Below, piece by piece: positions 1 through 56,201 of a DNA stretch of 56,201 nucleotides. How positions within the stretch are numbered: position 1 is the first letter of the stretch; each line of letters begins with the position of its first letter. A model generated the notes under the pieces. It saw nothing but the letters and a program-made list of their open reading frames with translations, did no database searches and was not told the origin of the DNA. Source of the stretch: Longimicrobium sp. GTDB lineage: Bacteria > Gemmatimonadota > Gemmatimonadetes > Longimicrobiales > Longimicrobiaceae. Location of the stretch: the NCBI GenBank assembly GCA_036377595.1, contig DASUYB010000040.1:1-56201 (forward strand). The letters run 5' to 3'. The position numbers and the translations under genes were made by a program.

Positions 1-139
1 GGTTATCCCCCATGCATGGGCAGGTTGCTCACGTGTTACGCACCCGTTCGCCACTGACGTCCGAAGACGCCCGTTCGACTTGCATGTGTTAAGCGCGCCG
101 CCAGCGTTCGTCCTGAGCCAGGATCAAACTCTCCATTAG
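1..139 (-). rRNA. rrs: 16S ribosomal RNA, 5' end (partial)
   Basis: Read on the minus strand, this is the start of a small-subunit rRNA. It contains AGAGTTTGATCCTGGCTCAG, then the conserved GACGAACGCTGGCGGCG and AACACATGCAAGTCGAACG blocks, and GTAACACGTGAGCAACCTGCC before it leaves the window. The mature 5' end is placed about seven bases before AGAGTTTGATC, by analogy with E. coli numbering. Only about 139 bases are present, so the rest of the rRNA operon lies to the left. The end is estimated to within a few bases. Confidence 0.97.
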
Positions 140-411
140 AGTTCAAACAGCTCCTTGGAACAAACGTTGTTACGCTTGTTCGGAATTCGTGTTGACAGTT
201 CCCCGTTTCTCGGCACGCGGAGGACACGATGCCTCCTGGCCCGGCTCGAAAGCCGGCCTGTGCCACGGGGACGCCCTGTTCAAGCACTCCCCAACACCCT
301 GATTGTCAAACTTCCGCGGACCCTTGATCCGCTTCATGGCGTCCGACCGGTTTCACCCGGCGCGTCGCGTCTGTCCTGCTTTCCTTCGCCCGCCGTTTCA
401 GCGAGCCCTTC

Positions 412-440
412 AATCTAACCCCGCTCCGCCCGTCCGTCAA
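412..440 (-). promoter_or_regulatory. rRNA promoter P4
   Basis: On the minus strand TTGACG (435-440) is followed after 17 bases by TAGATT (412-417). It is the nearest clearly formed promoter to the 16S gene. Confidence 0.65.
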
Positions 441-500
441 CCCCTCGGCTTCATCCGTTTTTCGAACTTCTGCCGTGGCGTGCCGTCGGTTAACTCTCTC

Positions 501-529
501 AAGTTAAACCACTTAGGCGCTTCGGTCAA
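501..529 (-). promoter_or_regulatory. rRNA promoter P3
   Basis: On the minus strand TTGACC (524-529) is followed after 17 bases by TAACTT (501-506). The spacing matches P1 and P2, which supports a real array. Confidence 0.65.
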
Positions 530-592
530 GAGGCGGTTCCGGATGTTTTCTCCGCTCCGCCAAGACCGACTCCGTTCGGGCGACAGCCTTAA

Positions 593-621
593 AGGATATC
601 AGCCCTGAACCCCGGCGTCAA
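593..621 (-). promoter_or_regulatory. rRNA promoter P2
   Basis: On the minus strand TTGACG (616-621) is followed after 17 bases by TATCCT (593-598). It lies 74 bases downstream of P1 and points the same way. Confidence 0.75.
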
Positions 622-666
622 CCCCGTGCCGGACTCTCCATCGCCCTCGTTTTCGCAGGGGTTCCG

Positions 667-695
667 AAGATAAACCGATGCGCCCGCCGAGTCAA
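667..695 (-). promoter_or_regulatory. rRNA promoter P1
   Basis: On the minus strand TTGACT (690-695) is followed after exactly 17 bases by TATCTT (667-672). This is the most upstream member of the array and lies 65 bases downstream of the end of the ROK gene. Confidence 0.75.
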
Positions 696-759
696 CGGGG
701 GAAGGCTACGTAAATCGATGTGGGGATTTCTTCTTCGTACGGCTGACGTCTTATATGGA

Positions 760-1986
760 TCAGCCGATGTTGGGGGCGGCGAAGACGGGGGCGACCACGA
801 GGGCCGCGGCGCCGCGGAGGCGGGTCTGGGGGTCGTGCGGCTCGGGGATGACCGGGGTGGACGCGGCGCCCTGCGTGAGCGTGCGCTCGGCCATGGCCTG
901 CAGCACCTGCGTGCGGATCAGGTCCCACCCCGCGGCGATCTCGCCGCCGACGATGATGCGCGCGGGGTTGAGCGAGTTGACGATGGCCGCCAGCCCCAGC
1001 CCCACGTAGCGCCCCGTGGCCTCGAGCGCGGCACGGGCGGCCGCGTCCCCCGCACGCGCGCGGGCCACGACGTCGGCCACGGTGAGGCGCGTCTCGCGGA
1101 CCTGGGCGTAGCTCTCGCGGGTGGTGAGGTCGCGGCCCAGGTAGCGGGCCACGACGGCGGCGTTGGAGGTGTAGGCCTCCCAGCAGCCGCGCGAGCCGCA
1201 GGGGCACGCGGGCCCGTCGAGCGAGAGGGGGATGTGGCCGAACTCGCCGGCGGCGTCGCGGTGGCCGCGGACCACGCGCCCGCCGATGACCAGCCCCGCG
1301 CCCACGCCGTCGGAGAAGGTGACGTAGGCGAAGCTGTCGCTCTCGCCGCCGCTGGTGGTGCCCTGCCCCATCCACATCTGCGCCAGCGCGCAGGCCACGG
1401 CGTCGCGCTCGATGTGCACGGGAACGCCGACGGCTTCCTCCAGCGCGCCGCGCAGGTCCACGTCGCGCCAGCCCAGCGTCGGCGCGTTCACCAGCTTGCC
1501 GGTGGCGCCGTCCACCATCCCCGGCACCACCAGGCCGATCCCCTGGCACGAGCCGTCGGCCGCGTGCGTGCCCAGGAGACGGCGGACGCGGGCGGCGAGG
1601 GCGCCGACCAGCTCCTGGGGCGTTCCCGGCGTGGCCAGGAGCTCGGTGGCCAGCGGGCGGCCGCTGAAGTCGGAGAGCATCAGCTGCGTCTCCGACAGCC
1701 GCACGTCGACGGCCACGGCCAGCCGGTCGTGCGCCCGCACGTGGAGGAGGGTCGGCTTGCGGCCGCGGGGGGACGCACCTGTGGCCCCTTCCACCAGCAG
1801 CCCCTGCTCGATCAGCTCGTTGACCAGCGGCGTAACGATCCCCCGCGCCACCTCCATGCGCCGCGCCAGGTCGGCCCGCGAGATCGGCTGGTACTCGCGC
1901 ACCAGGTTGAGGACGATCTGGCGGTTGATCTCCTTGGTGGTCGTGCGCGTGGCACGCTGGAAGTTGCGGGGATCGATCTTTCGCAC
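760..1986 (-). CDS. ROK-family transcriptional regulator (ROK1)
   Basis: A 408-residue sugar-responsive repressor of the NagC/XylR type. An N-terminal winged helix-turn-helix (about residues 20-66, with PISRADLARRMEVARGIV) precedes a ROK sugar-kinase fold. The zinc-site signature CPCGSRGCWE is at 261-270, just after GEFGH at 247-251. The DxGGTK ATP motif is replaced by DVRLSETQL, as in regulators rather than kinases, although the Asp of the catalytic loop survives (IERDAV, about 192-197). The first 66 residues closely resemble the second ROK protein at 15834-17051, so both may read the same operator. It lies divergent from the glucokinase gene. The ligand is unknown; a glucose-type sugar is inferred from context. 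Confidence 0.9.
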   Translation of the reverse strand: MRKIDPRNFQRATRTTTKEINRQIVLNLVREYQPISRADLARRMEVARGIVTPLVNELIEQGLLVEGATGASPRGRKPTLLHVRAHDRLAVAVDVRLSETQLMLSDFSGRPLATELLATPGTPQELVGALAARVRRLLGTHAADGSCQGIGLVVPGMVDGATGKLVNAPTLGWRDVDLRGALEEAVGVPVHIERDAVACALAQMWMGQGTTSGGESDSFAYVTFSDGVGAGLVIGGRVVRGHRDAAGEFGHIPLSLDGPACPCGSRGCWEAYTSNAAVVARYLGRDLTTRESYAQVRETRLTVADVVARARAGDAAARAALEATGRYVGLGLAAIVNSLNPARIIVGGEIAAGWDLIRTQVLQAMAERTLTQGAASTPVIPEPHDPQTRLRGAAALVVAPVFAAPNIG

Positions 1987-2178
1987 GGACCAGTCAAATC
2001 GGGGGATCGCGCCGGGATCGGGCGCCGTTCGGCGGCTGCGGACGGGATTTTGTACGTTCGCCGTCCAAAATCGTTTCGGCGCGCCGGGACCGGAAGATGC
2101 TCTTCCATAGGCGCCCGACGCAAGGTCGCAGAACGTCCGTACGACCGTCCGAAGTCGGTGTCACAGCACAAGAAAGGG

Positions 2179-2207
2179 TTGCGTCGCCGCGTCTGCGGGC
2201 TTATTCT
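2179..2207 (+). promoter_or_regulatory. glucokinase operon promoter
   Basis: TTGCGT (2179-2184) and TATTCT (2202-2207) are separated by 17 bases. Transcription would begin near 2214, immediately before the inverted repeat at 2216-2236, the ideal place for a repressor to block it. Confidence 0.6.
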
Positions 2208-2215
2208 GCCCCATC

Positions 2216-2236
2216 TTTGTCAAGAAAGCTGACAAA
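2216..2236. promoter_or_regulatory. ROK-type operator, perfect inverted repeat
   Basis: TTTGTCA (2216-2222), seven bases, then TGACAAA (2230-2236). The same 7-7-7 architecture recurs twice in the susC leader (33973-33993, 34062-34082). It sits at the predicted transcription start of the glucokinase/transport cluster, in the gap divergent from ROK1. Assignment to ROK1 or ROK2 is inferred. Confidence 0.65.
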
Positions 2237-2316
2237 ATGCCGGCGCCGCGCTTCTCCGACGGATTCGGGGTGCCGCCCGCCGCCCGCCTGGCTCACCCCG
2301 AACGGCGCCGCGACCC

Positions 2317-3387
2317 TTGCTGCAACCCCCGCACCGCGAGATTCCCGACGCCGGCGCCGCCCGACCCACGAGCCCGTGGAGCGCGTCGTCCGACGACGGG
2401 CTGCTGCTGGCCGGCGACGTGGGCGGGACGAAGACGGTGCTGGCGCTGGTGCGCGAGGGCGACGGATCCGCGGAAGTGGTGGCGGAGGCCGTCTTCCCCA
2501 GCCGCGAATACGCGTCGCTCGAGGCCGTGGTCGCCTCGTTCCGCGCCACGCACCCCGCGCCCGTGGGCCGCGCCGCGTTCAGCGTGGCGGGGCCGGTGAT
2601 CGCCGGGCACGCGCACATCACCAACCTTCCCTGGCGGCTGGACGAGCCGCAGCTGGCCGACGCCATCGGCGTAGACCGCGCGCTGCTGGTGAACGACCTG
2701 CAGGCCACGGCGTGCGCCATCCCCTTCCTGCGCCCCGACCAGCTCACGCAACTGCTGGGGGGAGATGGAGATCCCACCGGCCCCCGCGCGGTGATCGCCG
2801 TGGGGACGGGGCTGGGCGAAGCGCTGCTGGTGCACGGGCCCGACGGCTTCACCGCGCTGGCCAGCGAGGGCGGGCACACCGACTTCGCGCCGCGCGGGGC
2901 GCTGCAGCGGCGGCTGCTCGCGCATCTCCAGCGCACGTACGTCCACGTGAGCTACGAGCGCGTGTGCTCGGGCGTGGGGATCGCCAATCTGTACCGCTTC
3001 CTCGCGGAGCGCGCGGACGAGCCGCCGCCGGTGTGGCTGGCGGCGCGCCTGGCCGTCGGCGGCGACATCACCCCCGCGCTGGTGGAGGCGGGGATGGGCG
3101 GCGAGCGCGGCGACGCCACCTGCCGGCGCGCGCTGCGGCTGCTGGCGGCCATCCTGGGCGCGGAAGCCGGGAACGCGGCGCTGCGCGGCCTGGCGACCGG
3201 CGGCGTCTACCTGGGCGGCGGCATCCCCCCGCGCATCCTGCCGGTGCTGCGCGGGCGCGCCTTCCGCGAGGGGTTCCTGGAGAAGGGACCGATGTCGCGG
3301 CTGATGGCCACCATCCCCGTGCACGTGATCCTGGAGCCGCGGGCGGCGCTGCTGGGCGCGGCAAGGTACGGGATGGCGATGGTCTGA
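2317..3387 (+). CDS. glk: glucokinase (Glk family)
   Basis: Phosphorylates glucose with ATP in the cytoplasm, feeding sugar from the neighbouring symporter into glycolysis. The phosphate motif GDVGGTKT lies about 33 residues in. AFSVAGPV, LVNDLQATA (catalytic Asp) and VGTGLGEA with SEGGHTDFAPRG follow in the order of the bacterial Glk family (PF02685), rather than ROK glucokinases. The C-terminal GGVYLGGGI block is intact. The start is uncertain: the frame opens at a TTG at 2317 and offers no ATG or GTG before the phosphate motif, and the ATG at 2237 is out of frame. A promoter and operator lie just upstream, so this is probably the first gene of the plus-strand sugar cluster. Confidence 0.9.
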   Translation: MLQPPHREIPDAGAARPTSPWSASSDDGLLLAGDVGGTKTVLALVREGDGSAEVVAEAVFPSREYASLEAVVASFRATHPAPVGRAAFSVAGPVIAGHAHITNLPWRLDEPQLADAIGVDRALLVNDLQATACAIPFLRPDQLTQLLGGDGDPTGPRAVIAVGTGLGEALLVHGPDGFTALASEGGHTDFAPRGALQRRLLAHLQRTYVHVSYERVCSGVGIANLYRFLAERADEPPPVWLAARLAVGGDITPALVEAGMGGERGDATCRRALRLLAAILGAEAGNAALRGLATGGVYLGGGIPPRILPVLRGRAFREGFLEKGPMSRLMATIPVHVILEPRAALLGAARYGMAMV

Positions 3388-3395
3388 ACGGAAAA

Positions 3396-3558
3396 GTCCT
3401 AAGTCCCAAGTCCTAAGTCCCAAGTGCTGAGTTGCTGAGTGCGAGGGTTCGCCGACGGTGTGAGTGTTCTGCTGGCGTGCGGACGCGGCGATAGATCCTT
3501 CGGCCTGCGGGCATCGTCCTCGACGAGCCGACGGTGTGACCGGCCTCAGGATGACGTC
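3396..3558. repeat. CCTAAGTCC short repeats and a fragment of the TGTCATCCTGAGG element
   Basis: Just after glk, AAGTCCTAAGTCCCAAG is repeated with variation (3396-3440). At 3493-3555 lies only the right half of the dispersed inverted-repeat element: AGATCCTTC (3493-3501) then CCTCAGGATGAC (3544-3555). Nothing coding is apparent between glk and the symporter. Confidence 0.6.
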
Positions 3559-3671
3559 TTTCGTCGCAAGGACGTCCGTCTTCTCTTGCCTGACGAATCG
3601 CAGGATTCAAGACTCAGAAGCCCATCCGGCGCGCGGCCGGATCTTCCCTCCCCCGAACCCACGACGGATCC

Positions 3672-5387
3672 GTGACGTCCATCCAACTGCACGCCATCGA
3701 CTACGTCATCCTGGCGCTCTACTTCGTGTTCGTGGTGGGGATCGGGGTGGCGCTCAGGCGGTACATGCGCTCGTCCACGGACTTCTTTCTCTCCGGCCGC
3801 TCCATCCCCGCGTGGGTGGCCGGGCTCGCCTTCCTGTCGGCCAACCTGGGCGCGCAGGAGGTGATCGGGATGGCGGCGTCGGGGGCCAAGTACGGGATCG
3901 CCACCAGCCACTTCTACTGGGTGGGCGCCATCCCCGCGATGGTGTTCGTGGGCGTGTTCATGATGCCGTTCTACTACGGCTCGCGCGCCCGCTCCGTCCC
4001 CGAGTACCTCAAGCTGCGCTTCGACGAGAAGACGCGCGGGCTGAACGCCCTCTCCTTCGCCACCATGACGGTGTTCTCGTCCGGCATCTCCATGTACGCC
4101 ATGGGGTTGCTGCTGGGGACGCTGCTGGGGTGGGACTTCAGCGTCAGCGTGCTCGTCTCCGCCGTCATCGTCCTCCTCTACATCTTCCTGGGCGGGCTGA
4201 CGAGCGCCATCTACAACGAGGTGCTGCAGTTCTTCCTGATCGTCGCCGGCTTCGTCCCCCTCGTCTTCCTCGGCCTGCAGGACGTGGGCGGATGGAGCGG
4301 GCTGACGTCGCGGCTGGCGGTGACGGCGCAGCAGGCCGGGTTCGCGCCAGGCGCGTACACCGAGAGCTGGCAGCACATGGGAAGCGCCTCGGCCAACCCC
4401 ATGGGCGTGGAGTGGTTCGGGCTGGTGATGGGGCTCGGCTTCGTCCTCTCCTTCGGCTACTGGACGACCGACTTCCTCGTGGTCCAGCGCGCGATGGCGG
4501 CGGACTCGATGTCGGCCGCGCGGCGGACGCCGCTGATCGCCGCGTTCCCCAAGATGCTCTTCCCCGCGCTGGTGATCCTGCCGGGGATGATCGCCATCGC
4601 GCTGACCACGCAGGCGGGGACGAGCGGCTTCGCGCTGCCGGCCAAGCCCGACGGCTCGCTCAACTACGACCTCTCCATCCCCCTGATGCTGGGGCACTAC
4701 TTCCCGCCGGGGATGCTGGGGCTGGGGCTGACCGCGCTGATGGCGTCGTTCATGAGCGGGATGGCGGGGAACGTGACCGCATTCAACACGGTGTGGACGT
4801 ACGACATCTACCAGGCGTACATCAAGAAGGGCGCGAGCGACGCGCACTACCTGTGGATGGGGCGGATGGCGACGGTGTTCGGCATCGCCCTGTCGGTGGC
4901 CACGGCGTACGCGACGACGCACTTCAACAACATCATGGACATGCTGCAGCTGGTGTTCGCGTTCGTGAACGCCCCGCTGTTCGCCACTTTCCTGCTGGGG
5001 ATGTTCTGGCGGCGCACCACGGGCCACGGCGCGTTCACCGGGCTGCTGTCGGGGACGCTGGCCGCGGCGGTGCACCACGGGCTGACGCTCCCCGCGGGCT
5101 CGCATGCGGGGATCAAGGGGGGATGGCTGGGGACGGTGGTGAACACCTATCCCAGCGAGATGGCGCAGAACTTCTGGACGGCCATCTGGGCGTGGAGCAC
5201 CTGCTTCGTGGTGACGATCCTGGTGAGCCTGGTGACGAAGCCGCGGCCCGACGAGGAGCTGCGCGGCCTGGTGTACTCGCTGACCGACAAGCCGAAGGAC
5301 GAAGGCGAGCCGTGGTACCGCCGCCCCGCACCGCTGGCGATCCTGGTGCTGGCGATGACGCTGGTGCTGAACCTGATCTTCTTCTGA
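3672..5387 (+). CDS. SSS-family sodium/solute symporter (sugar type)
   Basis: A 571-residue inner-membrane symporter of the solute:sodium symporter family (SglT-like). It starts at a GTG with MTSIQLHAIDYVILALYF and has about 13-14 hydrophobic segments across its length. Family features include DFFLSGRSIPAWVAG near the N-terminus, the ANLGAQEVIGMA segment, RSVPEYLKLRFD and TDFLVVQRAMAA. It probably imports glucose or a related monosaccharide with Na+; the substrate is inferred from the adjacent glucokinase. The C-terminus ends in a last transmembrane helix (LAILVLAMTLVLNLIFF). It is followed by a small membrane protein gene and lies in the same direction as glk. Confidence 0.92.
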   Translation: MTSIQLHAIDYVILALYFVFVVGIGVALRRYMRSSTDFFLSGRSIPAWVAGLAFLSANLGAQEVIGMAASGAKYGIATSHFYWVGAIPAMVFVGVFMMPFYYGSRARSVPEYLKLRFDEKTRGLNALSFATMTVFSSGISMYAMGLLLGTLLGWDFSVSVLVSAVIVLLYIFLGGLTSAIYNEVLQFFLIVAGFVPLVFLGLQDVGGWSGLTSRLAVTAQQAGFAPGAYTESWQHMGSASANPMGVEWFGLVMGLGFVLSFGYWTTDFLVVQRAMAADSMSAARRTPLIAAFPKMLFPALVILPGMIAIALTTQAGTSGFALPAKPDGSLNYDLSIPLMLGHYFPPGMLGLGLTALMASFMSGMAGNVTAFNTVWTYDIYQAYIKKGASDAHYLWMGRMATVFGIALSVATAYATTHFNNIMDMLQLVFAFVNAPLFATFLLGMFWRRTTGHGAFTGLLSGTLAAAVHHGLTLPAGSHAGIKGGWLGTVVNTYPSEMAQNFWTAIWAWSTCFVVTILVSLVTKPRPDEELRGLVYSLTDKPKDEGEPWYRRPAPLAILVLAMTLVLNLIFF

Positions 5388-5401
5388 ACCGACAGTCCTA
5401 A

Positions 5402-5458
5402 GTCCCAAGTCCTGAGTCCCAAGTGGCTCATTTACTCAGGACTCAGGACTCAGGACTT
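5402..5458. repeat. AGTCCTGAGT repeat hairpin
   Basis: AGTCCTGAGT and its complement ACTCAGGACT flank a short loop, then GGACTCAGGACT repeats again. The words belong to the same family as those at 3396-3440. It could fold as a hairpin between the symporter and the next gene, but no U-tract follows. Confidence 0.5.
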
Positions 5459-5480
5459 CATCCCCGACGCGAACGCGACC

Positions 5481-5774
5481 ATGAACCTCGACATCCGGCT
5501 GCCGATCGGCGGGCTGTTCGCCCTGCTGGGGCTGATCCTGACGGGCTACGGCCTGCTCTCCGACAAGGCCGTGTACCAGCGCTCGCTGGGCCACGACATC
5601 AACCTCTCGTGGGGACTGGTCGTGCTGGCGTTCGGCGTGCTCTTCCTCTTCCTCGGCCGCAAGGGCACCAGCGGCGTGAAGCCCGCGGAGGCGGAGCCCG
5701 CCGGCCGCGCGACCGAGGCGCGGGAGCACGCGGAAGGCCTCGAGCACGAGGACAGGCGCCCGCGCGGCCACTGA
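5481..5774 (+). CDS. small two-helix membrane protein of unknown function
   Basis: A 97-residue protein with two predicted membrane helices (about residues 8-27, IGGLFALLGLILTGYGLL, and 43-60, SWGLVVLAFGVLFLFLG). A charged, Glu/Arg/His-rich cytoplasmic tail follows. It lies 93 bases after the symporter on the same strand and may be a partner or stability factor for it; that is inference from position only. I do not recognise a named family. Confidence 0.7.
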   Translation: MNLDIRLPIGGLFALLGLILTGYGLLSDKAVYQRSLGHDINLSWGLVVLAFGVLFLFLGRKGTSGVKPAEAEPAGRATEAREHAEGLEHEDRRPRGH

Positions 5775-5800
5775 CAGCACGGTTGCGTTTTCGGGAAAAT

Positions 5801-5982
5801 TGTCATTCCGAAGGCGCCGCCGCTCACAACCCGCGTCCACACGAAACCTAGGCGGCGCCTGAGGAATCTATGGCCTGCGCCCGCGCCGACCGCCGACGCT
5901 CGCGCGGATGCAGGCCACAGATTCCTCAGGCGCACGAGTTTGGCTCGGGAAGACAGGACGGCGCAGCGCCTTCGGAATGACA
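5801..5982. repeat. dispersed inverted-repeat element, copy A
   Basis: The ends are a perfect 17-base inverted repeat: TGTCATTCCGAAGGCGC (5801-5817) and GCGCCTTCGGAATGACA (5966-5982). Nested inside is a second pair, GCGCCTGAGGAATCT (from 5855) matching AGATTCCTCAGGCGC (to 5933), with matching TGGCCTGC/GCAGGCCA flanks. Related elements lie at 17377-17564 and 23416-23605. Confidence 0.8.
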
Positions 5983-6011
5983 GATCTCCTGGCTTTCACT
6001 TCGAATCCAGC

Positions 6012-8702
6012 ATGACTCGACATCTCCGCGCGCTCGGTATCGTCACCGCTGTGCTCACGATCTCGGGTAACGAGCTCGTCACCCAGACGGCGCTATATCG
6101 CTCGGATGCGTTCGTGGTGACGGACACGTCGGTGCGGCAGGGGCGGTTCGAGGCGGTGGCGCTCTCGCGCGACACCCTCGTCTCCACCTATCCGCGCTCG
6201 GGGCGGGAGATGCAGTTCCGCTTCTCCATCGACGGGCAGGACAACGAGTTCGTCCCCGGCACGCAGCACACCGTCTACATCCGCCCCACCAGCGGCCGCA
6301 TCGTCTCGTCCGTCTACGTCTTCGGCGAGGAGTCGCCGCCGAGCGACCCCACGCCCGAGGCGTTCGCGACCAGCGAGGAGGGCGTGGCACAGGTGACGAT
6401 CCGGCTCGACATGCGCGCCGTCCTCCGATCGTTCGCGCGCACCGGCTTGTACGATCCGCCGCAGGGGCCGCCGGTGCCCGCGCGCGACTTCCACGTGTAC
6501 GTGCTGGGGATGCCGGAGCCGTTGAACTGGGACGTGGCGACGCTCCGCCCCGGCTCGCCCGCGGAGCTGGCGGACCCGGACGGCGACAGCATCTACGCGG
6601 TGACGATTCCCATCGAGGCGCAGTACACGCGGCCTCGTGACGCCGCCGGCCGCGCGATCTGGGCGCGGCGTGCGGACGTCTCCGCGTTTCCGCAGCTGCG
6701 CTCGCCGCAACGGCTGGTCGACGCGCTGTACCGGATGTCGCTCGAGGAGCTGACGCAGCTGGTGCGCGGCGACGGCGCGCTCTCCGCCGGCGCCAAGTGG
6801 CCGGGGGTGTGGACGCGCGACGTGTCCTACTCGTCCGTGCTCGCCCTCGCGCTCGCCGCGCCCGACGCGGTGAAGCGCAGCCTGCTGGCGAAGGTGGACT
6901 CGGCCGGGCGCATCATCCAGGACACGGGGACGGGCGGTTCGTGGCCGATCTCCACCGACCGGATGACGTGGGCGCTGGCGGCATGGGAGCTTTACGCCGT
7001 CACTGGCGACCGCGGCTGGCTGCGGCAGGCGTACGCCATCATCCGCCGCTCGGCCGAGGCGGACCGCCACGCCATCTTCGACCGCGAGACGGGGCTGGCG
7101 ATGGGCGAGACGTCGTTCATGGACTGGCGGGAGCAAAGCTATCCGCGCTGGATGCAGCCGGCCGACATCGCCACGTCCGCCGCGGTGGGGACGAACGCGG
7201 TACACTACGCCACCTACCGCATCCTGGCGGACATGGCGCGCGCGCTCGGCGAGCCGTCGCAGCCGTGGACGCGGACGGCGGATTCGCTCCGTGTCGCCAT
7301 CAACACGCACCTGTGGCAGCCGGAGCTGGGGTGGTACGCCGAGTACCGCTACGGGCGCGCCTTCCCCGCCCTCTCCCCGCGCTCCGACGCGCTCGGCGAG
7401 GCGCTGGCGATCATCTACGGCGTGGCGGATCCGGCGCGCGCGGCGCGGGTGGCGTCGCGCAGCCCCGTGGTCCCCTTCGGAGCGCCGACGTTCTGGCCGT
7501 ACATCCCCGACATGACGAAGTACCACAACGCCGCGCTGTGGCCCTTCGTCAACACCTTCTGGACCTGGGCGGCGGCGGACGCGGGGAACACGGCGGCGGT
7601 GGAGCACGGGCTGGCGTCGATCTACCGCCCCGCGGCGCTCTTCCTGACCAACAAGGAGAACATGGTGGCCGCCACCGGCCACTTCGACGGCACGGTGCTG
7701 AACTCCGACCGGCAGCTGTGGAGCGTGGCGGGGATGCTGGCGACGCAGTATCGCGTGCTGTTCGGGATGCGCTTCCGCCCCGACCGGCTGGTGTTCGCGC
7801 CGATGGTGCCACCCGCGTACGGCGGCGAGCGCACGCTCAGCAACCTGCGCTACCGTGGCGCGAACCTCACGGTGACGGTGCGCGGCTCCGGCAACGGCGT
7901 CGCCTCCGCGCGGCTCGACGGGCGCCCGCTCGCGCGCGCGGAGATCCCCGCCACGCTCACCGGCGCGCACACGCTGGAGATCCAGATGAACGGCCAGTGG
8001 CCGCGCGGGACGATCCACCTGGTACAGAACCGGTGGGCGCCGGAGACGCCGAAGGCCGTCTCGTTCGACCTGGACATGATGAGCTGGACGCGGGTGCCCG
8101 GCGCCGCGCGGTACACGGTCTACCGTAACGGGCGCCCGCTGACGAGCACGCGCGACACGGCCATCGCGATCGACCCCGTCGCCGGACTCGCGGAATACCA
8201 GGTGCTCGCGGTGGACTCGGCGGGCACCGAGTCGTTCCTCAGCGAGCCGGCGCGCAACGAACGCGACAGCGGCGTCACCATCGCCGCGCCGGTGGGGGCG
8301 CCGATGGAGCGTCGGCACCAGGGGTTCAACGGCGCCGGCTACGTGCGCCTGACGCGGACGAGCAACACCAGCGTGCGGCTGACGGTGAACGTCCCCTGCG
8401 CTGGCACTTACGACGCGGAGGCGCGCTACGCCAACGGCAACGGGCCGATCAACACCGACGCGAAGGCCGCCGTCCGCACGCTCCTGGTCGACGGCCGTGC
8501 CGCGGGCGTGCTGGTGATGCCGCAGCGGGGCGTAAATGCCTGGACCGACTGGGGATACAGCACGGCGGTCCGGCTTCGGCTCACGCGCGGGACGCACACG
8601 CTCGCCGTCGCCTACTCGCCGCTGGACGAGAACATGGACCGGCGGGAGAACACCGCGCTCCTCGACCTCATCCGGCTGACGCGGATCGGCTCGTGCAGGT
8701 AG
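6012..8702 (+). CDS. secreted six-hairpin glycosidase with C-terminal carbohydrate-binding-like domain
   Basis: About 896 residues from the ATG at 6012, chosen because a signal peptide follows directly (MTRHLRALGIVTAVLTISG) and upstream sequence is the repeat element. The first 200 residues look like a beta-rich domain. An (alpha/alpha)6 glycosidase-like region follows with GVWTRDVSYSSVLALAL, SWPISTDRMTWALAAWELY, TSFMDWREQSYPRW and FWPYIPDMTKYHNAALWPF. The last 130 residues (from GAGYVRLTRTSN) resemble a CBM6/35-type beta-sandwich. It would hydrolyse an oligosaccharide outside the cytoplasm; the CAZy family and substrate cannot be fixed by eye. Its place after glk and a sugar symporter suggests it releases the sugar they take up. 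Confidence 0.75.
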   Translation: MTRHLRALGIVTAVLTISGNELVTQTALYRSDAFVVTDTSVRQGRFEAVALSRDTLVSTYPRSGREMQFRFSIDGQDNEFVPGTQHTVYIRPTSGRIVSSVYVFGEESPPSDPTPEAFATSEEGVAQVTIRLDMRAVLRSFARTGLYDPPQGPPVPARDFHVYVLGMPEPLNWDVATLRPGSPAELADPDGDSIYAVTIPIEAQYTRPRDAAGRAIWARRADVSAFPQLRSPQRLVDALYRMSLEELTQLVRGDGALSAGAKWPGVWTRDVSYSSVLALALAAPDAVKRSLLAKVDSAGRIIQDTGTGGSWPISTDRMTWALAAWELYAVTGDRGWLRQAYAIIRRSAEADRHAIFDRETGLAMGETSFMDWREQSYPRWMQPADIATSAAVGTNAVHYATYRILADMARALGEPSQPWTRTADSLRVAINTHLWQPELGWYAEYRYGRAFPALSPRSDALGEALAIIYGVADPARAARVASRSPVVPFGAPTFWPYIPDMTKYHNAALWPFVNTFWTWAAADAGNTAAVEHGLASIYRPAALFLTNKENMVAATGHFDGTVLNSDRQLWSVAGMLATQYRVLFGMRFRPDRLVFAPMVPPAYGGERTLSNLRYRGANLTVTVRGSGNGVASARLDGRPLARAEIPATLTGAHTLEIQMNGQWPRGTIHLVQNRWAPETPKAVSFDLDMMSWTRVPGAARYTVYRNGRPLTSTRDTAIAIDPVAGLAEYQVLAVDSAGTESFLSEPARNERDSGVTIAAPVGAPMERRHQGFNGAGYVRLTRTSNTSVRLTVNVPCAGTYDAEARYANGNGPINTDAKAAVRTLLVDGRAAGVLVMPQRGVNAWTDWGYSTAVRLRLTRGTHTLAVAYSPLDENMDRRENTALLDLIRLTRIGSCR

Positions 8703-8760
8703 CGACGGACCATTCAGCAGATCTGTATGACTCTCGATCCAGACCAAACCGCCATCCCAG

Positions 8761-8808
8761 AGGCACGAAGCTCACGAGTGACGACTGTCGCTCGTGAGCT
8801 TCGTGCCT
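8761..8808. terminator. bidirectional hairpin terminator
   Basis: A perfect 18-base stem: AGGCACGAAGCTCACGAG (8761-8778), a 12-base loop with an inner GAC/GTC pair, and CTCGTGAGCTTCGTGCCT (8791-8808). It lies between convergent genes, so it can stop transcription from both sides. Confidence 0.75.
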
Positions 8809-8826
8809 TCAGAGAAATTCCGTGAC

Positions 8827-10053
8827 CTACAGCGAGTTGACGTACGCCAGGACCGCGGACTGCTGCGCGGTGGTGAGGTTGAAGAAGCTGGTCCGTGCAC
8901 CCGAGCCTTCGCCACCGTGGAACTGGATGGCTTCGGTGACGCTGGTGGCGCGGCCGTCGTGCATGAAGAACTCCATGAAGCGCGCGCCCATCAGCGGCTC
9001 GGTGCGGAACTCCGCGTTCGCCGCCTGGCCGAGGCAGATGTCGGCGTCCTCGGGGCCCATGTCGTGCAGCAGCAGGTCGGTGAACGCATTGACGTCCTTG
9101 CCGCTCAGTGCCAGGGAACGGCTCATCCAGCCGGTGGTGAGCGTCGGCCTGTGACAGCCCGCGCACCCGATGGACGCGAACAGGTTCTTGCCCGTGGTCG
9201 CCTCGGCGGTGAGCGGGAGCTGAGGGGGTGGTGCCAGGAAGCGCACGAACGCGTTCAGGTCATCCAGGTCCGAGCTGCTGATCTCGGGCTCCGGCGTGGG
9301 ATCGACTCCCGCCGGGATCGCGGCGCCGCCGATGCTGTTCTCCGTCATGTTCAGCGCGTTCGTGATCCCCATCTCGTTCAGCAGCGCCCCCGCGTTGAAC
9401 ACGGTCAGGCTCGGCTCGTTGCCCTTGCGCCCGAACCGGCCGACCTCGCTGCCGAACAGCTGCGCCCGACCCGAGATCCCATCCCCGTTGCTGTCGTTGG
9501 GATCGTACGTGGCATAGCTGATGATTACCTGGGCCGGAACCTCGGCCAGCAATCCGAATCCGAACAGGTCGGGAATGCTCCGTGTTCCCCGCTGGTGCTG
9601 CGCCGTGGGGAACGGCTCCTCGGTGAGGCCGGTGGCCGCGAAGAGCGCGGGTGTCACCGAGTCCTGGTGCACGAAGCCGCCGCTCGCGGCAAGCAGGTCG
9701 CACGTCCCGTCGGAGCGCAGGTTGGTGAAGTGGGTCTCGACCTCGTCGCCGGTGCCGCCCACCGGGCCCTCTTCCTCGCCGTGGCACTCGGCGCAGGAGC
9801 TGGCGTTGAAGGTGGGACCGAGTCCGGTGGACTGCGTGAACCCGCGCTGGAACACCAGCTTGCCGCGGTTGAACGCCGCCAGCTCGCTCGACGAGAGCCC
9901 CGGAAGCGGATCGCCGAGCTGCGGCCCGGAGCCGCTCGCGCGGGGCGCTCCGGGCGCGGTCGGCGTCGCTTCGTCACCGCGACGGTCGTCGGCGCACGCC
10001 ACAAGCGAAAGGGCGCATAGGGGTGCAATCAGGAGGGGGACAGCACGACGCAT
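8827..10053 (-). CDS. di-haem oxidoreductase-family lipoprotein (DHOR, DUF1111 type)
   Basis: A 408-residue exported c-type cytochrome of the putative di-haem peroxidase family (PF06537). The N-terminus is a lipoprotein signal (LIAPLCALSLVACADD). Two haem c motifs are present: CAECH in the N-terminal third and CAGCH near residue 285. It also carries DPNDSNGDGISGRAQ, a Ca-loop-like segment, and the conserved DLLLHDMGPE and EPLMGARF blocks. A GGAGG ribosome site precedes the ATG. It probably works in the periplasm on electron transfer or peroxide; the reaction is not established for most of the family. It is not obviously connected to the sugar genes. Confidence 0.88.
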   Translation of the reverse strand: MRRAVPLLIAPLCALSLVACADDRRGDEATPTAPGAPRASGSGPQLGDPLPGLSSSELAAFNRGKLVFQRGFTQSTGLGPTFNASSCAECHGEEEGPVGGTGDEVETHFTNLRSDGTCDLLAASGGFVHQDSVTPALFAATGLTEEPFPTAQHQRGTRSIPDLFGFGLLAEVPAQVIISYATYDPNDSNGDGISGRAQLFGSEVGRFGRKGNEPSLTVFNAGALLNEMGITNALNMTENSIGGAAIPAGVDPTPEPEISSSDLDDLNAFVRFLAPPPQLPLTAEATTGKNLFASIGCAGCHRPTLTTGWMSRSLALSGKDVNAFTDLLLHDMGPEDADICLGQAANAEFRTEPLMGARFMEFFMHDGRATSVTEAIQFHGGEGSGARTSFFNLTTAQQSAVLAYVNSL

Positions 10054-10334
10054 TCGGCCTCCGCGGGGAAGGAGAGGAGGGAGGACTTCTTAACAAACAT
10101 TTAACGCCGCACTATCCAAGCCATCCGACGTGGATGATCATGCCCTTCCCCGCGCGGCTTTCAGAGCGATAAAGCCCTAAACTGTGACGCCTGCATTCTT
10201 TGGAAACAAACAGTGACCACTGTGATTGAGACAAATTGTGATGTGAAAAAGATGGGCGGCCATACTCCGTGCGGGGAGCTGGGTCGCCCATGGATGGGGA
10301 CGTCCACTGCGTTTTCAACGCGCCGAGGTGTGAA
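10054..10334. other. intergenic stretch with no gene
   Basis: About 280 bases, less GC-rich than the surroundings, between the cytochrome gene (start at 10053) and the oxidoreductase gene. It should contain the promoter for the cytochrome gene, but I cannot point to a convincing -35/-10 pair. No RNA gene is recognised. Confidence 0.4.
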
Positions 10335-11444
10335 TCAGTGACTCGTTCGCGGCGCCTGGGCAATGACACGCTGCTCGGCGGAGGAGCGCTGCGCGGCCTC
10401 GATGATCTCCAGCACGGCGATGGAATCGGCGGGGTCGACCGGCGGCGGCGCGCCGTCGCGCAGCGATGCGAGAATGCCGGCGTAGTAGGCGGGCCACGCG
10501 CCGGGCTCCGTCTCCACCTTCTCCCACTCCGAGCCGGCGCCGAGGCGGCCCCAGCGCTTGGGCGGCTCGCGGCCCCACTCCGGATCGTCGGGGAGGAGGC
10601 CGGCGCGGAGGGCCGCCTCCTGGATGTCGAGCTCGTTCTTCACGTACGCCGCGCGGCCGCCCAGCACGCGCAGCCGCATTGAATCGTCCGCGGCGACGGC
10701 GCTCATCCACAGGTGCGAGCGCACGCCGGACGCGTGCGTCAGCGCCACGAACGCGTCGTCGTCCACCTGCACGCCCGGGCGGCGGCGGTCCAGCTCGGCG
10801 TACACCTGCCGCGCGGGGCCGAAGAGCGCCAGCGCCTGGTCGATCAGGTGGCTCCCCAGGTCGTACAGCAGCCCGCCCGCCTCCTCCGGATCGCCCCGCT
10901 CGCGCCACCCCTGCTTCGGCATTGGCCGCCAGCGCTCGAAGCGCGACTCGAAGCGGTGCACGTCGCCCAGCGCGCCTTCGGCCAGGAGGCGGCGGACGGT
11001 CAGGAAGTCGCCGTCCCACCTGCGGTTCTGGAAGACGGAGAGGAGGAGCCCGCGCGCCCGCGCCTCGTCCACCAGCGCGCGCGCCTCCGTGGACGAGGCG
11101 GCGAGCGGCTTGTCCACCACCACCGCCAGCCCGGCCTCCAGCGCCGCGCGTGCCAGCGGCACGTGTGTGCGGTTGGGCGACGCGACGACCGCGAGGTCCA
11201 GCTCGTCCGCGCGCGCCCACAGCTCGTCCGCGGAGGCGACGATCTCCACGCCCGGGTGCTCTGCGCGGGCCTGCCGGGCGCGCTCGGGGTTCGAGGTGAC
11301 GACGATCGCCAGCCGCAGCCCCGGTGTCGCGGCGACCAGTGGCGCGTGGAAGACGGCGCCGGCCAGTCCGTAGCCGATCAGCCCGACGCGGAAATCACCC
11401 TCGCGATCCACTCGTCCGTTCAACCGTCTCGATCCGTCGTGCAT
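10335..11444 (-). CDS. Gfo/Idh/MocA-family oxidoreductase
   Basis: An NAD(P)-dependent sugar or polyol dehydrogenase-like enzyme of about 369 residues. The Rossmann motif is VGLIGYGLAGAVFH near the N-terminus. The family's active-site Lys block is VVVDKPLAAS. FQNRRWDGDF and DLGSHLIDQAL (catalytic His region) follow. The ATG at 11444 is chosen because the longer reading frame upstream has no family similarity. YdgJ-like members act on inositols or sugars; the substrate here is unknown. It lies between unrelated genes on the same strand. Confidence 0.9.
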   Translation of the reverse strand: MHDGSRRLNGRVDREGDFRVGLIGYGLAGAVFHAPLVAATPGLRLAIVVTSNPERARQARAEHPGVEIVASADELWARADELDLAVVASPNRTHVPLARAALEAGLAVVVDKPLAASSTEARALVDEARARGLLLSVFQNRRWDGDFLTVRRLLAEGALGDVHRFESRFERWRPMPKQGWRERGDPEEAGGLLYDLGSHLIDQALALFGPARQVYAELDRRRPGVQVDDDAFVALTHASGVRSHLWMSAVAADDSMRLRVLGGRAAYVKNELDIQEAALRAGLLPDDPEWGREPPKRWGRLGAGSEWEKVETEPGAWPAYYAGILASLRDGAPPPVDPADSIAVLEIIEAAQRSSAEQRVIAQAPRTSH

Positions 11445-11518
11445 GGGAGCGGCGGAAATCCTGCCGATGACGTCAGCACGGACTGCGCCGCTCCAGCGCC
11501 TGCGGGCGGAAGGCTCGG

Positions 11519-12163
11519 CTACGGCCGCGGCTTGGCCTTGATGTCGGTCAGCTCCACGAATCCACGCCCGCGCACGGCCTCGTCGCCCTCCGCCGCTTCC
11601 TGCGCGGCGGTCAGCCGGAAGGTGTCGAGCATGCGCTCGCCGGCCGCCGAGCTCGCCGCCGGGCCGCCGTGGGTGCCGACGTACATCACCATCCACATCT
11701 CGGGGCCGCCCTCGCGCGCCACGGAAAGCTCCGCCACGCCGTAGCCGGGCCCGTCGCACCCGCACGTCTCCCCCTGCTCGATGCGGATGGGGATGCGCAG
11801 CCCCACCCGGTCGCCGCGCTCGAACTCCCGCGGCTCGCCCTGCGGGGTCACCTCACCGGCGGCCTGGAGCATGCCGACGCGCGCCAGCTGCAGCATGGCG
11901 CGGCGGGTCGCGAACGTCGTGTCGTCGGTCATCGTGAAGCGGACGTGAAGCACGACCACTCCCTCGCCCTGCTCGTCCGCGACGAACGCGAACGTCTGCA
12001 TCCGGCCTCCATTCCTCGTCTCGGACTGCGGAGGTGCGGCCTCGAACCGTGTGGGCAGTGCGATCTCGTAGCCGTCGCCATGGCGGACCGGCGCCGCGCG
12101 CTGTGCGGAGAGCGGAGCCGCGGCGGCGACGAGCAGGAACGCGAGGGAAGCAGATACGCGCAT
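11519..12163 (-). CDS. secreted protein of unknown function
   Basis: About 214 residues starting at the ATG at 12163, followed by a clear signal peptide ending ...APLSAQ. The mature part is soluble and contains a CGCDGPG stretch around residue 130 with two close cysteines. I do not recognise a family. It lies 74 bases upstream of the Gfo/Idh/MocA gene in the same direction and may share its transcript. Confidence 0.65.
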   Translation of the reverse strand: MRVSASLAFLLVAAAAPLSAQRAAPVRHGDGYEIALPTRFEAAPPQSETRNGGRMQTFAFVADEQGEGVVVLHVRFTMTDDTTFATRRAMLQLARVGMLQAAGEVTPQGEPREFERGDRVGLRIPIRIEQGETCGCDGPGYGVAELSVAREGGPEMWMVMYVGTHGGPAASSAAGERMLDTFRLTAAQEAAEGDEAVRGRGFVELTDIKAKPRP

Positions 12164-12900
12164 GGTGGGATTCTCGCTGTCGTGAGGAAGGTATGCGGTG
12201 CGCCGGGATGGATTCGGCGCGGGAGATCGGGGAGAGTTTGCGACGGAGTGCTCGGCAGTTTCCTGGTTCACCTCGTGGGCTGGTGGGTGCTCACGGAATG
12301 GCGCGACCCCATCGTCCGCTCGCCGTCACGACCTTAAGCATGGTGTGGACCGGAAATCCGGGAATCACACTTTCGAAGTCTTCAAATCATTGCTATTGAG
12401 AGATTTACGAACACCATTGGAGATGCGGTTCCATGCGGTCCGCAGCACTTGGCCTGAGGCGAAGTCGTCCCACCTGTTCCCCGGCGGTCCCAGCGGATCG
12501 AGCCGTGTTGGCGGCTGCCTCGGCGCACCGCGCCAAACGCAAACGAAGCTAACAATCGTGTAACGGTGCAGGTCGGGAGGCTGTGAGATGGAATCAACTC
12601 CCAGCACTTCCGAAGTGCGCTGCTACATGGCCGCGCAGCAGCAGATCGATATTGTTCTAAGAATAAACTTTGCAGCATCTTGCGCTGTGCTGATCCGACG
12701 CTGCCGCGGCTGCTGCGACTCGAGTGCGCTACGCAGATCCCAGTGACGGTAGGCAGGGCGAATTCGTCGAATCGGGAAGCCGGGTACTTGTGCGAACGGG
12801 TTTCGCGGCCGAATATTGTTAGCACGGCTTCCAATAAAAGGGACGAGGCTCCCGCCCGGCTGGTGCCGGCCGCGGGAGAGGCGATCTGGAGGGAGAGTCG
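12164..12900. other. 737-base stretch without a convincing gene
   Basis: GC content falls in parts (especially 12340-12420 and 12640-12680). A 52-codon ORF at 12588-12746 has a possible GGGAGG ribosome site but no recognisable content, and I do not call it. The last 100 bases should contain the promoter and ribosome site of the next gene. No tRNA or known RNA motif was recognised. Confidence 0.4.
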
Positions 12901-13284
12901 ATGGCTGGAGAACCACGGATTCGGACCGGCGAGGCATGGCGGAGCAACGCCGTGCCCTTCTACGGATTCTGGGCGGATGCGCCCGCGTTCGACACCGCGT
13001 CACACGAGCATCCCATGGAACGCACCGCCGTTGCGCCGCAGGAGCTGGTGGGAGCCATGTTCACCACGCCCAAGGACCTCCGCCACCTGGCCGAGCAGCA
13101 GTTCGGCGAGGACTTCGTCCCCACGCGCGTGCTGGCCGAGAGCGCGCACTTCGGCGTGTTCTCGCTGGACGCGGGCGGGATGGGACAGGTGGTCGTCCAT
13201 GCCGAGCGCGAGCGGCACTGGTACCCGTTCCGCGTCACCCGCGTGGAGTCGTCGGGCGGCGACGGGCGCTCTCCCGGCGCCTGA
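12901..13284 (+). CDS. hypothetical protein
   Basis: A 127-residue soluble protein with no signal peptide or membrane segment. The start is supported by GGAGGGAGAG immediately upstream. The middle contains a hydrophobic/acidic region (QQFGEDFVPTRVLAESAHFG) and ends in a Gly/Ser-rich tail. I do not recognise a family. A strong hairpin terminator follows, separating it from phosphofructokinase. Confidence 0.6.
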   Translation: MAGEPRIRTGEAWRSNAVPFYGFWADAPAFDTASHEHPMERTAVAPQELVGAMFTTPKDLRHLAEQQFGEDFVPTRVLAESAHFGVFSLDAGGMGQVVVHAERERHWYPFRVTRVESSGGDGRSPGA

Positions 13285-13302
13285 TCCGCTTCCGCACGAC
13301 CT

Positions 13303-13338
13303 CGCCCCGGCGCCGCGCACCGAAGCGGCGCCGGGGCG
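13303..13338 (+). terminator. hairpin terminator
   Basis: A perfect 14-base GC stem, CGCCCCGGCGCCGC (13303-13316) with GCGGCGCCGGGGCG (13325-13338) and an 8-base loop, followed by GGTTCCTTC. It lies between the hypothetical gene and pfkA. Confidence 0.7.
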
Positions 13339-13372
13339 GGTTCCTTCATCCCCCTGACAACGCAGTTTCCCG

Positions 13373-14470
13373 ATGGACCGACCGATCCGGCGCATCGCCA
13401 TCAACACCGGCGGCGGCGACGCGCCCGGGCTGAACGCCGTGATCCGCGCCGCCACCCTGACCGCGCTGGAGAACGGGTGGGAGGTGCTGGGCATCCGGCG
13501 CGGCTACATGGGGCTGCTGCACGACGAGGTCGACGGCGAGCCCGGGATCGTGCACCTCTGCGCCGACCGGGTGCGCGGGATCACCCACCTTGGCGGCACC
13601 ATCCTGGGCACCACCGCGCGCGGCAACCTCTTCGGCCTCGAGGTGCGCGAGTCCGACGGCACCTGGGGCGACCGCGACCCGTCGGACGAGATCATGGCCC
13701 GCTTCGCGGCGCTGGGGATCGACGCGCTGATCGCCATCGGCGGCGACGGCTCGCTCAAGATCGCCCACCGCCTCTTCCTCCGCGGGCTGCGCGTGGTGGG
13801 CGTGCCGAAGACGATCGACAACGACCTGGGCGCCACCGACATGACCTTCGGCTTCCAGACCGCGGTCGACGTGGCCACCGACGCCATCGGACGCCTCCAT
13901 TCGACCGCCGAGGCGCACCAGCGGGTGATGGTGGTGCAGGTGATGGGGCGCCACACGGGGTGGATCGCGCTGGAGAGCGGACTGGCCGGCGGCGCGGACG
14001 TGATCCTCATCCCCGAGATCCCCTTCTCGGTCGAGCGGATCGCGGCCAAGATCGCCGAGCGCGAGCGGGCGCGGCGGCGCTTCAGCATCATCGTCGTGGC
14101 GGAGGGCGCGCGCGCGAACGGCGGAGCGCCCAGCTACGTCGACGGATCGAGCGGACGATACGGGGGGATCGCGGACCGGCTCGCGGAGGAGTTGCAGGAG
14201 CTCACGGAGAAGGAGACGCGGCCGCTGGTCCTCGGCCACATCCAGCGCGGGGGAACGCCGGTGCCGTACGACCGGAACCTGGCGCTGCGCTTCGGCGCGG
14301 CGGCGGTGCACGCGGTGGAGCGCGGCAACTTCGGGTGCATGGTGGGGCTGCAGGGGAAGTCGGTGCGCAGCGTCCCCCTCGGCGAGGCCATCACCGACAT
14401 CAAGCGCGTCCCCGCCGACGGCGAGGTGGTGCGGACGGCACGGCGGCTCGGCGTGTCGTTCGGGGACTGA
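13373..14470 (+). CDS. pfkA: 6-phosphofructokinase
   Basis: Phosphorylates fructose 6-phosphate in glycolysis; 365 residues, cytoplasmic. It contains NTGGGDAPGLNAVIR, the nucleotide/pyrophosphate loop GGDGS, the catalytic PKTIDNDL, QVMGRHTGWIA and GHIQRGGTP. The pair GGDGS plus PKTIDND (Gly at E. coli position 104, Lys at 124) is not that of classical ATP enzymes (G/G) or pyrophosphate enzymes (D/K). It is the mixed group III pattern known from actinobacterial ATP-dependent enzymes. ATP use is therefore likely but not certain. It carries sugar phosphate from the nearby glucokinase into glycolysis, though it is probably transcribed alone. Confidence 0.93.
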   Translation: MDRPIRRIAINTGGGDAPGLNAVIRAATLTALENGWEVLGIRRGYMGLLHDEVDGEPGIVHLCADRVRGITHLGGTILGTTARGNLFGLEVRESDGTWGDRDPSDEIMARFAALGIDALIAIGGDGSLKIAHRLFLRGLRVVGVPKTIDNDLGATDMTFGFQTAVDVATDAIGRLHSTAEAHQRVMVVQVMGRHTGWIALESGLAGGADVILIPEIPFSVERIAAKIAERERARRRFSIIVVAEGARANGGAPSYVDGSSGRYGGIADRLAEELQELTEKETRPLVLGHIQRGGTPVPYDRNLALRFGAAAVHAVERGNFGCMVGLQGKSVRSVPLGEAITDIKRVPADGEVVRTARRLGVSFGD

Positions 14471-14945
14471 TCCCTCGCGTTCCTCCGGCCCCCAAGCCGC
14501 CCTCTGCTATCTCAACTGCGTCATCAGGGGGATCGGAGCGCGGTCGAATTCCCGCCTGCCGAGGAGGCTTCACCGCGTCCGCCGCCTGATACTTTAGCGA
14601 TTGCTTAAGTATCGACAGTGAAATTCAGGGGATATGCTCCCTCGCGCGGTCCTTCGACTCCCGGGCCCTCTTCTGCTATCTCAACTGCGTCATCAGGAGG
14701 ATCGGAGCGCGGACGAGTCCCCGCCTGTCGAGAAGATTCACCGCGTCCACCGCCTGACAGTTTAGCGATTGCTTAAGTATCGACGGCGAAATTCAAGGCC
14801 AACGACTTAGCACTCGCACCGCCTGGGCTCCCCACATCACCTGCGTCGGCGCGCCCGCGCGGCCGCTACATTCGTTGCAGAACGTAGCGCGCGTCCGTAT
14901 TGATATTGCGACAAATAGCTGCGGCACCTTCAACGGAGCGGAACG
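14471..14945. repeat. tandem-duplicated non-coding block, two units of about 160 bases
   Basis: Two diverged copies (about 14473-14629 and 14641-14798) share TGCTATCTCAACTGCGTCAT, an ATCGGAGCGCGG segment and TTTAGCGATTGCTTAAGTAT. The last lies inside a 26-base imperfect palindrome (14588-14613 in the first copy). Similar words recur upstream of the GH2 gene near 37126-37150 and 37287-37312. No ORF is convincing; the remainder up to 14945 contains the promoter and ribosome site of the next gene. Confidence 0.75.
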
Positions 14946-15560
14946 ATGACAGTCACAATAGGAATTATGCTCGCGAAAGCGAAGCTCGCTGCAGAGACTT
15001 TCCAACTGATTAAGTCTTTCGTTGTGGATGAAATGACCGGTGTACTTGTGGAGATGGGAGACGTGCAGCTACGTGCTGCAATCACTGCTTCAAACGATGC
15101 GAGGCTCAGTGAGAAGCCTGAACGCGAGGTCGCAATCGTAATCGGCCACCTACAGAGTGCGAGGGAGGCGTTCCGTAGAACTGCGGAAGTGGAATCGCAG
15201 AGGTTCTTCAGCAACTGCAACTTTTCTGAACTGAAACAGAAGCAGATTGCATGTTTGCTTCTGATCACGATGTGCTATGCATATTTGAGGTCTCGAAACC
15301 TTCTTGAGCACTATGCCGCAGCGCTTCAGGAAGCGTACGTTGAGCTCTGCCAAGCTAGATACTCGGTCGGTCCAGATAGACTTAGCTACGAGGAAGTGAA
15401 GGAGATGGATGAAGGGGAGGAAGCCCTGATCGCGCTTTTTCACTCTCTGAGTCTGCCAGGTTGGGAGCCGAACAGGTGGCTAGCGAGGCTTGAGGCAGCT
15501 AGACGGGATGCCGAGCTCCATGAAGACGAGCCTTGGGACTGGCGAACTTCATACTATTGA
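14946..15560 (+). CDS. orphan protein with lower GC than its neighbours
   Basis: A 204-residue soluble, largely helical protein without recognised domains, signal peptide or membrane segments. The start ATG has GGAG seven bases upstream. Codon use includes many A/T-ending codons, unlike the strongly GC-biased genes around it, which suggests recent transfer. The acidic C-terminus ends DEPWDWRTSYY. It sits alone between the duplicated block and the ROK2 terminator. Function unknown. Confidence 0.7.
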   Translation: MTVTIGIMLAKAKLAAETFQLIKSFVVDEMTGVLVEMGDVQLRAAITASNDARLSEKPEREVAIVIGHLQSAREAFRRTAEVESQRFFSNCNFSELKQKQIACLLLITMCYAYLRSRNLLEHYAAALQEAYVELCQARYSVGPDRLSYEEVKEMDEGEEALIALFHSLSLPGWEPNRWLARLEAARRDAELHEDEPWDWRTSYY

Positions 15561-15833
15561 GGGTTTCTCCCCGCTCGCGCGCGCGGACATGGACATAACC
15601 TCGCGCTGTCGGTCCGGAAAACGTCCCCGCTCCCCCCACCTGCGAAAATCGAAGCCAACGAGCATGCTCGTTCGTATGTCCCGCCGCTTGGCAGCACCAA
15701 TCCAAACCGAAGCAGGCTCGAGATAGAGTGAGTCCTCAGCCTCGCACCTGCGCGGAACCCGAATCACATCGAAGCGGAGCCGGCGATGGGCACCAGACCC
15801 TCGCCGGCTCCGCTGCCCCTGATCGAAATCTTT
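15561..15833. other. intergenic region with palindrome and terminator
   Basis: It contains a perfect 16-base palindrome AACGAGCATGCTCGTT (15657-15672) and the ROK2 terminator (15774-15813). No gene is apparent. Confidence 0.5.
15774..15813 (-). terminator. hairpin terminator after ROK2
   Basis: A perfect 13-base stem, GCGGAGCCGGCGA (15774-15786) and TCGCCGGCTCCGC (15801-15813), with a 14-base loop. It lies just beyond the ROK2 stop codon and faces the orphan gene, so it may act in both directions. Confidence 0.7.
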
Positions 15834-17051
15834 TCAGGCAACCTTCGGCGCCGCGAACCTGCGGGCCACGAGCAGCGCCGTCGCGCCGCGCAGCCGCGGC
15901 GCGTCGCCGGCGGGGGCGATGACGATGGGCGTCGACGCGGCCGCGCGGGTGATGGTGCGCTCGCGCACGCCGTCGGCCACCAGCGGCCCGATCACGTCCC
16001 ACGCGGCGGTGATCTCGCCGCTCAGCACGACACGCGCCGGGCTCAGCGCGGTGATGATCCCCGCCAGCCCGATCCCGAGGTAGCGGCCGGTCTCGCGCAG
16101 GGCGGCCTCGGCGCGCACGTCGCCGGCGCGCATGCGGGCCACCAGGTCCTCGATGCCGAAGCCGTGGCCGCGCAGCGCCTCGCGGCTCGACGGCACCGAG
16201 GCGTCCAGGTCGAAGTAGCGCGCCAGCGTGGCCACGTTGCTGGTGTACGCTTCGAGGCACCCGCGCAGCCCGCACATGCAGCGCGGCCCGTCCAGGCTCA
16301 GCGGCAGGTGCCCGAACTCGCCGGCGGTGTCGCCGTGGCCGCGGAACACCTCGCCGTGGTCGACGACGCACACCCCCACGCCGTCCGACACCGTCACGTA
16401 CACGAAGTTGTCCACCCCGTCGCGCGCGAAGGGCGGCAGCCACATCTCGGCCAGCGCGCAGGCGATGGGCGCGTTCTCGATCAGCACGCGCAGCCCGGTG
16501 GCCTGGGCCAGCATCTCGCGCAGCGGCACGTCGCGCCACCCCAGCTGCGGCGAGTTGAGGATCTGCCCGGTGCGGCGGTGGATCATCCCCGGCACCACCA
16601 CCCCCATCCCCTCGCACTTCTCGCGGCCGTGCACGCGCAGCAGCCGCGCCACGTGGTCCGCCACGTCGGCCACGAGCGCCGCCGGGTCGAAGTGGGTCTC
16701 CAGCGTCTCCAGCGCCTGCTGGCGGCCGTCGAGGTCGGTCAGCGCCAGGTGCGTGCGGCTGAAGCGCACGTCCACCGCGATGCAGTAGCGGTCGCGCGTA
16801 CGCACGTGCAGCAGCCGCGGCTTGCGCCCGCGCGGCACGTTCGCGACGGCTCCCTCGGCGATCACCTCGTCGGCGATGAGCTCGTCGACGAGCTGCGTGA
16901 TCATCCCCCGCCCCACCTCCATCTGCCGCGCCAGGTCCGCGCGCGAGATCGGCTGGTGCTCGCGCACCAGGTTCAGCACGATCTTGCGGTTGATCTCGCG
17001 CGGCGTGGAGCGCGTGGCCCGGTTGAACTGGCGTGTGTTGATCTTCCGCAT
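15834..17051 (-). CDS. ROK-family transcriptional regulator (ROK2)
   Basis: A 405-residue repressor, start placed at the ATG at 17051 because MRKINTRQFNRATRST aligns with the ROK1 N-terminus; 37 further codons upstream are unlike the family. The helix-turn-helix (residues about 20-66, PISRADLARQMEVGRGMI) is nearly the same as in ROK1. The ROK fold carries GEFGH and the zinc-site signature CMCGLRGCLEAY. The catalytic Asp of ROK kinases is missing: ROK1 has IERDAV, this protein has IENAPI, so it cannot be a sugar kinase. Upstream is a degenerate copy of the operator (17143-17163), suggesting autoregulation. It probably co-regulates the glucan genes that follow. Confidence 0.9.
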   Translation of the reverse strand: MRKINTRQFNRATRSTPREINRKIVLNLVREHQPISRADLARQMEVGRGMITQLVDELIADEVIAEGAVANVPRGRKPRLLHVRTRDRYCIAVDVRFSRTHLALTDLDGRQQALETLETHFDPAALVADVADHVARLLRVHGREKCEGMGVVVPGMIHRRTGQILNSPQLGWRDVPLREMLAQATGLRVLIENAPIACALAEMWLPPFARDGVDNFVYVTVSDGVGVCVVDHGEVFRGHGDTAGEFGHLPLSLDGPRCMCGLRGCLEAYTSNVATLARYFDLDASVPSSREALRGHGFGIEDLVARMRAGDVRAEAALRETGRYLGIGLAGIITALSPARVVLSGEITAAWDVIGPLVADGVRERTITRAAASTPIVIAPAGDAPRLRGATALLVARRFAAPKVA

Positions 17052-17142
17052 CGCTCTTGTCCCGTGAGCCCTGTGAATTCCCGGAGAGATGCGGTCACTC
17101 TCGCGAAGCACGCAATCCAACGATAACCCATCTCCCCGCCGA

Positions 17143-17163
17143 ATTGCAAGGAACTCTAACAAA
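17143..17163. promoter_or_regulatory. degenerate ROK operator upstream of ROK2
   Basis: ATTGCAA, seven bases, TAACAAA. The right half matches the operator consensus; the left half matches four of seven positions. It lies about 90 bases upstream of the ROK2 start. Confidence 0.35.
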
Positions 17164-17254
17164 TGATTGGAGGCCTTGGATTTTACATGCGGCTCGGGCC
17201 GGATTCATCGGATGAGGTTATGAATCCATGGCGGTCGTCGGTGTTGTTGGGTGC

Positions 17255-17300
17255 GACTGAAGTCGCGGCTACAACTACACGAAGTCCGCCTTCGCGGACT
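17255..17300. repeat. dispersed repeat ending in a CTTCG hairpin, copy 1
   Basis: The unit has TCGCGGCTACAAC, then ACACG, then the hairpin AGTCCGCCTTCGCGGACT (17283-17300). A second copy is at 27460-27504. Confidence 0.65.
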
Positions 17301-17376
17301 ACCGGCTTCGGCTCGGCCGAGGCGTCGTCGCGCGCGACAGGCTTCGTGAGGACGACAGCACGCGCATCGCCCGAGG

Positions 17377-17564
17377 TGTCATCCTGAGGCCGCGCCGACG
17401 AGAATCGCGTCTGTGCGAATGTCTGGCGCGGGCGAAGGATCTTGCATCGGCATGCGCGAGATTGGCGCGTCGAACCGGCATCTCCGCGGGCGCCGCAAGA
17501 TCCTTCGTCGGCGCCGGAGTGCGGATCAGCCGCGAGGGCGGCGCGGCGCCTCCTCAGGATGACA
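17377..17564. repeat. dispersed inverted-repeat element, copy B
   Basis: Terminal inverted repeats TGTCATCCTGAGG (17377-17389) and CCTCAGGATGACA (17552-17564), with nested GAAGGATCTTGC (17434-17445) and GCAAGATCCTTC (17495-17506). It ends 12 bases from the stop codon of the trehalase-like gene. Confidence 0.8.
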
Positions 17565-17575
17565 TCGGACGGTGT

Positions 17576-19318
17576 CTATTGCCTCACGGCCGGCGCGAGC
17601 GGTCGGGTCACGCCCTGCCTCTCCTGCGCGATCAGCGCGAGGGCGACGCCGTTGGTCCAGCCGAAGCCGTCCTGCGTGGGATACTCGCCGCCGCCGGCGG
17701 GGCGGTGGGCGTCGACCACGTCGTACTTCTCCATCATCCTCCCGGTGGCGCGATACGTCCGCCGGTTCAGCGCCAGCCATCTCCCCCTCGCGGTGTCCGC
17801 GAGCGCGGCGCGGCCGTATCTCCGCACGCCCTCCATCGCCAGCCACTGCAGCGGCGGCCACCCGTTCGGCGCGTCCCACTGCTGGCCCGAGCGGACGAGC
17901 GTGGTGACGAATCCCCCCGGCTTCAGGAAGTCGCGCCCCAGCCGGTCGGCCACCGCGCGGCCCTGCTCGGGCGACGCCAGGCCGAAGTACAGCGCGGCCG
18001 CCGCGGCCAGCGTCGGGCGGTCGCGGACGCGCTCGCCGCTGCGCCAGCGGACGTCGTAGAACCAGCCATCTGCCGAATCCCACGCCGCGGCCAGGAGCGC
18101 GCGGCGCCGCTCGTACGCCATTTGACCGAAGCGCGCCGCCGCCTCCGCATCCTCCGCCCTGCCGCGGAAGCGGTGCAAGGCCGCGATGGTGCGCTCGGCG
18201 TGGTACAGCAGCGAGTTGAGGTCGACGGGCGCGAGCTCGGTCGTCTCCAGCGTGCGCAGGTCGGCGGGATCGCGCATCCAGCGGCTGGAGAAGTCCCACC
18301 CGCTTTCCGCCGCCGCGCGCACGTTGCGGAAGAAGCGCTCGCGCGCCGCCTCGGGCACCGTCTGCGCCAGCGTCCAGTCCTCGCGGTACGACTCGGGGCG
18401 CGGCTCCGGGCGGTCGTCCCAGTAGCGGTTCAGCACCGCCCCGTCAGGGAGGCGGACCACCCGGCGGTTCGCCGTCCCTGGCGCCAGGCGCTCGCTCCCA
18501 TCCATCCAGAACGCGTGCTCCGCCTCCAGCGCGTCGAGCCAGCGCAGCGCCTGCGCGGTGTCGGTGGCCCGCGCGTACAGCCCCACCATCGCCGCGAAGT
18601 ACGGCGGTTGGCTGCGGCTCAGGTAGTAGGTGCGGTTGCCGTTGGGGACGTGCCCGGCGGTGCGGACCAGGTGCGCGAAGTTGTCGAGCATGCTGCGCAC
18701 CAGGTCCGTCCGCCCGCTCTCCACCAGCCCCAGCATGGTGAAGTACGAGTCCCAGTAGTACACCTCGCGGAAGCGCCCCCCGGGAATGACGTACGGATTC
18801 GGCAGGGGGATGAGGGAGGAGCGCGCGTCCGCCCGGTCCGGCGGCCGCGTCAGCGCCGGCCAGAGCGCGCGGATGTGGTCCTCCATCGCCCGCGAGGTGT
18901 CCGCGTGGAAGCCTTCGCCCGCCGCGCGCGGGAGCTCGAACTCGCGCCCGACGAACGCGCGGAGATCGAATCCGACCGCCGTGCCGCGCTCGGCCGCGTA
19001 ACGCGCTGCGATCTCCTCCGGCGCCCGCAGCGGCCGCGCATCGACGAACGTCTTCGAGTCGGGGAAGACGCCGGCCACCTGTACGTCGTGGAAGAGCTCC
19101 CCCAGCGCGCGCGACGGATCGTATACCGCGGCGGCCTGCGGCGCGGCAGGCGTCGTTCGCGGTCCCCCGCACGCCGCGAGCGCGAGCATCGCGGCGAGAG
19201 CGACCACGCGTGCCGGCGTGCGAACGCTCAGGCTTCGCGGGGGGCCGGTTCGATGGGTGGCAAGCACGTCACACAGCCTTGCGGTTCCGAGACGACAGTG
19301 TTGCGCACGCGTCTTCAT
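17576..19318 (-). CDS. treA: trehalase-like GH37 lipoprotein
   Basis: A secreted alpha,alpha-trehalase-family enzyme that would split trehalose into two glucose units. Both family signatures are present: PGGRFREVYYWDSYF and QQWDAPNGWPP. DGFGWTNGVAL lies near the C-terminus as in GH37. The N-terminus holds a lipoprotein signal (VVALAAMLALAACGG), so it is anchored outside the inner membrane. The start at the ATG at 19318 leaves about 45 residues before the Cys; a later start is possible but no ATG or GTG in frame is obvious. It is divergent from the next small secreted gene. Glucose released could feed the symporter and glucokinase at 2-5 kb. Confidence 0.88.
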   Translation of the reverse strand: MKTRAQHCRLGTARLCDVLATHRTGPPRSLSVRTPARVVALAAMLALAACGGPRTTPAAPQAAAVYDPSRALGELFHDVQVAGVFPDSKTFVDARPLRAPEEIAARYAAERGTAVGFDLRAFVGREFELPRAAGEGFHADTSRAMEDHIRALWPALTRPPDRADARSSLIPLPNPYVIPGGRFREVYYWDSYFTMLGLVESGRTDLVRSMLDNFAHLVRTAGHVPNGNRTYYLSRSQPPYFAAMVGLYARATDTAQALRWLDALEAEHAFWMDGSERLAPGTANRRVVRLPDGAVLNRYWDDRPEPRPESYREDWTLAQTVPEAARERFFRNVRAAAESGWDFSSRWMRDPADLRTLETTELAPVDLNSLLYHAERTIAALHRFRGRAEDAEAAARFGQMAYERRRALLAAAWDSADGWFYDVRWRSGERVRDRPTLAAAAALYFGLASPEQGRAVADRLGRDFLKPGGFVTTLVRSGQQWDAPNGWPPLQWLAMEGVRRYGRAALADTARGRWLALNRRTYRATGRMMEKYDVVDAHRPAGGGEYPTQDGFGWTNGVALALIAQERQGVTRPLAPAVRQ

Positions 19319-19396
19319 GGAGACATTAGTTCCTGGCTCTATGCAGCGCATCATGTCGGGCGAAAACACCCACTACACCCACCACCGATCCCTGCC

Positions 19397-19966
19397 ATGC
19401 GGCTCCAGGCCACCCTGCTCGCGCTCCTCTGCACGCTGTCGTCCACCGCGTGGAGCCAGACGAATCCACCGGCGCCTGCCGACACCACGCGGATGCCGAC
19501 GGACACCATGCAGCCCGCGGCTTCCCGTCCGGAACCCGCGCCGCGGTTCAACCGCGACTCCGCATCTGCCGCCCAGAAGGCGGCGCTGGACGCAGCGCGG
19601 CGCGCATGGAGCGAGCGCGGGCCGTCGAGCTATGCGTACACCCTGACGATCATCTGCTTCTGCAACTACCGTGGCGACTACGCGGTGGAGGTGCGTCGCG
19701 GGCGCATCACGTCGGTGGGGCTTCCGCGGCTGCTACCCATGACGACCGAGCCCGGGACAGCCGCCCGCCTAGCGTACATCCTCACCGTTCCGCAGCTCTT
19801 CGACCGGGCCAGGAGAGAGGCGCGGGCGGACCGCCTCGGCCCGGCCACGTACCACCCCGAGCTGGGCTATCCCACCGAGATGATCCTCGGCGACGGGATG
19901 AACATGGGCACGCCCGACAACCCCAACTTCATCGGGTACCGCATCAGCGACCTGCGCCCGCTGTAG
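19397..19966 (+). CDS. secreted protein, DUF6174-like
   Basis: A 189-residue exported protein beginning with a signal peptide (MRLQATLLALLCTLSSTAWS). A Pro/Thr-rich linker and a domain with SYAYTLTIICFCNY and GDYAVEVRRGRITSV follow. The C-F-C block followed by a V.V..G.I strand resembles DUF6174 proteins as I recall them. Function unknown. Convergent with the MFS gene, with a hairpin between them. Confidence 0.65.
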   Translation: MRLQATLLALLCTLSSTAWSQTNPPAPADTTRMPTDTMQPAASRPEPAPRFNRDSASAAQKAALDAARRAWSERGPSSYAYTLTIICFCNYRGDYAVEVRRGRITSVGLPRLLPMTTEPGTAARLAYILTVPQLFDRARREARADRLGPATYHPELGYPTEMILGDGMNMGTPDNPNFIGYRISDLRPL

Positions 19967-20034
19967 CCGTGTCCGCCCGGCGCTCATGCCGGTGCCGGGA
20001 TCTCGATGCCGCCGTATCAGAAGAGATGAAGCCG

Positions 20035-20065
20035 GGAGCCGGCGGAGACGATCTCCGCCGGCTCC
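20035..20065. terminator. bidirectional hairpin terminator
   Basis: A perfect 14-base stem, GGAGCCGGCGGAGA (20035-20048) and TCTCCGCCGGCTCC (20052-20065), with a 3-base loop, between convergent genes. Confidence 0.7.
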
Positions 20066-20112
20066 TTCGCCTGCCCCGGATCAGGGTCGGACCGCATCGC
20101 CTGCCCGGCGGC

Positions 20113-21669
20113 TCACGACCGGTCGGCGGGGTCCGGGTTGATCAGCGCGTCGCTGGGGACGGGCTGGGCGGACTCCTGGATCATGAACGGCTCGTGCTCG
20201 TCGGCGGCGATCATCGCCTCCTCGCCGCCGGCGCGCTCGCCGACGTCGTTCACGCGCGCCACCAGCGCGGCGGCGATCAGCAGGCACACGCCGCCCGTCA
20301 TCACCATGTACAGCGGCGCGTTGGGGTTGTCCTGCCCGAACACGGTGCGGATGATGGGCCCGAAGGTGAGCGAGGCCACGATCTCGGGGATCACGATGAA
20401 GAAGTTGAAGATCCCCATGTACACGCCCATCCGGCTGGCCGGCAGCGCGCCCGAGAGGATGGCGTACGGCATCGACAGGATCGACGCCCACGCGATCCCC
20501 ACCCCCACCATGGTGACCAGCAGCAGCCACCTGTCGTGGATCAGGTACACGCTCAGCAGCCCGATGGCGCCACAGACGAGCGAGATCGCGTGCGTCGACT
20601 TGCGGCTCGTCGCCCGCGCCAGCTTCGGCAGCGCGAACGCCACCGCGAAGCAGGTGATGGAGTAGAACGCGAACACGAAGCCGCCCCACTCGATCCCCTG
20701 CGTGTACAGCTCGCTCTGCGGGTCCGTCGCGCCGAACACGTGCCGCGCCACGGTGGGGACGAAGAAGAGCCACATGCAGAACAGCCCCAGCCAGGTGAAG
20801 AGCTGCACCACCGCCAGCTGCTTCATGGTCTGCGGCATCTGCCCGATCGACTCGCCGATCTCGCCGAACAGGTGCGCCAGCCCGCTGCGGCCACGGCGCG
20901 CGCGGTCGAACGCCGCCGGGTCCTCGGGCGGGAACTCGGTCGTCGTCACCACCGTCCACAGCACGCAGAGGAGGAAGACGACGGCGCCGGCCTGGAACGA
21001 GTACTTCACCGTGAGCGGGATGCCGCTGGCCGTGTTCCCCGTGACCCCCATCCAGCGCAGGATGAACGGCAGCGCGTTGGCGAGAGACGCGCCCACGCCG
21101 ATGAAGAACGACTGCATCACGAAGCCGGCGGTGCGCTGGCTGGTGTCGAGCTTGTCGGCCACGAACGCGCGGAACGGCTCCATGGAGATGTTGATCGACG
21201 CGTCGAGGATCCACAGCAGCCCCGCCGCCATCCACAGCGCGCTGGAGGTCGGCATGAAGAAGAGGGCGATGGAGGCCAGGATGGCGCCCGTCAGGAAGTA
21301 CGGCCGGCGCCGCCCCAGCGGCCCCCAGGTGCGGTCGCTCAGCGCGCCGACGATGGGCTGGACGAGCAGCCCCGTCACCGGCGCGGCCAGCCAGAGCAGG
21401 GGCACCTCGTCGGGCCGCGCGCCCAGCTTCTCGTACACGGCCGACATGTTGGCGAGCTGCAGCCCCCATCCGAACTGGATGCCGAGGAAGCCGAAGCTCA
21501 TGTTGAACATCTGCAGGAAGTTCAGGCGCGGTCGTCTGGTCACGAGGCCCTCGGCTCGCAGGGAGAGGGGGATGCCCGGCCCGTCGTCCACGGATTCGGC
21601 CGGACCCGGAGCAAAATGGGATGCCGCACCGGCGGGCGCATCGATGGCGATGCGCCCGCCGCCGTTCAC
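20113..21669 (-). CDS. MFS sugar transporter (SLC45/GPH-like)
   Basis: A 518-residue inner-membrane carrier with about 12 hydrophobic segments. [19 protein letters not shown] and [19 protein letters not shown] (the cytoplasmic loop 2-3 motif) are typical of the maltose/sucrose porter group. It probably imports maltose or maltodextrin, as judged by its partner gene. The GTG start at 21669 lies one base after the TGA of the GH13 gene, so the two are translationally coupled. It is the last gene of the glucan operon. Confidence 0.88.
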
Positions 21670-21670
21670 G

Positions 21671-23305
21671 TCAACGCGTGGGGCGCACGAGCTCGAAGAC
21701 GCGCGCCTCGCGCGGGCCCAGCGTCGCGACTGGAACGTAGCCCGTCACGCGTCCGTCGGCGCCCACGCGCAGCGGCGCCCCCGCCGCCCCGCCGAGCAGG
21801 TTCCGCAGCGCGTACCGTCCCGCCGGCAGCGCTCCGGCCTCGGAGGCCAGCGCGGGCCGCGTCTGCGTCACGTTTCCCAGGTTGGCGACCACCAGCACGG
21901 CGCGGTTCCCCTCGCGGCGCAGGTAGGCGGCCACGAGCTCGTTCGCGGTGACCAGCGGGATCAGCCGCCCCATCGCCAGCGCCGGGTTGGAGGTGCGGAG
22001 GTGGATCAGCCGGCGGTGGAGGTTGAGGAGCGAGCCGGGATCGTTCTCCTGCGATGCGACGTTCACCGTCGCGGCATCCCCCTGCGGCGCCTCCCACGGC
22101 GTGCCGCGGGTGAAGCCGACGCCGGGGCCGGCGCTCCACTGCATGGGCGTGCGCAGGCGCTCGTCGGGCTTGTCGCCCGTCATCCCGATCTCCTCGCCGT
22201 AGTAGACGAAGGGGAGGCCGGGGAGGGTGAGCAGGAGCGTCGTCGCCATCCGCGCCTTCGCCCGATCGCCCTTCAGCACCGTCATCGTGCGCGTCTGGTC
22301 GTGGTTGCGCAGGAACGGCGAGTAGCGCCAGCCGGGGAGATTCGCCCCCTGCAGCCGCATGTAGCCGTCCAGCATCCCCCCCGCCGAGCCGGTGTCGACC
22401 GCCTTCAGCACCGCGTCGGAGATCTCGAAGGTGAAGTACGAGTCGAGCTGGTCGGGATAGTACTTCAGCATCGCCCCGGTGCTGTCCCACACCTCGCCCA
22501 CGGTCCACGCACGGGGGTTCACGGCGCGGACGTGGTCGCCGTACTCGTGCAGCAGCGTGTGCGTCCCTGGCGATCCCGCGAGCACCGTCCCCTCCTCGAC
22601 CAGATAGGGGACGGCGTCGAGGCGGAAGCCGTCCACCCCCATCTCCCGCAGCCAGAAGTCGGCGACCCTGTTCGCCTCCGCGCGCACCGCGGGGGTGGCG
22701 TAGTTCAGGTCCGGCATCCCCTCCCAGAACACCCCGTAGAAGTACTCGTCGCGCACGGGCGACTTGCGCCACGCGGGCCCGCCCCACGGCCCGTTCCCCT
22801 GCGGCTGCGGCGACCAGCGGAACCAGGCGCGGTAGGGTGAGGTGGTGTCGCGCAGCGCCGCCTGGAAGTACGGGTGCTCGCTCGACGCGTGGTTCAGCAC
22901 CATGTCGACAAGGACGCGGATGCCGCGGCGGTGCGCCTCGGCCATGAAGCGCTTGAAGTCGTCGTTCGTCCCGTAGTCCGGCTCCACGCGGTAGTAGTTG
23001 GAGACGTCGTAGCCGTGATAGCTGGGACTCTCGGCCACGGGCATCAGCCAGATGCAGTCGGCGCCGAGATCGCGCTGCGTGGCGGGATTGCCGTCGTTGA
23101 TGTAGTCGAGCTTCTGCGTCAGCCCGTTGAGGTCGCCGATGCCGTCGCCGTTGCTGTCGTAGAACGAGCGGACGAACACCTCGTAGCAGACGCCGCCGCG
23201 GCGCCAGTCCGGCAGCGGCGCGGCGGGGCGGGCGGGCTGCGCGGCCGCCGACGCGGCGCAGGCGAGGAGCGCGGCACACAGGGTGGGCAGGGCGATGCGG
23301 CGCAT
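21671..23305 (-). CDS. secreted GH13 alpha-glucosidase/alpha-amylase
   Basis: About 544 residues from the ATG at 23305, followed by a signal peptide ending AASAAAQ. GH13 regions appear in order: [38 protein letters not shown] (nucleophile Asp), VGEVWDS (acid/base Glu) and FLRNHDQTR (third Asp). The QPARP linker and a C-terminal beta domain complete the usual layout. It hydrolyses alpha-1,4-glucosides in the periplasm. The family section resembles oligo-1,6-glucosidase/trehalose-synthase-like members, so exact specificity is open. Coupled to the downstream MFS porter. Confidence 0.9.
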
Positions 23306-23415
23306 GTCGGTCCTTGAGACTGGTCGTGATGGAGATGCGGCCTCGGGGCCGCGCCGTGTCACTTCGTCGTGCATTCGATCGTGCCGTCGAACCCGGATGC
23401 GCGAGACGTCCGCGA

Positions 23416-23605
23416 TGTCATCCTGAGGGAGGCGCCGCACCGAATTCTCGTCCGCCACCGAACGTTGGGGCCGACCGAAGGATCTGCTCACCCCCGCGAA
23501 AGCGCTTGTGCGGCGCCTCGACCTCCCAGCGGCGTCGAGCAGATCCTTCGGGCGCGGCAAACTCCTGCCATGACGAGAGTTCCGCGCCGCGCCCTCAGGA
23601 TGACA
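23416..23605. repeat. dispersed inverted-repeat element, copy C
   Basis: Terminal repeats TGTCATCCTGAGG (23416-23428) and CCTCAGGATGACA (23593-23605), with nested GAAGGATCTGCTC (23477-23489) and GAGCAGATCCTTC (23537-23549). It fills most of the gap between the VOC and GH13 genes. Confidence 0.8.
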
Positions 23606-23665
23606 CCCCTGTGGGGTGTCGCGCCGGGGACGCGAATTCGGCGAAGCCCGACGCAGGATCAGCCT

Positions 23666-24076
23666 TCACTCCGTGATCTCCAGCAGGTTGCCCTCGGGGT
23701 CGCGGACGACGGCCTCGTAGTAGCCGTCGCCCGTGACGCGCGGGGCGGAGACCAGCGGCACGCCGGCGTCCACGAGCCGCGCCGCCGCCTCGTCCACCGC
23801 CGCTCGCGAGCCGAGCGACAGCGCCAGGTGCGCGTATCCCACCGCCTCGCCGTCCGGCCGTGGCGCGAGCTCCGGCGCCGTCATCAGCTCCAGCCACACC
23901 GCCCCGTCATCCCCCGGAAACGCGAGGAAGTACGAGACGAAGCCGGGGCGCCGCGCGCTCTCGTACCGCTTCCCCGCGCGCGCGCCGAAGTGGCGCTCGT
24001 AGAAGGCGCGCAGCCGCTCCAGCCCGTCCTCGTCGCGCGCCCACACCGCCGCGTGCGCGATCCGCGCGCCGCTCAC
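23666..24076 (-). CDS. VOC-family protein (glyoxalase/bleomycin-resistance fold)
   Basis: A 136-residue cytoplasmic protein starting at the GTG at 24076, which overlaps the esterase stop codon by four bases (GTGA). It has the paired beta-alpha-beta-beta-beta modules of the vicinal-oxygen-chelate fold: VWLELMTAP and AHLALSLGS in the middle and the family's C-terminal VRDPEGNLLEITE. Possible metal ligands include the first-strand His (IAHAAVW), Glu in WLELM and the last Glu. The substrate is unknown. Coupling to the esterase may be transcriptional convenience. Confidence 0.85.
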   Translation of the reverse strand: MSGARIAHAAVWARDEDGLERLRAFYERHFGARAGKRYESARRPGFVSYFLAFPGDDGAVWLELMTAPELAPRPDGEAVGYAHLALSLGSRAAVDEAAARLVDAGVPLVSAPRVTGDGYYEAVVRDPEGNLLEITE

Positions 24077-25248
24077 CGCCGCACCGTCCGGCGGTTGTCG
24101 GGGAAGAGCCACTGGTACGCGTACGGGAACTCGCGGCGCCAGAACCACTCCTGGTGCGTGCCGTCGGCGCGGATCATGGCGTCCATCTGCGTGCCCACCT
24201 GAAAGCCGGCCGCGCGCAGCGTGTCGATCATCGCCCGCTGGCCCTCGACGTAGAGCGCCGGCTGGTCTCCCTCGCGCGCGCCCCCGACGAAGTACAGGCG
24301 CGTCCCCGGCAGCGGCCTGGCGGCGCGCGCGAAGGCGTAGTTCTGCTCCGAGAACCAGAACGCGGGCGAGAAGATCCCCGCTCGCCCGAACACCTCGGGA
24401 TATTTGAGCGCCGCGTAGAGCGAGATCAGCCCGCCCATGCTCGAGCCCGCGACGCCCGTGTGCAGCCGGTCGGGGAGCGTGCGGTAGCGGCGGTCGATGT
24501 ACGGCTTGAGCGTGCGCGCCAGGAAGTCGACGTACGCGTCGCCCTCGCCGCCGCCGTAGCGCGGGTTGCGGAAGGGCGAGTACTCGTCCAGCCGCTTGGT
24601 CCCGCCGTGGTCGACGGCCACGACGATCACCCCGCGGTCGCCGCGCGCGTGCAGCGAGTCGAGCGTCTCGTCCACCTCCCACTCGCCGAAGCCGCTCGTC
24701 GCGTTGTCGAACACGTTCTGCCCGTCGTGCATGTACAGCACGGGGTAGCGGCGATGCGACGTGGCGTAATCGGGCGGGAGATAGATCCACACGCGCCGCG
24801 TCCGCCCCAGCTGCGGGATGGAGAAGGCGGTGTCGAGCACGGTGACCGACGACGTCGCGGTGTGCGGCCGCGGCGCGATCTTCCGCGGGTCCTGCCACCC
24901 CGCCACGGCGCCCGTCCACGTCGCCGCGCCGGAGGCGGGGACGAAGAAGCGGCGGTTGGCGACGCCGCCGCCCGTGCTGTCGACCTCCACCTTTTCCCAC
25001 GAGCCGCGGGTGAACTTGAACTCGATCGGCCCGCGCACGGATTCCGGCAGGGTGATGGCGTACTCGCCGTCGCCGCCGCGCGCCAGGCGGTAGTCGGGGT
25101 TCCCGGGATTCCAGCCGTTGAAGCCGCCGGCGATGTAGACGGGCGAGTCCGCCGGCGTCGACGGCGGCACGCGCAGCCTCAGCGTCAGCTGCGCATCTGC
25201 CGCGGAAGTGACCAGCAGCGCCGCCGCCGCGACGATGCGCGGAATCAT
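24073..25248 (-). CDS. secreted esterase with N-terminal glycogen-binding-like domain
   Basis: 391 residues with a signal peptide (ending SAADA). An early-set domain follows with VYIAGGFNGWNPGN, the pattern of CBM48/AMPK-type modules. Then comes an alpha/beta-hydrolase of the enterochelin-esterase (esterase D) family: RVWIYLPPDY, VLYMHDGQNVFD, the nucleophile elbow GSSMGG and a late THQEWFW His. Similar Bacteroidota proteins in polysaccharide loci remove acyl groups from glycans; that role is inferred here. It follows the GH97 gene with a hairpin between them. Confidence 0.85.
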   Translation of the reverse strand: MIPRIVAAAALLVTSAADAQLTLRLRVPPSTPADSPVYIAGGFNGWNPGNPDYRLARGGDGEYAITLPESVRGPIEFKFTRGSWEKVEVDSTGGGVANRRFFVPASGAATWTGAVAGWQDPRKIAPRPHTATSSVTVLDTAFSIPQLGRTRRVWIYLPPDYATSHRRYPVLYMHDGQNVFDNATSGFGEWEVDETLDSLHARGDRGVIVVAVDHGGTKRLDEYSPFRNPRYGGGEGDAYVDFLARTLKPYIDRRYRTLPDRLHTGVAGSSMGGLISLYAALKYPEVFGRAGIFSPAFWFSEQNYAFARAARPLPGTRLYFVGGAREGDQPALYVEGQRAMIDTLRAAGFQVGTQMDAMIRADGTHQEWFWRREFPYAYQWLFPDNRRTVRR

Positions 25249-25279
25249 GCGCCGAAAGCCGCGTCCCGCACTCAGTTCT

Positions 25280-25310
25280 CCCCCTTCTCCTGCAGTTCGG
25301 GAGAAGGGGG
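25280..25310. terminator. hairpin between GH97 and esterase genes
   Basis: CCCCCTTCTCC (25280-25290) and GGAGAAGGGGG (25300-25310) form a perfect 11-base stem with a 9-base loop. It could attenuate transcription inside the operon or protect the GH97 mRNA 3' end. Confidence 0.55.
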
Positions 25311-25346
25311 TCGGGGGGATGAGGGGCCGCAGGGGCACGCGCATCG

Positions 25347-27401
25347 TCACGGCGCCGGACGGATGCGGATGGCCTGGCCGCCGCCGGGCGCCAGCACCAC
25401 GCGCAGCCGCGTCGCGCTGGTCACGTTCTGCCGCGAGATGGCGACGGGGAGCGGGTTGTCGCGCCAGTTGGCGCCGGGGCCGTCGGCGTAGATCTCCGCG
25501 ACGTAGCGGCGCCCGGGGGTGAGGAAGCCGAGCGGCACGTCGAAGGTGCGCCCCTCCTCGTCGGTGATGGCGCCGAAGAACCAGGTGTCGGCGCCGCGCT
25601 GCTTCCGCGCGACGAGGACGTAGTCGCCGATGCGGCCCTGCAGCACGCGCGTGGTATCCCAGTCCACCGCCACGTCGCGGATGAACTGGAAGGCGGGCTG
25701 CCCCTCGTAGTTCTCGGGCAGGTCCGCCGCCATCTGCAGCGGCGAGTAGAGCACGACGTACAGGGCGAGCTGCTTCGCGAGCGTGGTGCGCGGCCGCGGC
25801 TCCTCGGGGCGGCGCGGCTGGCCGTTGGCGCTGCGGAGGAGCAGGTCGAAGATCCCCGGGGTGAAGTCCATCGGCCCGGTCAGCATCCGCGTGAAGAAGA
25901 GGATGGTCTCGTGCTCGGGCGGGTTGCCGCCTTCCCCGCCCCACGCGTTGTACTCCATCCCCCGCGCGCCCTCGCGGGCCATGATGTTGGGCCAGGTACG
26001 CCGCTCGCCGGTGTCCTTGATGGGCTCGTGCACGTCCACCATCAGCCCGTAGCGCGCCGCCGTCTCGATCACCCGGCGGTGGTGGCGCACCATGAACTGC
26101 CCCTGGTGCGCGTGCCCCTGTTCGGTGTAGTCGCCCACGTAGCCGGTCTTCACCGCGCGCACGCCCACGCGCTGGTACAGCGCCATCGCCGAGTCCAGCT
26201 GCCGCTCGTAGTTGCCGATCACCGTGGCCGTCTCGTGGTGGCCGATCAGCGTGAGCCCCTTCTGCCGCGCGTAGGCCGCCAGCCCCGGCAGGTCGAAGTC
26301 GGGATAGGGCTGGGTGAAGGAGAAGTTGGCCTTCCCCGTGTTGAACCAGTCCACGTCCCACCCCGTGTTCCACCCCTCCACCAGCGTGCCGCCCAGCCCG
26401 TTGGCCGCGGCGAAGTCGAGGTAGCGTCGGGTGTTGGCCGTCGTGGCCCCGTGCTTCGGACCGGAGCCCCAGGTCTGCGTGTTGATGTGCATCCCCCACC
26501 AGATGCCGTTGTACTTCATCGGCCTGATCCAGCTGGTGTTCTGGATCCGGCTGGGGGGATTGAGGTTGAGGGTGAGGACGGAGGGCGCCAGGTCCTCCAC
26601 CCGGTCGGCGAGCTGGAGGGTGCGCCAGGGGGTGACGAAGGGCGCCGTCCCCCGCACCGCCACGCCGTCCGCCCACTTGGCGAGGTACGACCGCAGCGTC
26701 CGCCCGCCCTCGCGCGTGTTCACCAGGTACATCCCCGCGTAGTCGACCAGGTTGGCCTCGTGGACGACGACCTGCACGCCGCTGGTCAGCTGCAGCGTCA
26801 GCGGCGTCTGCACGCTGTCGAGCCGGCTGATGGGGCCCGACGAGTACAGGCGCTCCTGGCGGTCGGGGTCGCAGCAGGTGGAGGGGATCCACCACGCCCG
26901 CCCGTTGTCGGCGAAGGCGAACTCGGTGAGCTCCTCCATCATCTCGAACTCGCGGAAGCCGGCGCTGTCCGACACCTCGTAGCGGAAGCCGAGCCCGTCG
27001 TCGAACACGCGGAAGACCACGGCGAAGCGGCGGCCGGGCGCCCTGTCCTCCGCGACGCGAACGCGCAGCTCGCGGTGATGGTCGCGCACGCGCGCCACCT
27101 CGCCCCAGGGCTGCGTCCACACGGTGTTGGCCGAGTCGCGCGACGCGCCGGTGATGCGCAAGCCGGTGCGCAGCGAGTCACCCCCGCGGAACGCGAACCC
27201 CAGCCGCGACGGCATGAGGATGTTCTTCCCGTCGCGGGTGACCGCGTACCAGAGCTGCCCCTCGCGCACGCCCACCGTCACCCGGTTGCGCCCGTCGGGC
27301 GAGGCCACGCGCATCTCCTGCTGCGCCACCGCCGGCGACGCCAGCGCGGCCAGTCCCGCGGCCACGGCGATGCGAACCAGCCTCCGCGACGATCTCCCCA
27401 T
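25347..27401 (-). CDS. GH97 alpha-glucosidase, SusB-like (inverting type)
   Basis: About 684 residues. The ATG at 27401 is preferred because AGGAGAG lies five bases upstream. The signal peptide ends SPAVAQ. GH97 features: a long N-terminal beta-sandwich, the barrel start GGTLVEGWNTGWDVDW, VKTGYVGDY, MVDVHEPIKDTGERRTWPN and EYNAWGGEGGNPPEHE. In retaining GH97 enzymes an Asp follows VK; here the VKTG form is that of the inverting SusB type. It would cleave maltose and longer alpha-glucosides in the periplasm, with the Glu residues of the HEP and GGEGG blocks as base and acid candidates. It stands in the susC/susD operon, the same partners as in the Bacteroides starch system. Confidence 0.93.
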   Translation of the reverse strand: MGRSSRRLVRIAVAAGLAALASPAVAQQEMRVASPDGRNRVTVGVREGQLWYAVTRDGKNILMPSRLGFAFRGGDSLRTGLRITGASRDSANTVWTQPWGEVARVRDHHRELRVRVAEDRAPGRRFAVVFRVFDDGLGFRYEVSDSAGFREFEMMEELTEFAFADNGRAWWIPSTCCDPDRQERLYSSGPISRLDSVQTPLTLQLTSGVQVVVHEANLVDYAGMYLVNTREGGRTLRSYLAKWADGVAVRGTAPFVTPWRTLQLADRVEDLAPSVLTLNLNPPSRIQNTSWIRPMKYNGIWWGMHINTQTWGSGPKHGATTANTRRYLDFAAANGLGGTLVEGWNTGWDVDWFNTGKANFSFTQPYPDFDLPGLAAYARQKGLTLIGHHETATVIGNYERQLDSAMALYQRVGVRAVKTGYVGDYTEQGHAHQGQFMVRHHRRVIETAARYGLMVDVHEPIKDTGERRTWPNIMAREGARGMEYNAWGGEGGNPPEHETILFFTRMLTGPMDFTPGIFDLLLRSANGQPRRPEEPRPRTTLAKQLALYVVLYSPLQMAADLPENYEGQPAFQFIRDVAVDWDTTRVLQGRIGDYVLVARKQRGADTWFFGAITDEEGRTFDVPLGFLTPGRRYVAEIYADGPGANWRDNPLPVAISRQNVTSATRLRVVLAPGGGQAIRIRPAP

Positions 27402-27459
27402 CTCCACTCTCCTCATCCCTCGTTCTTTCGTTCGTCTTCGGATTATGCGCGACGATGCG

Positions 27460-27504
27460 AGTGAACTCGCGGCTACAACGACACGCAGTCCGCCTTCGCG
27501 GACT
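27460..27504. repeat. dispersed repeat ending in a CTTCG hairpin, copy 2
   Basis: The same unit as 17255-17300: ACTCGCGGCTACAACGACAC then AGTCCGCCTTCGCGGACT (27487-27504), between the alpha-amylase and GH97 genes. Confidence 0.65.
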
Positions 27505-27512
27505 TCAACCGA

Positions 27513-29108
27513 TCACAGCTTCGTCGCGGCGTCGATGGCGATGGCGGTGTTCGCGGCCAGGTTGAGCTGCACCGATCCCGCCGCATCGATGATGATGCTC
27601 GTGCCCACGCACGACGCGCCGGTGCGGCCGCCGGTCAGCAGGTCGCAGTACGTCCCCGCGGGGAGGCCCGTCGCCACCGGGGTGGAGACGGCGGCGGCGT
27701 TGCGGTTGATCGCCACGAAGCCCTTGTTGCCGCGCGAGAAGGCGATCGCGTTGGCGCCGTCGTCCCACCAGTGATTCACGTCCGTCCCCGCCACCCGCCG
27801 GCGGAAGCCCACCATCCGCGCGATGTACGGGTCGCGGTGCTCGCACACCCACTGCCCCACCGCCGCCGTCTCCAGGCTCGCGGCGCAGCTGACGGGGAGC
27901 GTCCAACCGTTCGCGTCGCTGGGCGGGCCCATGTCGTTCTGCGCCGGGCGGTTGAACGCGTAGGCGGAGAGGATGGAGGGATAGCCGTAGGGCTGCGCCA
28001 GCATCCACACGTTGGCCAGGCGGAAGGTCTGCCCGTCGCGGTAGGAGATGCCGCCCGCGTGCTGCGTGTCGTGGTTCTGCAGGAAGACCACGGCCTTGTC
28101 CGACGGCATCAGCCCCCACGCCGCCTCGGAGAACTGGCTCCCCGCCGGGCCGTTGGGGTTGAGCTGGGAGATGCGCTGCCCGCCGTTGCCCAGGAACTTG
28201 TCCTGCACCCCGGTGAAGATGAACTCGGTGATGTCGGCCGCGCCGCCGGTCGAGTATCCCTCGCCGAAGTAGTCCTGCGGACGCAACGCCTCGCCCGAGC
28301 CGCCGATCACCTCCAGGAACCAGTACGGCAGCGGCCGCCCTTCGCTCGCCAGCGTCTGGTTGACCAGGTCCAGGATCTGGTCCAGCTCCACCTGCTGCAT
28401 GTGCTTCGCGGCGTCGATGCGGAACCCCGCGACGCCCAATCTCGCCAGGCCGATCAGATAATCCGCGATCTTCTGCCGCACCGACGACGAGCCGGTGTTG
28501 AGATCCGGCAGCCCCAGCAGCTCGCAGTCCTGCACGTTGGCGGCGTCCTGGTAGTTCGAGACGCCGCAGATGGGGTGATGGAAGTCGGACTCGGTGTAGA
28601 GGCCGGGATAGCTGTACTTGCTGTACGCGGTGCCGTTGCTCCCCGTCCCCGGGCTGGGAAAGTTGGTCATGTGGTTGATGACCGCGTCCACGTAGATCCC
28701 CACGCCCACCGCCCTGCACCGGCTCACCATGTCGATGAACTCGACGCGCGTCCCCGAGCGGCTCCGGTCGATGGAGTAGCTGACCGGCTGGTAGCGCTCG
28801 CTCCAGTCGTGGTTCGGGGTGATGGAGTGCTCCTGCGGGGGAGAGACCTGGACCGCCGCGAACCCCGCGGGGCCAAGGACGGTCTCGCACTCCGTGGCGA
28901 TGTCGGTCCACCGCCACTCGAACAGGTGCACGAACACGTCGCCCGCCGCCATGTGCCCGCTGGGGCGATAGGTGGGATCGAGCGACGGCCGCCCCGCCGG
29001 CGGCGGCTCCACAGGGGGCGGGGTAATCTCCCCTCCCCCTCCGCCGCCGCACGCGGCGAGCGTGGAGACGAGCAGCGCAGCCAGGATCCAGCGAAATCTC
29101 GAAATCAC
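27513..29108 (-). CDS. lipoprotein GH13 alpha-amylase
   Basis: About 531 residues. The GTG at 29108 is chosen because AGGA lies six bases upstream and a lipoprotein signal follows (ILAALLVSTLAACGGG). A Gly/Pro linker (EITPPPVEPPP) leads to a catalytic barrel with FEWRWTDIATECE, DAVINHM, GFRIDAAKHM (nucleophile), EVIGG (acid/base) and FLQNHDTQH. This is the layout of animal-type (GH13_24-like) alpha-amylases. The C-terminal beta domain has VAINRNAAAV. It should be exposed on the cell surface and cut starch into oligosaccharides for the SusC/SusD importer. Confidence 0.92.
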   Translation of the reverse strand: MISRFRWILAALLVSTLAACGGGGGGEITPPPVEPPPAGRPSLDPTYRPSGHMAAGDVFVHLFEWRWTDIATECETVLGPAGFAAVQVSPPQEHSITPNHDWSERYQPVSYSIDRSRSGTRVEFIDMVSRCRAVGVGIYVDAVINHMTNFPSPGTGSNGTAYSKYSYPGLYTESDFHHPICGVSNYQDAANVQDCELLGLPDLNTGSSSVRQKIADYLIGLARLGVAGFRIDAAKHMQQVELDQILDLVNQTLASEGRPLPYWFLEVIGGSGEALRPQDYFGEGYSTGGAADITEFIFTGVQDKFLGNGGQRISQLNPNGPAGSQFSEAAWGLMPSDKAVVFLQNHDTQHAGGISYRDGQTFRLANVWMLAQPYGYPSILSAYAFNRPAQNDMGPPSDANGWTLPVSCAASLETAAVGQWVCEHRDPYIARMVGFRRRVAGTDVNHWWDDGANAIAFSRGNKGFVAINRNAAAVSTPVATGLPAGTYCDLLTGGRTGASCVGTSIIIDAAGSVQLNLAANTAIAIDAATKL

Positions 29109-29191
29109 CACGGGTCCTTCAGCTCGGCTGATGCAACCACGCCCCGCAGCGCCGCCGGGGTGCGGCAGCGGCTGCGGGGCGAGGGTGGCGC

Positions 29192-29217
29192 GGAGGGCGC
29201 CCCGAAAGGCGCCCTCC
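29192..29217 (-). terminator. hairpin between susD and the amylase gene
   Basis: A perfect 10-base stem, GGAGGGCGCC (29192-29201) and GGCGCCCTCC (29208-29217), with loop CCGAAA, 16 bases past the susD stop codon. Probably a partial terminator that lowers expression of downstream enzymes relative to susC/susD. Confidence 0.6.
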
Positions 29218-29232
29218 CCGTCGTGCGCGGGC

Positions 29233-30801
29233 TCAGTAGCCCGCATTCTGGGTCAGGTTGGGGTTGGCCAGCAGCTCCGACGAGGGAATCGGGTACAGGT
29301 CGCGGAACGCCTCCGTCACCTTCCCCGGCTTCACGCCGCCCTTCCACTGCCAGATCCCCGCGGTGGTGTACGTGCCGAAGCGGATCAGGTCGGTGCGGCG
29401 GTGCGCCTCCCAGAACAGCTCGCGCGCCCGCTCGTCCTTGATGAACGGCAGCGTCAGCTGCGCCGCGGTGATGTTGCCCGTGGCGTTGCCGTAGGCGCGC
29501 TGCCGCAGCGCGTTCACGTAGGCCAGCGCCTGCGCCTGCGTGCCGCCCCCGCCGCGCAGGAAGATCTCGGCGTACATCAGGTACGCGTCGGCCAGGCGGA
29601 ACATCGGGAAGTCGGTGTCGGGGAAGGTGGCGTTCGACCCCGGCTGCCCGCCCGACGTCACGTTCGAGTACTTGGGCGCGCCCACGCCGTCGTTGAAGTT
29701 GCCGATGCTGCCGATGTCGTTCGTCTGCCCGCTGGTGAAGAAGAACGCCCCGCGCGCGTCGCCGGCCGAGTACAGGTTGTAGACCTCGGGGCGCACCCGC
29801 AGCCCCCACCACCCGCCGTCGATCCCGTAGTTGGCCGAGTTCATGTTGCCGCCCACGGCCGCGTGCACCAGGAAGGTCATCCCGCCCCAGGTGCGCGTGT
29901 GCGCGCCGTCCGACGGCACCGCGAACACGATCTCGTCCGACGTGTTGTTGTCGGCCAGGAACAGGTGCCGGTAGCTGGGGTCCAGCGAGTAGGCGCCCGA
30001 GCCGATCACGTTCTGCACCGCCACCAGCGCGTCGGCCAGGCGCGGGGTGCCGGTGTACACGCCGGCGTTCAGGTACAGCTTGGCCAGCAGCATGTCCACC
30101 GCGCCGCGGTCGGCGCGCCCGTACTCGCCCGCGCCGGCCGCCGGAAGGCTGCCGCGGATGGCGTTCAGCTCGCTGACCACGAAGTTGAACACCTCGGCCC
30201 GCGTGCTCTGCGTGGGCGGCGTGGCGCCGATCTGGAAGTCTTCGGTCACCAGCGGCACGTTGCCGAACAGGTCGATCCCGTGCCAGTAGCTGAGCGCCCG
30301 CAGGAAGCGCGCTTCGGCGCGGTACTGGTGCACCTGGTTGACCAGGTCGGTGCCGGCGTTGCGCCCCTGCAGCTTCTGGTCGGTGGTCTCGCGCAGGAAC
30401 TCGTTGACCAGCGACACCTGGAAGAAGATGCGGTAGTACATCGCCGCCAGGAACGGGTTGGCCGCGCCCCACAGCTGCGTGTTCAGCTCGGGGAGCCCGT
30501 CGTCGCCCCAGCCGATCACCGCCTCGTCGGTCGGCAGCTCCTCGAGCTGCCAGTACTGGCGCAGGTAGTGGCTGAAGCCCTCGTCGATCCCCTCGATGTC
30601 GGCGCCACCGGCGGGGCCCTGCTGCCCCGTCACCTGCAGGCCGCCGTAGATCTTGGCCAGGAACGCCCGGTACGAGCTCGGGTCGTTGAAGATGTTGGAG
30701 CCCGTCACCGAGCTCTCGGGCTCGGTGGTGATGTCGGTGCACCCCGCGGCGCCCACCAGCAGGAGCGCCGCCGCGGCCACCGCCGCCGTGCGCAGTCTCA
30801 T
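29233..30801 (-). CDS. susD: SusD/RagB-family glycan-binding lipoprotein
   Basis: About 522 residues beginning MRLRTAAVAAAALLLVGAAGC, a lipoprotein signal. A start two codons earlier (30807) is also possible, but AGGAG spacing favours 30801. Helical repeats of the SusD fold are evident: QYRAEARFLRALSYWHGIDLF, VDMLLAKLYLNAGVYTG and, near the end, PFIKDERARELFWEAHRRTD. The C-terminus DLYPIPSSELLANPNLTQN is highly typical. It caps the SusC channel on the outer surface and binds incoming starch oligosaccharides. It lies 23 bases after susC. Confidence 0.95.
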   Translation of the reverse strand: MRLRTAAVAAAALLLVGAAGCTDITTEPESSVTGSNIFNDPSSYRAFLAKIYGGLQVTGQQGPAGGADIEGIDEGFSHYLRQYWQLEELPTDEAVIGWGDDGLPELNTQLWGAANPFLAAMYYRIFFQVSLVNEFLRETTDQKLQGRNAGTDLVNQVHQYRAEARFLRALSYWHGIDLFGNVPLVTEDFQIGATPPTQSTRAEVFNFVVSELNAIRGSLPAAGAGEYGRADRGAVDMLLAKLYLNAGVYTGTPRLADALVAVQNVIGSGAYSLDPSYRHLFLADNNTSDEIVFAVPSDGAHTRTWGGMTFLVHAAVGGNMNSANYGIDGGWWGLRVRPEVYNLYSAGDARGAFFFTSGQTNDIGSIGNFNDGVGAPKYSNVTSGGQPGSNATFPDTDFPMFRLADAYLMYAEIFLRGGGGTQAQALAYVNALRQRAYGNATGNITAAQLTLPFIKDERARELFWEAHRRTDLIRFGTYTTAGIWQWKGGVKPGKVTEAFRDLYPIPSSELLANPNLTQNAGY

Positions 30802-30824
30802 GGTCATCTCTCCTTGCGTTCTCC

Positions 30825-33800
30825 TCAGAACCCGATGCTGACGCCGGCCGAGAAGGTCCGGGAGCGCGGGTAGATGTTGTTGTCGATGCCGCCGAGACCC
30901 GCCTCGGGGTCGACGCCGCTGTAGCCGCTCAGGGTGAACACGTTCTGGATGGTGCCGAACACGCGCATGCTCTGCACCTGGCGCAGCCGCGGGAGCGTGT
31001 ACCCCAGCGTCAGGTTGTCCATGCGCAGGAACGACGCGTCCTCGACGTACCAGTCGGAGAAGAACTGCGGCTGCACGAAGTTGGTCTCCAGCACCGACGC
31101 GTGCAGGTTGATGGGGCCGCTGGCCTGGTTCAGCAGGTTGTACCACCCCTGGCTCGAGGCCAGGTTGTTGTACACGTAGTTCCCCAGGTAGGCGCGCAGC
31201 GTGAAGCTCATGTCCAGGTTGCGCCACCCCACCTGCGAGGTGTGCGCCAGGATCCAGGTGGGCGTGGGCGAGTGGAACGGGCGCCGGTCTTCCGAGGTGA
31301 TCTGGTTGTCGCCGTTCCGGTCCACGTACATGTCGAGCAGGTTGTTGCTGTACACCGGCTTGCCGTTCGAGTCGAGCTTGTGCTCGAACACGAAGAACGA
31401 GTTCACCGGCACGTCGGGCTGCAGCACCTGGATGCGGCTCCCCACGCCGCCCGAGATGTTCCCCACCAGGATGCGGTCGCTGGTCGAGGCCAGCGGGTTG
31501 ATGCTCAGCAGCCGGTTCCTGTTGGTCGACGCGTTGAAGCTGGCGTTCCACGACAGCCCGCGGTTGGCGCCGCGCAGCACCTGCGCGTTCACGCTCACCT
31601 CGAAGCCGGTGTTGCGCATGCTGCCGATGTTGGTGGTCACGAAGTTCGACAGGTTCGTCCCCGCGGCCACCGGGATGCGGAAGAGCAGGTCGTCGGTGTC
31701 CTTCACGTAGTACTCGAGGCTGCCGGTGATGCGGTTGTCGAACAGCCCGTAGTCGAGCCCCACGTTCCACGAGGTGGTCTCCTCCCACTTGATGTTGGGG
31801 TCGACGGCGCTCGGGCGGATGGTGGTGACGAAGGTGTTGCCGAACTGCACCTGGGCGAACTGGTCGCCGTAGGTGTAGGCCGGGGCCCACAGGTAGTCGC
31901 CGATGGCCTGGTTGCCGTTGACGCCCCACGAGCCGCGCAGCTTGAGCTCCGACAGCGGCGTGCTCTGCGGGAACCACGACTCCTCGTTCACCCGCCACCC
32001 CAGCGCGGCCGCCGGGAAGGTGCCCCACTGGTTGGCCGGCCCGAAGCGCGACGAGCCGTCACGCCGCACGGAAAGGGTGAGGAGATAGCGGTCCATCAGC
32101 GTCCAGTTCACCCGGCCGAAGAACGAGGCCAGCCGCGTCTCGCGGGTGAACAGCGTGGGCACGTTCTCCACCGCGGTGGGCACGCCGTTGATCCCCAGCA
32201 GATCCGACGACAGCCCGCGCGCGTAGAACGCCGGGTAGTCGCCGTCGGTCGACTGGTACGAGTAGCCCGCCGTGGCGTCCACGTCGCTGTTCAGCCCGCC
32301 CAGGCGCTTCTGGTAGGTCAGGAAGGCGTCGACCAGCCCGGTGGTCTCGCTCGGGTTCGAGCGGCTGACGGTGCCGGTGGGGCAGGGCGAGCTGGTGCAC
32401 GACACCGGGTTCTCGATCTGCGACTGCAGCGTGCTGGGGAAGAAGGAGCGCCGCTCCGACTTGGCCACGTCGTAGCCCAGGCGCACCGTCCCCGACAGCG
32501 CCTCGAGGAAGGGCATCTGGTAGCGTGCCTCCACGTCGCCGATGCTGCGGTAGGTCGTTCCCTGGTCCACCACCAGCGCCAGCTCGGCCACCGGGTTGTT
32601 CGGCGCCAGCGTGAACGCCGTCTGCTCGAAGAACGACCCCGACCCCGTGCGGATGGACTGCGTGGGATCGAAGTTGGTGGCGCTTCCCAGCACCGCGCCC
32701 GGGGTGAAGTCGTCGTTGGTGCGGGCGCCGCGCAGGTTTGCGCGGATGTTCAGCCGGTTGTCGAACAGCCGGTGGTTGTAGTTCAGCGCGGCCGAGGCGC
32801 GGTCCAGGCTCGACCCGCGCACCACGCCGTCCTGCTTCAGGTAATTCAGCGACAGGCGGTAGTTCATGTTCTGCCCGCCCGCCCCCGCGATGGCCAGCGA
32901 GTGCTCCTGCCCCACGCCGTGGCGCTCCACCGCGGCCCGCCAGTCGGTGCTGGCGTTGCCCAGGTAGGAGACGCGCGACGGCGCGTGCTGCGCCACGGCC
33001 GCGCGGAACTGGTCGGCCGTCAGCATGTCGGGCTGGCGGATGATGCTCGAGGTGGAGAACGAGTTGCTGTAGGTGAACTGCGGGCCGCGCGTGGCCCCCG
33101 TCTTGGTCTCCACGATGATCACGCCGTTGGCGCCGCGCGAGCCGTAGATGGCCGTCGACGAGGCGTCCTTCAGCACCGTGATGCGCGCGATGTCGTCGGG
33201 GTTGATGAAGTTCAGCGGGTTGCGCCCGGCCGACAGGCCGCCGCCCGGCTCCAGCGGCACGCCGTCGACCACCACCAGCGGCTCGTTGCTGGCGTTCACG
33301 CTGGTGCCGCCGCGGATGCGGATGCTGGTGCCGCCGCCGGGCTCGCCCGTCGTGACCACCTGCACGCCGGCCACCTTCCCCTGCACCAGCTGCTCGGGAG
33401 AGACCACGCGGCCGGTGTTGAACTCCTCGGCGCCCACGGCCTGCACCGAGCCGGTCACGTCGCGCACCCGGCGCTCGCCGTAGCCGATGGCCACCACGCC
33501 GGTGAGGGCCACGGCCGAGGGCTGGAGGGTGAAGTTGGCGGTGGCCGTCTGGCCGGCCGCCACCGTCACCGCCTGGGTCGAGGGCGCGTGCCCCAGCACG
33601 GTGGCGGTCACGCGCTGCGCGCCCGCGGGCGCGTTCAGCGTGTAGCGCCCGTCGGGCCCCGTCACCGCGCGCGCCGAGGTGCCCGCCACCGTGACCGTGG
33701 CCCCGGAGAGCGCGCGCCCGCCGTCGGCCGAGGTGACGCTGCCGGTGACCTGCCCCGTTTGTGCGTACAGCGGACCGCCGGCGCATAGCGCGGCGATCAT

Positions 33801-33827
33801 GCTCACGAATACTGTCCGCCTCATCAT
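30825..33827 (-). CDS. susC: SusC/RagA-family TonB-dependent outer-membrane transporter
   Basis: A 1000-residue receptor that imports alpha-glucan oligosaccharides across the outer membrane using TonB energy. The ATG at 33827 has GGAGG four bases before it and is followed by a signal peptide (ending GGPLYAQ). A carboxypeptidase-regulatory-like domain (GQVTGSVTSADGGRALSGA) comes next. The plug has VAIGYGERRVRDVTGSV, GTSIRIRGGTSVNASNEPL and VVVDGVPL, with LKDASSTAIYGSRGANGVI. A 22-stranded barrel ends in the aromatic C-terminus GVSIGF. Two operator-like repeats, a promoter and a LacI-type palindrome lie upstream. Confidence 0.96.
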   Translation of the reverse strand: MMRRTVFVSMIAALCAGGPLYAQTGQVTGSVTSADGGRALSGATVTVAGTSARAVTGPDGRYTLNAPAGAQRVTATVLGHAPSTQAVTVAAGQTATANFTLQPSAVALTGVVAIGYGERRVRDVTGSVQAVGAEEFNTGRVVSPEQLVQGKVAGVQVVTTGEPGGGTSIRIRGGTSVNASNEPLVVVDGVPLEPGGGLSAGRNPLNFINPDDIARITVLKDASSTAIYGSRGANGVIIVETKTGATRGPQFTYSNSFSTSSIIRQPDMLTADQFRAAVAQHAPSRVSYLGNASTDWRAAVERHGVGQEHSLAIAGAGGQNMNYRLSLNYLKQDGVVRGSSLDRASAALNYNHRLFDNRLNIRANLRGARTNDDFTPGAVLGSATNFDPTQSIRTGSGSFFEQTAFTLAPNNPVAELALVVDQGTTYRSIGDVEARYQMPFLEALSGTVRLGYDVAKSERRSFFPSTLQSQIENPVSCTSSPCPTGTVSRSNPSETTGLVDAFLTYQKRLGGLNSDVDATAGYSYQSTDGDYPAFYARGLSSDLLGINGVPTAVENVPTLFTRETRLASFFGRVNWTLMDRYLLTLSVRRDGSSRFGPANQWGTFPAAALGWRVNEESWFPQSTPLSELKLRGSWGVNGNQAIGDYLWAPAYTYGDQFAQVQFGNTFVTTIRPSAVDPNIKWEETTSWNVGLDYGLFDNRITGSLEYYVKDTDDLLFRIPVAAGTNLSNFVTTNIGSMRNTGFEVSVNAQVLRGANRGLSWNASFNASTNRNRLLSINPLASTSDRILVGNISGGVGSRIQVLQPDVPVNSFFVFEHKLDSNGKPVYSNNLLDMYVDRNGDNQITSEDRRPFHSPTPTWILAHTSQVGWRNLDMSFTLRAYLGNYVYNNLASSQGWYNLLNQASGPINLHASVLETNFVQPQFFSDWYVEDASFLRMDNLTLGYTLPRLRQVQSMRVFGTIQNVFTLSGYSGVDPEAGLGGIDNNIYPRSRTFSAGVSIGF

Positions 33828-33972
33828 GCATCCTCCAAGGGGGGTGGATCGGGCAGCCCGGCCGGGCTGCGGAAACGGTGGTGCGCGAAGGGTGGGGGCA
33901 CCCGCGCCGGGCGGTGCCTGCCGGGCCGCTTCGCGCCGGCGCCCGGATGGTGGATCCGGGGCCGCGGCCCTG

Positions 33973-33993
33973 TTTGTCAAGACTCCCAACAAA
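33973..33993. promoter_or_regulatory. ROK-type operator, susC-proximal copy
   Basis: TTTGTCA, seven bases (AGACTCC), CAACAAA. The left half is identical to the glk operator, and the spacing is the same. Confidence 0.6.
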
Positions 33994-34061
33994 TTCGAGG
34001 CGACGATGCCCCCGTTCTGTCCCTGGGCTCGGGGCCGCGGGATCGGGAGGGCGCGCGCTAG

Positions 34062-34082
34062 TTTGTTAACGAAACCGACAAA
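34062..34082. promoter_or_regulatory. ROK-type operator, distal copy
   Basis: TTTGTTA, seven bases (ACGAAAC), CGACAAA. It lies 89 bases from the proximal copy, between the promoter and susC, so repression by road-block or looping is possible. Confidence 0.6.
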
Positions 34083-34191
34083 TTGCGCTCGACGCTGAGG
34101 TGACTCGCGGCTGCTCGAGCCGGCCAGCGGACCGTCCGGGTGTGCGGGTAGGGATTCCTGCGACGCGGTCGTTACGGGTTGAATCGCCCAT

Positions 34192-34220
34192 ATCGTAATC
34201 ATGTGACATGTGCGTGTCAA
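34192..34220 (-). promoter_or_regulatory. susC operon promoter
   Basis: On the minus strand TTGACA (34215-34220) is followed by 17 bases and TACGAT (34192-34197). Transcription would start near 34185. Confidence 0.65.
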
Positions 34221-34265
34221 CAACATTTCGCCCGCACGGGGGCCCATAAATCGTTGCCCCGCCTG

Positions 34266-34279
34266 TGTAAACGTTTCCA
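34266..34279. promoter_or_regulatory. LacI/GalR-type operator-like palindrome
   Basis: TGTAAACGTTTCCA with a perfect AAACGTTT core, close to the TGWAAACGNTWNCA pattern of CcpA/LacI-family sites. It lies about 45 bases upstream of the susC -35 element. No LacI-family gene is in the window. Confidence 0.4.
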
Positions 34280-34337
34280 CTCCAGACCTCCCGCCGCGGG
34301 CCCGCCAGTCTCATTTCGGGAGAGGCGATCGGGGGAT

Positions 34338-34413
34338 TCTCACGCAGAGGGCGCAGAGGACGCAGAGGAAGAATTCGACGATTCAGTGATCCCTCTGTGC
34401 CCTCTGCGTGAGA
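34338..34413. repeat. CTCACGCAGAG inverted repeat, copy 1
   Basis: Perfect 15-base arms TCTCACGCAGAGGGC (34338-34352) and GCCCTCTGCGTGAGA (34399-34413), with CGCAGAGGA repeats inside. A related structure lies at 54058-54118. It ends just before the GH2 stop codon and may act as its terminator. Confidence 0.7.
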
Positions 34414-34423
34414 CCTCTTTCGA

Positions 34424-37054
34424 TCAGCCGGGGCGGAAGGGCTCGCGCGCGCTCCCGGGCGGGGCGCTGACGGGGATGCGGATCTTCTCCGTCCCCTCGT
34501 CCAGCGCGACGACCACGCGGCCGCCGGAGACCAGCGCCGCCCGCACCTTCGCCGCGCCGGCGACGGGGGCGCGGTAGAGCGGCGATCGCGCGGTGGGCGC
34601 GCTCCCGTCGGCCGTGTAGCGCAGCTCGAACCTCGGCGTCGCGCCGGACGTCACCGCGCTGGCGCCGAGCACGCGCACCTCGCCGCCGCGGCGGACGACG
34701 GAGAGCGCGAACACTGCACCGGGCGCGGCGCCGGGCTCCGTCTGCGCCAGGATGCTGGCGATCCCCTCGTCCGTCGCGAACGGGTTGGCGCCGACCAGGG
34801 CCATCCCGCCGGTCGCGCCGAACGCCACGTTCTCCCACGCGTCCGCCACGATCGTCCCCGCCATGTCGCGCAGGGCGGAGTGGCAGAAGAGCACGTCCTT
34901 CGCCTCGCGCGCGTGCGGCGCGCCGGCGACGTCGATCTCCAGGCTCATCCGCGCGACGGGGCCGGGCGTGCGCACCGTGTGGCGCGCCATCTCCCGTCCC
35001 CCGACGAAGCCGACCGCCTCCAGCGCGCCCGGGGTGAATCTCCCCAGGCGGAAGGTGAAGGGCGGGTGCGCCAGGTGCGCGCTGATCCGGTCGCGGTCGG
35101 GCCGGCGCCGCTCGATCGCCCGCCCGTTCAGCCGCAGCTCCACCTCGTCGCAATTGCTGAACACGCGCACGTCCGCTGGCGACGCGGGCGTCCACTCCGT
35201 GGCGATCCACACCATCGGCCCGGAATCGGCGTTCGCCAGGCGCTCGAGCGCGTCGCGCTGGCTGCGGAAGAAGCGGTACGAGTACTTCGGCAGGCGAAAG
35301 ATATCGGCGCAGCCGGACGACTCGATGTCGGGGGAATACCCCCGGTTGTAGTCGTACATCACCCACAACCCGTCGGCGAAAGCGGCCGTGGCGCGGTTGT
35401 CGTTGTGCGCCTCCTGGAAATTCGTGGCCTGCTGCAGCATCGCCCGCTCACCCTGCCAGCGCAGCTGCCGGCTGTTGCTTTCCGCGGGCGTAAGTCCCTG
35501 CCACGACTCCTGGTTCAGCCCCGCGGTCATCGCGTAGTACTCCCAGTCGCCGTACTCGCTGACCACGCAGGCGGGCTCCGTCTCCCTGGTACATCCCCCG
35601 TGCTGGCGCGCCTGGATGAACACGTCGTAGCCCTTCATCCACCCGCAGGTGAAGCACTGGTCGCCGGGATACTCCTCGTGCGCGATGGCGTGCGTGCGGC
35701 GGATGAACTCGGGCGGCATCGCGGTCTCGTTCAGCGACACCTCCCACATCACCACCGACGGGCGGTTGCGATCGCGGCGCACCAGCTCGCGCGCGTTGCG
35801 ATATTGCAGCTCGGTGAACGCCGGGTCGGGGCCGAAGTACTGCCAGCCGGGGATGCAGTTCATCACCACGATCCCCAGCTCGTCGCACGCGTCCATGAAC
35901 GCCGGCGAATGGGGATAGTGGGAGAGGCGGATGTAGTCGAACCCGGCGTCCTTGATCTTCCGCGCGTCGCGGTGCTGCGCCGCCTCGGGGACGGCGTAGC
36001 CGACGTACGGGTATTCCTGGTGGCGATTGGTCCCGCGCAGGAACATCCGCTCGCCGTTGATGCGGAACCCCTCGCGGGAGATCTCGATGCGCCGGATGCC
36101 GATCCGTGTCTCCTCCGCGTCGACCGCGTGTCCGCCCTCGACGATCTCCGTGCGCAGCGTGTAGAGGTTGGGCGCGCGCGGCGACCAGAGGCGCGGCTGG
36201 GCGACCTCGATCTCCTGCACCACCTCCGTCTCCCCCGCCCCGCGCAGCGTCACCGCGTCCGACGTCTCCATCGCCGCCGCCGCGCCGTCCCGCCCGACCA
36301 GCGTTGCGCGGACGCTGAAGGTGCGCGGCGCGGAGCCGTCGTTGCGCATGTGCGTCCGCACCCGCACGGTCGCCGAGCCTTGGGAGACGCGGGGATAGGT
36401 GACGAAGACGCCGCCGCTCGCCGGCCGGTCCGCGAGGATGGGGTCGGTGATGTGGAGCGGGTCCTTGGCGACGAGATGGACGTAGCGGTAGAGCCCGCCG
36501 TAGGTGTTGAAGTCGAGGAGATGCAGCGGCTTGGGGCCGGTGACCGGGTTGTCGCGGTCGTCCAGCCGCACGGCGAGCACCGCGTCCCGTCCCGGGGTGA
36601 TGCGGTCGGTGATGTCCAAGACGAAGGGGAGGAAGCCGCCGAGGTGGCGCCCCAGCGGCCGCCCGTCGAGATAGACGTCGGCCACGTTCATCGCCGCCTC
36701 GAACTTCACCCACACCCGCTTGCCCGCGAGCTCGGGGGTGATCCGGAGGGTGCGGCGGTACCAGCAGGTGCCCTGCCACTGGTACGTCGGCGAGCCCGGC
36801 GGGCCCGTGACCAGTGCCTCGACGCGCGCGGTGTGCGGCAGCGAGACGCGCTCCCACGCGCGGTCGTCGAACCCCGGCGCCTCCGCGCCGGCCGCCTCGC
36901 CGCGCAGGAAGCGCCAGCCGGTGTCCAGCCGCCACGCGCCGCCCGGCGGGGAGGCGATCCGTGCCGCCGCGGAGAGCCCGTTGTGGTCCAGCATCGCCGC
37001 GGCGCCCGCGGCCGCCACGGTGCGGATGAAGTCTCGACGCCTCATGCTCCCCAT
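34424..37054 (-). CDS. secreted GH2-family glycosidase (beta-galactosidase-like)
   Basis: About 876 residues from the ATG at 37054 (37045 is an alternative). MRRRDFIRTVAAAGAAAML is a twin-arginine signal, so the enzyme is exported folded. GH2 layout: sugar-binding domain with GTCWYRRTLRITPELAGKR and VYLDGRPLGRHLGGFLPF, an immunoglobulin-like domain, then a TIM barrel with LRGTNRHQEYPYVGYAVPE, DYIRLSHYPHSP, VSLNETAMP (acid/base Glu) and SEYGDWEYY (nucleophile Glu). The C-terminal FELRYTADGSAPTARSPLY resembles a chitobiase-type domain. The substrate is a beta-linked glycan, not starch, so it extends the range of the locus. Confidence 0.92.
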   Translation of the reverse strand: MGSMRRRDFIRTVAAAGAAAMLDHNGLSAAARIASPPGGAWRLDTGWRFLRGEAAGAEAPGFDDRAWERVSLPHTARVEALVTGPPGSPTYQWQGTCWYRRTLRITPELAGKRVWVKFEAAMNVADVYLDGRPLGRHLGGFLPFVLDITDRITPGRDAVLAVRLDDRDNPVTGPKPLHLLDFNTYGGLYRYVHLVAKDPLHITDPILADRPASGGVFVTYPRVSQGSATVRVRTHMRNDGSAPRTFSVRATLVGRDGAAAAMETSDAVTLRGAGETEVVQEIEVAQPRLWSPRAPNLYTLRTEIVEGGHAVDAEETRIGIRRIEISREGFRINGERMFLRGTNRHQEYPYVGYAVPEAAQHRDARKIKDAGFDYIRLSHYPHSPAFMDACDELGIVVMNCIPGWQYFGPDPAFTELQYRNARELVRRDRNRPSVVMWEVSLNETAMPPEFIRRTHAIAHEEYPGDQCFTCGWMKGYDVFIQARQHGGCTRETEPACVVSEYGDWEYYAMTAGLNQESWQGLTPAESNSRQLRWQGERAMLQQATNFQEAHNDNRATAAFADGLWVMYDYNRGYSPDIESSGCADIFRLPKYSYRFFRSQRDALERLANADSGPMVWIATEWTPASPADVRVFSNCDEVELRLNGRAIERRRPDRDRISAHLAHPPFTFRLGRFTPGALEAVGFVGGREMARHTVRTPGPVARMSLEIDVAGAPHAREAKDVLFCHSALRDMAGTIVADAWENVAFGATGGMALVGANPFATDEGIASILAQTEPGAAPGAVFALSVVRRGGEVRVLGASAVTSGATPRFELRYTADGSAPTARSPLYRAPVAGAAKVRAALVSGGRVVVALDEGTEKIRIPVSAPPGSAREPFRPG

Positions 37055-37583
37055 TGCGGAAAATCCACTCGGTGGGCCCCGTCTCCATCGTGGCGATTCC
37101 ATGCCATGGAGCGTAGCCGAAGATCGCCAACTGCGTTCATCAGGGGGATGGGTGCAGGGCCGGCGCACGTGCGTATCCGCCGCTTCCCGTCCTGGACGGG
37201 GCTGGCTCCTCTCGCATGCCCAGACTCCGATTCGCCGCACTCGCCCCTCGGCGCCGGGGCGATACCCTCCCTCCCACAACGCACGGAATACTTAAGCGAA
37301 TACTTAACTATCATCTCCGTGTCGCAGCACCCCACGCCCTGAGCATCCACCGGGCGTTCCGCGCCGGGTGCCGCGATGAAGATCCGACTCGGCCGCACGC
37401 CGGCGCTATGGAGAGGGCCGTTCTCTCGCCATCCTCGCAGAGCCTGCCCGTCATTCAGGGACACGCACCGGACGCTTGCCGGCACCGCAACCACCCGATG
37501 ACGCAGTTGAGAGAACTTCGGCCCGCACGTGAGTTGTGGCGAAGCGGATGAGCTGCGTCCGGGAGTTCGAGCCGGATTCCCGA
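37055..37583. other. intergenic region upstream of the GH2 gene
   Basis: It contains CAACTGCGTTCATCAGGGGG (37128-37147) and a 26-base motif at 37287-37312 holding AATACTTAAG and AATACTTAAC as 12-base-spaced direct repeats. Both resemble parts of the duplicated block after pfkA. GATGACGCAGTTGAGAGA (37498-37515) is the same word inverted. No ORF is supported. The motif lies about 230 bases upstream of the GH2 start. Confidence 0.5.
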
Positions 37584-40208
37584 TCAATCGAACACCAGCG
37601 TTACCGACTCCACCTCGACGCCGTACTCGCCGCGGCGGATCTCCACGCCCGGCTCGCGGCGCAGGGAGAGCTGCAGCCGCTCGACGTCGGGGAGGTGGAT
37701 CGAATCCCCCGCCCCACCCCGCCCCGCGGCCGGGCCCACCCAGTAGTTCCACGTCCCCGGGTAGCCCATCGGCAGCTTCACCCCGCGCGCGGCGTGGAAT
37801 TCGGAGATGGGGATCGTGAGCTCGCGCCACGTGGTGTCCGGCGACACGGCCGCGCTCCAGCTGGTACCGTCCTTCTCCATCAGCGTGAGGTGCAGCCGCT
37901 GCCGCGCGCCGATGCCGCGCAGCCGCACGCGCACCCCCGTCGCCCGTGCCGCCGTCTCGCCGCGGCTGGCGATGAGGTCGCGGACCACGAGCGACGCGGT
38001 GTAGTCCTCCGGATCGTAATCCCCCACGCGCACGGGAAGCTCGAAGTGGAACGCCGGCTCGCCCGACGCCGCGGAGGGGACGATGCGGAAGATCCCCGTG
38101 CGCCACCCGTCGCCGATACGGCTGAACGCCATCCGCGGCGCGTCCTGGGCCGGGAAGAAGAGCCGCAGCGGCGTCTCCGGGCGCACCAGCGTCGTCGTCC
38201 ACATCTGCTCGGTGTGGAAGTCCCAGTCCCACGGACGCCGGCGCACGCCCTCGGGGAAGGTCGTGGTCGAATCCCCCGAGCGCACGCTGATCAGATAGTC
38301 GTGCGGCCCCGCGCCCAGCGAGTCGGCGGGGATGACGGCGCGGTAACCGTATGCGCCCTCCGCGCGCATGGGGAAGCGCTGGAACCAGCCCCTCCCCGCC
38401 GGCCGCACCCAGAGAAGGACGGAGTCCGGCCGCGCGTCCGACACCACCCGCGCCCCGATCTCCACCGGCCGCCCGGCGAGGTACTGCGGCCGCGCGGCGG
38501 GGATGACGCGGACGGGGAGCGGGTCCGGAGCCGGCGCGTGGAACTCGTCGAAGCGCACCTGCTGCCCCACCGTCGCCGGGAGCGAGGCGCGGTCGACCGG
38601 CCCGCGCGCGGAGAGGACGTAGACGCCCGGGCGGACGGTGAATCGCCCACGCTCCGCGCGCGACGCCTGGGGATTTCCGCGGGTGATGGGCTGGATGGAG
38701 AAGGAGGGACCGAGATCGGGGAGATCGACCGTCATCGGCCAGGCGCGGTAGATGGCGCGCGTGACGATCTTGTCCACCCGCTGCATCTCGAACGGATCGT
38801 CCACGTCCACCGCGTCGGGATACACCTCCAGCCGCCAGACGCCCTCGCGCACGCGGTCCAGGAAGTAGATGCCCTCGCCCTCGTACCGCACCACCGGCGA
38901 CGAGCCGTAGCCGGCCACGCGCGTGAGCCGGCGCGCGTCCGGCGGCGTGGTGCGCGTGCTCCCCGCGTAGAGGAAGGCGTCCGGCGCGGCCAGCTCGCTC
39001 AGGTTCTCCTCGTAGCTGACGTGGAACGGGCCGAACCTCGTGTTGCCGGGATACGCGCCGTAGTCGCCACCGCGCGGCAGGCGGCGCATGGCCTCGGCGG
39101 CGACGACCGCGCTCATCGCCTTGCGCGGCGTGTAGACCAGGTTCAGCCGGTGCGTCTGCCACCCCAGGTTGCGCGACGACGTCACCAGCATGTCGTACGC
39201 GAACATCGCCGCCAGCTGCACCCCGCCCTGCCGGAAGGTGCGCACCATCGCGGGATACATGTAGCCCGCCGTCATGTCGGCCGAGTCGAACTCGTAGACC
39301 AGCCGCGGCCGCCCGGCGAGCTCGGTCATCCCGAACGCGGGATACTCGTCCACCGTGCGGAGGTAGTTCCCCTGCAGCTCATGGCCGGAGTTCAGCCCCG
39401 TGGGATACCAGCCGAAGCTCGCCCCCTGCACCGTCGAGCGCCGGATCGCCCCGGCGATGCGGAAGTCCTGGCTGACGTTGTGGAAGAGGATGGCGCGGCT
39501 CCCCGTGCTCCGCACCGCTGCGGCCAGCGCGTCGATGTAGCGCACCGATCCCGCCAGGTCCTCGGGGTGATGGAGGGGCTCGTTGATCATCTCGATGAAG
39601 AGGATCGACGGCTCGTCCTTGAGCGCCACGCCCGTGTACGGATTGACGTGGTTCAGGATCTGGCGGAGATAGTTGACCTGCGCGGCGATGGCGGCCGAGT
39701 CCGTCCCCAGCCGGTTCTTCGGCGTGTGCGCCGCGAAGCCGGGGAAGGAGTCGCCCTGCGCGTCGGGCCAGCCGGCGTCGTAGGTGTGGATGGGGTTGAA
39801 GAGGAGGTAGATCCCCCGCTCGCGCGCGCGGGCGACGAGGTAGTCGAGCAGGTCCAGGTGGTCGTTGGGGATGAGGTTGCCGGCGCGGTCGGAGTTCTGC
39901 CAGTCGCCCCAGAACGCCAGCCGCATCCCGTTCCACCCCATCCGCGCGAAGTGCGCCACGTCGTCGTCGATCACGCGCTTGCGGTCGCGCGTGAGATATC
40001 CGGCTGCGCGGTAGTCCGACGACGACGCGATGGCGTAGTTCGCCCCGAACAGCGCCACCTCCTCGCGCGTGTCCTGCCACCGGATCACCCCCTCGTTGTC
40101 GACGAAGACGCGGCGGAAAGTCTGAGGAGGCGACGCGGTGCGCTGGGCGGCGGCGGCCGGAGCGGCGAGCAGGAGCAGCAGCGGCAGGAGGCGCAGCAGG
40201 CGCGGCAT
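37584..40208 (-). CDS. secreted GH5-like (cellulase-type) glycosidase, multi-domain
   Basis: 874 residues with a signal peptide (LLPLLLLLAAPAAAAQ). The first 450 residues form a TIM barrel similar to GH5/clan A: HFARMGWNGMRLAFWGDW, YLLFNPIHTYD, LFIEMINEPLHH (the NEP acid/base Glu) and RLVYEFDSADM (candidate nucleophile Glu). The remaining half is beta-rich with repeated sandwich-like segments and no clear named module. It would cut a beta-linked polysaccharide outside the cell; the exact family is unassigned. It lies 529 bases upstream of the GH2 gene on the same strand. Confidence 0.8.
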   Translation of the reverse strand: MPRLLRLLPLLLLLAAPAAAAQRTASPPQTFRRVFVDNEGVIRWQDTREEVALFGANYAIASSSDYRAAGYLTRDRKRVIDDDVAHFARMGWNGMRLAFWGDWQNSDRAGNLIPNDHLDLLDYLVARARERGIYLLFNPIHTYDAGWPDAQGDSFPGFAAHTPKNRLGTDSAAIAAQVNYLRQILNHVNPYTGVALKDEPSILFIEMINEPLHHPEDLAGSVRYIDALAAAVRSTGSRAILFHNVSQDFRIAGAIRRSTVQGASFGWYPTGLNSGHELQGNYLRTVDEYPAFGMTELAGRPRLVYEFDSADMTAGYMYPAMVRTFRQGGVQLAAMFAYDMLVTSSRNLGWQTHRLNLVYTPRKAMSAVVAAEAMRRLPRGGDYGAYPGNTRFGPFHVSYEENLSELAAPDAFLYAGSTRTTPPDARRLTRVAGYGSSPVVRYEGEGIYFLDRVREGVWRLEVYPDAVDVDDPFEMQRVDKIVTRAIYRAWPMTVDLPDLGPSFSIQPITRGNPQASRAERGRFTVRPGVYVLSARGPVDRASLPATVGQQVRFDEFHAPAPDPLPVRVIPAARPQYLAGRPVEIGARVVSDARPDSVLLWVRPAGRGWFQRFPMRAEGAYGYRAVIPADSLGAGPHDYLISVRSGDSTTTFPEGVRRRPWDWDFHTEQMWTTTLVRPETPLRLFFPAQDAPRMAFSRIGDGWRTGIFRIVPSAASGEPAFHFELPVRVGDYDPEDYTASLVVRDLIASRGETAARATGVRVRLRGIGARQRLHLTLMEKDGTSWSAAVSPDTTWRELTIPISEFHAARGVKLPMGYPGTWNYWVGPAAGRGGAGDSIHLPDVERLQLSLRREPGVEIRRGEYGVEVESVTLVFD

Positions 40209-40415
40209 CTCGTCGGGAAGGCTCGGGTGTGATCGCGGAAACGATGGGTCCGACGATGTAGCCCGGCGGCGTGAACCCCGTCAAGCAGGCCCGGAGGACG
40301 CGCGGCAGGTGGATCTCCATCCGGGAGATCGAGGGTCGTTGCGCCCTCGATTTATCCCCGGCACATTTGAGCCTTCCCACGATAGGTGATCTCACCCCGC
40401 GACGAGGAGGGGCCC
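40209..40415. other. divergent intergenic region
   Basis: 207 bases between the GH5-like gene and the first precursor peptide. It should hold promoters for both. A GAGGAGG ribosome site lies six bases before the peptide ATG. Confidence 0.4.
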
Positions 40416-40640
40416 ATGATCCGGCTGACCATCGACTCCCTGACGGTGACGTCGTTCGTGACGCAGGAAGCGTCGTGCGAGTGCCCCGAGCAGATCTGCA
40501 CCGGCGACATCAGCACCTGCCCGCGCACCAGCGACGAGGTGGGCTGCCCCTGCACCGCCGACATCACCGGCTGCCCCGACACCGCCGTCGTGGGCTGCGA
40601 GTGCTGCACGGCCGACATCAGCACCTGCCCCCGGCCCTGA
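40416..40640 (+). CDS. Cys-rich RiPP-like precursor peptide with threefold core repeat (peptide 1)
   Basis: A 74-residue peptide. The ATG at 40416 is preferred to the GTG at 40386 because GAGGAGG precedes it. The leader MIRLTIDSLTVTSFVTQ matches, as I recall it, the leader of pinensin-type lanthipeptides (L.(L/I)DSL.V.SFVT). The core has 11 cysteines plus many Thr and Ser, and three related units: CTGDISTCPRT, CTADITGCPDT and CTADISTCPRP. Cys plus Thr/Ser spacing would allow thioether or disulfide rings. No lanthipeptide synthetase or other modifying enzyme lies within the window. Family membership is moderate; existence as a gene is well supported. Confidence 0.75.
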   Translation: MIRLTIDSLTVTSFVTQEASCECPEQICTGDISTCPRTSDEVGCPCTADITGCPDTAVVGCECCTADISTCPRP

Positions 40641-40717
40641 ACCGGGTGCCCGAGCGTGGCCGTCACCGCGAAAGACGGCTCGACAGTTCGGGTCCCCGGT
40701 CATGCGACGATGACGAA

Positions 40718-40749
40718 CGGCCGCCCGACACATCTGCGTCGAGCGGCCG
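40718..40749. terminator. hairpin between convergent peptide genes
   Basis: CGGCCGC (40718-40724) pairs with GCGGCCG (40743-40749), between peptides 1 and 2. Only a 7-base stem, so a weak call. Confidence 0.4.
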
Positions 40750-40774
40750 CCGATGTACTGCAGGAACGCGTGGA

Positions 40775-40918
40775 TCAGCAGTGCGGCCCCACCGTGGGCG
40801 GATCGCAGAGCGGCGTACGCAGGGCGTTGGCTGCCGTCCCGGCGTCTTCCCGCGGCTCCGCCGTGGCGGCGAACGCCTCGACGCGCAGGCTTTCCGGGTT
40901 CGGCGTCAGCTTCTCCAT
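40775..40918 (-). CDS. RiPP-like precursor peptide (peptide 2)
   Basis: A 47-residue minus-strand peptide. The leader MEKLTPNPESLRVEAF has the same L...L.V.AF pattern as peptide 1. A Pro/Ala/Glu linker with AGTAAN follows, and the tail LCDPPTVGPHC holds two cysteines nine residues apart. AGGTG lies about six bases before the ATG. Too short for standard ORF calling but supported by leader similarity to the two neighbours. Confidence 0.6.
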   Translation of the reverse strand: MEKLTPNPESLRVEAFAATAEPREDAGTAANALRTPLCDPPTVGPHC

Positions 40919-40960
40919 CCGGGCACCTGGGGAACGAGGTGGATTACGCACGGCTCCTGC

Positions 40961-41130
40961 TCAGAGGCACAGGTCGGTTTGCGGACACCCGAAACGCGTG
41001 CAGTCGTGGCACGTCTGCGCTCCCTGCGTGATCATCTCGTGCGCGGCCACGGTCCCGCGCTCCCGGGCAGGGGGTCCGCCGCGAACGAGTCGATCCGCAG
41101 GGCGTCGACGTCTAGGCACAGCTTCGTCAC
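40961..41130 (-). pseudogene. RiPP-like precursor peptide interrupted by a frameshift (peptide 3)
   Basis: A GTG at 41130, preceded by GAGAGG, opens VTKLCLDVDALRIDSFAADP, a leader like the other two. The frame then shifts at a CCCCC run (around 41070-41080) and the upstream frame stops early. The next frame continues as ERGTVAAHEMITQGAQ and then TCHDCTRFGCPQTDLCL with four cysteines, ending in TGA at 40963. The 170-base span is one base short of a whole number of codons. Either a real mutation or a homopolymer sequencing error. Confidence 0.6.
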
Positions 41131-41447
41131 GATGCCTCTCGTTGGATAGAGTGGATGGATCGCACCGCCTTCTCCGCCCCTCTCGCGGGGTCGAGCCGCC
41201 CTGCGGGACGACGCAGAGTCGAGAAGCACCCTTCCGGAGCCGCTCAGATCATCGCCTCCGTGCACCGCGAACACCGCCGGGTCGCGCCGGTGGACGAAGA
41301 GCCCCGGTCCGTAGGCGACCCCCTCGGTAACGCTGGCGCGGGCGCGCGCATCGCTTCGATCGAGGCGCGGGAGAGGACGGACGCCGCCGCTTCGGCCCGG
41401 TGCCCCCGGTGCCGGACGCCGAGCGGCGCGTCCGGCGAACCTGCCCG
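41131..41447. other. intergenic stretch beside the peptides
   Basis: No additional leader-bearing peptide was found on either strand. A GCCGGACGC/GCGTCCGGC-type hairpin with a bulge lies at about 41411-41436, just past the LamG/kelch stop codon, and may terminate that gene. Confidence 0.4.
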
Positions 41448-43631
41448 CTAATGCGCGCGCATGGCGACCTTGGGAACGTAGTACCAGCAGGCGTTGCTGT
41501 GGTCCTGGTTGACGATGTCACCCAGCAGGTACACGCGGTCGTTGAACACGGTGGTTCCCTGCACGGGGCGCGGGAACCAGGGGGACGAGGCATAGAGCTG
41601 CGTCCACGACACTCCGTCCGCCGTGCTCCACATGTCGCCCAGCTCGCGGCTCCCGGTGCTGGTGCCGCCCATCAGGAGGAGCATTCCGCCCGCGATCTCC
41701 ACGTTCGGCCCGAAGCGCGAGGGCCAGGGCGGCGTGGGCGCCGCCGTCCAGGTGACGCCATCCGCGCTGGCCCACGCGTCCTGGGTGCCGTTCCCCACGT
41801 TCGAACCCCCGAACAGCCACAGCTTCCCGCCGAACACCGCCGAGCCCCCCGAGTCGCGCGGGCTCCAGGCCGCCGAACTGGTGGCGCGAGTCCAGCTCGC
41901 CCCGTCGGCCGACCACCACACGTCGTTGTAGACGTTCCCGGCGCGGTCGCTGCCGCCGAACACCCAGATCTTCCCCCCGAACACCTCTGCGCACAGCCCC
42001 GAGCGCGGCGTCCACGGTGCGGCCGCCGTGGCGCAGGTCCAGCTCTCCCCGTCCGGTGACCACCACACGTCGTTCCAGTCGGCGCCCACGCTGCTCCCGC
42101 CCAGCAGCCACATGCGCTCCTGGAACACCACGCCCGCCGCGCCCCCCCTCCCGGCCCAGGGCGCCGCCGTGGTGGCGGTGCTCCACAACACGCCGTCGGA
42201 CGAGCTGTAGACCACGTTCTGGTACTGCCCCGCCATGGCCCAGATCTGCCGCTGGAAGGTGAGCACCACCGGCAGGTTCCGCGACATGCCCCCGGGCGTG
42301 GCCAGGAACCACCCCGGCGGCCCGGGGGTGTCGACCCACCCCGCGTTCACCAGCGTGCCGTTGGCGGGGTTGGGCGCCCGGTCGAACACCTCGAGGCCGG
42401 CCCCCTCGTCCAGCGGCCAGTAGCCGGCCAGCCCGTTCTCCGAGCCGGTGATCGGCTGCTGGATGTACTTCACCACCTCGCCGGCGCTGAGCGCCCGCCG
42501 CCAGATGGCCAGCGACCGCACGCACGCCTGGGCGTAGCGCTCCGACCCGTCGCCGCGCGCGCCGATCGCCCATCCGGCCGGCACCGTGATCGCACCCGTG
42601 CCCGCGGGCGACTGGGCCACCTGCACGCCGTTGCGGTACAGCGTCCAGTTGGCCCCGTCCCAGGTACCGCACAGGTGCACCCACTGCATGATGTCTTCCG
42701 GCGGCACCGTGTACTGGGTCACGTAGTCGGTCCCGTTCCACGAGCCCACCTGGTAGCGCCCGTCGAGGATGCGAAAGTACACCTCGGCGTTGGGGTTCAC
42801 CGTGTAGCCGTGCGCCACCAGGTTGTGGAGCCCCGCGGTGTTGTGCGGCATCACCCAGGCCATCAGGGTGATGGCACCCGAGAAGTTGAGCTTGGCGGGG
42901 TTGCCCAGCGACACGTAGCCGGGGCGCGGCGTTTTGGGCAGCACCAGGGTGGCGGGCAGCGGCTGCGTGGGCACGAGCCAGGCGGCGTGCACCACCCGGC
43001 CGTGGTTGGCGTTCCCCGAGCGGTCGTCGGCCACCGTGCCGCTCCCGTGGTCCAGCGCCCAGAAGCCGGCCAGCCCCGCGTCTCCGGCGGCGGGCGGCGC
43101 GTACATGTCGGCCGCCACCTGCGGCGCGGTGCGCGCGGTGCTCCACAGCGCCACGTTGCGGATCATCCCGTAGAAGAAGCGCTCGCTGCCGCCACCCCGC
43201 GCGCCGATGGCCCACTCCGCGCCCACCGCCACCGCGCCGGTGCTCTCGGGCGACCGGGCGACCTGCACCCCGTTGCGGTACAGCGTCCAGGCCGAGCCGT
43301 CGAAGGTTCCGCACAGGTGCACCCACTGCCCCACGTCTTCGGGCGGCACCGCGTACTGGGTGAAGTGGTCGCTCCCGTTCCACGACCCCACCTGGTACCG
43401 TCCATCGAGGATGCGCAGGTACAGCTCTCCGTCCGGGGAGCGCGTGTAGCCGTGCGCCACGATGTTCTGCAGCCCCGCCGTTCCGTTGGGGCGGATCCAC
43501 GCCTGCACCGTGATGGTGCCGGTGACCGCGAGCGACGCGGGGTTCCCCAGCGACACGTACGACCCGGTGCCGTCGAAGGACAGGCACACGGGGTAGCCGA
43601 CGAAGGGCGGGTTGACGATGGTTCCGGGCAT
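41448..43631 (-). CDS. LamG-domain plus kelch-like repeat protein without signal peptide
   Basis: 727 residues. Two LamG/concanavalin-like sandwiches (about 10-215 and 225-420) share YVSLGNPA, GRYQVGSWNG, WVHLCGT(F/W)DG and WTLYRNGVQVA. Five to six kelch-type blades follow (about 430-715), each with a GG pair and a W(S/T)...DG.(S/T)W strand. AGGAG precedes the ATG, and the N-terminus MPGTIVNPPFVGYP is not a signal peptide. Such proteins bind carbohydrate or protein partners. It lies 34 bases downstream of the metalloprotease gene, so the two form an operon. Its export route is unknown. Confidence 0.85.
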   Translation of the reverse strand: MPGTIVNPPFVGYPVCLSFDGTGSYVSLGNPASLAVTGTITVQAWIRPNGTAGLQNIVAHGYTRSPDGELYLRILDGRYQVGSWNGSDHFTQYAVPPEDVGQWVHLCGTFDGSAWTLYRNGVQVARSPESTGAVAVGAEWAIGARGGGSERFFYGMIRNVALWSTARTAPQVAADMYAPPAAGDAGLAGFWALDHGSGTVADDRSGNANHGRVVHAAWLVPTQPLPATLVLPKTPRPGYVSLGNPAKLNFSGAITLMAWVMPHNTAGLHNLVAHGYTVNPNAEVYFRILDGRYQVGSWNGTDYVTQYTVPPEDIMQWVHLCGTWDGANWTLYRNGVQVAQSPAGTGAITVPAGWAIGARGDGSERYAQACVRSLAIWRRALSAGEVVKYIQQPITGSENGLAGYWPLDEGAGLEVFDRAPNPANGTLVNAGWVDTPGPPGWFLATPGGMSRNLPVVLTFQRQIWAMAGQYQNVVYSSSDGVLWSTATTAAPWAGRGGAAGVVFQERMWLLGGSSVGADWNDVWWSPDGESWTCATAAAPWTPRSGLCAEVFGGKIWVFGGSDRAGNVYNDVWWSADGASWTRATSSAAWSPRDSGGSAVFGGKLWLFGGSNVGNGTQDAWASADGVTWTAAPTPPWPSRFGPNVEIAGGMLLLMGGTSTGSRELGDMWSTADGVSWTQLYASSPWFPRPVQGTTVFNDRVYLLGDIVNQDHSNACWYYVPKVAMRAH

Positions 43632-43665
43632 CGATGATCTCCTGGCCTGGGTGCCGGCGGGCGGC

Positions 43666-45177
43666 TCAGTGGGGGTTGATCGGCGCGATGCTGTCGCCCC
43701 ACGACCCGGCAGGGCTGCCGTCGCTCACCAGCCAGGTGTTGATTCCCTGGCGGTCGTAGACCTGCTGCCCGTTCACGGTGATGCGGATGCCGTCCAGCAG
43801 CCACGCGTCGTCGCCGAACAGGTTGGAGTGGGCGTCGATGTCGTAGCTCTTGCTGATGGTGAACTTCGCGATGTCTTCAACGTTGAGCCCCTGGGGGTCC
43901 AGCGTGTATTCCCAGTCGGAGTTCGCCTCGAAGTCGTTCCAGAAGCTGCTCACCTCCTGGCTGGGCATGCGGCCGTCCTTGCCGATGCTGAAGTACACCT
44001 TGTCGTCGGTGCCCGCACCGTCGCCCCGCCACCACGAGTAGACCTTGTTCCCGGTCTTGATCTTCACCTTCAGCGAGGTGACCGGCGTGGGCGGCGCCTG
44101 CGGGCTGGCCACGTTCACGATCGGCGCCTGCAGCAGGAGGTAGCGCTGCTGGGCGTTCAGCACGTTCCCGGGGAGCCGGGTGAACATCAGGTTGCCGCTG
44201 ACCTGCCGGGTGAGCGGAGGCTCGGGCTGGCCGGGCGGGGGGATCGTGAGCGCCGCGTCGCACTCGGCCTGGGTGCAGGCGCCCGAGACGATGCACGGTG
44301 CGTCGAGGCACGCGGAGCGGTGGGTGAGCCCCAGGTAGTGCCCCACCTCGTGCGCGATGCGCCGGCCCAGCCGCACCGCGTCGCCGTCGGGGCCGTCGGG
44401 GTTGCGCACGTTCACGAACACGCAGGTGTAGGGCGACATGAATCCCTGGGGCCCGGGGAGCATCGAGAACCCCTGCGCGCCCGGCACCCTGATGTCGATC
44501 TGCTCCACCACGAACACGTTGATCGCGCCGGCCGAGGCGTTGGCGCTGACCAGCGCCGAGGTGGCCGCGCTGTACAGGTCGGAGGTGAGGGTCTGCCCCG
44601 GGAGGTAGTGCACCGACGAGGCGACGATCTGCAGCTGCGCCTGCTGGAACACCGAGGTGCCCAGGTACGCGATCGCGTCGCGCAGGAGCGTGGTGTAGCG
44701 CCCGCGCCAGTTGCTCCCCACGTAGAAAAAGTTGACGGGCACCGAGTAGGTGTGCGCCCCCGGTACGGTCATGGCGTCTTCGGCGCGCTGGCAGATCCGC
44801 ACCGTGCAGTCCGCCGGCGCAAGGCCCGCGGCTCCCACGTTGCTGAAGTTGACGCGCGCCTCCCAGGTGCCGCTCACGTTGGCCGCGAGCGCGGTGTTCG
44901 CCGGAACGGTGGCGGCCACGTACCCCTGGCTCAGCCCCCCGGCGTACATCTTCATGTCGTCGTACAGGTACGGCTGCCCGTCGGTGGGCACGCGCGCGTT
45001 GTTGGGCCCCCGGAGCTGCAGCTGCAGGTAGCCACCACCGGGAAAGCGGCTGACGTCGTACCACACGTGGAACGAGAACGCCTGCACGTTCGCGGGGATG
45101 GTGAAGCTTGCCTTGCTGATGTTGTTGATGTCCAGCGGCGGCAGGGAGAGGCTGGTGACGATGCTCAGCGTGGACAC
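43666..45177 (-). CDS. zinc metalloprotease (HExxHxxGxxH type) without signal peptide
   Basis: 503 residues from a GTG at 45177 with AGGAG six bases before it. The zinc site HEVGHYLGLTH lies near residue 300, that is HExxHxxGxxH, as in metzincin-like proteases. Nearby cysteines (SACLDAPCIVSGAC) are of the pappalysin-like kind. The first 120 residues form a beta domain; the last 130 (TGNKVYSWWRGDGAGTDDKV onward) resemble a PLAT/lipase-type sandwich. No N-terminal signal is visible. Together with the adjacent LamG/kelch protein it could be a secreted or injected pair using a non-classical route; that is inference. Confidence 0.82.
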   Translation of the reverse strand: MSTLSIVTSLSLPPLDINNISKASFTIPANVQAFSFHVWYDVSRFPGGGYLQLQLRGPNNARVPTDGQPYLYDDMKMYAGGLSQGYVAATVPANTALAANVSGTWEARVNFSNVGAAGLAPADCTVRICQRAEDAMTVPGAHTYSVPVNFFYVGSNWRGRYTTLLRDAIAYLGTSVFQQAQLQIVASSVHYLPGQTLTSDLYSAATSALVSANASAGAINVFVVEQIDIRVPGAQGFSMLPGPQGFMSPYTCVFVNVRNPDGPDGDAVRLGRRIAHEVGHYLGLTHRSACLDAPCIVSGACTQAECDAALTIPPPGQPEPPLTRQVSGNLMFTRLPGNVLNAQQRYLLLQAPIVNVASPQAPPTPVTSLKVKIKTGNKVYSWWRGDGAGTDDKVYFSIGKDGRMPSQEVSSFWNDFEANSDWEYTLDPQGLNVEDIAKFTISKSYDIDAHSNLFGDDAWLLDGIRITVNGQQVYDRQGINTWLVSDGSPAGSWGDSIAPINPH

Positions 45178-46152
45178 GACGTGCTCCTTCCCCATCGAAA
45201 GTGATACGGAAGACCGTAGCAGTGGGTCGCGATGATAACCCCCGGCGCCTTTGTCGCGCAAGGGAAAATCGTCAGATAGAGGTAGAGCTCTGGCGGCTTC
45301 ACGCCGGGGCGACCGAGCGAGCCCGGCGCACGTCCGCGAGCTCTTGCAGGGCCCGGGACGGGTTGCCATGACGAGTCCTGCCTCGCGTGGTGCCTCGGCC
45401 GAGCGGTCAGCGATCGCTCCTCACCCGGGGCTCGAATGCAACGTGCCGTACGGGTCCGCCTTCCAGCGATATGCGGTAGAACACGACGGTGTCCGGGCCC
45501 GTCCCGTGGCGCGACCCGGAGTCGCTTCGCGCCAGCCGCTTCGATCCCCGACGAGACGCGCAATCTCGCGACCGCATGAGGCGTGGCAACTCCCGGCGAG
45601 CGGAAGGCGCTTCTCGACGACCGGGTTCTCGACGTCTGGATTGCCGTCCAGCACGTCGAAGGAAAACACCGGGTCCGCAGCGCCCCCATCCCCTCACTCC
45701 CCTCTTTCCGCCTCCCCTCCATTCCCGAAACACCGGCCAACCCCGGGAAGAAAACGACCGGCGTACCCGGGCGGATTCCCGCTCCGGTTCGGTTCGCCAT
45801 GCAGTCACCCCCCGTTCCCAAGCCTCGAAAACGCAAGACTTCGTTGACTTCGTCGCTGGCGCGAACCATCGTGCAACCGCGTAGACCTGCCCAGGGCTAC
45901 GCTCGGTCGCCCGTCCGCGCGACCGCTTCCGCGCAACCCCTCCAGATCGCAGCGCGGCCATGCCTCCCCGGCTGTCCGGCTCGAAGCGCGCCACCCCCGG
46001 CGCAGCCGCGTCCCCGCGGCCTCGCTTCGCGCCCGACCGCGCCCGCTCTCCTCCCCTCCGCACGCGCATGCGCCCGGCAGCACCCTGCAGTCCTCCGCGG
46101 CTGCCGGCGCCAGCTTCGCGGATCGCAGTCCACCCAGAGGAAGGAGGACGAA
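45178..46152. other. 975-base stretch without a supported gene
   Basis: It lies between divergent genes. Several overlapping reading frames of 80-260 codons exist, but none has recognisable domains or a good ribosome site. Possibly it holds an eroded gene. The right end carries AAGGAGG for the next gene. Confidence 0.4.
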
Positions 46153-47343
46153 ATGCAATCTCATCATAGACATACGGCAATTCGCCTGGCCGTCGGGTTC
46201 CAGGCGCTGCTGGCCGCGGCGGCGGCGCCGTCCGCGCTGGCCGCCCAGGAGCAGCTGCGCACCACGAGGGTGGGAACCCTCAGCGGCGAGGTGGTGGAGC
46301 TGAACCTGCCGGCCGACATCCGTCCCGGCGACCAGATCTCGGGAACGGTGGTGGTTCCCGAAGAGGCCGGGCGGCGGCCGAGCGCGACGCTGCAGGGCGC
46401 CGTCGTCGAGGTGCAGGGCCGAAGGAGCGCCGTGCGCGACCGCGTCTTCGCGTTCGCCGTCCCCGCAGGCGCGGCGGCGTTCGCGCTGCTCCTGAAGGAC
46501 GGCTCGGGACGCGCGATCGGCGAGACCTCCGTGCCGGTGAGTCCGTCGCTGGTACCGCCCGGCCAGCCTTCGCGCGGGGCGATCAGCCGAGCGAGCCTCA
46601 CCCCGCCCGCGACGCCACGTCCGGGGAACTTCGCGCCGATGTACTACGGGCAGCCGGGCCGACCGGCGACCGTCACCGGCAACTTCGACGGCGACGTGGC
46701 GAACACGCGGGTGAGCGTCGGCGGGAGGCCAACCCAGCTGATCGCGGAATCGCCCCGCGCGCTGTTCTACGAGGTCCCCCAGGACGCTCCGTCCGGCCGC
46801 ACCACGCTGGCGGTCGAGGAACGCGGCGTCCGCGAGGAGTTCCCGCTGCAGGTGACGAGCGTCGCCCTCACCGCGGCGAAGACGACCCTGCTGCGCGGGG
46901 AGAACGAGGACGTCCACGTGGTGGTGAGCGGGCTCGAGAACCTGGAGCTGGGGAGGGACAGCTTCCGCGTGGAGCTGACGAACCTCTCCCCGCAGACGGT
47001 GCGCTTCCGCGACGCGCCGGGGACGGTGCTGACCCGGCAGATCGCACCCGCCGACGTGCGGGCGGGCTCGTACAGCTTCGACGCCGGGATCACGGGGCTC
47101 TCGCCGGGGGGCTACACCCTGCAGGCCACGCTCGCCTCGGGCACCTGCCGCGAGTGCTGGAAGGCGTACGAGGACTGCACCGCCGCCGCCGATGCCGAAG
47201 AGCAGCAGTGCTACAAGGACTGCGATAGGACGAACGGGGGAACTACGTGCTACCTGGCCTGCAGCGCCGCCGCCCGGCTGCAGGAGACCGAGTGCTTCAC
47301 CGCCTACACCGGCTGCATGAGAAGGAAGCTCCTCGGTCTGTAG
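46153..47343 (+). CDS. secreted protein with Cys-rich C-terminus
   Basis: 396 residues. The ATG has AAGGAGG about seven bases upstream and is followed by a signal peptide (FQALLAAAAAPSALAAQ). Beta-rich middle segments (VTGNFDGDVANTRVSVGG) resemble an IPT/TIG-type fold. The last 60 residues carry about nine cysteines in CRECWKAYEDC, CYKDCDRTNGGTTCYLAC and ECFTAYTGC, a pattern suggesting a disulfide-linked helical hairpin. Function unknown. It stands alone between the metalloprotease pair and the biosynthetic operon. Confidence 0.7.
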   Translation: MQSHHRHTAIRLAVGFQALLAAAAAPSALAAQEQLRTTRVGTLSGEVVELNLPADIRPGDQISGTVVVPEEAGRRPSATLQGAVVEVQGRRSAVRDRVFAFAVPAGAAAFALLLKDGSGRAIGETSVPVSPSLVPPGQPSRGAISRASLTPPATPRPGNFAPMYYGQPGRPATVTGNFDGDVANTRVSVGGRPTQLIAESPRALFYEVPQDAPSGRTTLAVEERGVREEFPLQVTSVALTAAKTTLLRGENEDVHVVVSGLENLELGRDSFRVELTNLSPQTVRFRDAPGTVLTRQIAPADVRAGSYSFDAGITGLSPGGYTLQATLASGTCRECWKAYEDCTAAADAEEQQCYKDCDRTNGGTTCYLACSAAARLQETECFTAYTGCMRRKLLGL

Positions 47344-47559
47344 AGGGCGGACGCCTTCTCAACGGTGGAGAACAAGACGAGGGAGCGGCGCGCCGCTCCC
47401 TCCGTGCGTTACAAGGGACGACCGGCGGCCGGGCGTCGGCGCTCGCCGCGTTCGACGTCGCCCAGTCCAGCAGCAGCGTCTTTGCCGCGTCCGGGCGGAC
47501 CGGAGAAGATCGCGGAGCGGCCCTCGGCCACCGGCCCGGGGGCCGGGGAGGGTACCGCG

Positions 47560-47718
47560 CATCTGGAGCCTGACTGTGGTCAGGAAGGTGAATTCGAATT
47601 CCTCGATGGTGCGTAAGTATGGGAAGCGCGCCTTGCGTACCGAGCGGGTGATACGGGCCTCGGCGCGGTGGGCGATCCCCGCGGCGGCGAGGATCTCGGG
47701 GAGGTCTCGGTCGCTCAT
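47560..47718 (-). pseudogene. IstB-like (IS21 helper ATPase) relic
   Basis: A minus-strand frame reads SVRKARFPYLRTIEEFEFTF then LTTVRLQM, similar to the N-terminal third of IS21-family IstB proteins (RI..A.FP..KTLE.FDF). The similarity stops abruptly, with no Walker A GKTGTGKTHLA-type motif following. It is a remnant of an insertion sequence and not functional. The identification is from memory of the family. Confidence 0.45.
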
Positions 47719-47843
47719 CCCTCGGCCTCGCCCCGTGTGGCGAGCGCCGGGGAGGGGCGGCGCGGCCGGGGGGCCGCACCGGCTCCGCCACCCGCCGAAA
47801 CGGTTGGCGTCTCGACTCTCGTCGAGCCGCAGCCGCAAAGCCG

Positions 47844-47872
47844 TTGCGTTTTTCGGCGAGAAATGATTAGTT
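47844..47872 (+). promoter_or_regulatory. promoter of the carbamoyltransferase-to-lyase operon
   Basis: TTGCGT (47844-47849), 17 bases, TTAGTT (47867-47872). The -35 is identical to the glk one. It is the only plausible promoter upstream of the operon that I can see. Confidence 0.45.
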
Positions 47873-48116
47873 TTTCCAGGCGACAGGCAACGTCACCCCC
47901 TTGCCGCGTCGAACGTTACGCGCCACCGCGCGTACGGTCTCGCCGGAGGGAGACAAACGGCTTCCCCATCGAGAGCGGAACGGCCAGCGCCCCGGCCCGG
48001 AGCCGGGTCGCCGTCCGGCCGGACGCCGCGGCGCTCGCGCGGCCGCCGGCGCCGGAGATGAGCATCCCGAGAAGGTGCTGCCCGACTTCCCCCCGCCACC
48101 CAACGGATCGCACGCA

Positions 48117-49145
48117 ATGACGCTGCACGCCGAGCCCGCACCCGGTCTCCTCCGGATCCCCGACATCGCCCTTCGCCCGGACGCGGCGCGGACCCGGCAC
48201 GTCCTCTCCATCCTCGACCTGTCGCCCGGGGAGGTGCACTACCTGGCCCGGCGCGCCGTGCGGATCAAGCACGCCCCGACCGCCCCCGACACGCTGCGCG
48301 GCCGCACGGTGGGCGTCTACTTCCGCAAGACGTCCACCCGCACCCGCACCTCCTTCGTGGTGGGCGCCGGTCGGCTGGGGGCCACCGTGGCCACCTTCGG
48401 CCCGGGCGACCTGCAGACCAACACGGGCGAGACGCTGGAAGACACCGCCCGCACCTTCGCCGGGTACCTGGACGTGCTGGTGATGCGCACCAACGAGAGC
48501 GTGGACGAGATGAAGACCTTCGCCGCGCACCCGGGGATGTCGGTGGTCAACGCGCTCTCCTCGGACGAGCACCCCACGCAGGCGCTCGCCGACCTGGCCA
48601 CCCTGCTGGAGCACTTCGGGCGGCTGGAGGGGCTCGACCTGCTCTACTGCGGCGAGGGGAACAAGACCGCCGCCGCGCTGGCGCTGGCGCTGAGCCGCAT
48701 CCGCGGGACGCGGCTCACCCTGGCCACGCCCGAGGGGTACGGCCTCGACCCGCGGAAGCTGGCTATCGCGCGGGCGCAGGCCGCCGAGTCCGGCGCCACG
48801 GTGGAGGAGACACACGACGCCGGTTCCCTCCCGCGCGGGGTGGACGCGGTGTACACCAGCCGCTGGCAGGAGATGGGGGTGGAAAAGCCGGACCCCGAGT
48901 GGACGACCCTCTTCCGGCCGTTCGCCGTCACCCGGGCGCTGATGGAGCGGGTGTCGAAGCCGCGGGGGACGGTGTTCCTTCACGACCTTCCCGCCGTGCG
49001 CGGCGAAGACGTGGACGACGAGGTGCTCGACGGGCCGCAGAGCCTGGCCTGGGTGCAGGCCCAGCACAAGATGTGGAGCGCCATGGCGGTGCTGGAGTGG
49101 TGCGGCGCGGGCGTCGTGGACGCCGAGATCTCCTCCCCCTCCTGA
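48117..49145 (+). CDS. OTC-fold carbamoyltransferase with altered substrate motif
   Basis: 342 residues. It transfers the carbamoyl group of carbamoyl phosphate to an amine, forming a ureido group. The carbamoyl-phosphate loop is FRKTSTRTR at 69-77, and HPTQ is at 152-155. Ornithine carbamoyltransferases then have HCLP, whose Cys contacts ornithine. Here it is HDLPAVRGEDV (HDLP at 289-292), and the SMG loop is changed to SRWQEMG. The amine acceptor is thus probably not ornithine. It is first of five same-strand genes; the next starts eight bases after its stop. The neighbours are not arginine genes, so a specialised pathway is more likely. Confidence 0.88.
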   Translation: MTLHAEPAPGLLRIPDIALRPDAARTRHVLSILDLSPGEVHYLARRAVRIKHAPTAPDTLRGRTVGVYFRKTSTRTRTSFVVGAGRLGATVATFGPGDLQTNTGETLEDTARTFAGYLDVLVMRTNESVDEMKTFAAHPGMSVVNALSSDEHPTQALADLATLLEHFGRLEGLDLLYCGEGNKTAAALALALSRIRGTRLTLATPEGYGLDPRKLAIARAQAAESGATVEETHDAGSLPRGVDAVYTSRWQEMGVEKPDPEWTTLFRPFAVTRALMERVSKPRGTVFLHDLPAVRGEDVDDEVLDGPQSLAWVQAQHKMWSAMAVLEWCGAGVVDAEISSPS

Positions 49146-49153
49146 GCCCGGCC

Positions 49154-50155
49154 ATGCAGCCCGGATTCCTCCTGGACACCCGCGACGCCCCCGCGCACGC
49201 CGCGCCGGCCGTGGCCGCCGTGCGCATCCTGCCGCCCGCGAGCGAGTTCCGCGTGGGGCACGGCGAGATCCACGCGCACCACGGCGAGATCGTGCAGGGG
49301 ATGTTCTACTCGAGCGACGGGACGGTGGAGCACGGGCTGGTCACCCTCCCGTGCACCCTGTTCCGCACCGCCGGCCGCTTCCGTCCCCTGCCCTCGGGGC
49401 CGCTCACGGTGGAGCCGGGCGACCGCTCGCGGGCGAAGGCCGCCGCCCGGCTCACGCTGGACGCGCTGGGGCGCACCGGGTGGGGCGGGGCGATCCGGAT
49501 CGAGAGCAACGTCCCCGTCCAGTGGGGGTGCGGCTCGTCGACCACCGACGTGCTGGCCACCATCCGCGCGGTCACCGACGCCTTCGGCGCGGTGCTGGAG
49601 CCGGCGTGGATCGCGGGGCTGGCCGTGGCCGCCGAGACCGCGTCGGACTCGCTGATGTTCGGCCCCGGCCGCGCGGTGCTCTTCGCGCAGCGCCGCGGCC
49701 GCGTCCTGCTGGACCTGGGCGGGCCCCTCCCCGCGGTGCGGGTGCTGGGCTTCAACACCGAGGGCGAGCGCGGCGTGGCCACGCTGACCCTTCCGCCCGT
49801 CCCCTACTCGGCGTGGGAGATCGAGGCCTACCGCGCGGTCCTGGGGCTGCTGCGCCGCGCGGTGGAGGAGCAGGACCCCGGGCTGCTGGGGCGCGTGGCC
49901 ACCGGCAGCACCCTGATCATGCAGCGCCACCGCCCCAAGCGGCACATGCCCGAGCTCCTCCGCCTGGCGAAGGAGGCGGGCGCGCTGGGGGTGCAGGTGG
50001 CGCACAGCGGCACCGTGGCCGGCTTCCTCTTCGAGCCCGGGCCCGGGGCCGCCGGGCGGATCGAGCTCGCGCGCGCCGGCCTGCGCCGGCTGGGCCTGTC
50101 CTCGAGTTGGGAGTTCTCCACCGAGCTCGCCTCGCACCCGGAGGTTGCCGCGTGA
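49154..50155 (+). CDS. GHMP kinase, PduX (L-threonine kinase)-like
   Basis: 333 residues. GHMP motifs: HGEIVQG at 43-49, the ATP loop GCGSSTTDV at 125-133 within VPVQWGCGSSTTDVLATIRA, and the C-terminal AHSGTVAGFL. This order resembles PduX, which makes O-phospho-L-threonine. By analogy it may phosphorylate the hydroxyl of threonine, serine or homoserine, creating a leaving group for the next enzyme. It overlaps the following GTG by four bases (GTGA). No cobalamin genes are near, so a B12 role is unlikely. Confidence 0.82.
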   Translation: MQPGFLLDTRDAPAHAAPAVAAVRILPPASEFRVGHGEIHAHHGEIVQGMFYSSDGTVEHGLVTLPCTLFRTAGRFRPLPSGPLTVEPGDRSRAKAAARLTLDALGRTGWGGAIRIESNVPVQWGCGSSTTDVLATIRAVTDAFGAVLEPAWIAGLAVAAETASDSLMFGPGRAVLFAQRRGRVLLDLGGPLPAVRVLGFNTEGERGVATLTLPPVPYSAWEIEAYRAVLGLLRRAVEEQDPGLLGRVATGSTLIMQRHRPKRHMPELLRLAKEAGALGVQVAHSGTVAGFLFEPGPGAAGRIELARAGLRRLGLSSSWEFSTELASHPEVAA

Positions 50156-51216
50156 GCGGTCCCCTGATCCACGCCAACTTCGTGGACGCGCTCGCGCTTC
50201 CCCGCCTGGTCCGGCTCCGCCCCAACCTGATCGGATTGGCCTTCCCCCTGATGAAGCTGCTCCCGGCGCGCTTCATCGTGCGCAAGGCGCTGGAGGAGGG
50301 CGAGCTGCGGCCGGGCGGCCTCATCGCCGAGACCACCTCCGGCACCTTCGGGCTGGCGCTGGCGATGGTGGCGCGGCTCGGCGGCCACCCGCTGACGCTG
50401 GTGAGCGACCCGGCCATCGACGCCCCGCTCGAGCGGCGGCTGGAAGACCTGGGCGCCACGGTGCACATCGTGCGCGAGCCGGGGCCCACCGGCGGCTTCC
50501 AGCAGGCGCGGCTCGCGGTGCTCGAGCAGGTGCTGGCCGAGCACCCGGGGAGCTTCTGCCCCCGCCAGTACAGCAATCCGCACAACCCGGAGAGCTACGC
50601 CCCCTGCGCCGAGCAGCTGGCCCACGCGGCGGGCGCCATCGACTGCCTGATCGGCACCGTGGGGTCGGGCGGGAGCGTGTGCGGGATCTCGTCGTACCTG
50701 CGGCTGATCTGCCCCGAGCTGACGGCGATCGGCGTGGACACGCACCGCAGCGTGATCTTCGGCCAGTCCGACGCCGGAAGCGGGCGGCTGCTGCGCGGGC
50801 TGGGGAACTCGCTGATGCCGCCGAACGTGGACCACTCGGCGTTCGACCTGGTGCACTGGGTGGGCGCGGCCGAGGCCTTCCGCGCCACGCGCCAGCTCCA
50901 CCGCGAGCACGCGCTCTTCATGGGCCCCACCAGCGGCGCGGCGTACCTGGTGGCCGAGTGGTGGGCGCGCGAGAACCCCGACCGGCTGGGCGCCGTGATC
51001 TTTCCCGACGAGGGGTACCGCTACCAGGACACCGTCTACGACGACGCCTGGCTGGAGGCGAAGGGGGCGCGCCTCGACGTGCTCCCGCGGGGGCCCGTGG
51101 AGTGGGAGCACCCCCACGACGGCCACGACCCGTGGGCGTTCTTCCGCTGGGGCCGCCGCTCGTACGCCGAGGTGATGGACCAGCCCGGCGCCAACCTGAG
51201 GCTGGTGCCGGCGTGA
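50152..51216 (+). CDS. cysteine-synthase-fold PLP enzyme, atypical
   Basis: 354 residues starting at a GTG within a GTGA overlap. The fold-type II PLP pattern is visible: TSGTFGLALAMVARLGG (62 onward; TSGNTG in cysteine synthase), the phosphate-binding GTVGSGGSVCG and a late PTSGAAYL. The usual SVKDR with the PLP lysine is absent. Alignment by spacing to the LRPGG block puts Lys35 (FPLMKLLPARF) in its place. It could replace a phosphate or acetate on a beta carbon with an amine or thiol, like SbnA or VioB; that is inference. The following ATP-grasp gene overlaps its stop codon. Confidence 0.82.
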   Translation: MSGPLIHANFVDALALPRLVRLRPNLIGLAFPLMKLLPARFIVRKALEEGELRPGGLIAETTSGTFGLALAMVARLGGHPLTLVSDPAIDAPLERRLEDLGATVHIVREPGPTGGFQQARLAVLEQVLAEHPGSFCPRQYSNPHNPESYAPCAEQLAHAAGAIDCLIGTVGSGGSVCGISSYLRLICPELTAIGVDTHRSVIFGQSDAGSGRLLRGLGNSLMPPNVDHSAFDLVHWVGAAEAFRATRQLHREHALFMGPTSGAAYLVAEWWARENPDRLGAVIFPDEGYRYQDTVYDDAWLEAKGARLDVLPRGPVEWEHPHDGHDPWAFFRWGRRSYAEVMDQPGANLRLVPA

Positions 51217-52493
51217 GCACGGCCCCCGCCGGAAAGGCGCTGCTCTTCGTCGAGAGCAACACCAGCGGAACGGGGCGGCTCTTCGCGCGCACCGCCCGGA
51301 GCATGGGCTTCCTCCCGGTGCTGATCACCGCCCGGCCCGGGAAGTACGCCTACCTCGCCGAGGAGGGCGCGCCGGAGGTGGTCGTGGTCCCGCGCGTCGA
51401 CGAGGACGAGCTGCACGCGCTGGTCGCCGCGCGCTGGGGCGGAGCCGCCGGGGTGGCCGGGATCACCTCCAGCTCCGAGTACTTCGTCGCCACCGCGGCG
51501 GCACTGGCGGCGCGCTTCGGCCTTCCCGGCCCGAGCGCGGAGTCCGTTCGCGCCGCGCGCGACAAGTCGCGGCAGCGCCAGGTGCTGGCCGCCGGCGGGA
51601 TCCCGGTCCCCGCCTTCCGCGCCGTCTCCTCGGCGCCCGAGGCCGTGGCCGCCGCGCGCGCGATCGGCTTTCCCGTGGTGGTCAAGCCGGTGGACGGGAG
51701 CGGGAGCGTGGGCGTGCGCGCCTGCGCCGACGAGGCCGAGGTCCGGGCCCACGCGGCGGCGCTCTTCGCCCGGGACGGCGAGGATCCCCGCGTCCTGGTG
51801 GAGTCGCTCGTGGCCGGCGACGAGTTCTCCGTCGAGGTCTTCTCCGGGCGGGTGGTGGGGATCACCCGCAAGCACCTGGGAGATCCGCCCTTCTTCGTCG
51901 AGGCGGGGCACGACTACCCGGCCGACGTCCCCGGGGAGGCCGCATCGGCGCTGGTCGACTCGGTGATGCGCGGGACGGCGCTCCTGGGCCTGGGGTGGGG
52001 CCCGCTCCACTGGGAGCTGCGGATCGACCGCGAGGGGCGCGCCGTGCCGATGGAGGTCAACCCGCGGCTGGCCGGCGGCTTCATCCCCGAGCTGGTGCGC
52101 CACGCCGAGGGGATCGACCTGATCCGCGAGACGCTGCGCCTGGTGGTGGGGCGGAAGCCGGGGCTGGTCCGGGCGCACCGGCGGCACGCCTCCATCCGCT
52201 TCCTCTTCGCGCCCGGCGCGGGGCGGCTGGCGGCGATCGAGGGGATGTCGGACGCGCTCAGCCGCCCCGACGTGGTGGAGGTGCGCGCGTACCGCCACGC
52301 CGGCGACGCGCTGTCCGTCCACGGCGACTTCCGCGACCGCATCGGCCACGTGGTCGCCTGCGCCCCGGAGGCCCGCTCGGCGTCACGCGCCGCGGAGCGC
52401 GCCCGCGACATCGTCCGCATCCGGGTCGACGCCCCCGCTCCCGCGGCCGACTCCACCGCGCCCCTGGTGGGCGCGGGAGAGGCGGCGGCGTGA
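51213..52493 (+). CDS. ATP-grasp ligase (amino-acid ligase type)
   Basis: 426 residues. It joins a carboxylate to an amine through an acyl phosphate. The ATP-grasp core has GFPVVVKPVDGSGSVGV (Lys158), EFSVEVF and the metal site MEVNPRLAGGFIPEL (Glu281, Asn283). The N-terminal part is a Rossmann-like pre-ATP-grasp domain (ALLFVESNTSGTG), as in carnosine-synthase and BacD-type ligases. The Ala/Pro-rich tail is probably disordered. It could form a dipeptide, or condense aspartate with a substrate before the lyase acts. The start GTG lies within GTGA. Confidence 0.88.
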   Translation: MSTAPAGKALLFVESNTSGTGRLFARTARSMGFLPVLITARPGKYAYLAEEGAPEVVVVPRVDEDELHALVAARWGGAAGVAGITSSSEYFVATAAALAARFGLPGPSAESVRAARDKSRQRQVLAAGGIPVPAFRAVSSAPEAVAAARAIGFPVVVKPVDGSGSVGVRACADEAEVRAHAAALFARDGEDPRVLVESLVAGDEFSVEVFSGRVVGITRKHLGDPPFFVEAGHDYPADVPGEAASALVDSVMRGTALLGLGWGPLHWELRIDREGRAVPMEVNPRLAGGFIPELVRHAEGIDLIRETLRLVVGRKPGLVRAHRRHASIRFLFAPGAGRLAAIEGMSDALSRPDVVEVRAYRHAGDALSVHGDFRDRIGHVVACAPEARSASRAAERARDIVRIRVDAPAPAADSTAPLVGAGEAAA

Positions 52494-54031
52494 GCGAGGA
52501 CACCGGGCGGATCCGCCGGGCGCTGGACCCGCGCGCGCGAAAGATCGTCTTCGGCGACGACGCCGGCCCGGCGATCCGCGACGAGCTCCCGTTCTACGTC
52601 CGCATCGACCGGGCGCACCTGACGATGCTGGTGGAGCGCGGGATCCTTGCCCCCGGGCGCGGGCGGCGGCTCCTGGCCGCGATGGACCGGCTCGTTGTGG
52701 AAGACTACGCGCCGCTGAAGGGGCGCGCGGCGCCGCGCGGGCTGTACCTCCTCTACGAAAGCTGGCTGGTCGAGACGCTGGGCGAGGAGACCGGCGGCGC
52801 GGTGCACCTGGCCCGCTCGCGCAACGACATCAACGCCACCGTCCTCCGGCTCCGGCTGCGGGAGCCGTACGGCCGCCTCCTCGGCGAGGTGCTCCGCCTG
52901 CTGGCCGTCCTGGTCCGCCGCGCCGAGCGCCATGCCGCCACCACGATGCCGGTCTACACGCACTACCAGGCGGCGCTCCCGGTCACCTTCGGGCACTACC
53001 TGGCCGGCGTGGCCCTGGCGCTCTTGCGCGACCTGCACGGGATCGAGGCCGCGGCCGCGGCCGCCGGCCTCGACCGCTGTCCGCTGGGCGCCGGCGCGGC
53101 GGGGGGAACCACGGTGCCGATCGACGCGGAGCGGACGGCGGCGCTCCTCGGCTTCGCCGAGGGCGTGCTGCACTCGATCGACGCGGTGGCCTCGCGCGAC
53201 CTGGTTCTCCGCCTCCTCTCGGCCGCGTCGGTCCTGGGCGTCACGCTCAGCCGGCTGGCGACCGACCTGCAGCTCTGGAGCACGGCGGAGTTCGGCCTGG
53301 TCTCCTTCCCCGACACCCTGGTCGGCTCCAGCTCGATGCTGCCGCAGAAGCGCAACGCCTTCCTCCTGGAGCACGTGCAGGGGCGGGCCGGGGCGCCGCT
53401 GGGGGCCTTCACCGCGGCCGCCGTGGCGATGCACGCCACGCCGTTCAGCAACTCGGTGGCCGTCGGCACCGAGGGGGTGCGGCCGCTCTGGGGCGCGCTG
53501 GAGGGGGTGACGGAGGCGGTGGTCCTCTCCCGCCTCGTCGTTGCCGGCGCCGAGCCGCGGCCGGAGCGGATGCGCCGGCGGGCGGACGAGGGGTTCACCG
53601 CCGCCACCGAGCTGGCCAACCGGCTGGTGCTGGAGACGGGGATGTCGTTCCGCCGGGCGCACCACCGCGTGGGCGAGCGGGTGACGGAGGCGGCCGCGCG
53701 CGGAGAGCCGCTGGCGGACGCGGCCGGCGCCCTCTTCCGCGAGCTGGGGATCGACGCGGACGCGGCCGGCCTGGACCCCGCCGCGGTCGCGGCGGCGGCG
53801 GCGCACGGCGGAGGGCCGGCCAAGGTCGCGCTGCGCCGCGCCGTTGCCGAGCTGCGGCGCGAGTGGTCGGCCGCCGCCCGCCGGCTCCACGCGCGCCGGG
53901 AACGGTGGCGCGAGGGCGACCGCGCCCTGGACGCCGCGGCGGCCGGGGTGCTGGCCGGCGAGCCTGCGCCCGACGACGCGCCGTCCGGGCCGATGGCGGC
54001 GCCGGCGACGGAGCCGGCCCCGGCGGGATGA
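52490..54031 (+). CDS. argininosuccinate-lyase-like enzyme
   Basis: 513 residues of the fumarase/aspartase superfamily. Signatures: HLARSRND at 106-113 (HTGRSRND in argininosuccinate lyase), THYQAALPVTFGHYLAG at 157-173, GAGAAGGTTVPID at 200-212 and the catalytic loop GSSSMLPQKRN at 279-289 (GSSIMPQKKN in the family). It would eliminate fumarate from an N-(dicarboxyethyl) compound to release an amine, amide or guanidine. No argininosuccinate synthase is present, and the motifs drift from housekeeping ArgH. The GTG start overlaps the ATP-grasp stop. The Ala/Pro-rich tail (last 45 residues) is unusual. Confidence 0.88.
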   Translation: MSEDTGRIRRALDPRARKIVFGDDAGPAIRDELPFYVRIDRAHLTMLVERGILAPGRGRRLLAAMDRLVVEDYAPLKGRAAPRGLYLLYESWLVETLGEETGGAVHLARSRNDINATVLRLRLREPYGRLLGEVLRLLAVLVRRAERHAATTMPVYTHYQAALPVTFGHYLAGVALALLRDLHGIEAAAAAAGLDRCPLGAGAAGGTTVPIDAERTAALLGFAEGVLHSIDAVASRDLVLRLLSAASVLGVTLSRLATDLQLWSTAEFGLVSFPDTLVGSSSMLPQKRNAFLLEHVQGRAGAPLGAFTAAAVAMHATPFSNSVAVGTEGVRPLWGALEGVTEAVVLSRLVVAGAEPRPERMRRRADEGFTAATELANRLVLETGMSFRRAHHRVGERVTEAAARGEPLADAAGALFRELGIDADAAGLDPAAVAAAAAHGGGPAKVALRRAVAELRREWSAAARRLHARRERWREGDRALDAAAAGVLAGEPAPDDAPSGPMAAPATEPAPAG

Positions 54032-54057
54032 CCGGGCGATCCGGAAAAAGATCTGGC

Positions 54058-54118
54058 TCACGCAGAACCGCGGAGGCAGCAGAGAACTCACCTCTGCTGC
54101 CTCCGCTGCTCTGCGTGA
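54058..54118. terminator. operon terminator, CTCACGCAGA repeat copy 2
   Basis: Outer arms TCACGCAGA (54058-54066) and TCTGCGTGA (54110-54118) enclose a perfect 15-base stem GCGGAGGCAGCAGAG (54070-54084) with CTCTGCTGCCTCCGC (54092-54106) and a 7-base loop. It begins 26 bases after the lyase stop codon. The outer sequence is shared with 34338-34413. Confidence 0.7.
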
Positions 54119-54168
54119 TACCGGAATCTGCGGATTAATTGTGCAATCAGACCAACAGAATGACTCAC

Positions 54169-54194
54169 ACGGAGGGAACGGAGGAAACGGAGGA
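54169..54194. repeat. ACGGAGGGA-type short direct repeats
   Basis: ACGGAGGGA, ACGGAGGAA and ACGGAGGAT follow each other just before the 3' junction of the group II intron. They form the 3' exon side. Confidence 0.5.
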
Positions 54195-54255
54195 TTTAGT
54201 AGAGTCGAGCTGGGGCGCCGTGGCGTGAATGCCCGGTTTCCCCAGCCCGCTCATC

Positions 54256-54288
<33 letters not shown>

Positions 54289-54299
54289 TCCGACTGGGT

Positions 54300-55626
54300 T
54301 CACGTCAAGGCATGCGAGGGCACCACCTGCCGACGCTTGTACAGTTGCACCAGGCCGAGACTCGACCGGAGCCACTGATTCCCAAAGCGTCGGGTCCCCC
54401 GCCCGGGGACCTTGTGGCGTCGCACCAGAAACCTCCGCAGCAGCATGCAGGAGTATTCGTCCAAGGACCGGTAGACGTCGCCGAGCGTCCCTACGCTGAA
54501 GTAGTTCGCCCAGCCTACCAGTCTCCGGTTCACCTCGGCCACGACCTCCCCTGAGCGGCCCTGGTTCCCCGGTCGCAGCACGGTGCGCAGCGACTGCTTG
54601 AAGCGCTTCACCCGCTTCTTCGAGGGCGTCACTCCCAGATACGTTCCACCGGTCCTCCGGACACCATCGGCCCGAAGGTATAGCCCAGAAAGTCGAAGCT
54701 CTCTTCCCGGGCGTACCGGAGGTGCGTCTTCTGCTCGTTCAGCCTCAGCCCAATGCGTTCGACGATCCACCGCAGCGACTTCAGCGCCGTTTCGGCGTCG
54801 AAGCGGTCGCGGCACAGGATGACCAGATCGTCGGCGTAGTTGATGATCCGCGCCCGCAGGTGCCGCTCCAGTCCGAACTTCTTCCACGCCTTCAGCAGGC
54901 GGTGGATGTAGACGTTGGCCAGCAGCGGCGAGATCACCCCACCCTGCGGGGTGCCCTCCCGCGAGCCTTCGCCTCCCGTTCTCAGCGTGTGCCCCCGGTC
55001 ATCCGTCTCCTCAGCCGGGGCCTTCAGCCACATCTTGATCAGACGCAGCATCTTGCCGTCGCTGACTCGCCGCGCGACCGACTGCATCAGCTCGCGGTGC
55101 GGGATCGTGTCGAAGTACTTCGACAGGTCCGCATCCACCACGTGTACTTCCCCGTGCTGGATCGCCCGATGCACCTCCTGCACTGCATCCAGCGCCCCAC
55201 GCTTCGGCCGGTAGCCATAGGCATTCGGCTCGAAGTCCGCCTCGAAGATCGGCTCCAGAACCAGCTTGGCGGCTTGCTGCACCACCCGGTCCCGAACCGT
55301 CGGGATTCCGAGCAGCCGCTCCCCGCCGTCCGGCTTGGGGATCCTCACCCGACGCACCGCCTCGGGCCTGTACTTCTCCTCTCGAAGGTCTGCCGCCAGA
55401 GCGGCCAGCCACGCCTCCAACCCTGATTCGTCAATGTCGGTGAACGTCACCCCGTCCACTCCCGCAGCCCCGCCGTTCGCACGGCACAGCCCATAGGCGT
55501 GCAACAGGATGTCCGCTCTCCAGACCTTGTCGTAGAGCAGGTAGAAGGATAGGCAGGCTCCCCCTTGGCCTTGAGGTAGAGCTTGTTCTGAAGGGTCCGA
55601 ATCTTCTCTGGAGTTTGCAGGCTCAC
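54300..55626 (-). pseudogene. group II intron reverse transcriptase/maturase, two frameshifts
   Basis: An LtrA-like maturase. It starts at a GTG at 55626 (GAGGAG upstream) as VSLQTPEKIRTLQNKLYLKA. A one-base loss near 55545-55550 shifts the frame before FYLLYDKVWRADI. The central part is intact: IPKPDGGERLLGIPT, YRPKRGALDAV, GTPQGGVISPLLANVYI and the active-site YADD. A second shift near 54650-54667 precedes RTGGTYLGVTPSKKRVKR and the maturase domain (GWANYFSVGTLGDVYRSLDE). No HNH endonuclease is present. Either an inactive copy or sequencing errors; the intron would then depend on a maturase elsewhere. Confidence 0.85.
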
Positions 55627-56111
55627 GCCAATCTCCTCTTCTCGCCTTCTTCCGAAGCGTCCCAGAAGCAGGGCCCCTTCCCTCCACCGGCATTACCCGG
55701 CTTCCCCGGTACTATGAGCCCCTCCGACGCCCGCACCGGCCGCTCGCTTTCCGAGCGTTGCGGAGCAGCGACCTCCACTCCGGCGCGGGCCTCCCGTGTT
55801 GCGTGCGCGCTCTGTGCTTGCGTGCCCTCCCCATTACCCCGGCGAGTCGCCCGGTCTGCGACGGTTGAAGATCCGGGCGCGGCGGCCTTCCCCGATTGGT
55901 AGGCGGGTCGGCACTCACATCCATCGTTTCGAGGCCTGCTCAGGGTTCACTCTCGTTGGGCCCGCACGCTCGCCAGCCTTCCCAAGGAAGACAGTTGTCC
56001 GGGCGGCTTCATCGCGATCCTCTGCAATGCGCCCGTAGCTACGGAGGTGTACCGTCAACTCCTCCGGCAGGACTTTCACCTGCTAGAACGCGCCGCCTTT
56101 GCACGGCGCAC

Positions 56112-56201
56112 CACCGAATCCGGAATACCGTTCGCGAACCGCCTGACTCGAGCTTCCTCTTGCTTCGGGGTTTTATCAACCCTTCATATCAAACTGGATC
56201 T
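56112..56201. other. 5' exon side of the intron
   Basis: About 90 bases with no recognised gene before the window ends. On the minus strand it ends GGTATTCCGGATTCGGTG immediately before the predicted intron start. Confidence 0.35.

Follow-up and report, generated by a model that had tools for sequence, protein, structure and literature searches.

Three genes of a Longimicrobium sp. contig as probable members of a genome-wide library of class I lanthipeptide-type precursors

The analysed window, a 56,201-nucleotide stretch of Longimicrobium sp. DNA, contains three short genes, designated peptides 1, 2 and 3 (Table 1), which an initial annotation had described as precursors with a common leader and different Cys-containing cores. 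Peptide 1 is convergent with the other two, as had been stated, and its core contains repeated CT[AG]DI[ST]xC units. The stretch with complementary ends lying between peptides 1 and 2 is a possible shared terminator of both genes; it has two copies on contig C151 of the congener genome G003 (L129 and L135 1501-1534; identity of 94% and 91% across the 34 bases) and did not occur a second time in the examined parts of the Longimicrobium sp. genome (G000). On one side, the peptides are flanked by a gene row resembling a polysaccharide-use locus, and on the other by a gene for a laminin-G/Kelch protein. A local modifying enzyme was sought and rejected: the eight called of the 22 larger ORFs of the window include none, and the whole contig gave no match to a LanB, LanC or elimination domain, in agreement with the initial annotation.

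Table 1. Features of the window and of the two lanthipeptide enzyme loci of the genome
Feature	Position	Strand	Description
Gene row beside the peptides	25347-37279	-	GH97, TonB-dependent receptor with CarbopepD_reg_2 domain, GH2
Peptide 1	40416..40640	+	Precursor, 74 aa, open frame, 11 Cys; short leader IRLTIDSLTVTSF
34-base stretch	40716..40749	.	Complementary ends, between peptides 1 and 2
Peptide 2	40775..40918	-	Full-leader precursor, 47 aa, open frame, 2-Cys core
Peptide 3, tail part	40961..41063	-	ERGTVAAHE... with 4 Cys; frame differs from that of the leader
Peptide 3, leader part	41032..41130	-	GTG start at 41130; from the ORF list; leave-out profile 9e-6
C103 locus			Order: PF04738 (1154 aa), PF14028 (343 aa, separate), LANC_like (704 aa), 10 precursors, ABC transporter, HlyD
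C98 locus			LanC, ABC, LanB (placed by six-frame search), PF14028, two precursors with a different leader

The relatedness of the three leaders was assessed with a leave-out profile made from 151 seeds of this genome, with peptides 1 and 2 withheld; the fragment of peptide 3 had not been used as a seed at any stage. Among 945 ORF segments of the window, this profile gave i-E-values of 6e-7 for peptide 2, 9e-6 for the leader part of peptide 3, 5.6e-4 for peptide 1 and 0.005 for the tail part of peptide 3, and the best value beyond these peptides was 0.43. The leave-out profile and the reversed ORFs, which gave no leader-profile matches, together rule out a chance resemblance of the three peptides. 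The common leader proposed initially is borne out for all three, but peptide 3 is not one open frame; the literal motif L.(I/P/L)...(S/A)L(T/R)(V/I).(A/S)F describes peptides 2 and 3, but, in our reading, not peptide 1, where the first half is two residues shorter. A search with the profile A2 found peptide 2 at 6e-11, peptide 2 itself being among the 20 rows of A2.

The model NF038180 (leader_pinensin) gave peptide 1 a score of 16.6 bits, below its curated cut-off of 24 bits, and did not match peptides 2 and 3, for which no curated leader model was found to match; a Pfam search at E<=1 revealed no Nif11-type leader or LanM family match in any of the three. A public pattern scan with peptide 1 alone returned 37 matches, none of them a relative.

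The leader frame of peptide 3 runs into a nonsense end and then a stop at 41032, going out of frame before the core. An intact homologue exists in the congener G001 (81% identity over ~200 bases), and the alignment with it places a single one-base gap in the window near 41063/41064, which is either a real frameshift or an assembly error; barring a sequence error at this point, peptide 3 is likely to be silent in this genome. The tail differs from its G001 counterpart by four nonsynonymous and eight synonymous changes (dN 0.054, dS 0.472), and, since it is conserved, the break would be recent or a sequence error. The initial counts of 11, 2 and 4 Cys in unrelated tails are correct, but the four Cys of peptide 3 are out of frame with its leader, so that the picture of three intact leader/core peptides is partly confirmed. 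The frameshift in peptide 3, the shortness and weak coding score of peptide 2 and the lack of a homologue of the peptide 2 core in the searches made would fit the view that the three copies in the window are remnants in decay, irrespective of the state of the other family members. We regard this view as unlikely: besides the conserved tail of peptide 3, peptide 1 has a homologue in the genome G009 (contig C41) that carries an ICTGDISTC stretch. The core type of peptide 1 recurs there, though the leader profile barely matches this homologue (E 0.3 for 1000 sequences). Decay is not general either, because the sole precursor with fewer than two Cys among the 230 found in the genome is the peptide 3 fragment.

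The genome-wide search recommended in the initial annotation revealed many further copies of the leader. A first pass with a regular expression on the first 60 stretches yielded 159 ORFs, among which a few were evidently no precursors, and a profile made from 153 of the leaders so obtained matched forward ORFs 208 times (raw count, E<=0.1) and reversed ones not at all. After removal of duplicates, the selected sequence, 1.52 Mb in all, contained 230 precursors at E<=0.01 (236 at E<=1), the window's three included, distributed over 112 places and 62 contigs. Another 605 kb (0.61 Mb), taken regardless of leader matches, contained two more, which brings the total to at least 232 in one genome and, by extrapolation, would leave some 17 in the remaining 5 Mb. 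No precursors were contained in eight stretches where leaders were not expected. As the profile was trained on many of the precursors, the reversed ORFs and the leave-out test serve as independent checks; in an alignment search, all 150 scored candidates (150 of 480) were matched, the weakest at 4e-6. The contamination estimate of the assembly, 4.8%, is too small for contamination to be the source of the library, and two congeners have similar loads. NF038180 gave at least 122 matches at E<=10 over the genome (150 of 171 candidates scored), and its cut-off, which defines leader_pinensin membership and is reached by none of the window peptides, is exceeded at nine other places, so that the family of this genome does include members; the weak matches alone prove nothing, because sub-cut-off matches also occur in 8 of 14 control genomes.

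The precursors are 32-126 aa long (median 69), and their Cys number has a median of 6 and reaches 25 at most (n=230). The leader consensus reads approximately M-K/R-K-L-x-L-D-x-D-x-L-x-V-E-S-F-x-T, with GTVxAH coming next in most cases: 182 of the 230 precursors have GT[VIM] after the leader and 42 have GG, while 48, peptide 1 included, lack GTV. Thus, a conserved, nearly Cys-free and Lys-rich leader (0.2% Cys, 12.2% Lys) is joined to more than 200 different cores that are rich in Cys and Thr and nearly free of Lys (15.5% Cys, 12.9% Thr, 0.7% Lys). In 1500 random pairs of each kind, leaders were 52.6% identical vs. 21.4% after shuffling, and cores 30.1% vs. 27.8%, with the leader/core border being wrongly placed by the splitter in some peptides, including two of the window's. 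All cores but one (229/230) have at least two Cys and a Ser or Thr shortly before a Cys. Of 112 pairs of neighbouring precursors less than 500 bases apart, 106 share a strand, which makes the convergent pair of the window unusual.

Searches for lanthionine synthetases near the leader copies, also recommended initially, revealed two loci with a split LanB and a LanC, one with ten adjoining precursors (C103) and one with two (C98). At C103, LanB consists of two proteins, matching PF04738 with 140.9 bits (cut-off 28) and PF14028 with 146.3 bits (cut-off 24.4), and LanC matches PF05147 with 173 bits (cut-off 23.2); the latter contains WCHG and CHG strings like those of the zinc sites of LanC proteins. 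Of the features of a class I lanthipeptide system, LanB, LanC and precursors with a leader and a Cys/Ser/Thr core are present at the level of the genome; (methyl)lanthionine rings in the product would complete the set. Only 12 of the 230 precursors are near lanthipeptide enzymes, and the remaining 218 are away from the LanB/LanC loci; together with the co-occurrence in relatives described below, this agrees with the initial proposal that the enzyme acts in trans or lies elsewhere. The outcome named there as contradicting the proposal, no more leader copies and no enzymes, was put to the test and was not observed, and the interpretation, as distinct from the observation of three intact peptides, is supported. 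Double-glycine processing, the marks of which are a GG ahead of the core and a C39 transporter encoded nearby, was not found: the C103 transporter has no C39 domain, such domains occurring in the genome only on contigs C17, C13 and C68. A leader protease was not identified. Two isolated genes were also noted, a lone LanB-like gene (G000:C1:12835-14748) and a weak LanC-like gene (G000:C145:62836-63825) in which WCxG/CHG strings were not found; no precursor was scored in the stretches around either.

The C98 locus is a split class I set like that of C103, with LanC, ABC transporter, LanB, elimination protein and precursors, but its leaders read RTF where those of the library read ESF, and the elimination proteins of the two loci are 43% identical. 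One of its cores (G000:C98:18824-19096, L110 12325-12597), as well as a core in another genome (G007:C30:18999-19241, L141), is a long run of Cys-Ser/Cys-Thr repeats, unlike the library cores. In a rival view, the shared leader would not equal a single system, and several enzyme sets would serve the precursors, C103 modifying its neighbours, and C98 or other RiPP enzymes (radical SAM, YcaO, LanM) the scattered ones; we consider this possible but rather doubtful. The second split set with its own precursors, the isolated LanB-like and LanC-like genes on C1 and C145 and the precursors without GTV, which could be a separate group, speak for such a division of labour. Against it, G007 and G020 possess only an elimination protein grouping with that of C98 (support 97/87) and no library leaders at the thresholds used, and no RiPP enzyme was found among the ten neighbours of five arrays, which comprise FtsH, M1 and M24 peptidases, FtsX, ABC parts, a DNA glycosylase and others. 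The one modification system assumed in the initial annotation is likely rather than proven, C98 being a second, divergent locus with two precursors of its own, and peptides 2 and 3 being without a match to a curated leader model.

The distribution of leaders and enzymes was compared in 41 genomes. PF14028 is present in ten of them, and leaders at E<=1e-12 in six, all among these ten (Fisher p 4.7e-5, a statistic that ignores kinship). At E<=1e-9, applied to 12 genomes with up to 150 candidates scored in each, at least 75 leaders were found in G001, 70 in G003, 25 in G009, 21 in G015, 15 in G014 and 4 in G002, and none among the candidates scored in G005, G006, G007, G018, G021 and G022. Proteins at least 55% identical to the C103 elimination protein occur in G000, G001, G002, G003, G008, G009, G014 and G015, a type defined by identity and not by a supported clade, and with further G014 copies left out; leaders were seen in these same eight genomes (8/8) and not in the other 33 of the 41 at the thresholds used, which for most of the 33 means E<=1e-12 only. 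The enzyme locus of G003 retains orthologous precursors; six pairs were compared, with good conservation in some of them and not in others. Conservation of orthologous cores across species is illustrated by a pair with dN 0.024 and dS 0.325, and some C103 orthologue pairs are little constrained.

The leader profile at E<=0.05 also matches ORFs in 20 of the best 80 of 184 public elimination-protein loci, which ties the leader to pinensin-type class I systems. The matching loci belong to four phylum-level groups, Gemmatimonadota, Acidobacteriota, Ignavibacteria-type and Bacteroidota (Chitinophaga included), and most of those from Bacteroidota have GG in place of the GTV of the library. It is very improbable that the peptides carry no rings and are secreted or cytosolic Cys-rich peptides which bind metal or form disulfides. 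Their very high Cys content would suit such a function, and no product is known, but the conserved part is, in our reading, a leader that is charged and lacks any hydrophobic signal stretch, Ser and Thr together equal or outnumber Cys in 220 of the 230 cores, and the leader travels with the enzyme across genomes and is common to precursors beside LanB/LanC-type enzymes in other phyla.

The three genes of the window are thus, judging by sequence comparison, probably part of a library of class I lanthipeptide-type precursors that extends over the genome; the library itself is best read as pinensin-related, putatively modified in trans and organised like the prochlorosins. The C103 enzymes would bind the leader, LanB being the likely binder, and dehydrate core Ser and Thr residues by way of glutamylation and elimination; LanC would then couple Cys to the dehydrated residues, forming (methyl)lanthionine rings, an unclustered protease may cleave near the GTVxAH stretch, and the products would be exported. 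In this scheme, peptides 1 and 2 would be modified in trans. The products are perhaps, as a guess, a mixed secreted arsenal.

The split LanB with a separate elimination protein at C103 corresponds to that of the pinensins of Bacteroidota, as described for these (PMC7268733), and the leader is of the same type; the differences are the number of precursors, over 200 in a genome and most of them distant from the enzymes, and the mostly GTVxAH stretch after the leader, GG prevailing in the Bacteroidota relatives. The likeness to the prochlorosins and SyncA of picocyanobacteria, which are class II and modified by ProcM/SyncM, concerns organisation only: one conserved leader is followed there by hypervariable cores, and precursor genes are scattered singly and in tandem, with the enzyme in trans (PMC10783134). 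Here, however, the enzymes are class I LanB/LanC, the leader is pinensin-like and the number of precursors is about 2.8 times the largest count found in print, the two largest being 83 and 79 (PMC10783134). For Longimicrobium terrae, a table in the draft-genome paper lists three lanthipeptide clusters without a precursor count (PMC7291104), and no description of such a library in Gemmatimonadota was found in the literature searched (including PMC7291104, PMC8692599, PMC11251773 and PMC9248904), a coverage that excludes most subscription journals.

A more specific proposal seems to us to have a slightly better than even chance of being correct: a single class I set (split LanB and LanC) would modify about 250 hypervariable precursors in trans, a tolerance of the ProcM kind having arisen in class I, with the leader cut at GTVxAH instead of GG and with a library larger than any found in print and kept in several related Gemmatimonadota species. 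The natural libraries of one enzyme and many substrates found in print are class II and have at most 83 precursors (PMC10783134). If the proposal is true, the existence of over 200 precursors in a class I system would mean that leader-guided tolerance is independent of LanM, a large natural set of cores would become available for trial against one enzyme pair, and the reason for keeping so many different cores would become testable.

The arrangement of the precursor genes varies from single genes to arrays, the largest containing 13, 11, 9, 9 and 8 precursors. Core families built by BLAST without composition correction were discarded, since 99 cores were chained into one group; the k-mers enriched upstream of the genes, considered as a shared promoter, are TGC-rich and lead to no conclusion because the array member lying before each gene may contribute them with its core. 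An 11.7-kb contig (G000:C20:1388-11453, L052) carries 24 precursors, broken up by a few ordinary genes, e.g., for aminopeptidase P. Four adjacent precursors on another contig (G000:C29; L056 11837-12900) have a common CCTGCVSGCGxxPTxGGC core, doubled in one of them, and this group is probably a recent local expansion.

Follow-up and report, generated by a model that had tools for sequence, protein, structure and literature searches.

A five-gene operon of Longimicrobium sp. that may supply an unusual ureido amino acid for an NRPS product

We examined a window of 56,201 nucleotides from Longimicrobium sp. (GCA_036377595.1, contig DASUYB010000040.1, positions 1-56,201 of the forward strand), in which five genes on the same strand, at 48117-54031, form an operon whose products are all diverged, non-housekeeping enzymes. 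The class of the pathway is well supported, and we put the chances at about even that the operon supplies an unusual ureido amino acid for an NRPS product by way of the diaminobutyrate route proposed here. In the order of steps that we infer, the kinase would phosphorylate the hydroxyl of threonine, or of a close beta-hydroxy amino acid, to give O-phosphothreonine. The PLP enzyme would then exchange the phosphate for an amino group, donated most likely by aspartate, yielding 3-(aspartyl-N)-2-aminobutyrate, which the lyase would split into 2,3-diaminobutyrate and fumarate. Carbamoylation of the 3-amino group by the HDLP carbamoyltransferase would produce 2-amino-3-ureidobutyrate (beta-methyl-albizziine) as a building block of the NRPS product, and the ATP-grasp ligase would form an amide somewhere along the route. 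The pathway logic of a first-pass annotation of this DNA largely holds, although the identity of the PLP enzyme and the substrate have changed and the clusters of relatives now place the operon in peptide (NRPS) biosynthesis.

All five gene calls are correctly placed, with a third-position GC of 0.96-0.98 in each gene. The arrangement reported in the first-pass annotation was confirmed in its coordinates and families: eight bases separate the first two genes, and the remaining three junctions are GTGA overlaps. In operon order, the products carry the Pfam-type domains OTCace_N/OTCace, GHMP_kinases_N/C, PALP, ATP-grasp_4 with LAL_C2, and Lyase_1 with ASL_C2. The edges of the operon differ from that first description, as no sigma-70-like promoter was found for the operon in place of the single candidate proposed. 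The strong terminator survives in part: a perfect 15-bp inverted repeat on the forward strand (54070..54106) would form a hairpin and possibly marks the end of transcription (-56.6 kcal/mol for 54050-54130, z -11.2), but it lacks a T tract, and a search 3' of the last gene found no intrinsic terminator. An IS21 remnant suspected upstream of the operon from reading was dropped because it had no Pfam match. There is no NRPS gene beside the operon in the window, and the contig ends 2.2 kb downstream, inside a group II intron.

An OTC-like gene and an ASL-like gene in one operon could also represent a second arginine branch, reused or misread, with neighbours that are unrelated. The lyase (52490..54031, forward strand) narrowly passes the ArgH cut-off (285.6 vs. 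279.5; TIGR00838, NCBI), and its relatives carry the argH annotation. However, it lies outside the ArgH clade on a separate branch (support 99) and has RSRNDI in place of RSRNDQ, so that the glutamine is missing. The carbamoyltransferase (48117..49145, forward strand) fails the ArgF test (237.6 vs. a cut-off of 280.85), lacks both DxxxSMG and HCLP, and falls outside the housekeeping ArgF clade with strong tree support. The genome also has ArgF and ArgH as separate copies, and the neighbours in relatives are NRPS genes. A second arginine branch is therefore very improbable, and trees, motifs and the separate genome copies rule out housekeeping arginine or cysteine enzymes.

By predicted class, the carbamoyltransferase is of the diamino-acid type. 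It carries SxRT, HPTQ and HDLPAVR, and STRT, HPTQ and HDLP, the motif set of DPTCases and DBTCases, are present in the window and in three relatives; HDLP is a mark of Dap/Dab transcarbamylases (PMC4581275). The VioL-type DPTCases of viomycin and zwittermicin and the padanamide DBTCase (PMC4581275) resemble it in HDLP, the RWQ loop, the setting in natural-product clusters and the expected ureido-amino-acid product. Its loop, however, is SRWQEMG in the genus of the window, and SRWQTMG or ARWQTMG in the Streptomyces five-gene clusters, and thus neither the (T/S)RWQTTG of DPTCases nor the TRWQSMG of the padanamide 2,4-diaminobutyrate transcarbamylase (PMC4581275). The partner also differs, being a cassette of kinase, PLP enzyme, ligase and lyase rather than SbnA/SbnB. 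Carbamoyltransferases with RWQTTG often adjoin SbnA/SbnB (SbnB is nearby in 7 of 17 loci of the TTG type). The cassette accompanied an RWQxMG carbamoyltransferase in nine of nine genomes but the RWQTTG type in only one of 21 (p = 7e-7, kinship ignored); because two clades underlie this match between loop and pathway, it may reflect a single evolutionary event. In a sample of 393 Streptomyces genomes, 80 had a carbamoyltransferase of this group.

The GHMP-family kinase (49154..50155) and the PLP fold-type II enzyme (50152..51216), both on the forward strand, had been proposed to work as a pair, and this is supported. The likening of the PLP enzyme to SbnA/VioB did not survive: its score of 203.8 is below the SbnA cut-off of 349.95 (TIGR03945), and the tree puts it in its own kinase-linked clade, separate from the SbnA clade, so that this identity is ruled out. 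It shares with the SbnA/SbnB system (staphyloferrin B, L-Dap) the PLP fold, an expected phosphorylated substrate and a diamino acid product, but it has its own motifs (MKLLPAR, TSGTFG and PDEGYRY), a lyase takes the place of SbnB, and a dedicated kinase is present.

The kinase is probably a threonine (hydroxy-amino-acid) kinase. Its family search returned GHMP domains only, and the structural matches of its model (mean pLDDT 81) include the homoserine kinase 1fwk (TM 0.66/0.74); as the folds matched belong to GHMP kinases in general, the structure does not settle the substrate. O-phosphoserine and O-phosphohomoserine are ordinary metabolites, and a dedicated kinase therefore points to O-phosphothreonine. 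PduX, an L-threonine kinase, is comparable in that the operon's enzyme is likewise a GHMP kinase expected to act on threonine. At two loci (L054 and L197) the cassette has a gene of the threonine-aldolase family next to it, which points to a beta-hydroxy amino acid; at two others (L060 and L143) the neighbour of the kinase-PLP pair is a threonine-synthase-like gene. The earlier proposal of a hydroxy-amino-acid kinase is thus kept, with threonine now the likely substrate rather than serine or homoserine. A C3 or 2,4-diamino acid, made from serine or homoserine and converted to its ureido derivative as in the Dap/Dab transcarbamylase pathways, is quite unlikely as the product. It would leave the dedicated kinase idle, since primary metabolism already gives both phosphorylated precursors, it does not fit the threonine-aldolase family neighbours, and SbnA/SbnB for Dap are already present elsewhere in this genome; in its favour, some cassette kinases match homoserine kinase models weakly, and the padanamide DBTCase also has an MG loop (PMC4581275).

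The proposed product of the lyase, 2,3-diaminobutyrate, is also a supplied building block of the uridyl peptides pacidamycin and mureidomycin, which are antibiotics, and of acidic lipopeptides such as friulimicin. In pacidamycin it is said to come from threonine (PMC10714638), and a gausemycin-type cluster encodes one enzyme resembling cysteine synthase and another resembling ASL (PMC12471526); unlike the operon, the relevant passages of these two sources name no carbamoyltransferase.

Domains, motifs and tree position suggest that the lyase, of the argininosuccinate-lyase superfamily, is probably a fumarate-releasing enzyme acting on an N-substituted aspartate. Its family has YE and QLWST-type motifs in common with EDDS lyase of Chelativorans (PDB 6g3d), which forms N-substituted aspartates from amines and fumarate (PMC12363623). 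The two are also alike in superfamily, N-terminal region and the expected C-N cleavage to fumarate, and they fall on the same side of the tree (99), but EDDS lyase sits on a long branch and its biological setting is different. Motifs, trees and shared conservation support the original idea that a lyase of this type and a diamino-acid carbamoyltransferase serve one pathway.

The remaining protein (51213..52493, forward strand) is, by its LAL_C2 domain and predicted fold, an L-amino-acid ligase of the ATP-grasp type (mean pLDDT 87; best match 3vot, TM 0.81). It is closest to dipeptide-forming L-amino-acid ligases and shares the fold (TM 0.70-0.81 over the query) and LAL_C2 with BL00235, RizA and BacD; those enzymes yield free dipeptides, whereas this one is tied to a kinase, a PLP enzyme and a lyase. 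Since it is always present in the set, it probably performs an essential amide-forming step. The diaminobutyrate route needs no ATP-grasp ligase, yet the ligase is constant, and this counts against our best explanation. Ligase and lyase could instead form an amidation unit like PurC/PurB, placing aspartate on a carboxylate and removing fumarate to leave a carboxamide. The kinase and PLP enzyme would then build the other part of the molecule using some other nucleophile, and the carbamoyltransferase would modify an amine of the product. Consistent with such a unit, the two are fused as one protein of ~900 residues in rhizobia, each of them matches one half of NCBI family PRK02186, and several plasmids have the kinase and PLP enzyme alone, without ligase and lyase. 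We nevertheless consider it unlikely, given the ligase's dipeptide-forming relatives, a distant ligase relative in another genome (G367) that adjoins a different PLP enzyme with no lyase, and the fact that a diamino acid most simply explains the MG-type carbamoyltransferase.

The first-pass annotation had named a housekeeping phylogeny and absent conservation as evidence against its reading; we found the carbamoyltransferase, PLP enzyme and lyase outside the housekeeping arginine/cysteine clades, and three relatives of the genus keep the set in identical order: G286, G032 and G180, whose lyase is cut by the contig end. MbtH lies directly upstream in G286, and PKS/NRPS genes, ABC transporters and an aminotransferase surround the set in G032. 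A search with the PLP enzyme as query also found all five enzymes in nine Streptomyces NRPS clusters. The four-gene cassette occurs in Gemmatimonadota, Azospirillum, Sulfuriferula, Streptomyces, Pseudonocardiales and another actinobacterium, with members currently annotated as cysteine synthase, argininosuccinate lyase and kinase. It appears rare and scattered, because 398 Pseudomonadota genomes gave only two members of the PLP clade.

We found no description of the exact five-enzyme set in the literature. Somewhat more tentatively than the route itself, we propose that this is an undescribed NRPS-cluster route in two phyla leading to 2-amino-3-ureidobutyrate or its amide or dipeptide, that the constant pair of ligase and lyase acts as a catalytic unit of a new kind, and that RWQxMG marks the substrate of HDLP transcarbamylases. 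A scattered and unnamed enzyme cassette is now tied to a definite product type, and a testable question is raised about the ligase's part in making diamino acids, both in NRPS clusters and on the plasmids of nodule bacteria. The work also offers two marks for genome mining, the RWQxMG loop with the cassette and RWQTTG with SbnA/SbnB; if the proposal is true, sequence could predict the ureido residues of unknown peptides in Streptomyces.

The window is one entire contig (C40; 56,201 bases) of a 7.2-Mb genome in 208 contigs. Its five-gene operon encodes a carbamoyltransferase (48117-49145), a GHMP kinase (49154-50155), a PLP enzyme (50152-51216), an ATP-grasp protein (51213-52493) and a lyase (52490-54031), separated by one 8-base gap and then three GTGA overlaps. 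The positions and families in the first-pass annotation were reproduced, with concurring domain assignments for all five genes. The promoter candidate it proposed was not recovered, as no promoter-like site was detected for the operon. A perfect 15-bp hairpin does follow the last gene, where a strong terminator had been claimed, but it is not a classical terminator. Most genes at 760-40208 appear by eye to serve sugar or glucan utilisation (ROK-type regulators, transporters, glycosidases) and bear no relation to the operon. The contig terminates in a group II intron, whose reverse transcriptase and maturase domain (54300-55693, minus strand) lie in two different frames, apparently frameshifted.

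Since the genes upstream of the operon are chiefly sugar-related and the contig ends within the group II intron, the likely NRPS link of the window operon itself is drawn from relatives of its genus. In one (G286) an MbtH gene lies immediately upstream of the operon, and in another (G032) the operon comes after PKS/NRPS genes, two ABC transporters and an aminotransferase. Conservation of the set in related genomes, on which the first-pass proposal depended, was found in relatives and in Streptomyces NRPS clusters. A housekeeping origin, which would have undermined the proposal, was not borne out by trees, motifs or the separate OTC and ArgH in the genome.

The carbamoyltransferase scores below the OTC cut-off and groups, with full support, with Streptomyces NRPS-cluster proteins apart from housekeeping OTCs; the other ornithine carbamoyltransferase of this genome has the usual DxxxSMG and HCLP motifs. 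According to a family review (PMC4581275), HDLP combined with (T/S)RWQTTG identifies 2,3-diaminopropionate transcarbamylases, and one 2,4-diaminobutyrate transcarbamylase combines HDLP with TRWQSMG. The window enzyme and those of all three relatives with the gene set share HDLP but carry SRWQEMG instead. Carbamoyltransferase relatives occur in 80/393 Streptomyces genomes, and the loop was read in the 30 best-scoring loci. The PLP clade was present in 9/9 genomes with an RWQTMG loop vs 1/21 with TRWQTTG (p 7e-7, uncorrected for kinship), although the second Streptomyces sample covered fewer genomes (344) and some TTG genomes perhaps fall outside it. Because the loop types form two clades in a tree without loop residues (MG side weakly joined, 84/69; TTG side 97/97), this match may be a single event. 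The RWQTMG enzyme and the full kinase-PLP-ligase-lyase set share one contig in nine Streptomyces genomes; the distance between them is roughly 26 kb in seven of these, 40 kb in G585 and no more than 9 kb in G336. SbnB was near TRWQTTG loci in 7/17, with SbnA too in 5. Downstream of the carbamoyltransferase in the five-gene cluster of Streptomyces genome G466 (L109, 13088-15366) are a protein resembling class II tRNA synthetases and an FMN protein resembling glutamate synthase; by eye, similar proteins occur in others.

The PLP enzyme scores far under the SbnA cut-off and belongs to a separate, fully supported clade of 27 sequences, which rules out its identity as SbnA. The signature motifs of the clade are MKLLPAR, SGTFG and PDEGxRY, in contrast to KDR, SGN and PDRGDRY in SbnA. 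A paralogue (about 72-73% identity) lies in an NRPS cluster of the same genome with SbnA and SbnB (L043, G000:C79:56000-72000), next to cytochrome P450s and an LCM-type methyltransferase; the stretch read there held no kinase, ligase or lyase. Another copy (about 72% identity) adjoins NRPS genes in a relative (L046, G180:C463).

As primary metabolism already makes O-phosphoserine and O-phosphohomoserine, a dedicated kinase suggests O-phosphothreonine as its product. Two Streptomyces loci (L054, L197) carry a threonine-aldolase family gene next to the cassette; in two other loci, L060 and L143, the kinase-PLP pair has a threonine-synthase-like neighbour. The predicted structure of the kinase (mean pLDDT 81) resembles GHMP kinases in general, including homoserine kinase 1fwk (TM 0.66/0.74); such matches do not decide its substrate.

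The lyase is barely above the ArgH score cut-off, yet forms a separate branch, lacks the glutamine of RSRNDQ, and coexists with another ArgH in its genome. Its YE and QLWST-type motifs are also found in EDDS lyase, which couples amines to fumarate (PMC12363623). On a Cupriavidus plasmid (L056, 9902-12436), an ASL-like lyase (42% to P0005) adjoins a tripartite tricarboxylate transporter binding protein and perhaps breaks down N-substituted aspartates.

The cassette has a sparse, patchy distribution. All four of its genes (kinase, PLP enzyme, ligase, lyase) co-occur in Azospirillum, where an EamA/DMT exporter and an Lrp-type regulator accompany them, in Sulfuriferula, in a Pseudonocardiales MAG, in another actinobacterium, and in Streptomyces, there adjoining NRPS genes on plasmids and chromosomes. 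At the thresholds used, the PLP clade was found in 2/398 Pseudomonadota and 31/344 Streptomyces genomes, and in 4/6 genomes searched of the window's genus, its own included. Kinase-PLP pairs without ligase or lyase (L051, L052, L060, L062, L063, L143) sit mostly on plasmids of nodule-associated bacteria and kin, some near MmgE/PrpD, MFS or threonine-synthase-like genes. In Sinorhizobium and Mesorhizobium, ligase and lyase are a single protein of about 900 residues, which adjoins kinase and PLP enzyme on rhizobial plasmids (L053, L058, L059), with an Lrp regulator downstream in the latter two. Because of this fusion and the lone pairs, the set divides into three units: kinase and PLP enzyme; ligase and lyase; carbamoyltransferase. 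The ATP-grasp protein is predicted from domain and fold to be an L-amino-acid ligase, and was found wherever this lyase family accompanied kinase and PLP enzyme. It is superfluous in the threonine route proposed below and its chief unexplained component; the fusion favors the leading rival, that ligase and lyase act as an amidation unit. In G367 (L146), a distant ligase relative has an MFS transporter and another, SbnA-like PLP enzyme as neighbours, with no lyase or kinase.

PLP enzymes yielding diamino acids and VioL-type enzymes yielding ureido groups are already known; a literature search covering few subscription journals found no description of the five-enzyme set. For pacidamycin, 2,3-diaminobutyrate is reported to originate from threonine (PMC10714638). 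From the directly observed genes, clades, motifs, conservation and co-occurrence, we infer as the best reading a route from threonine to 2-amino-3-ureidobutyrate, including its substrates, donor, product and step order. The kinase would convert threonine to O-phosphothreonine, from which the PLP enzyme would form an adduct with aspartate; the lyase would release fumarate to leave 2,3-diaminobutyrate, which the carbamoyltransferase would convert to 2-amino-3-ureidobutyrate.
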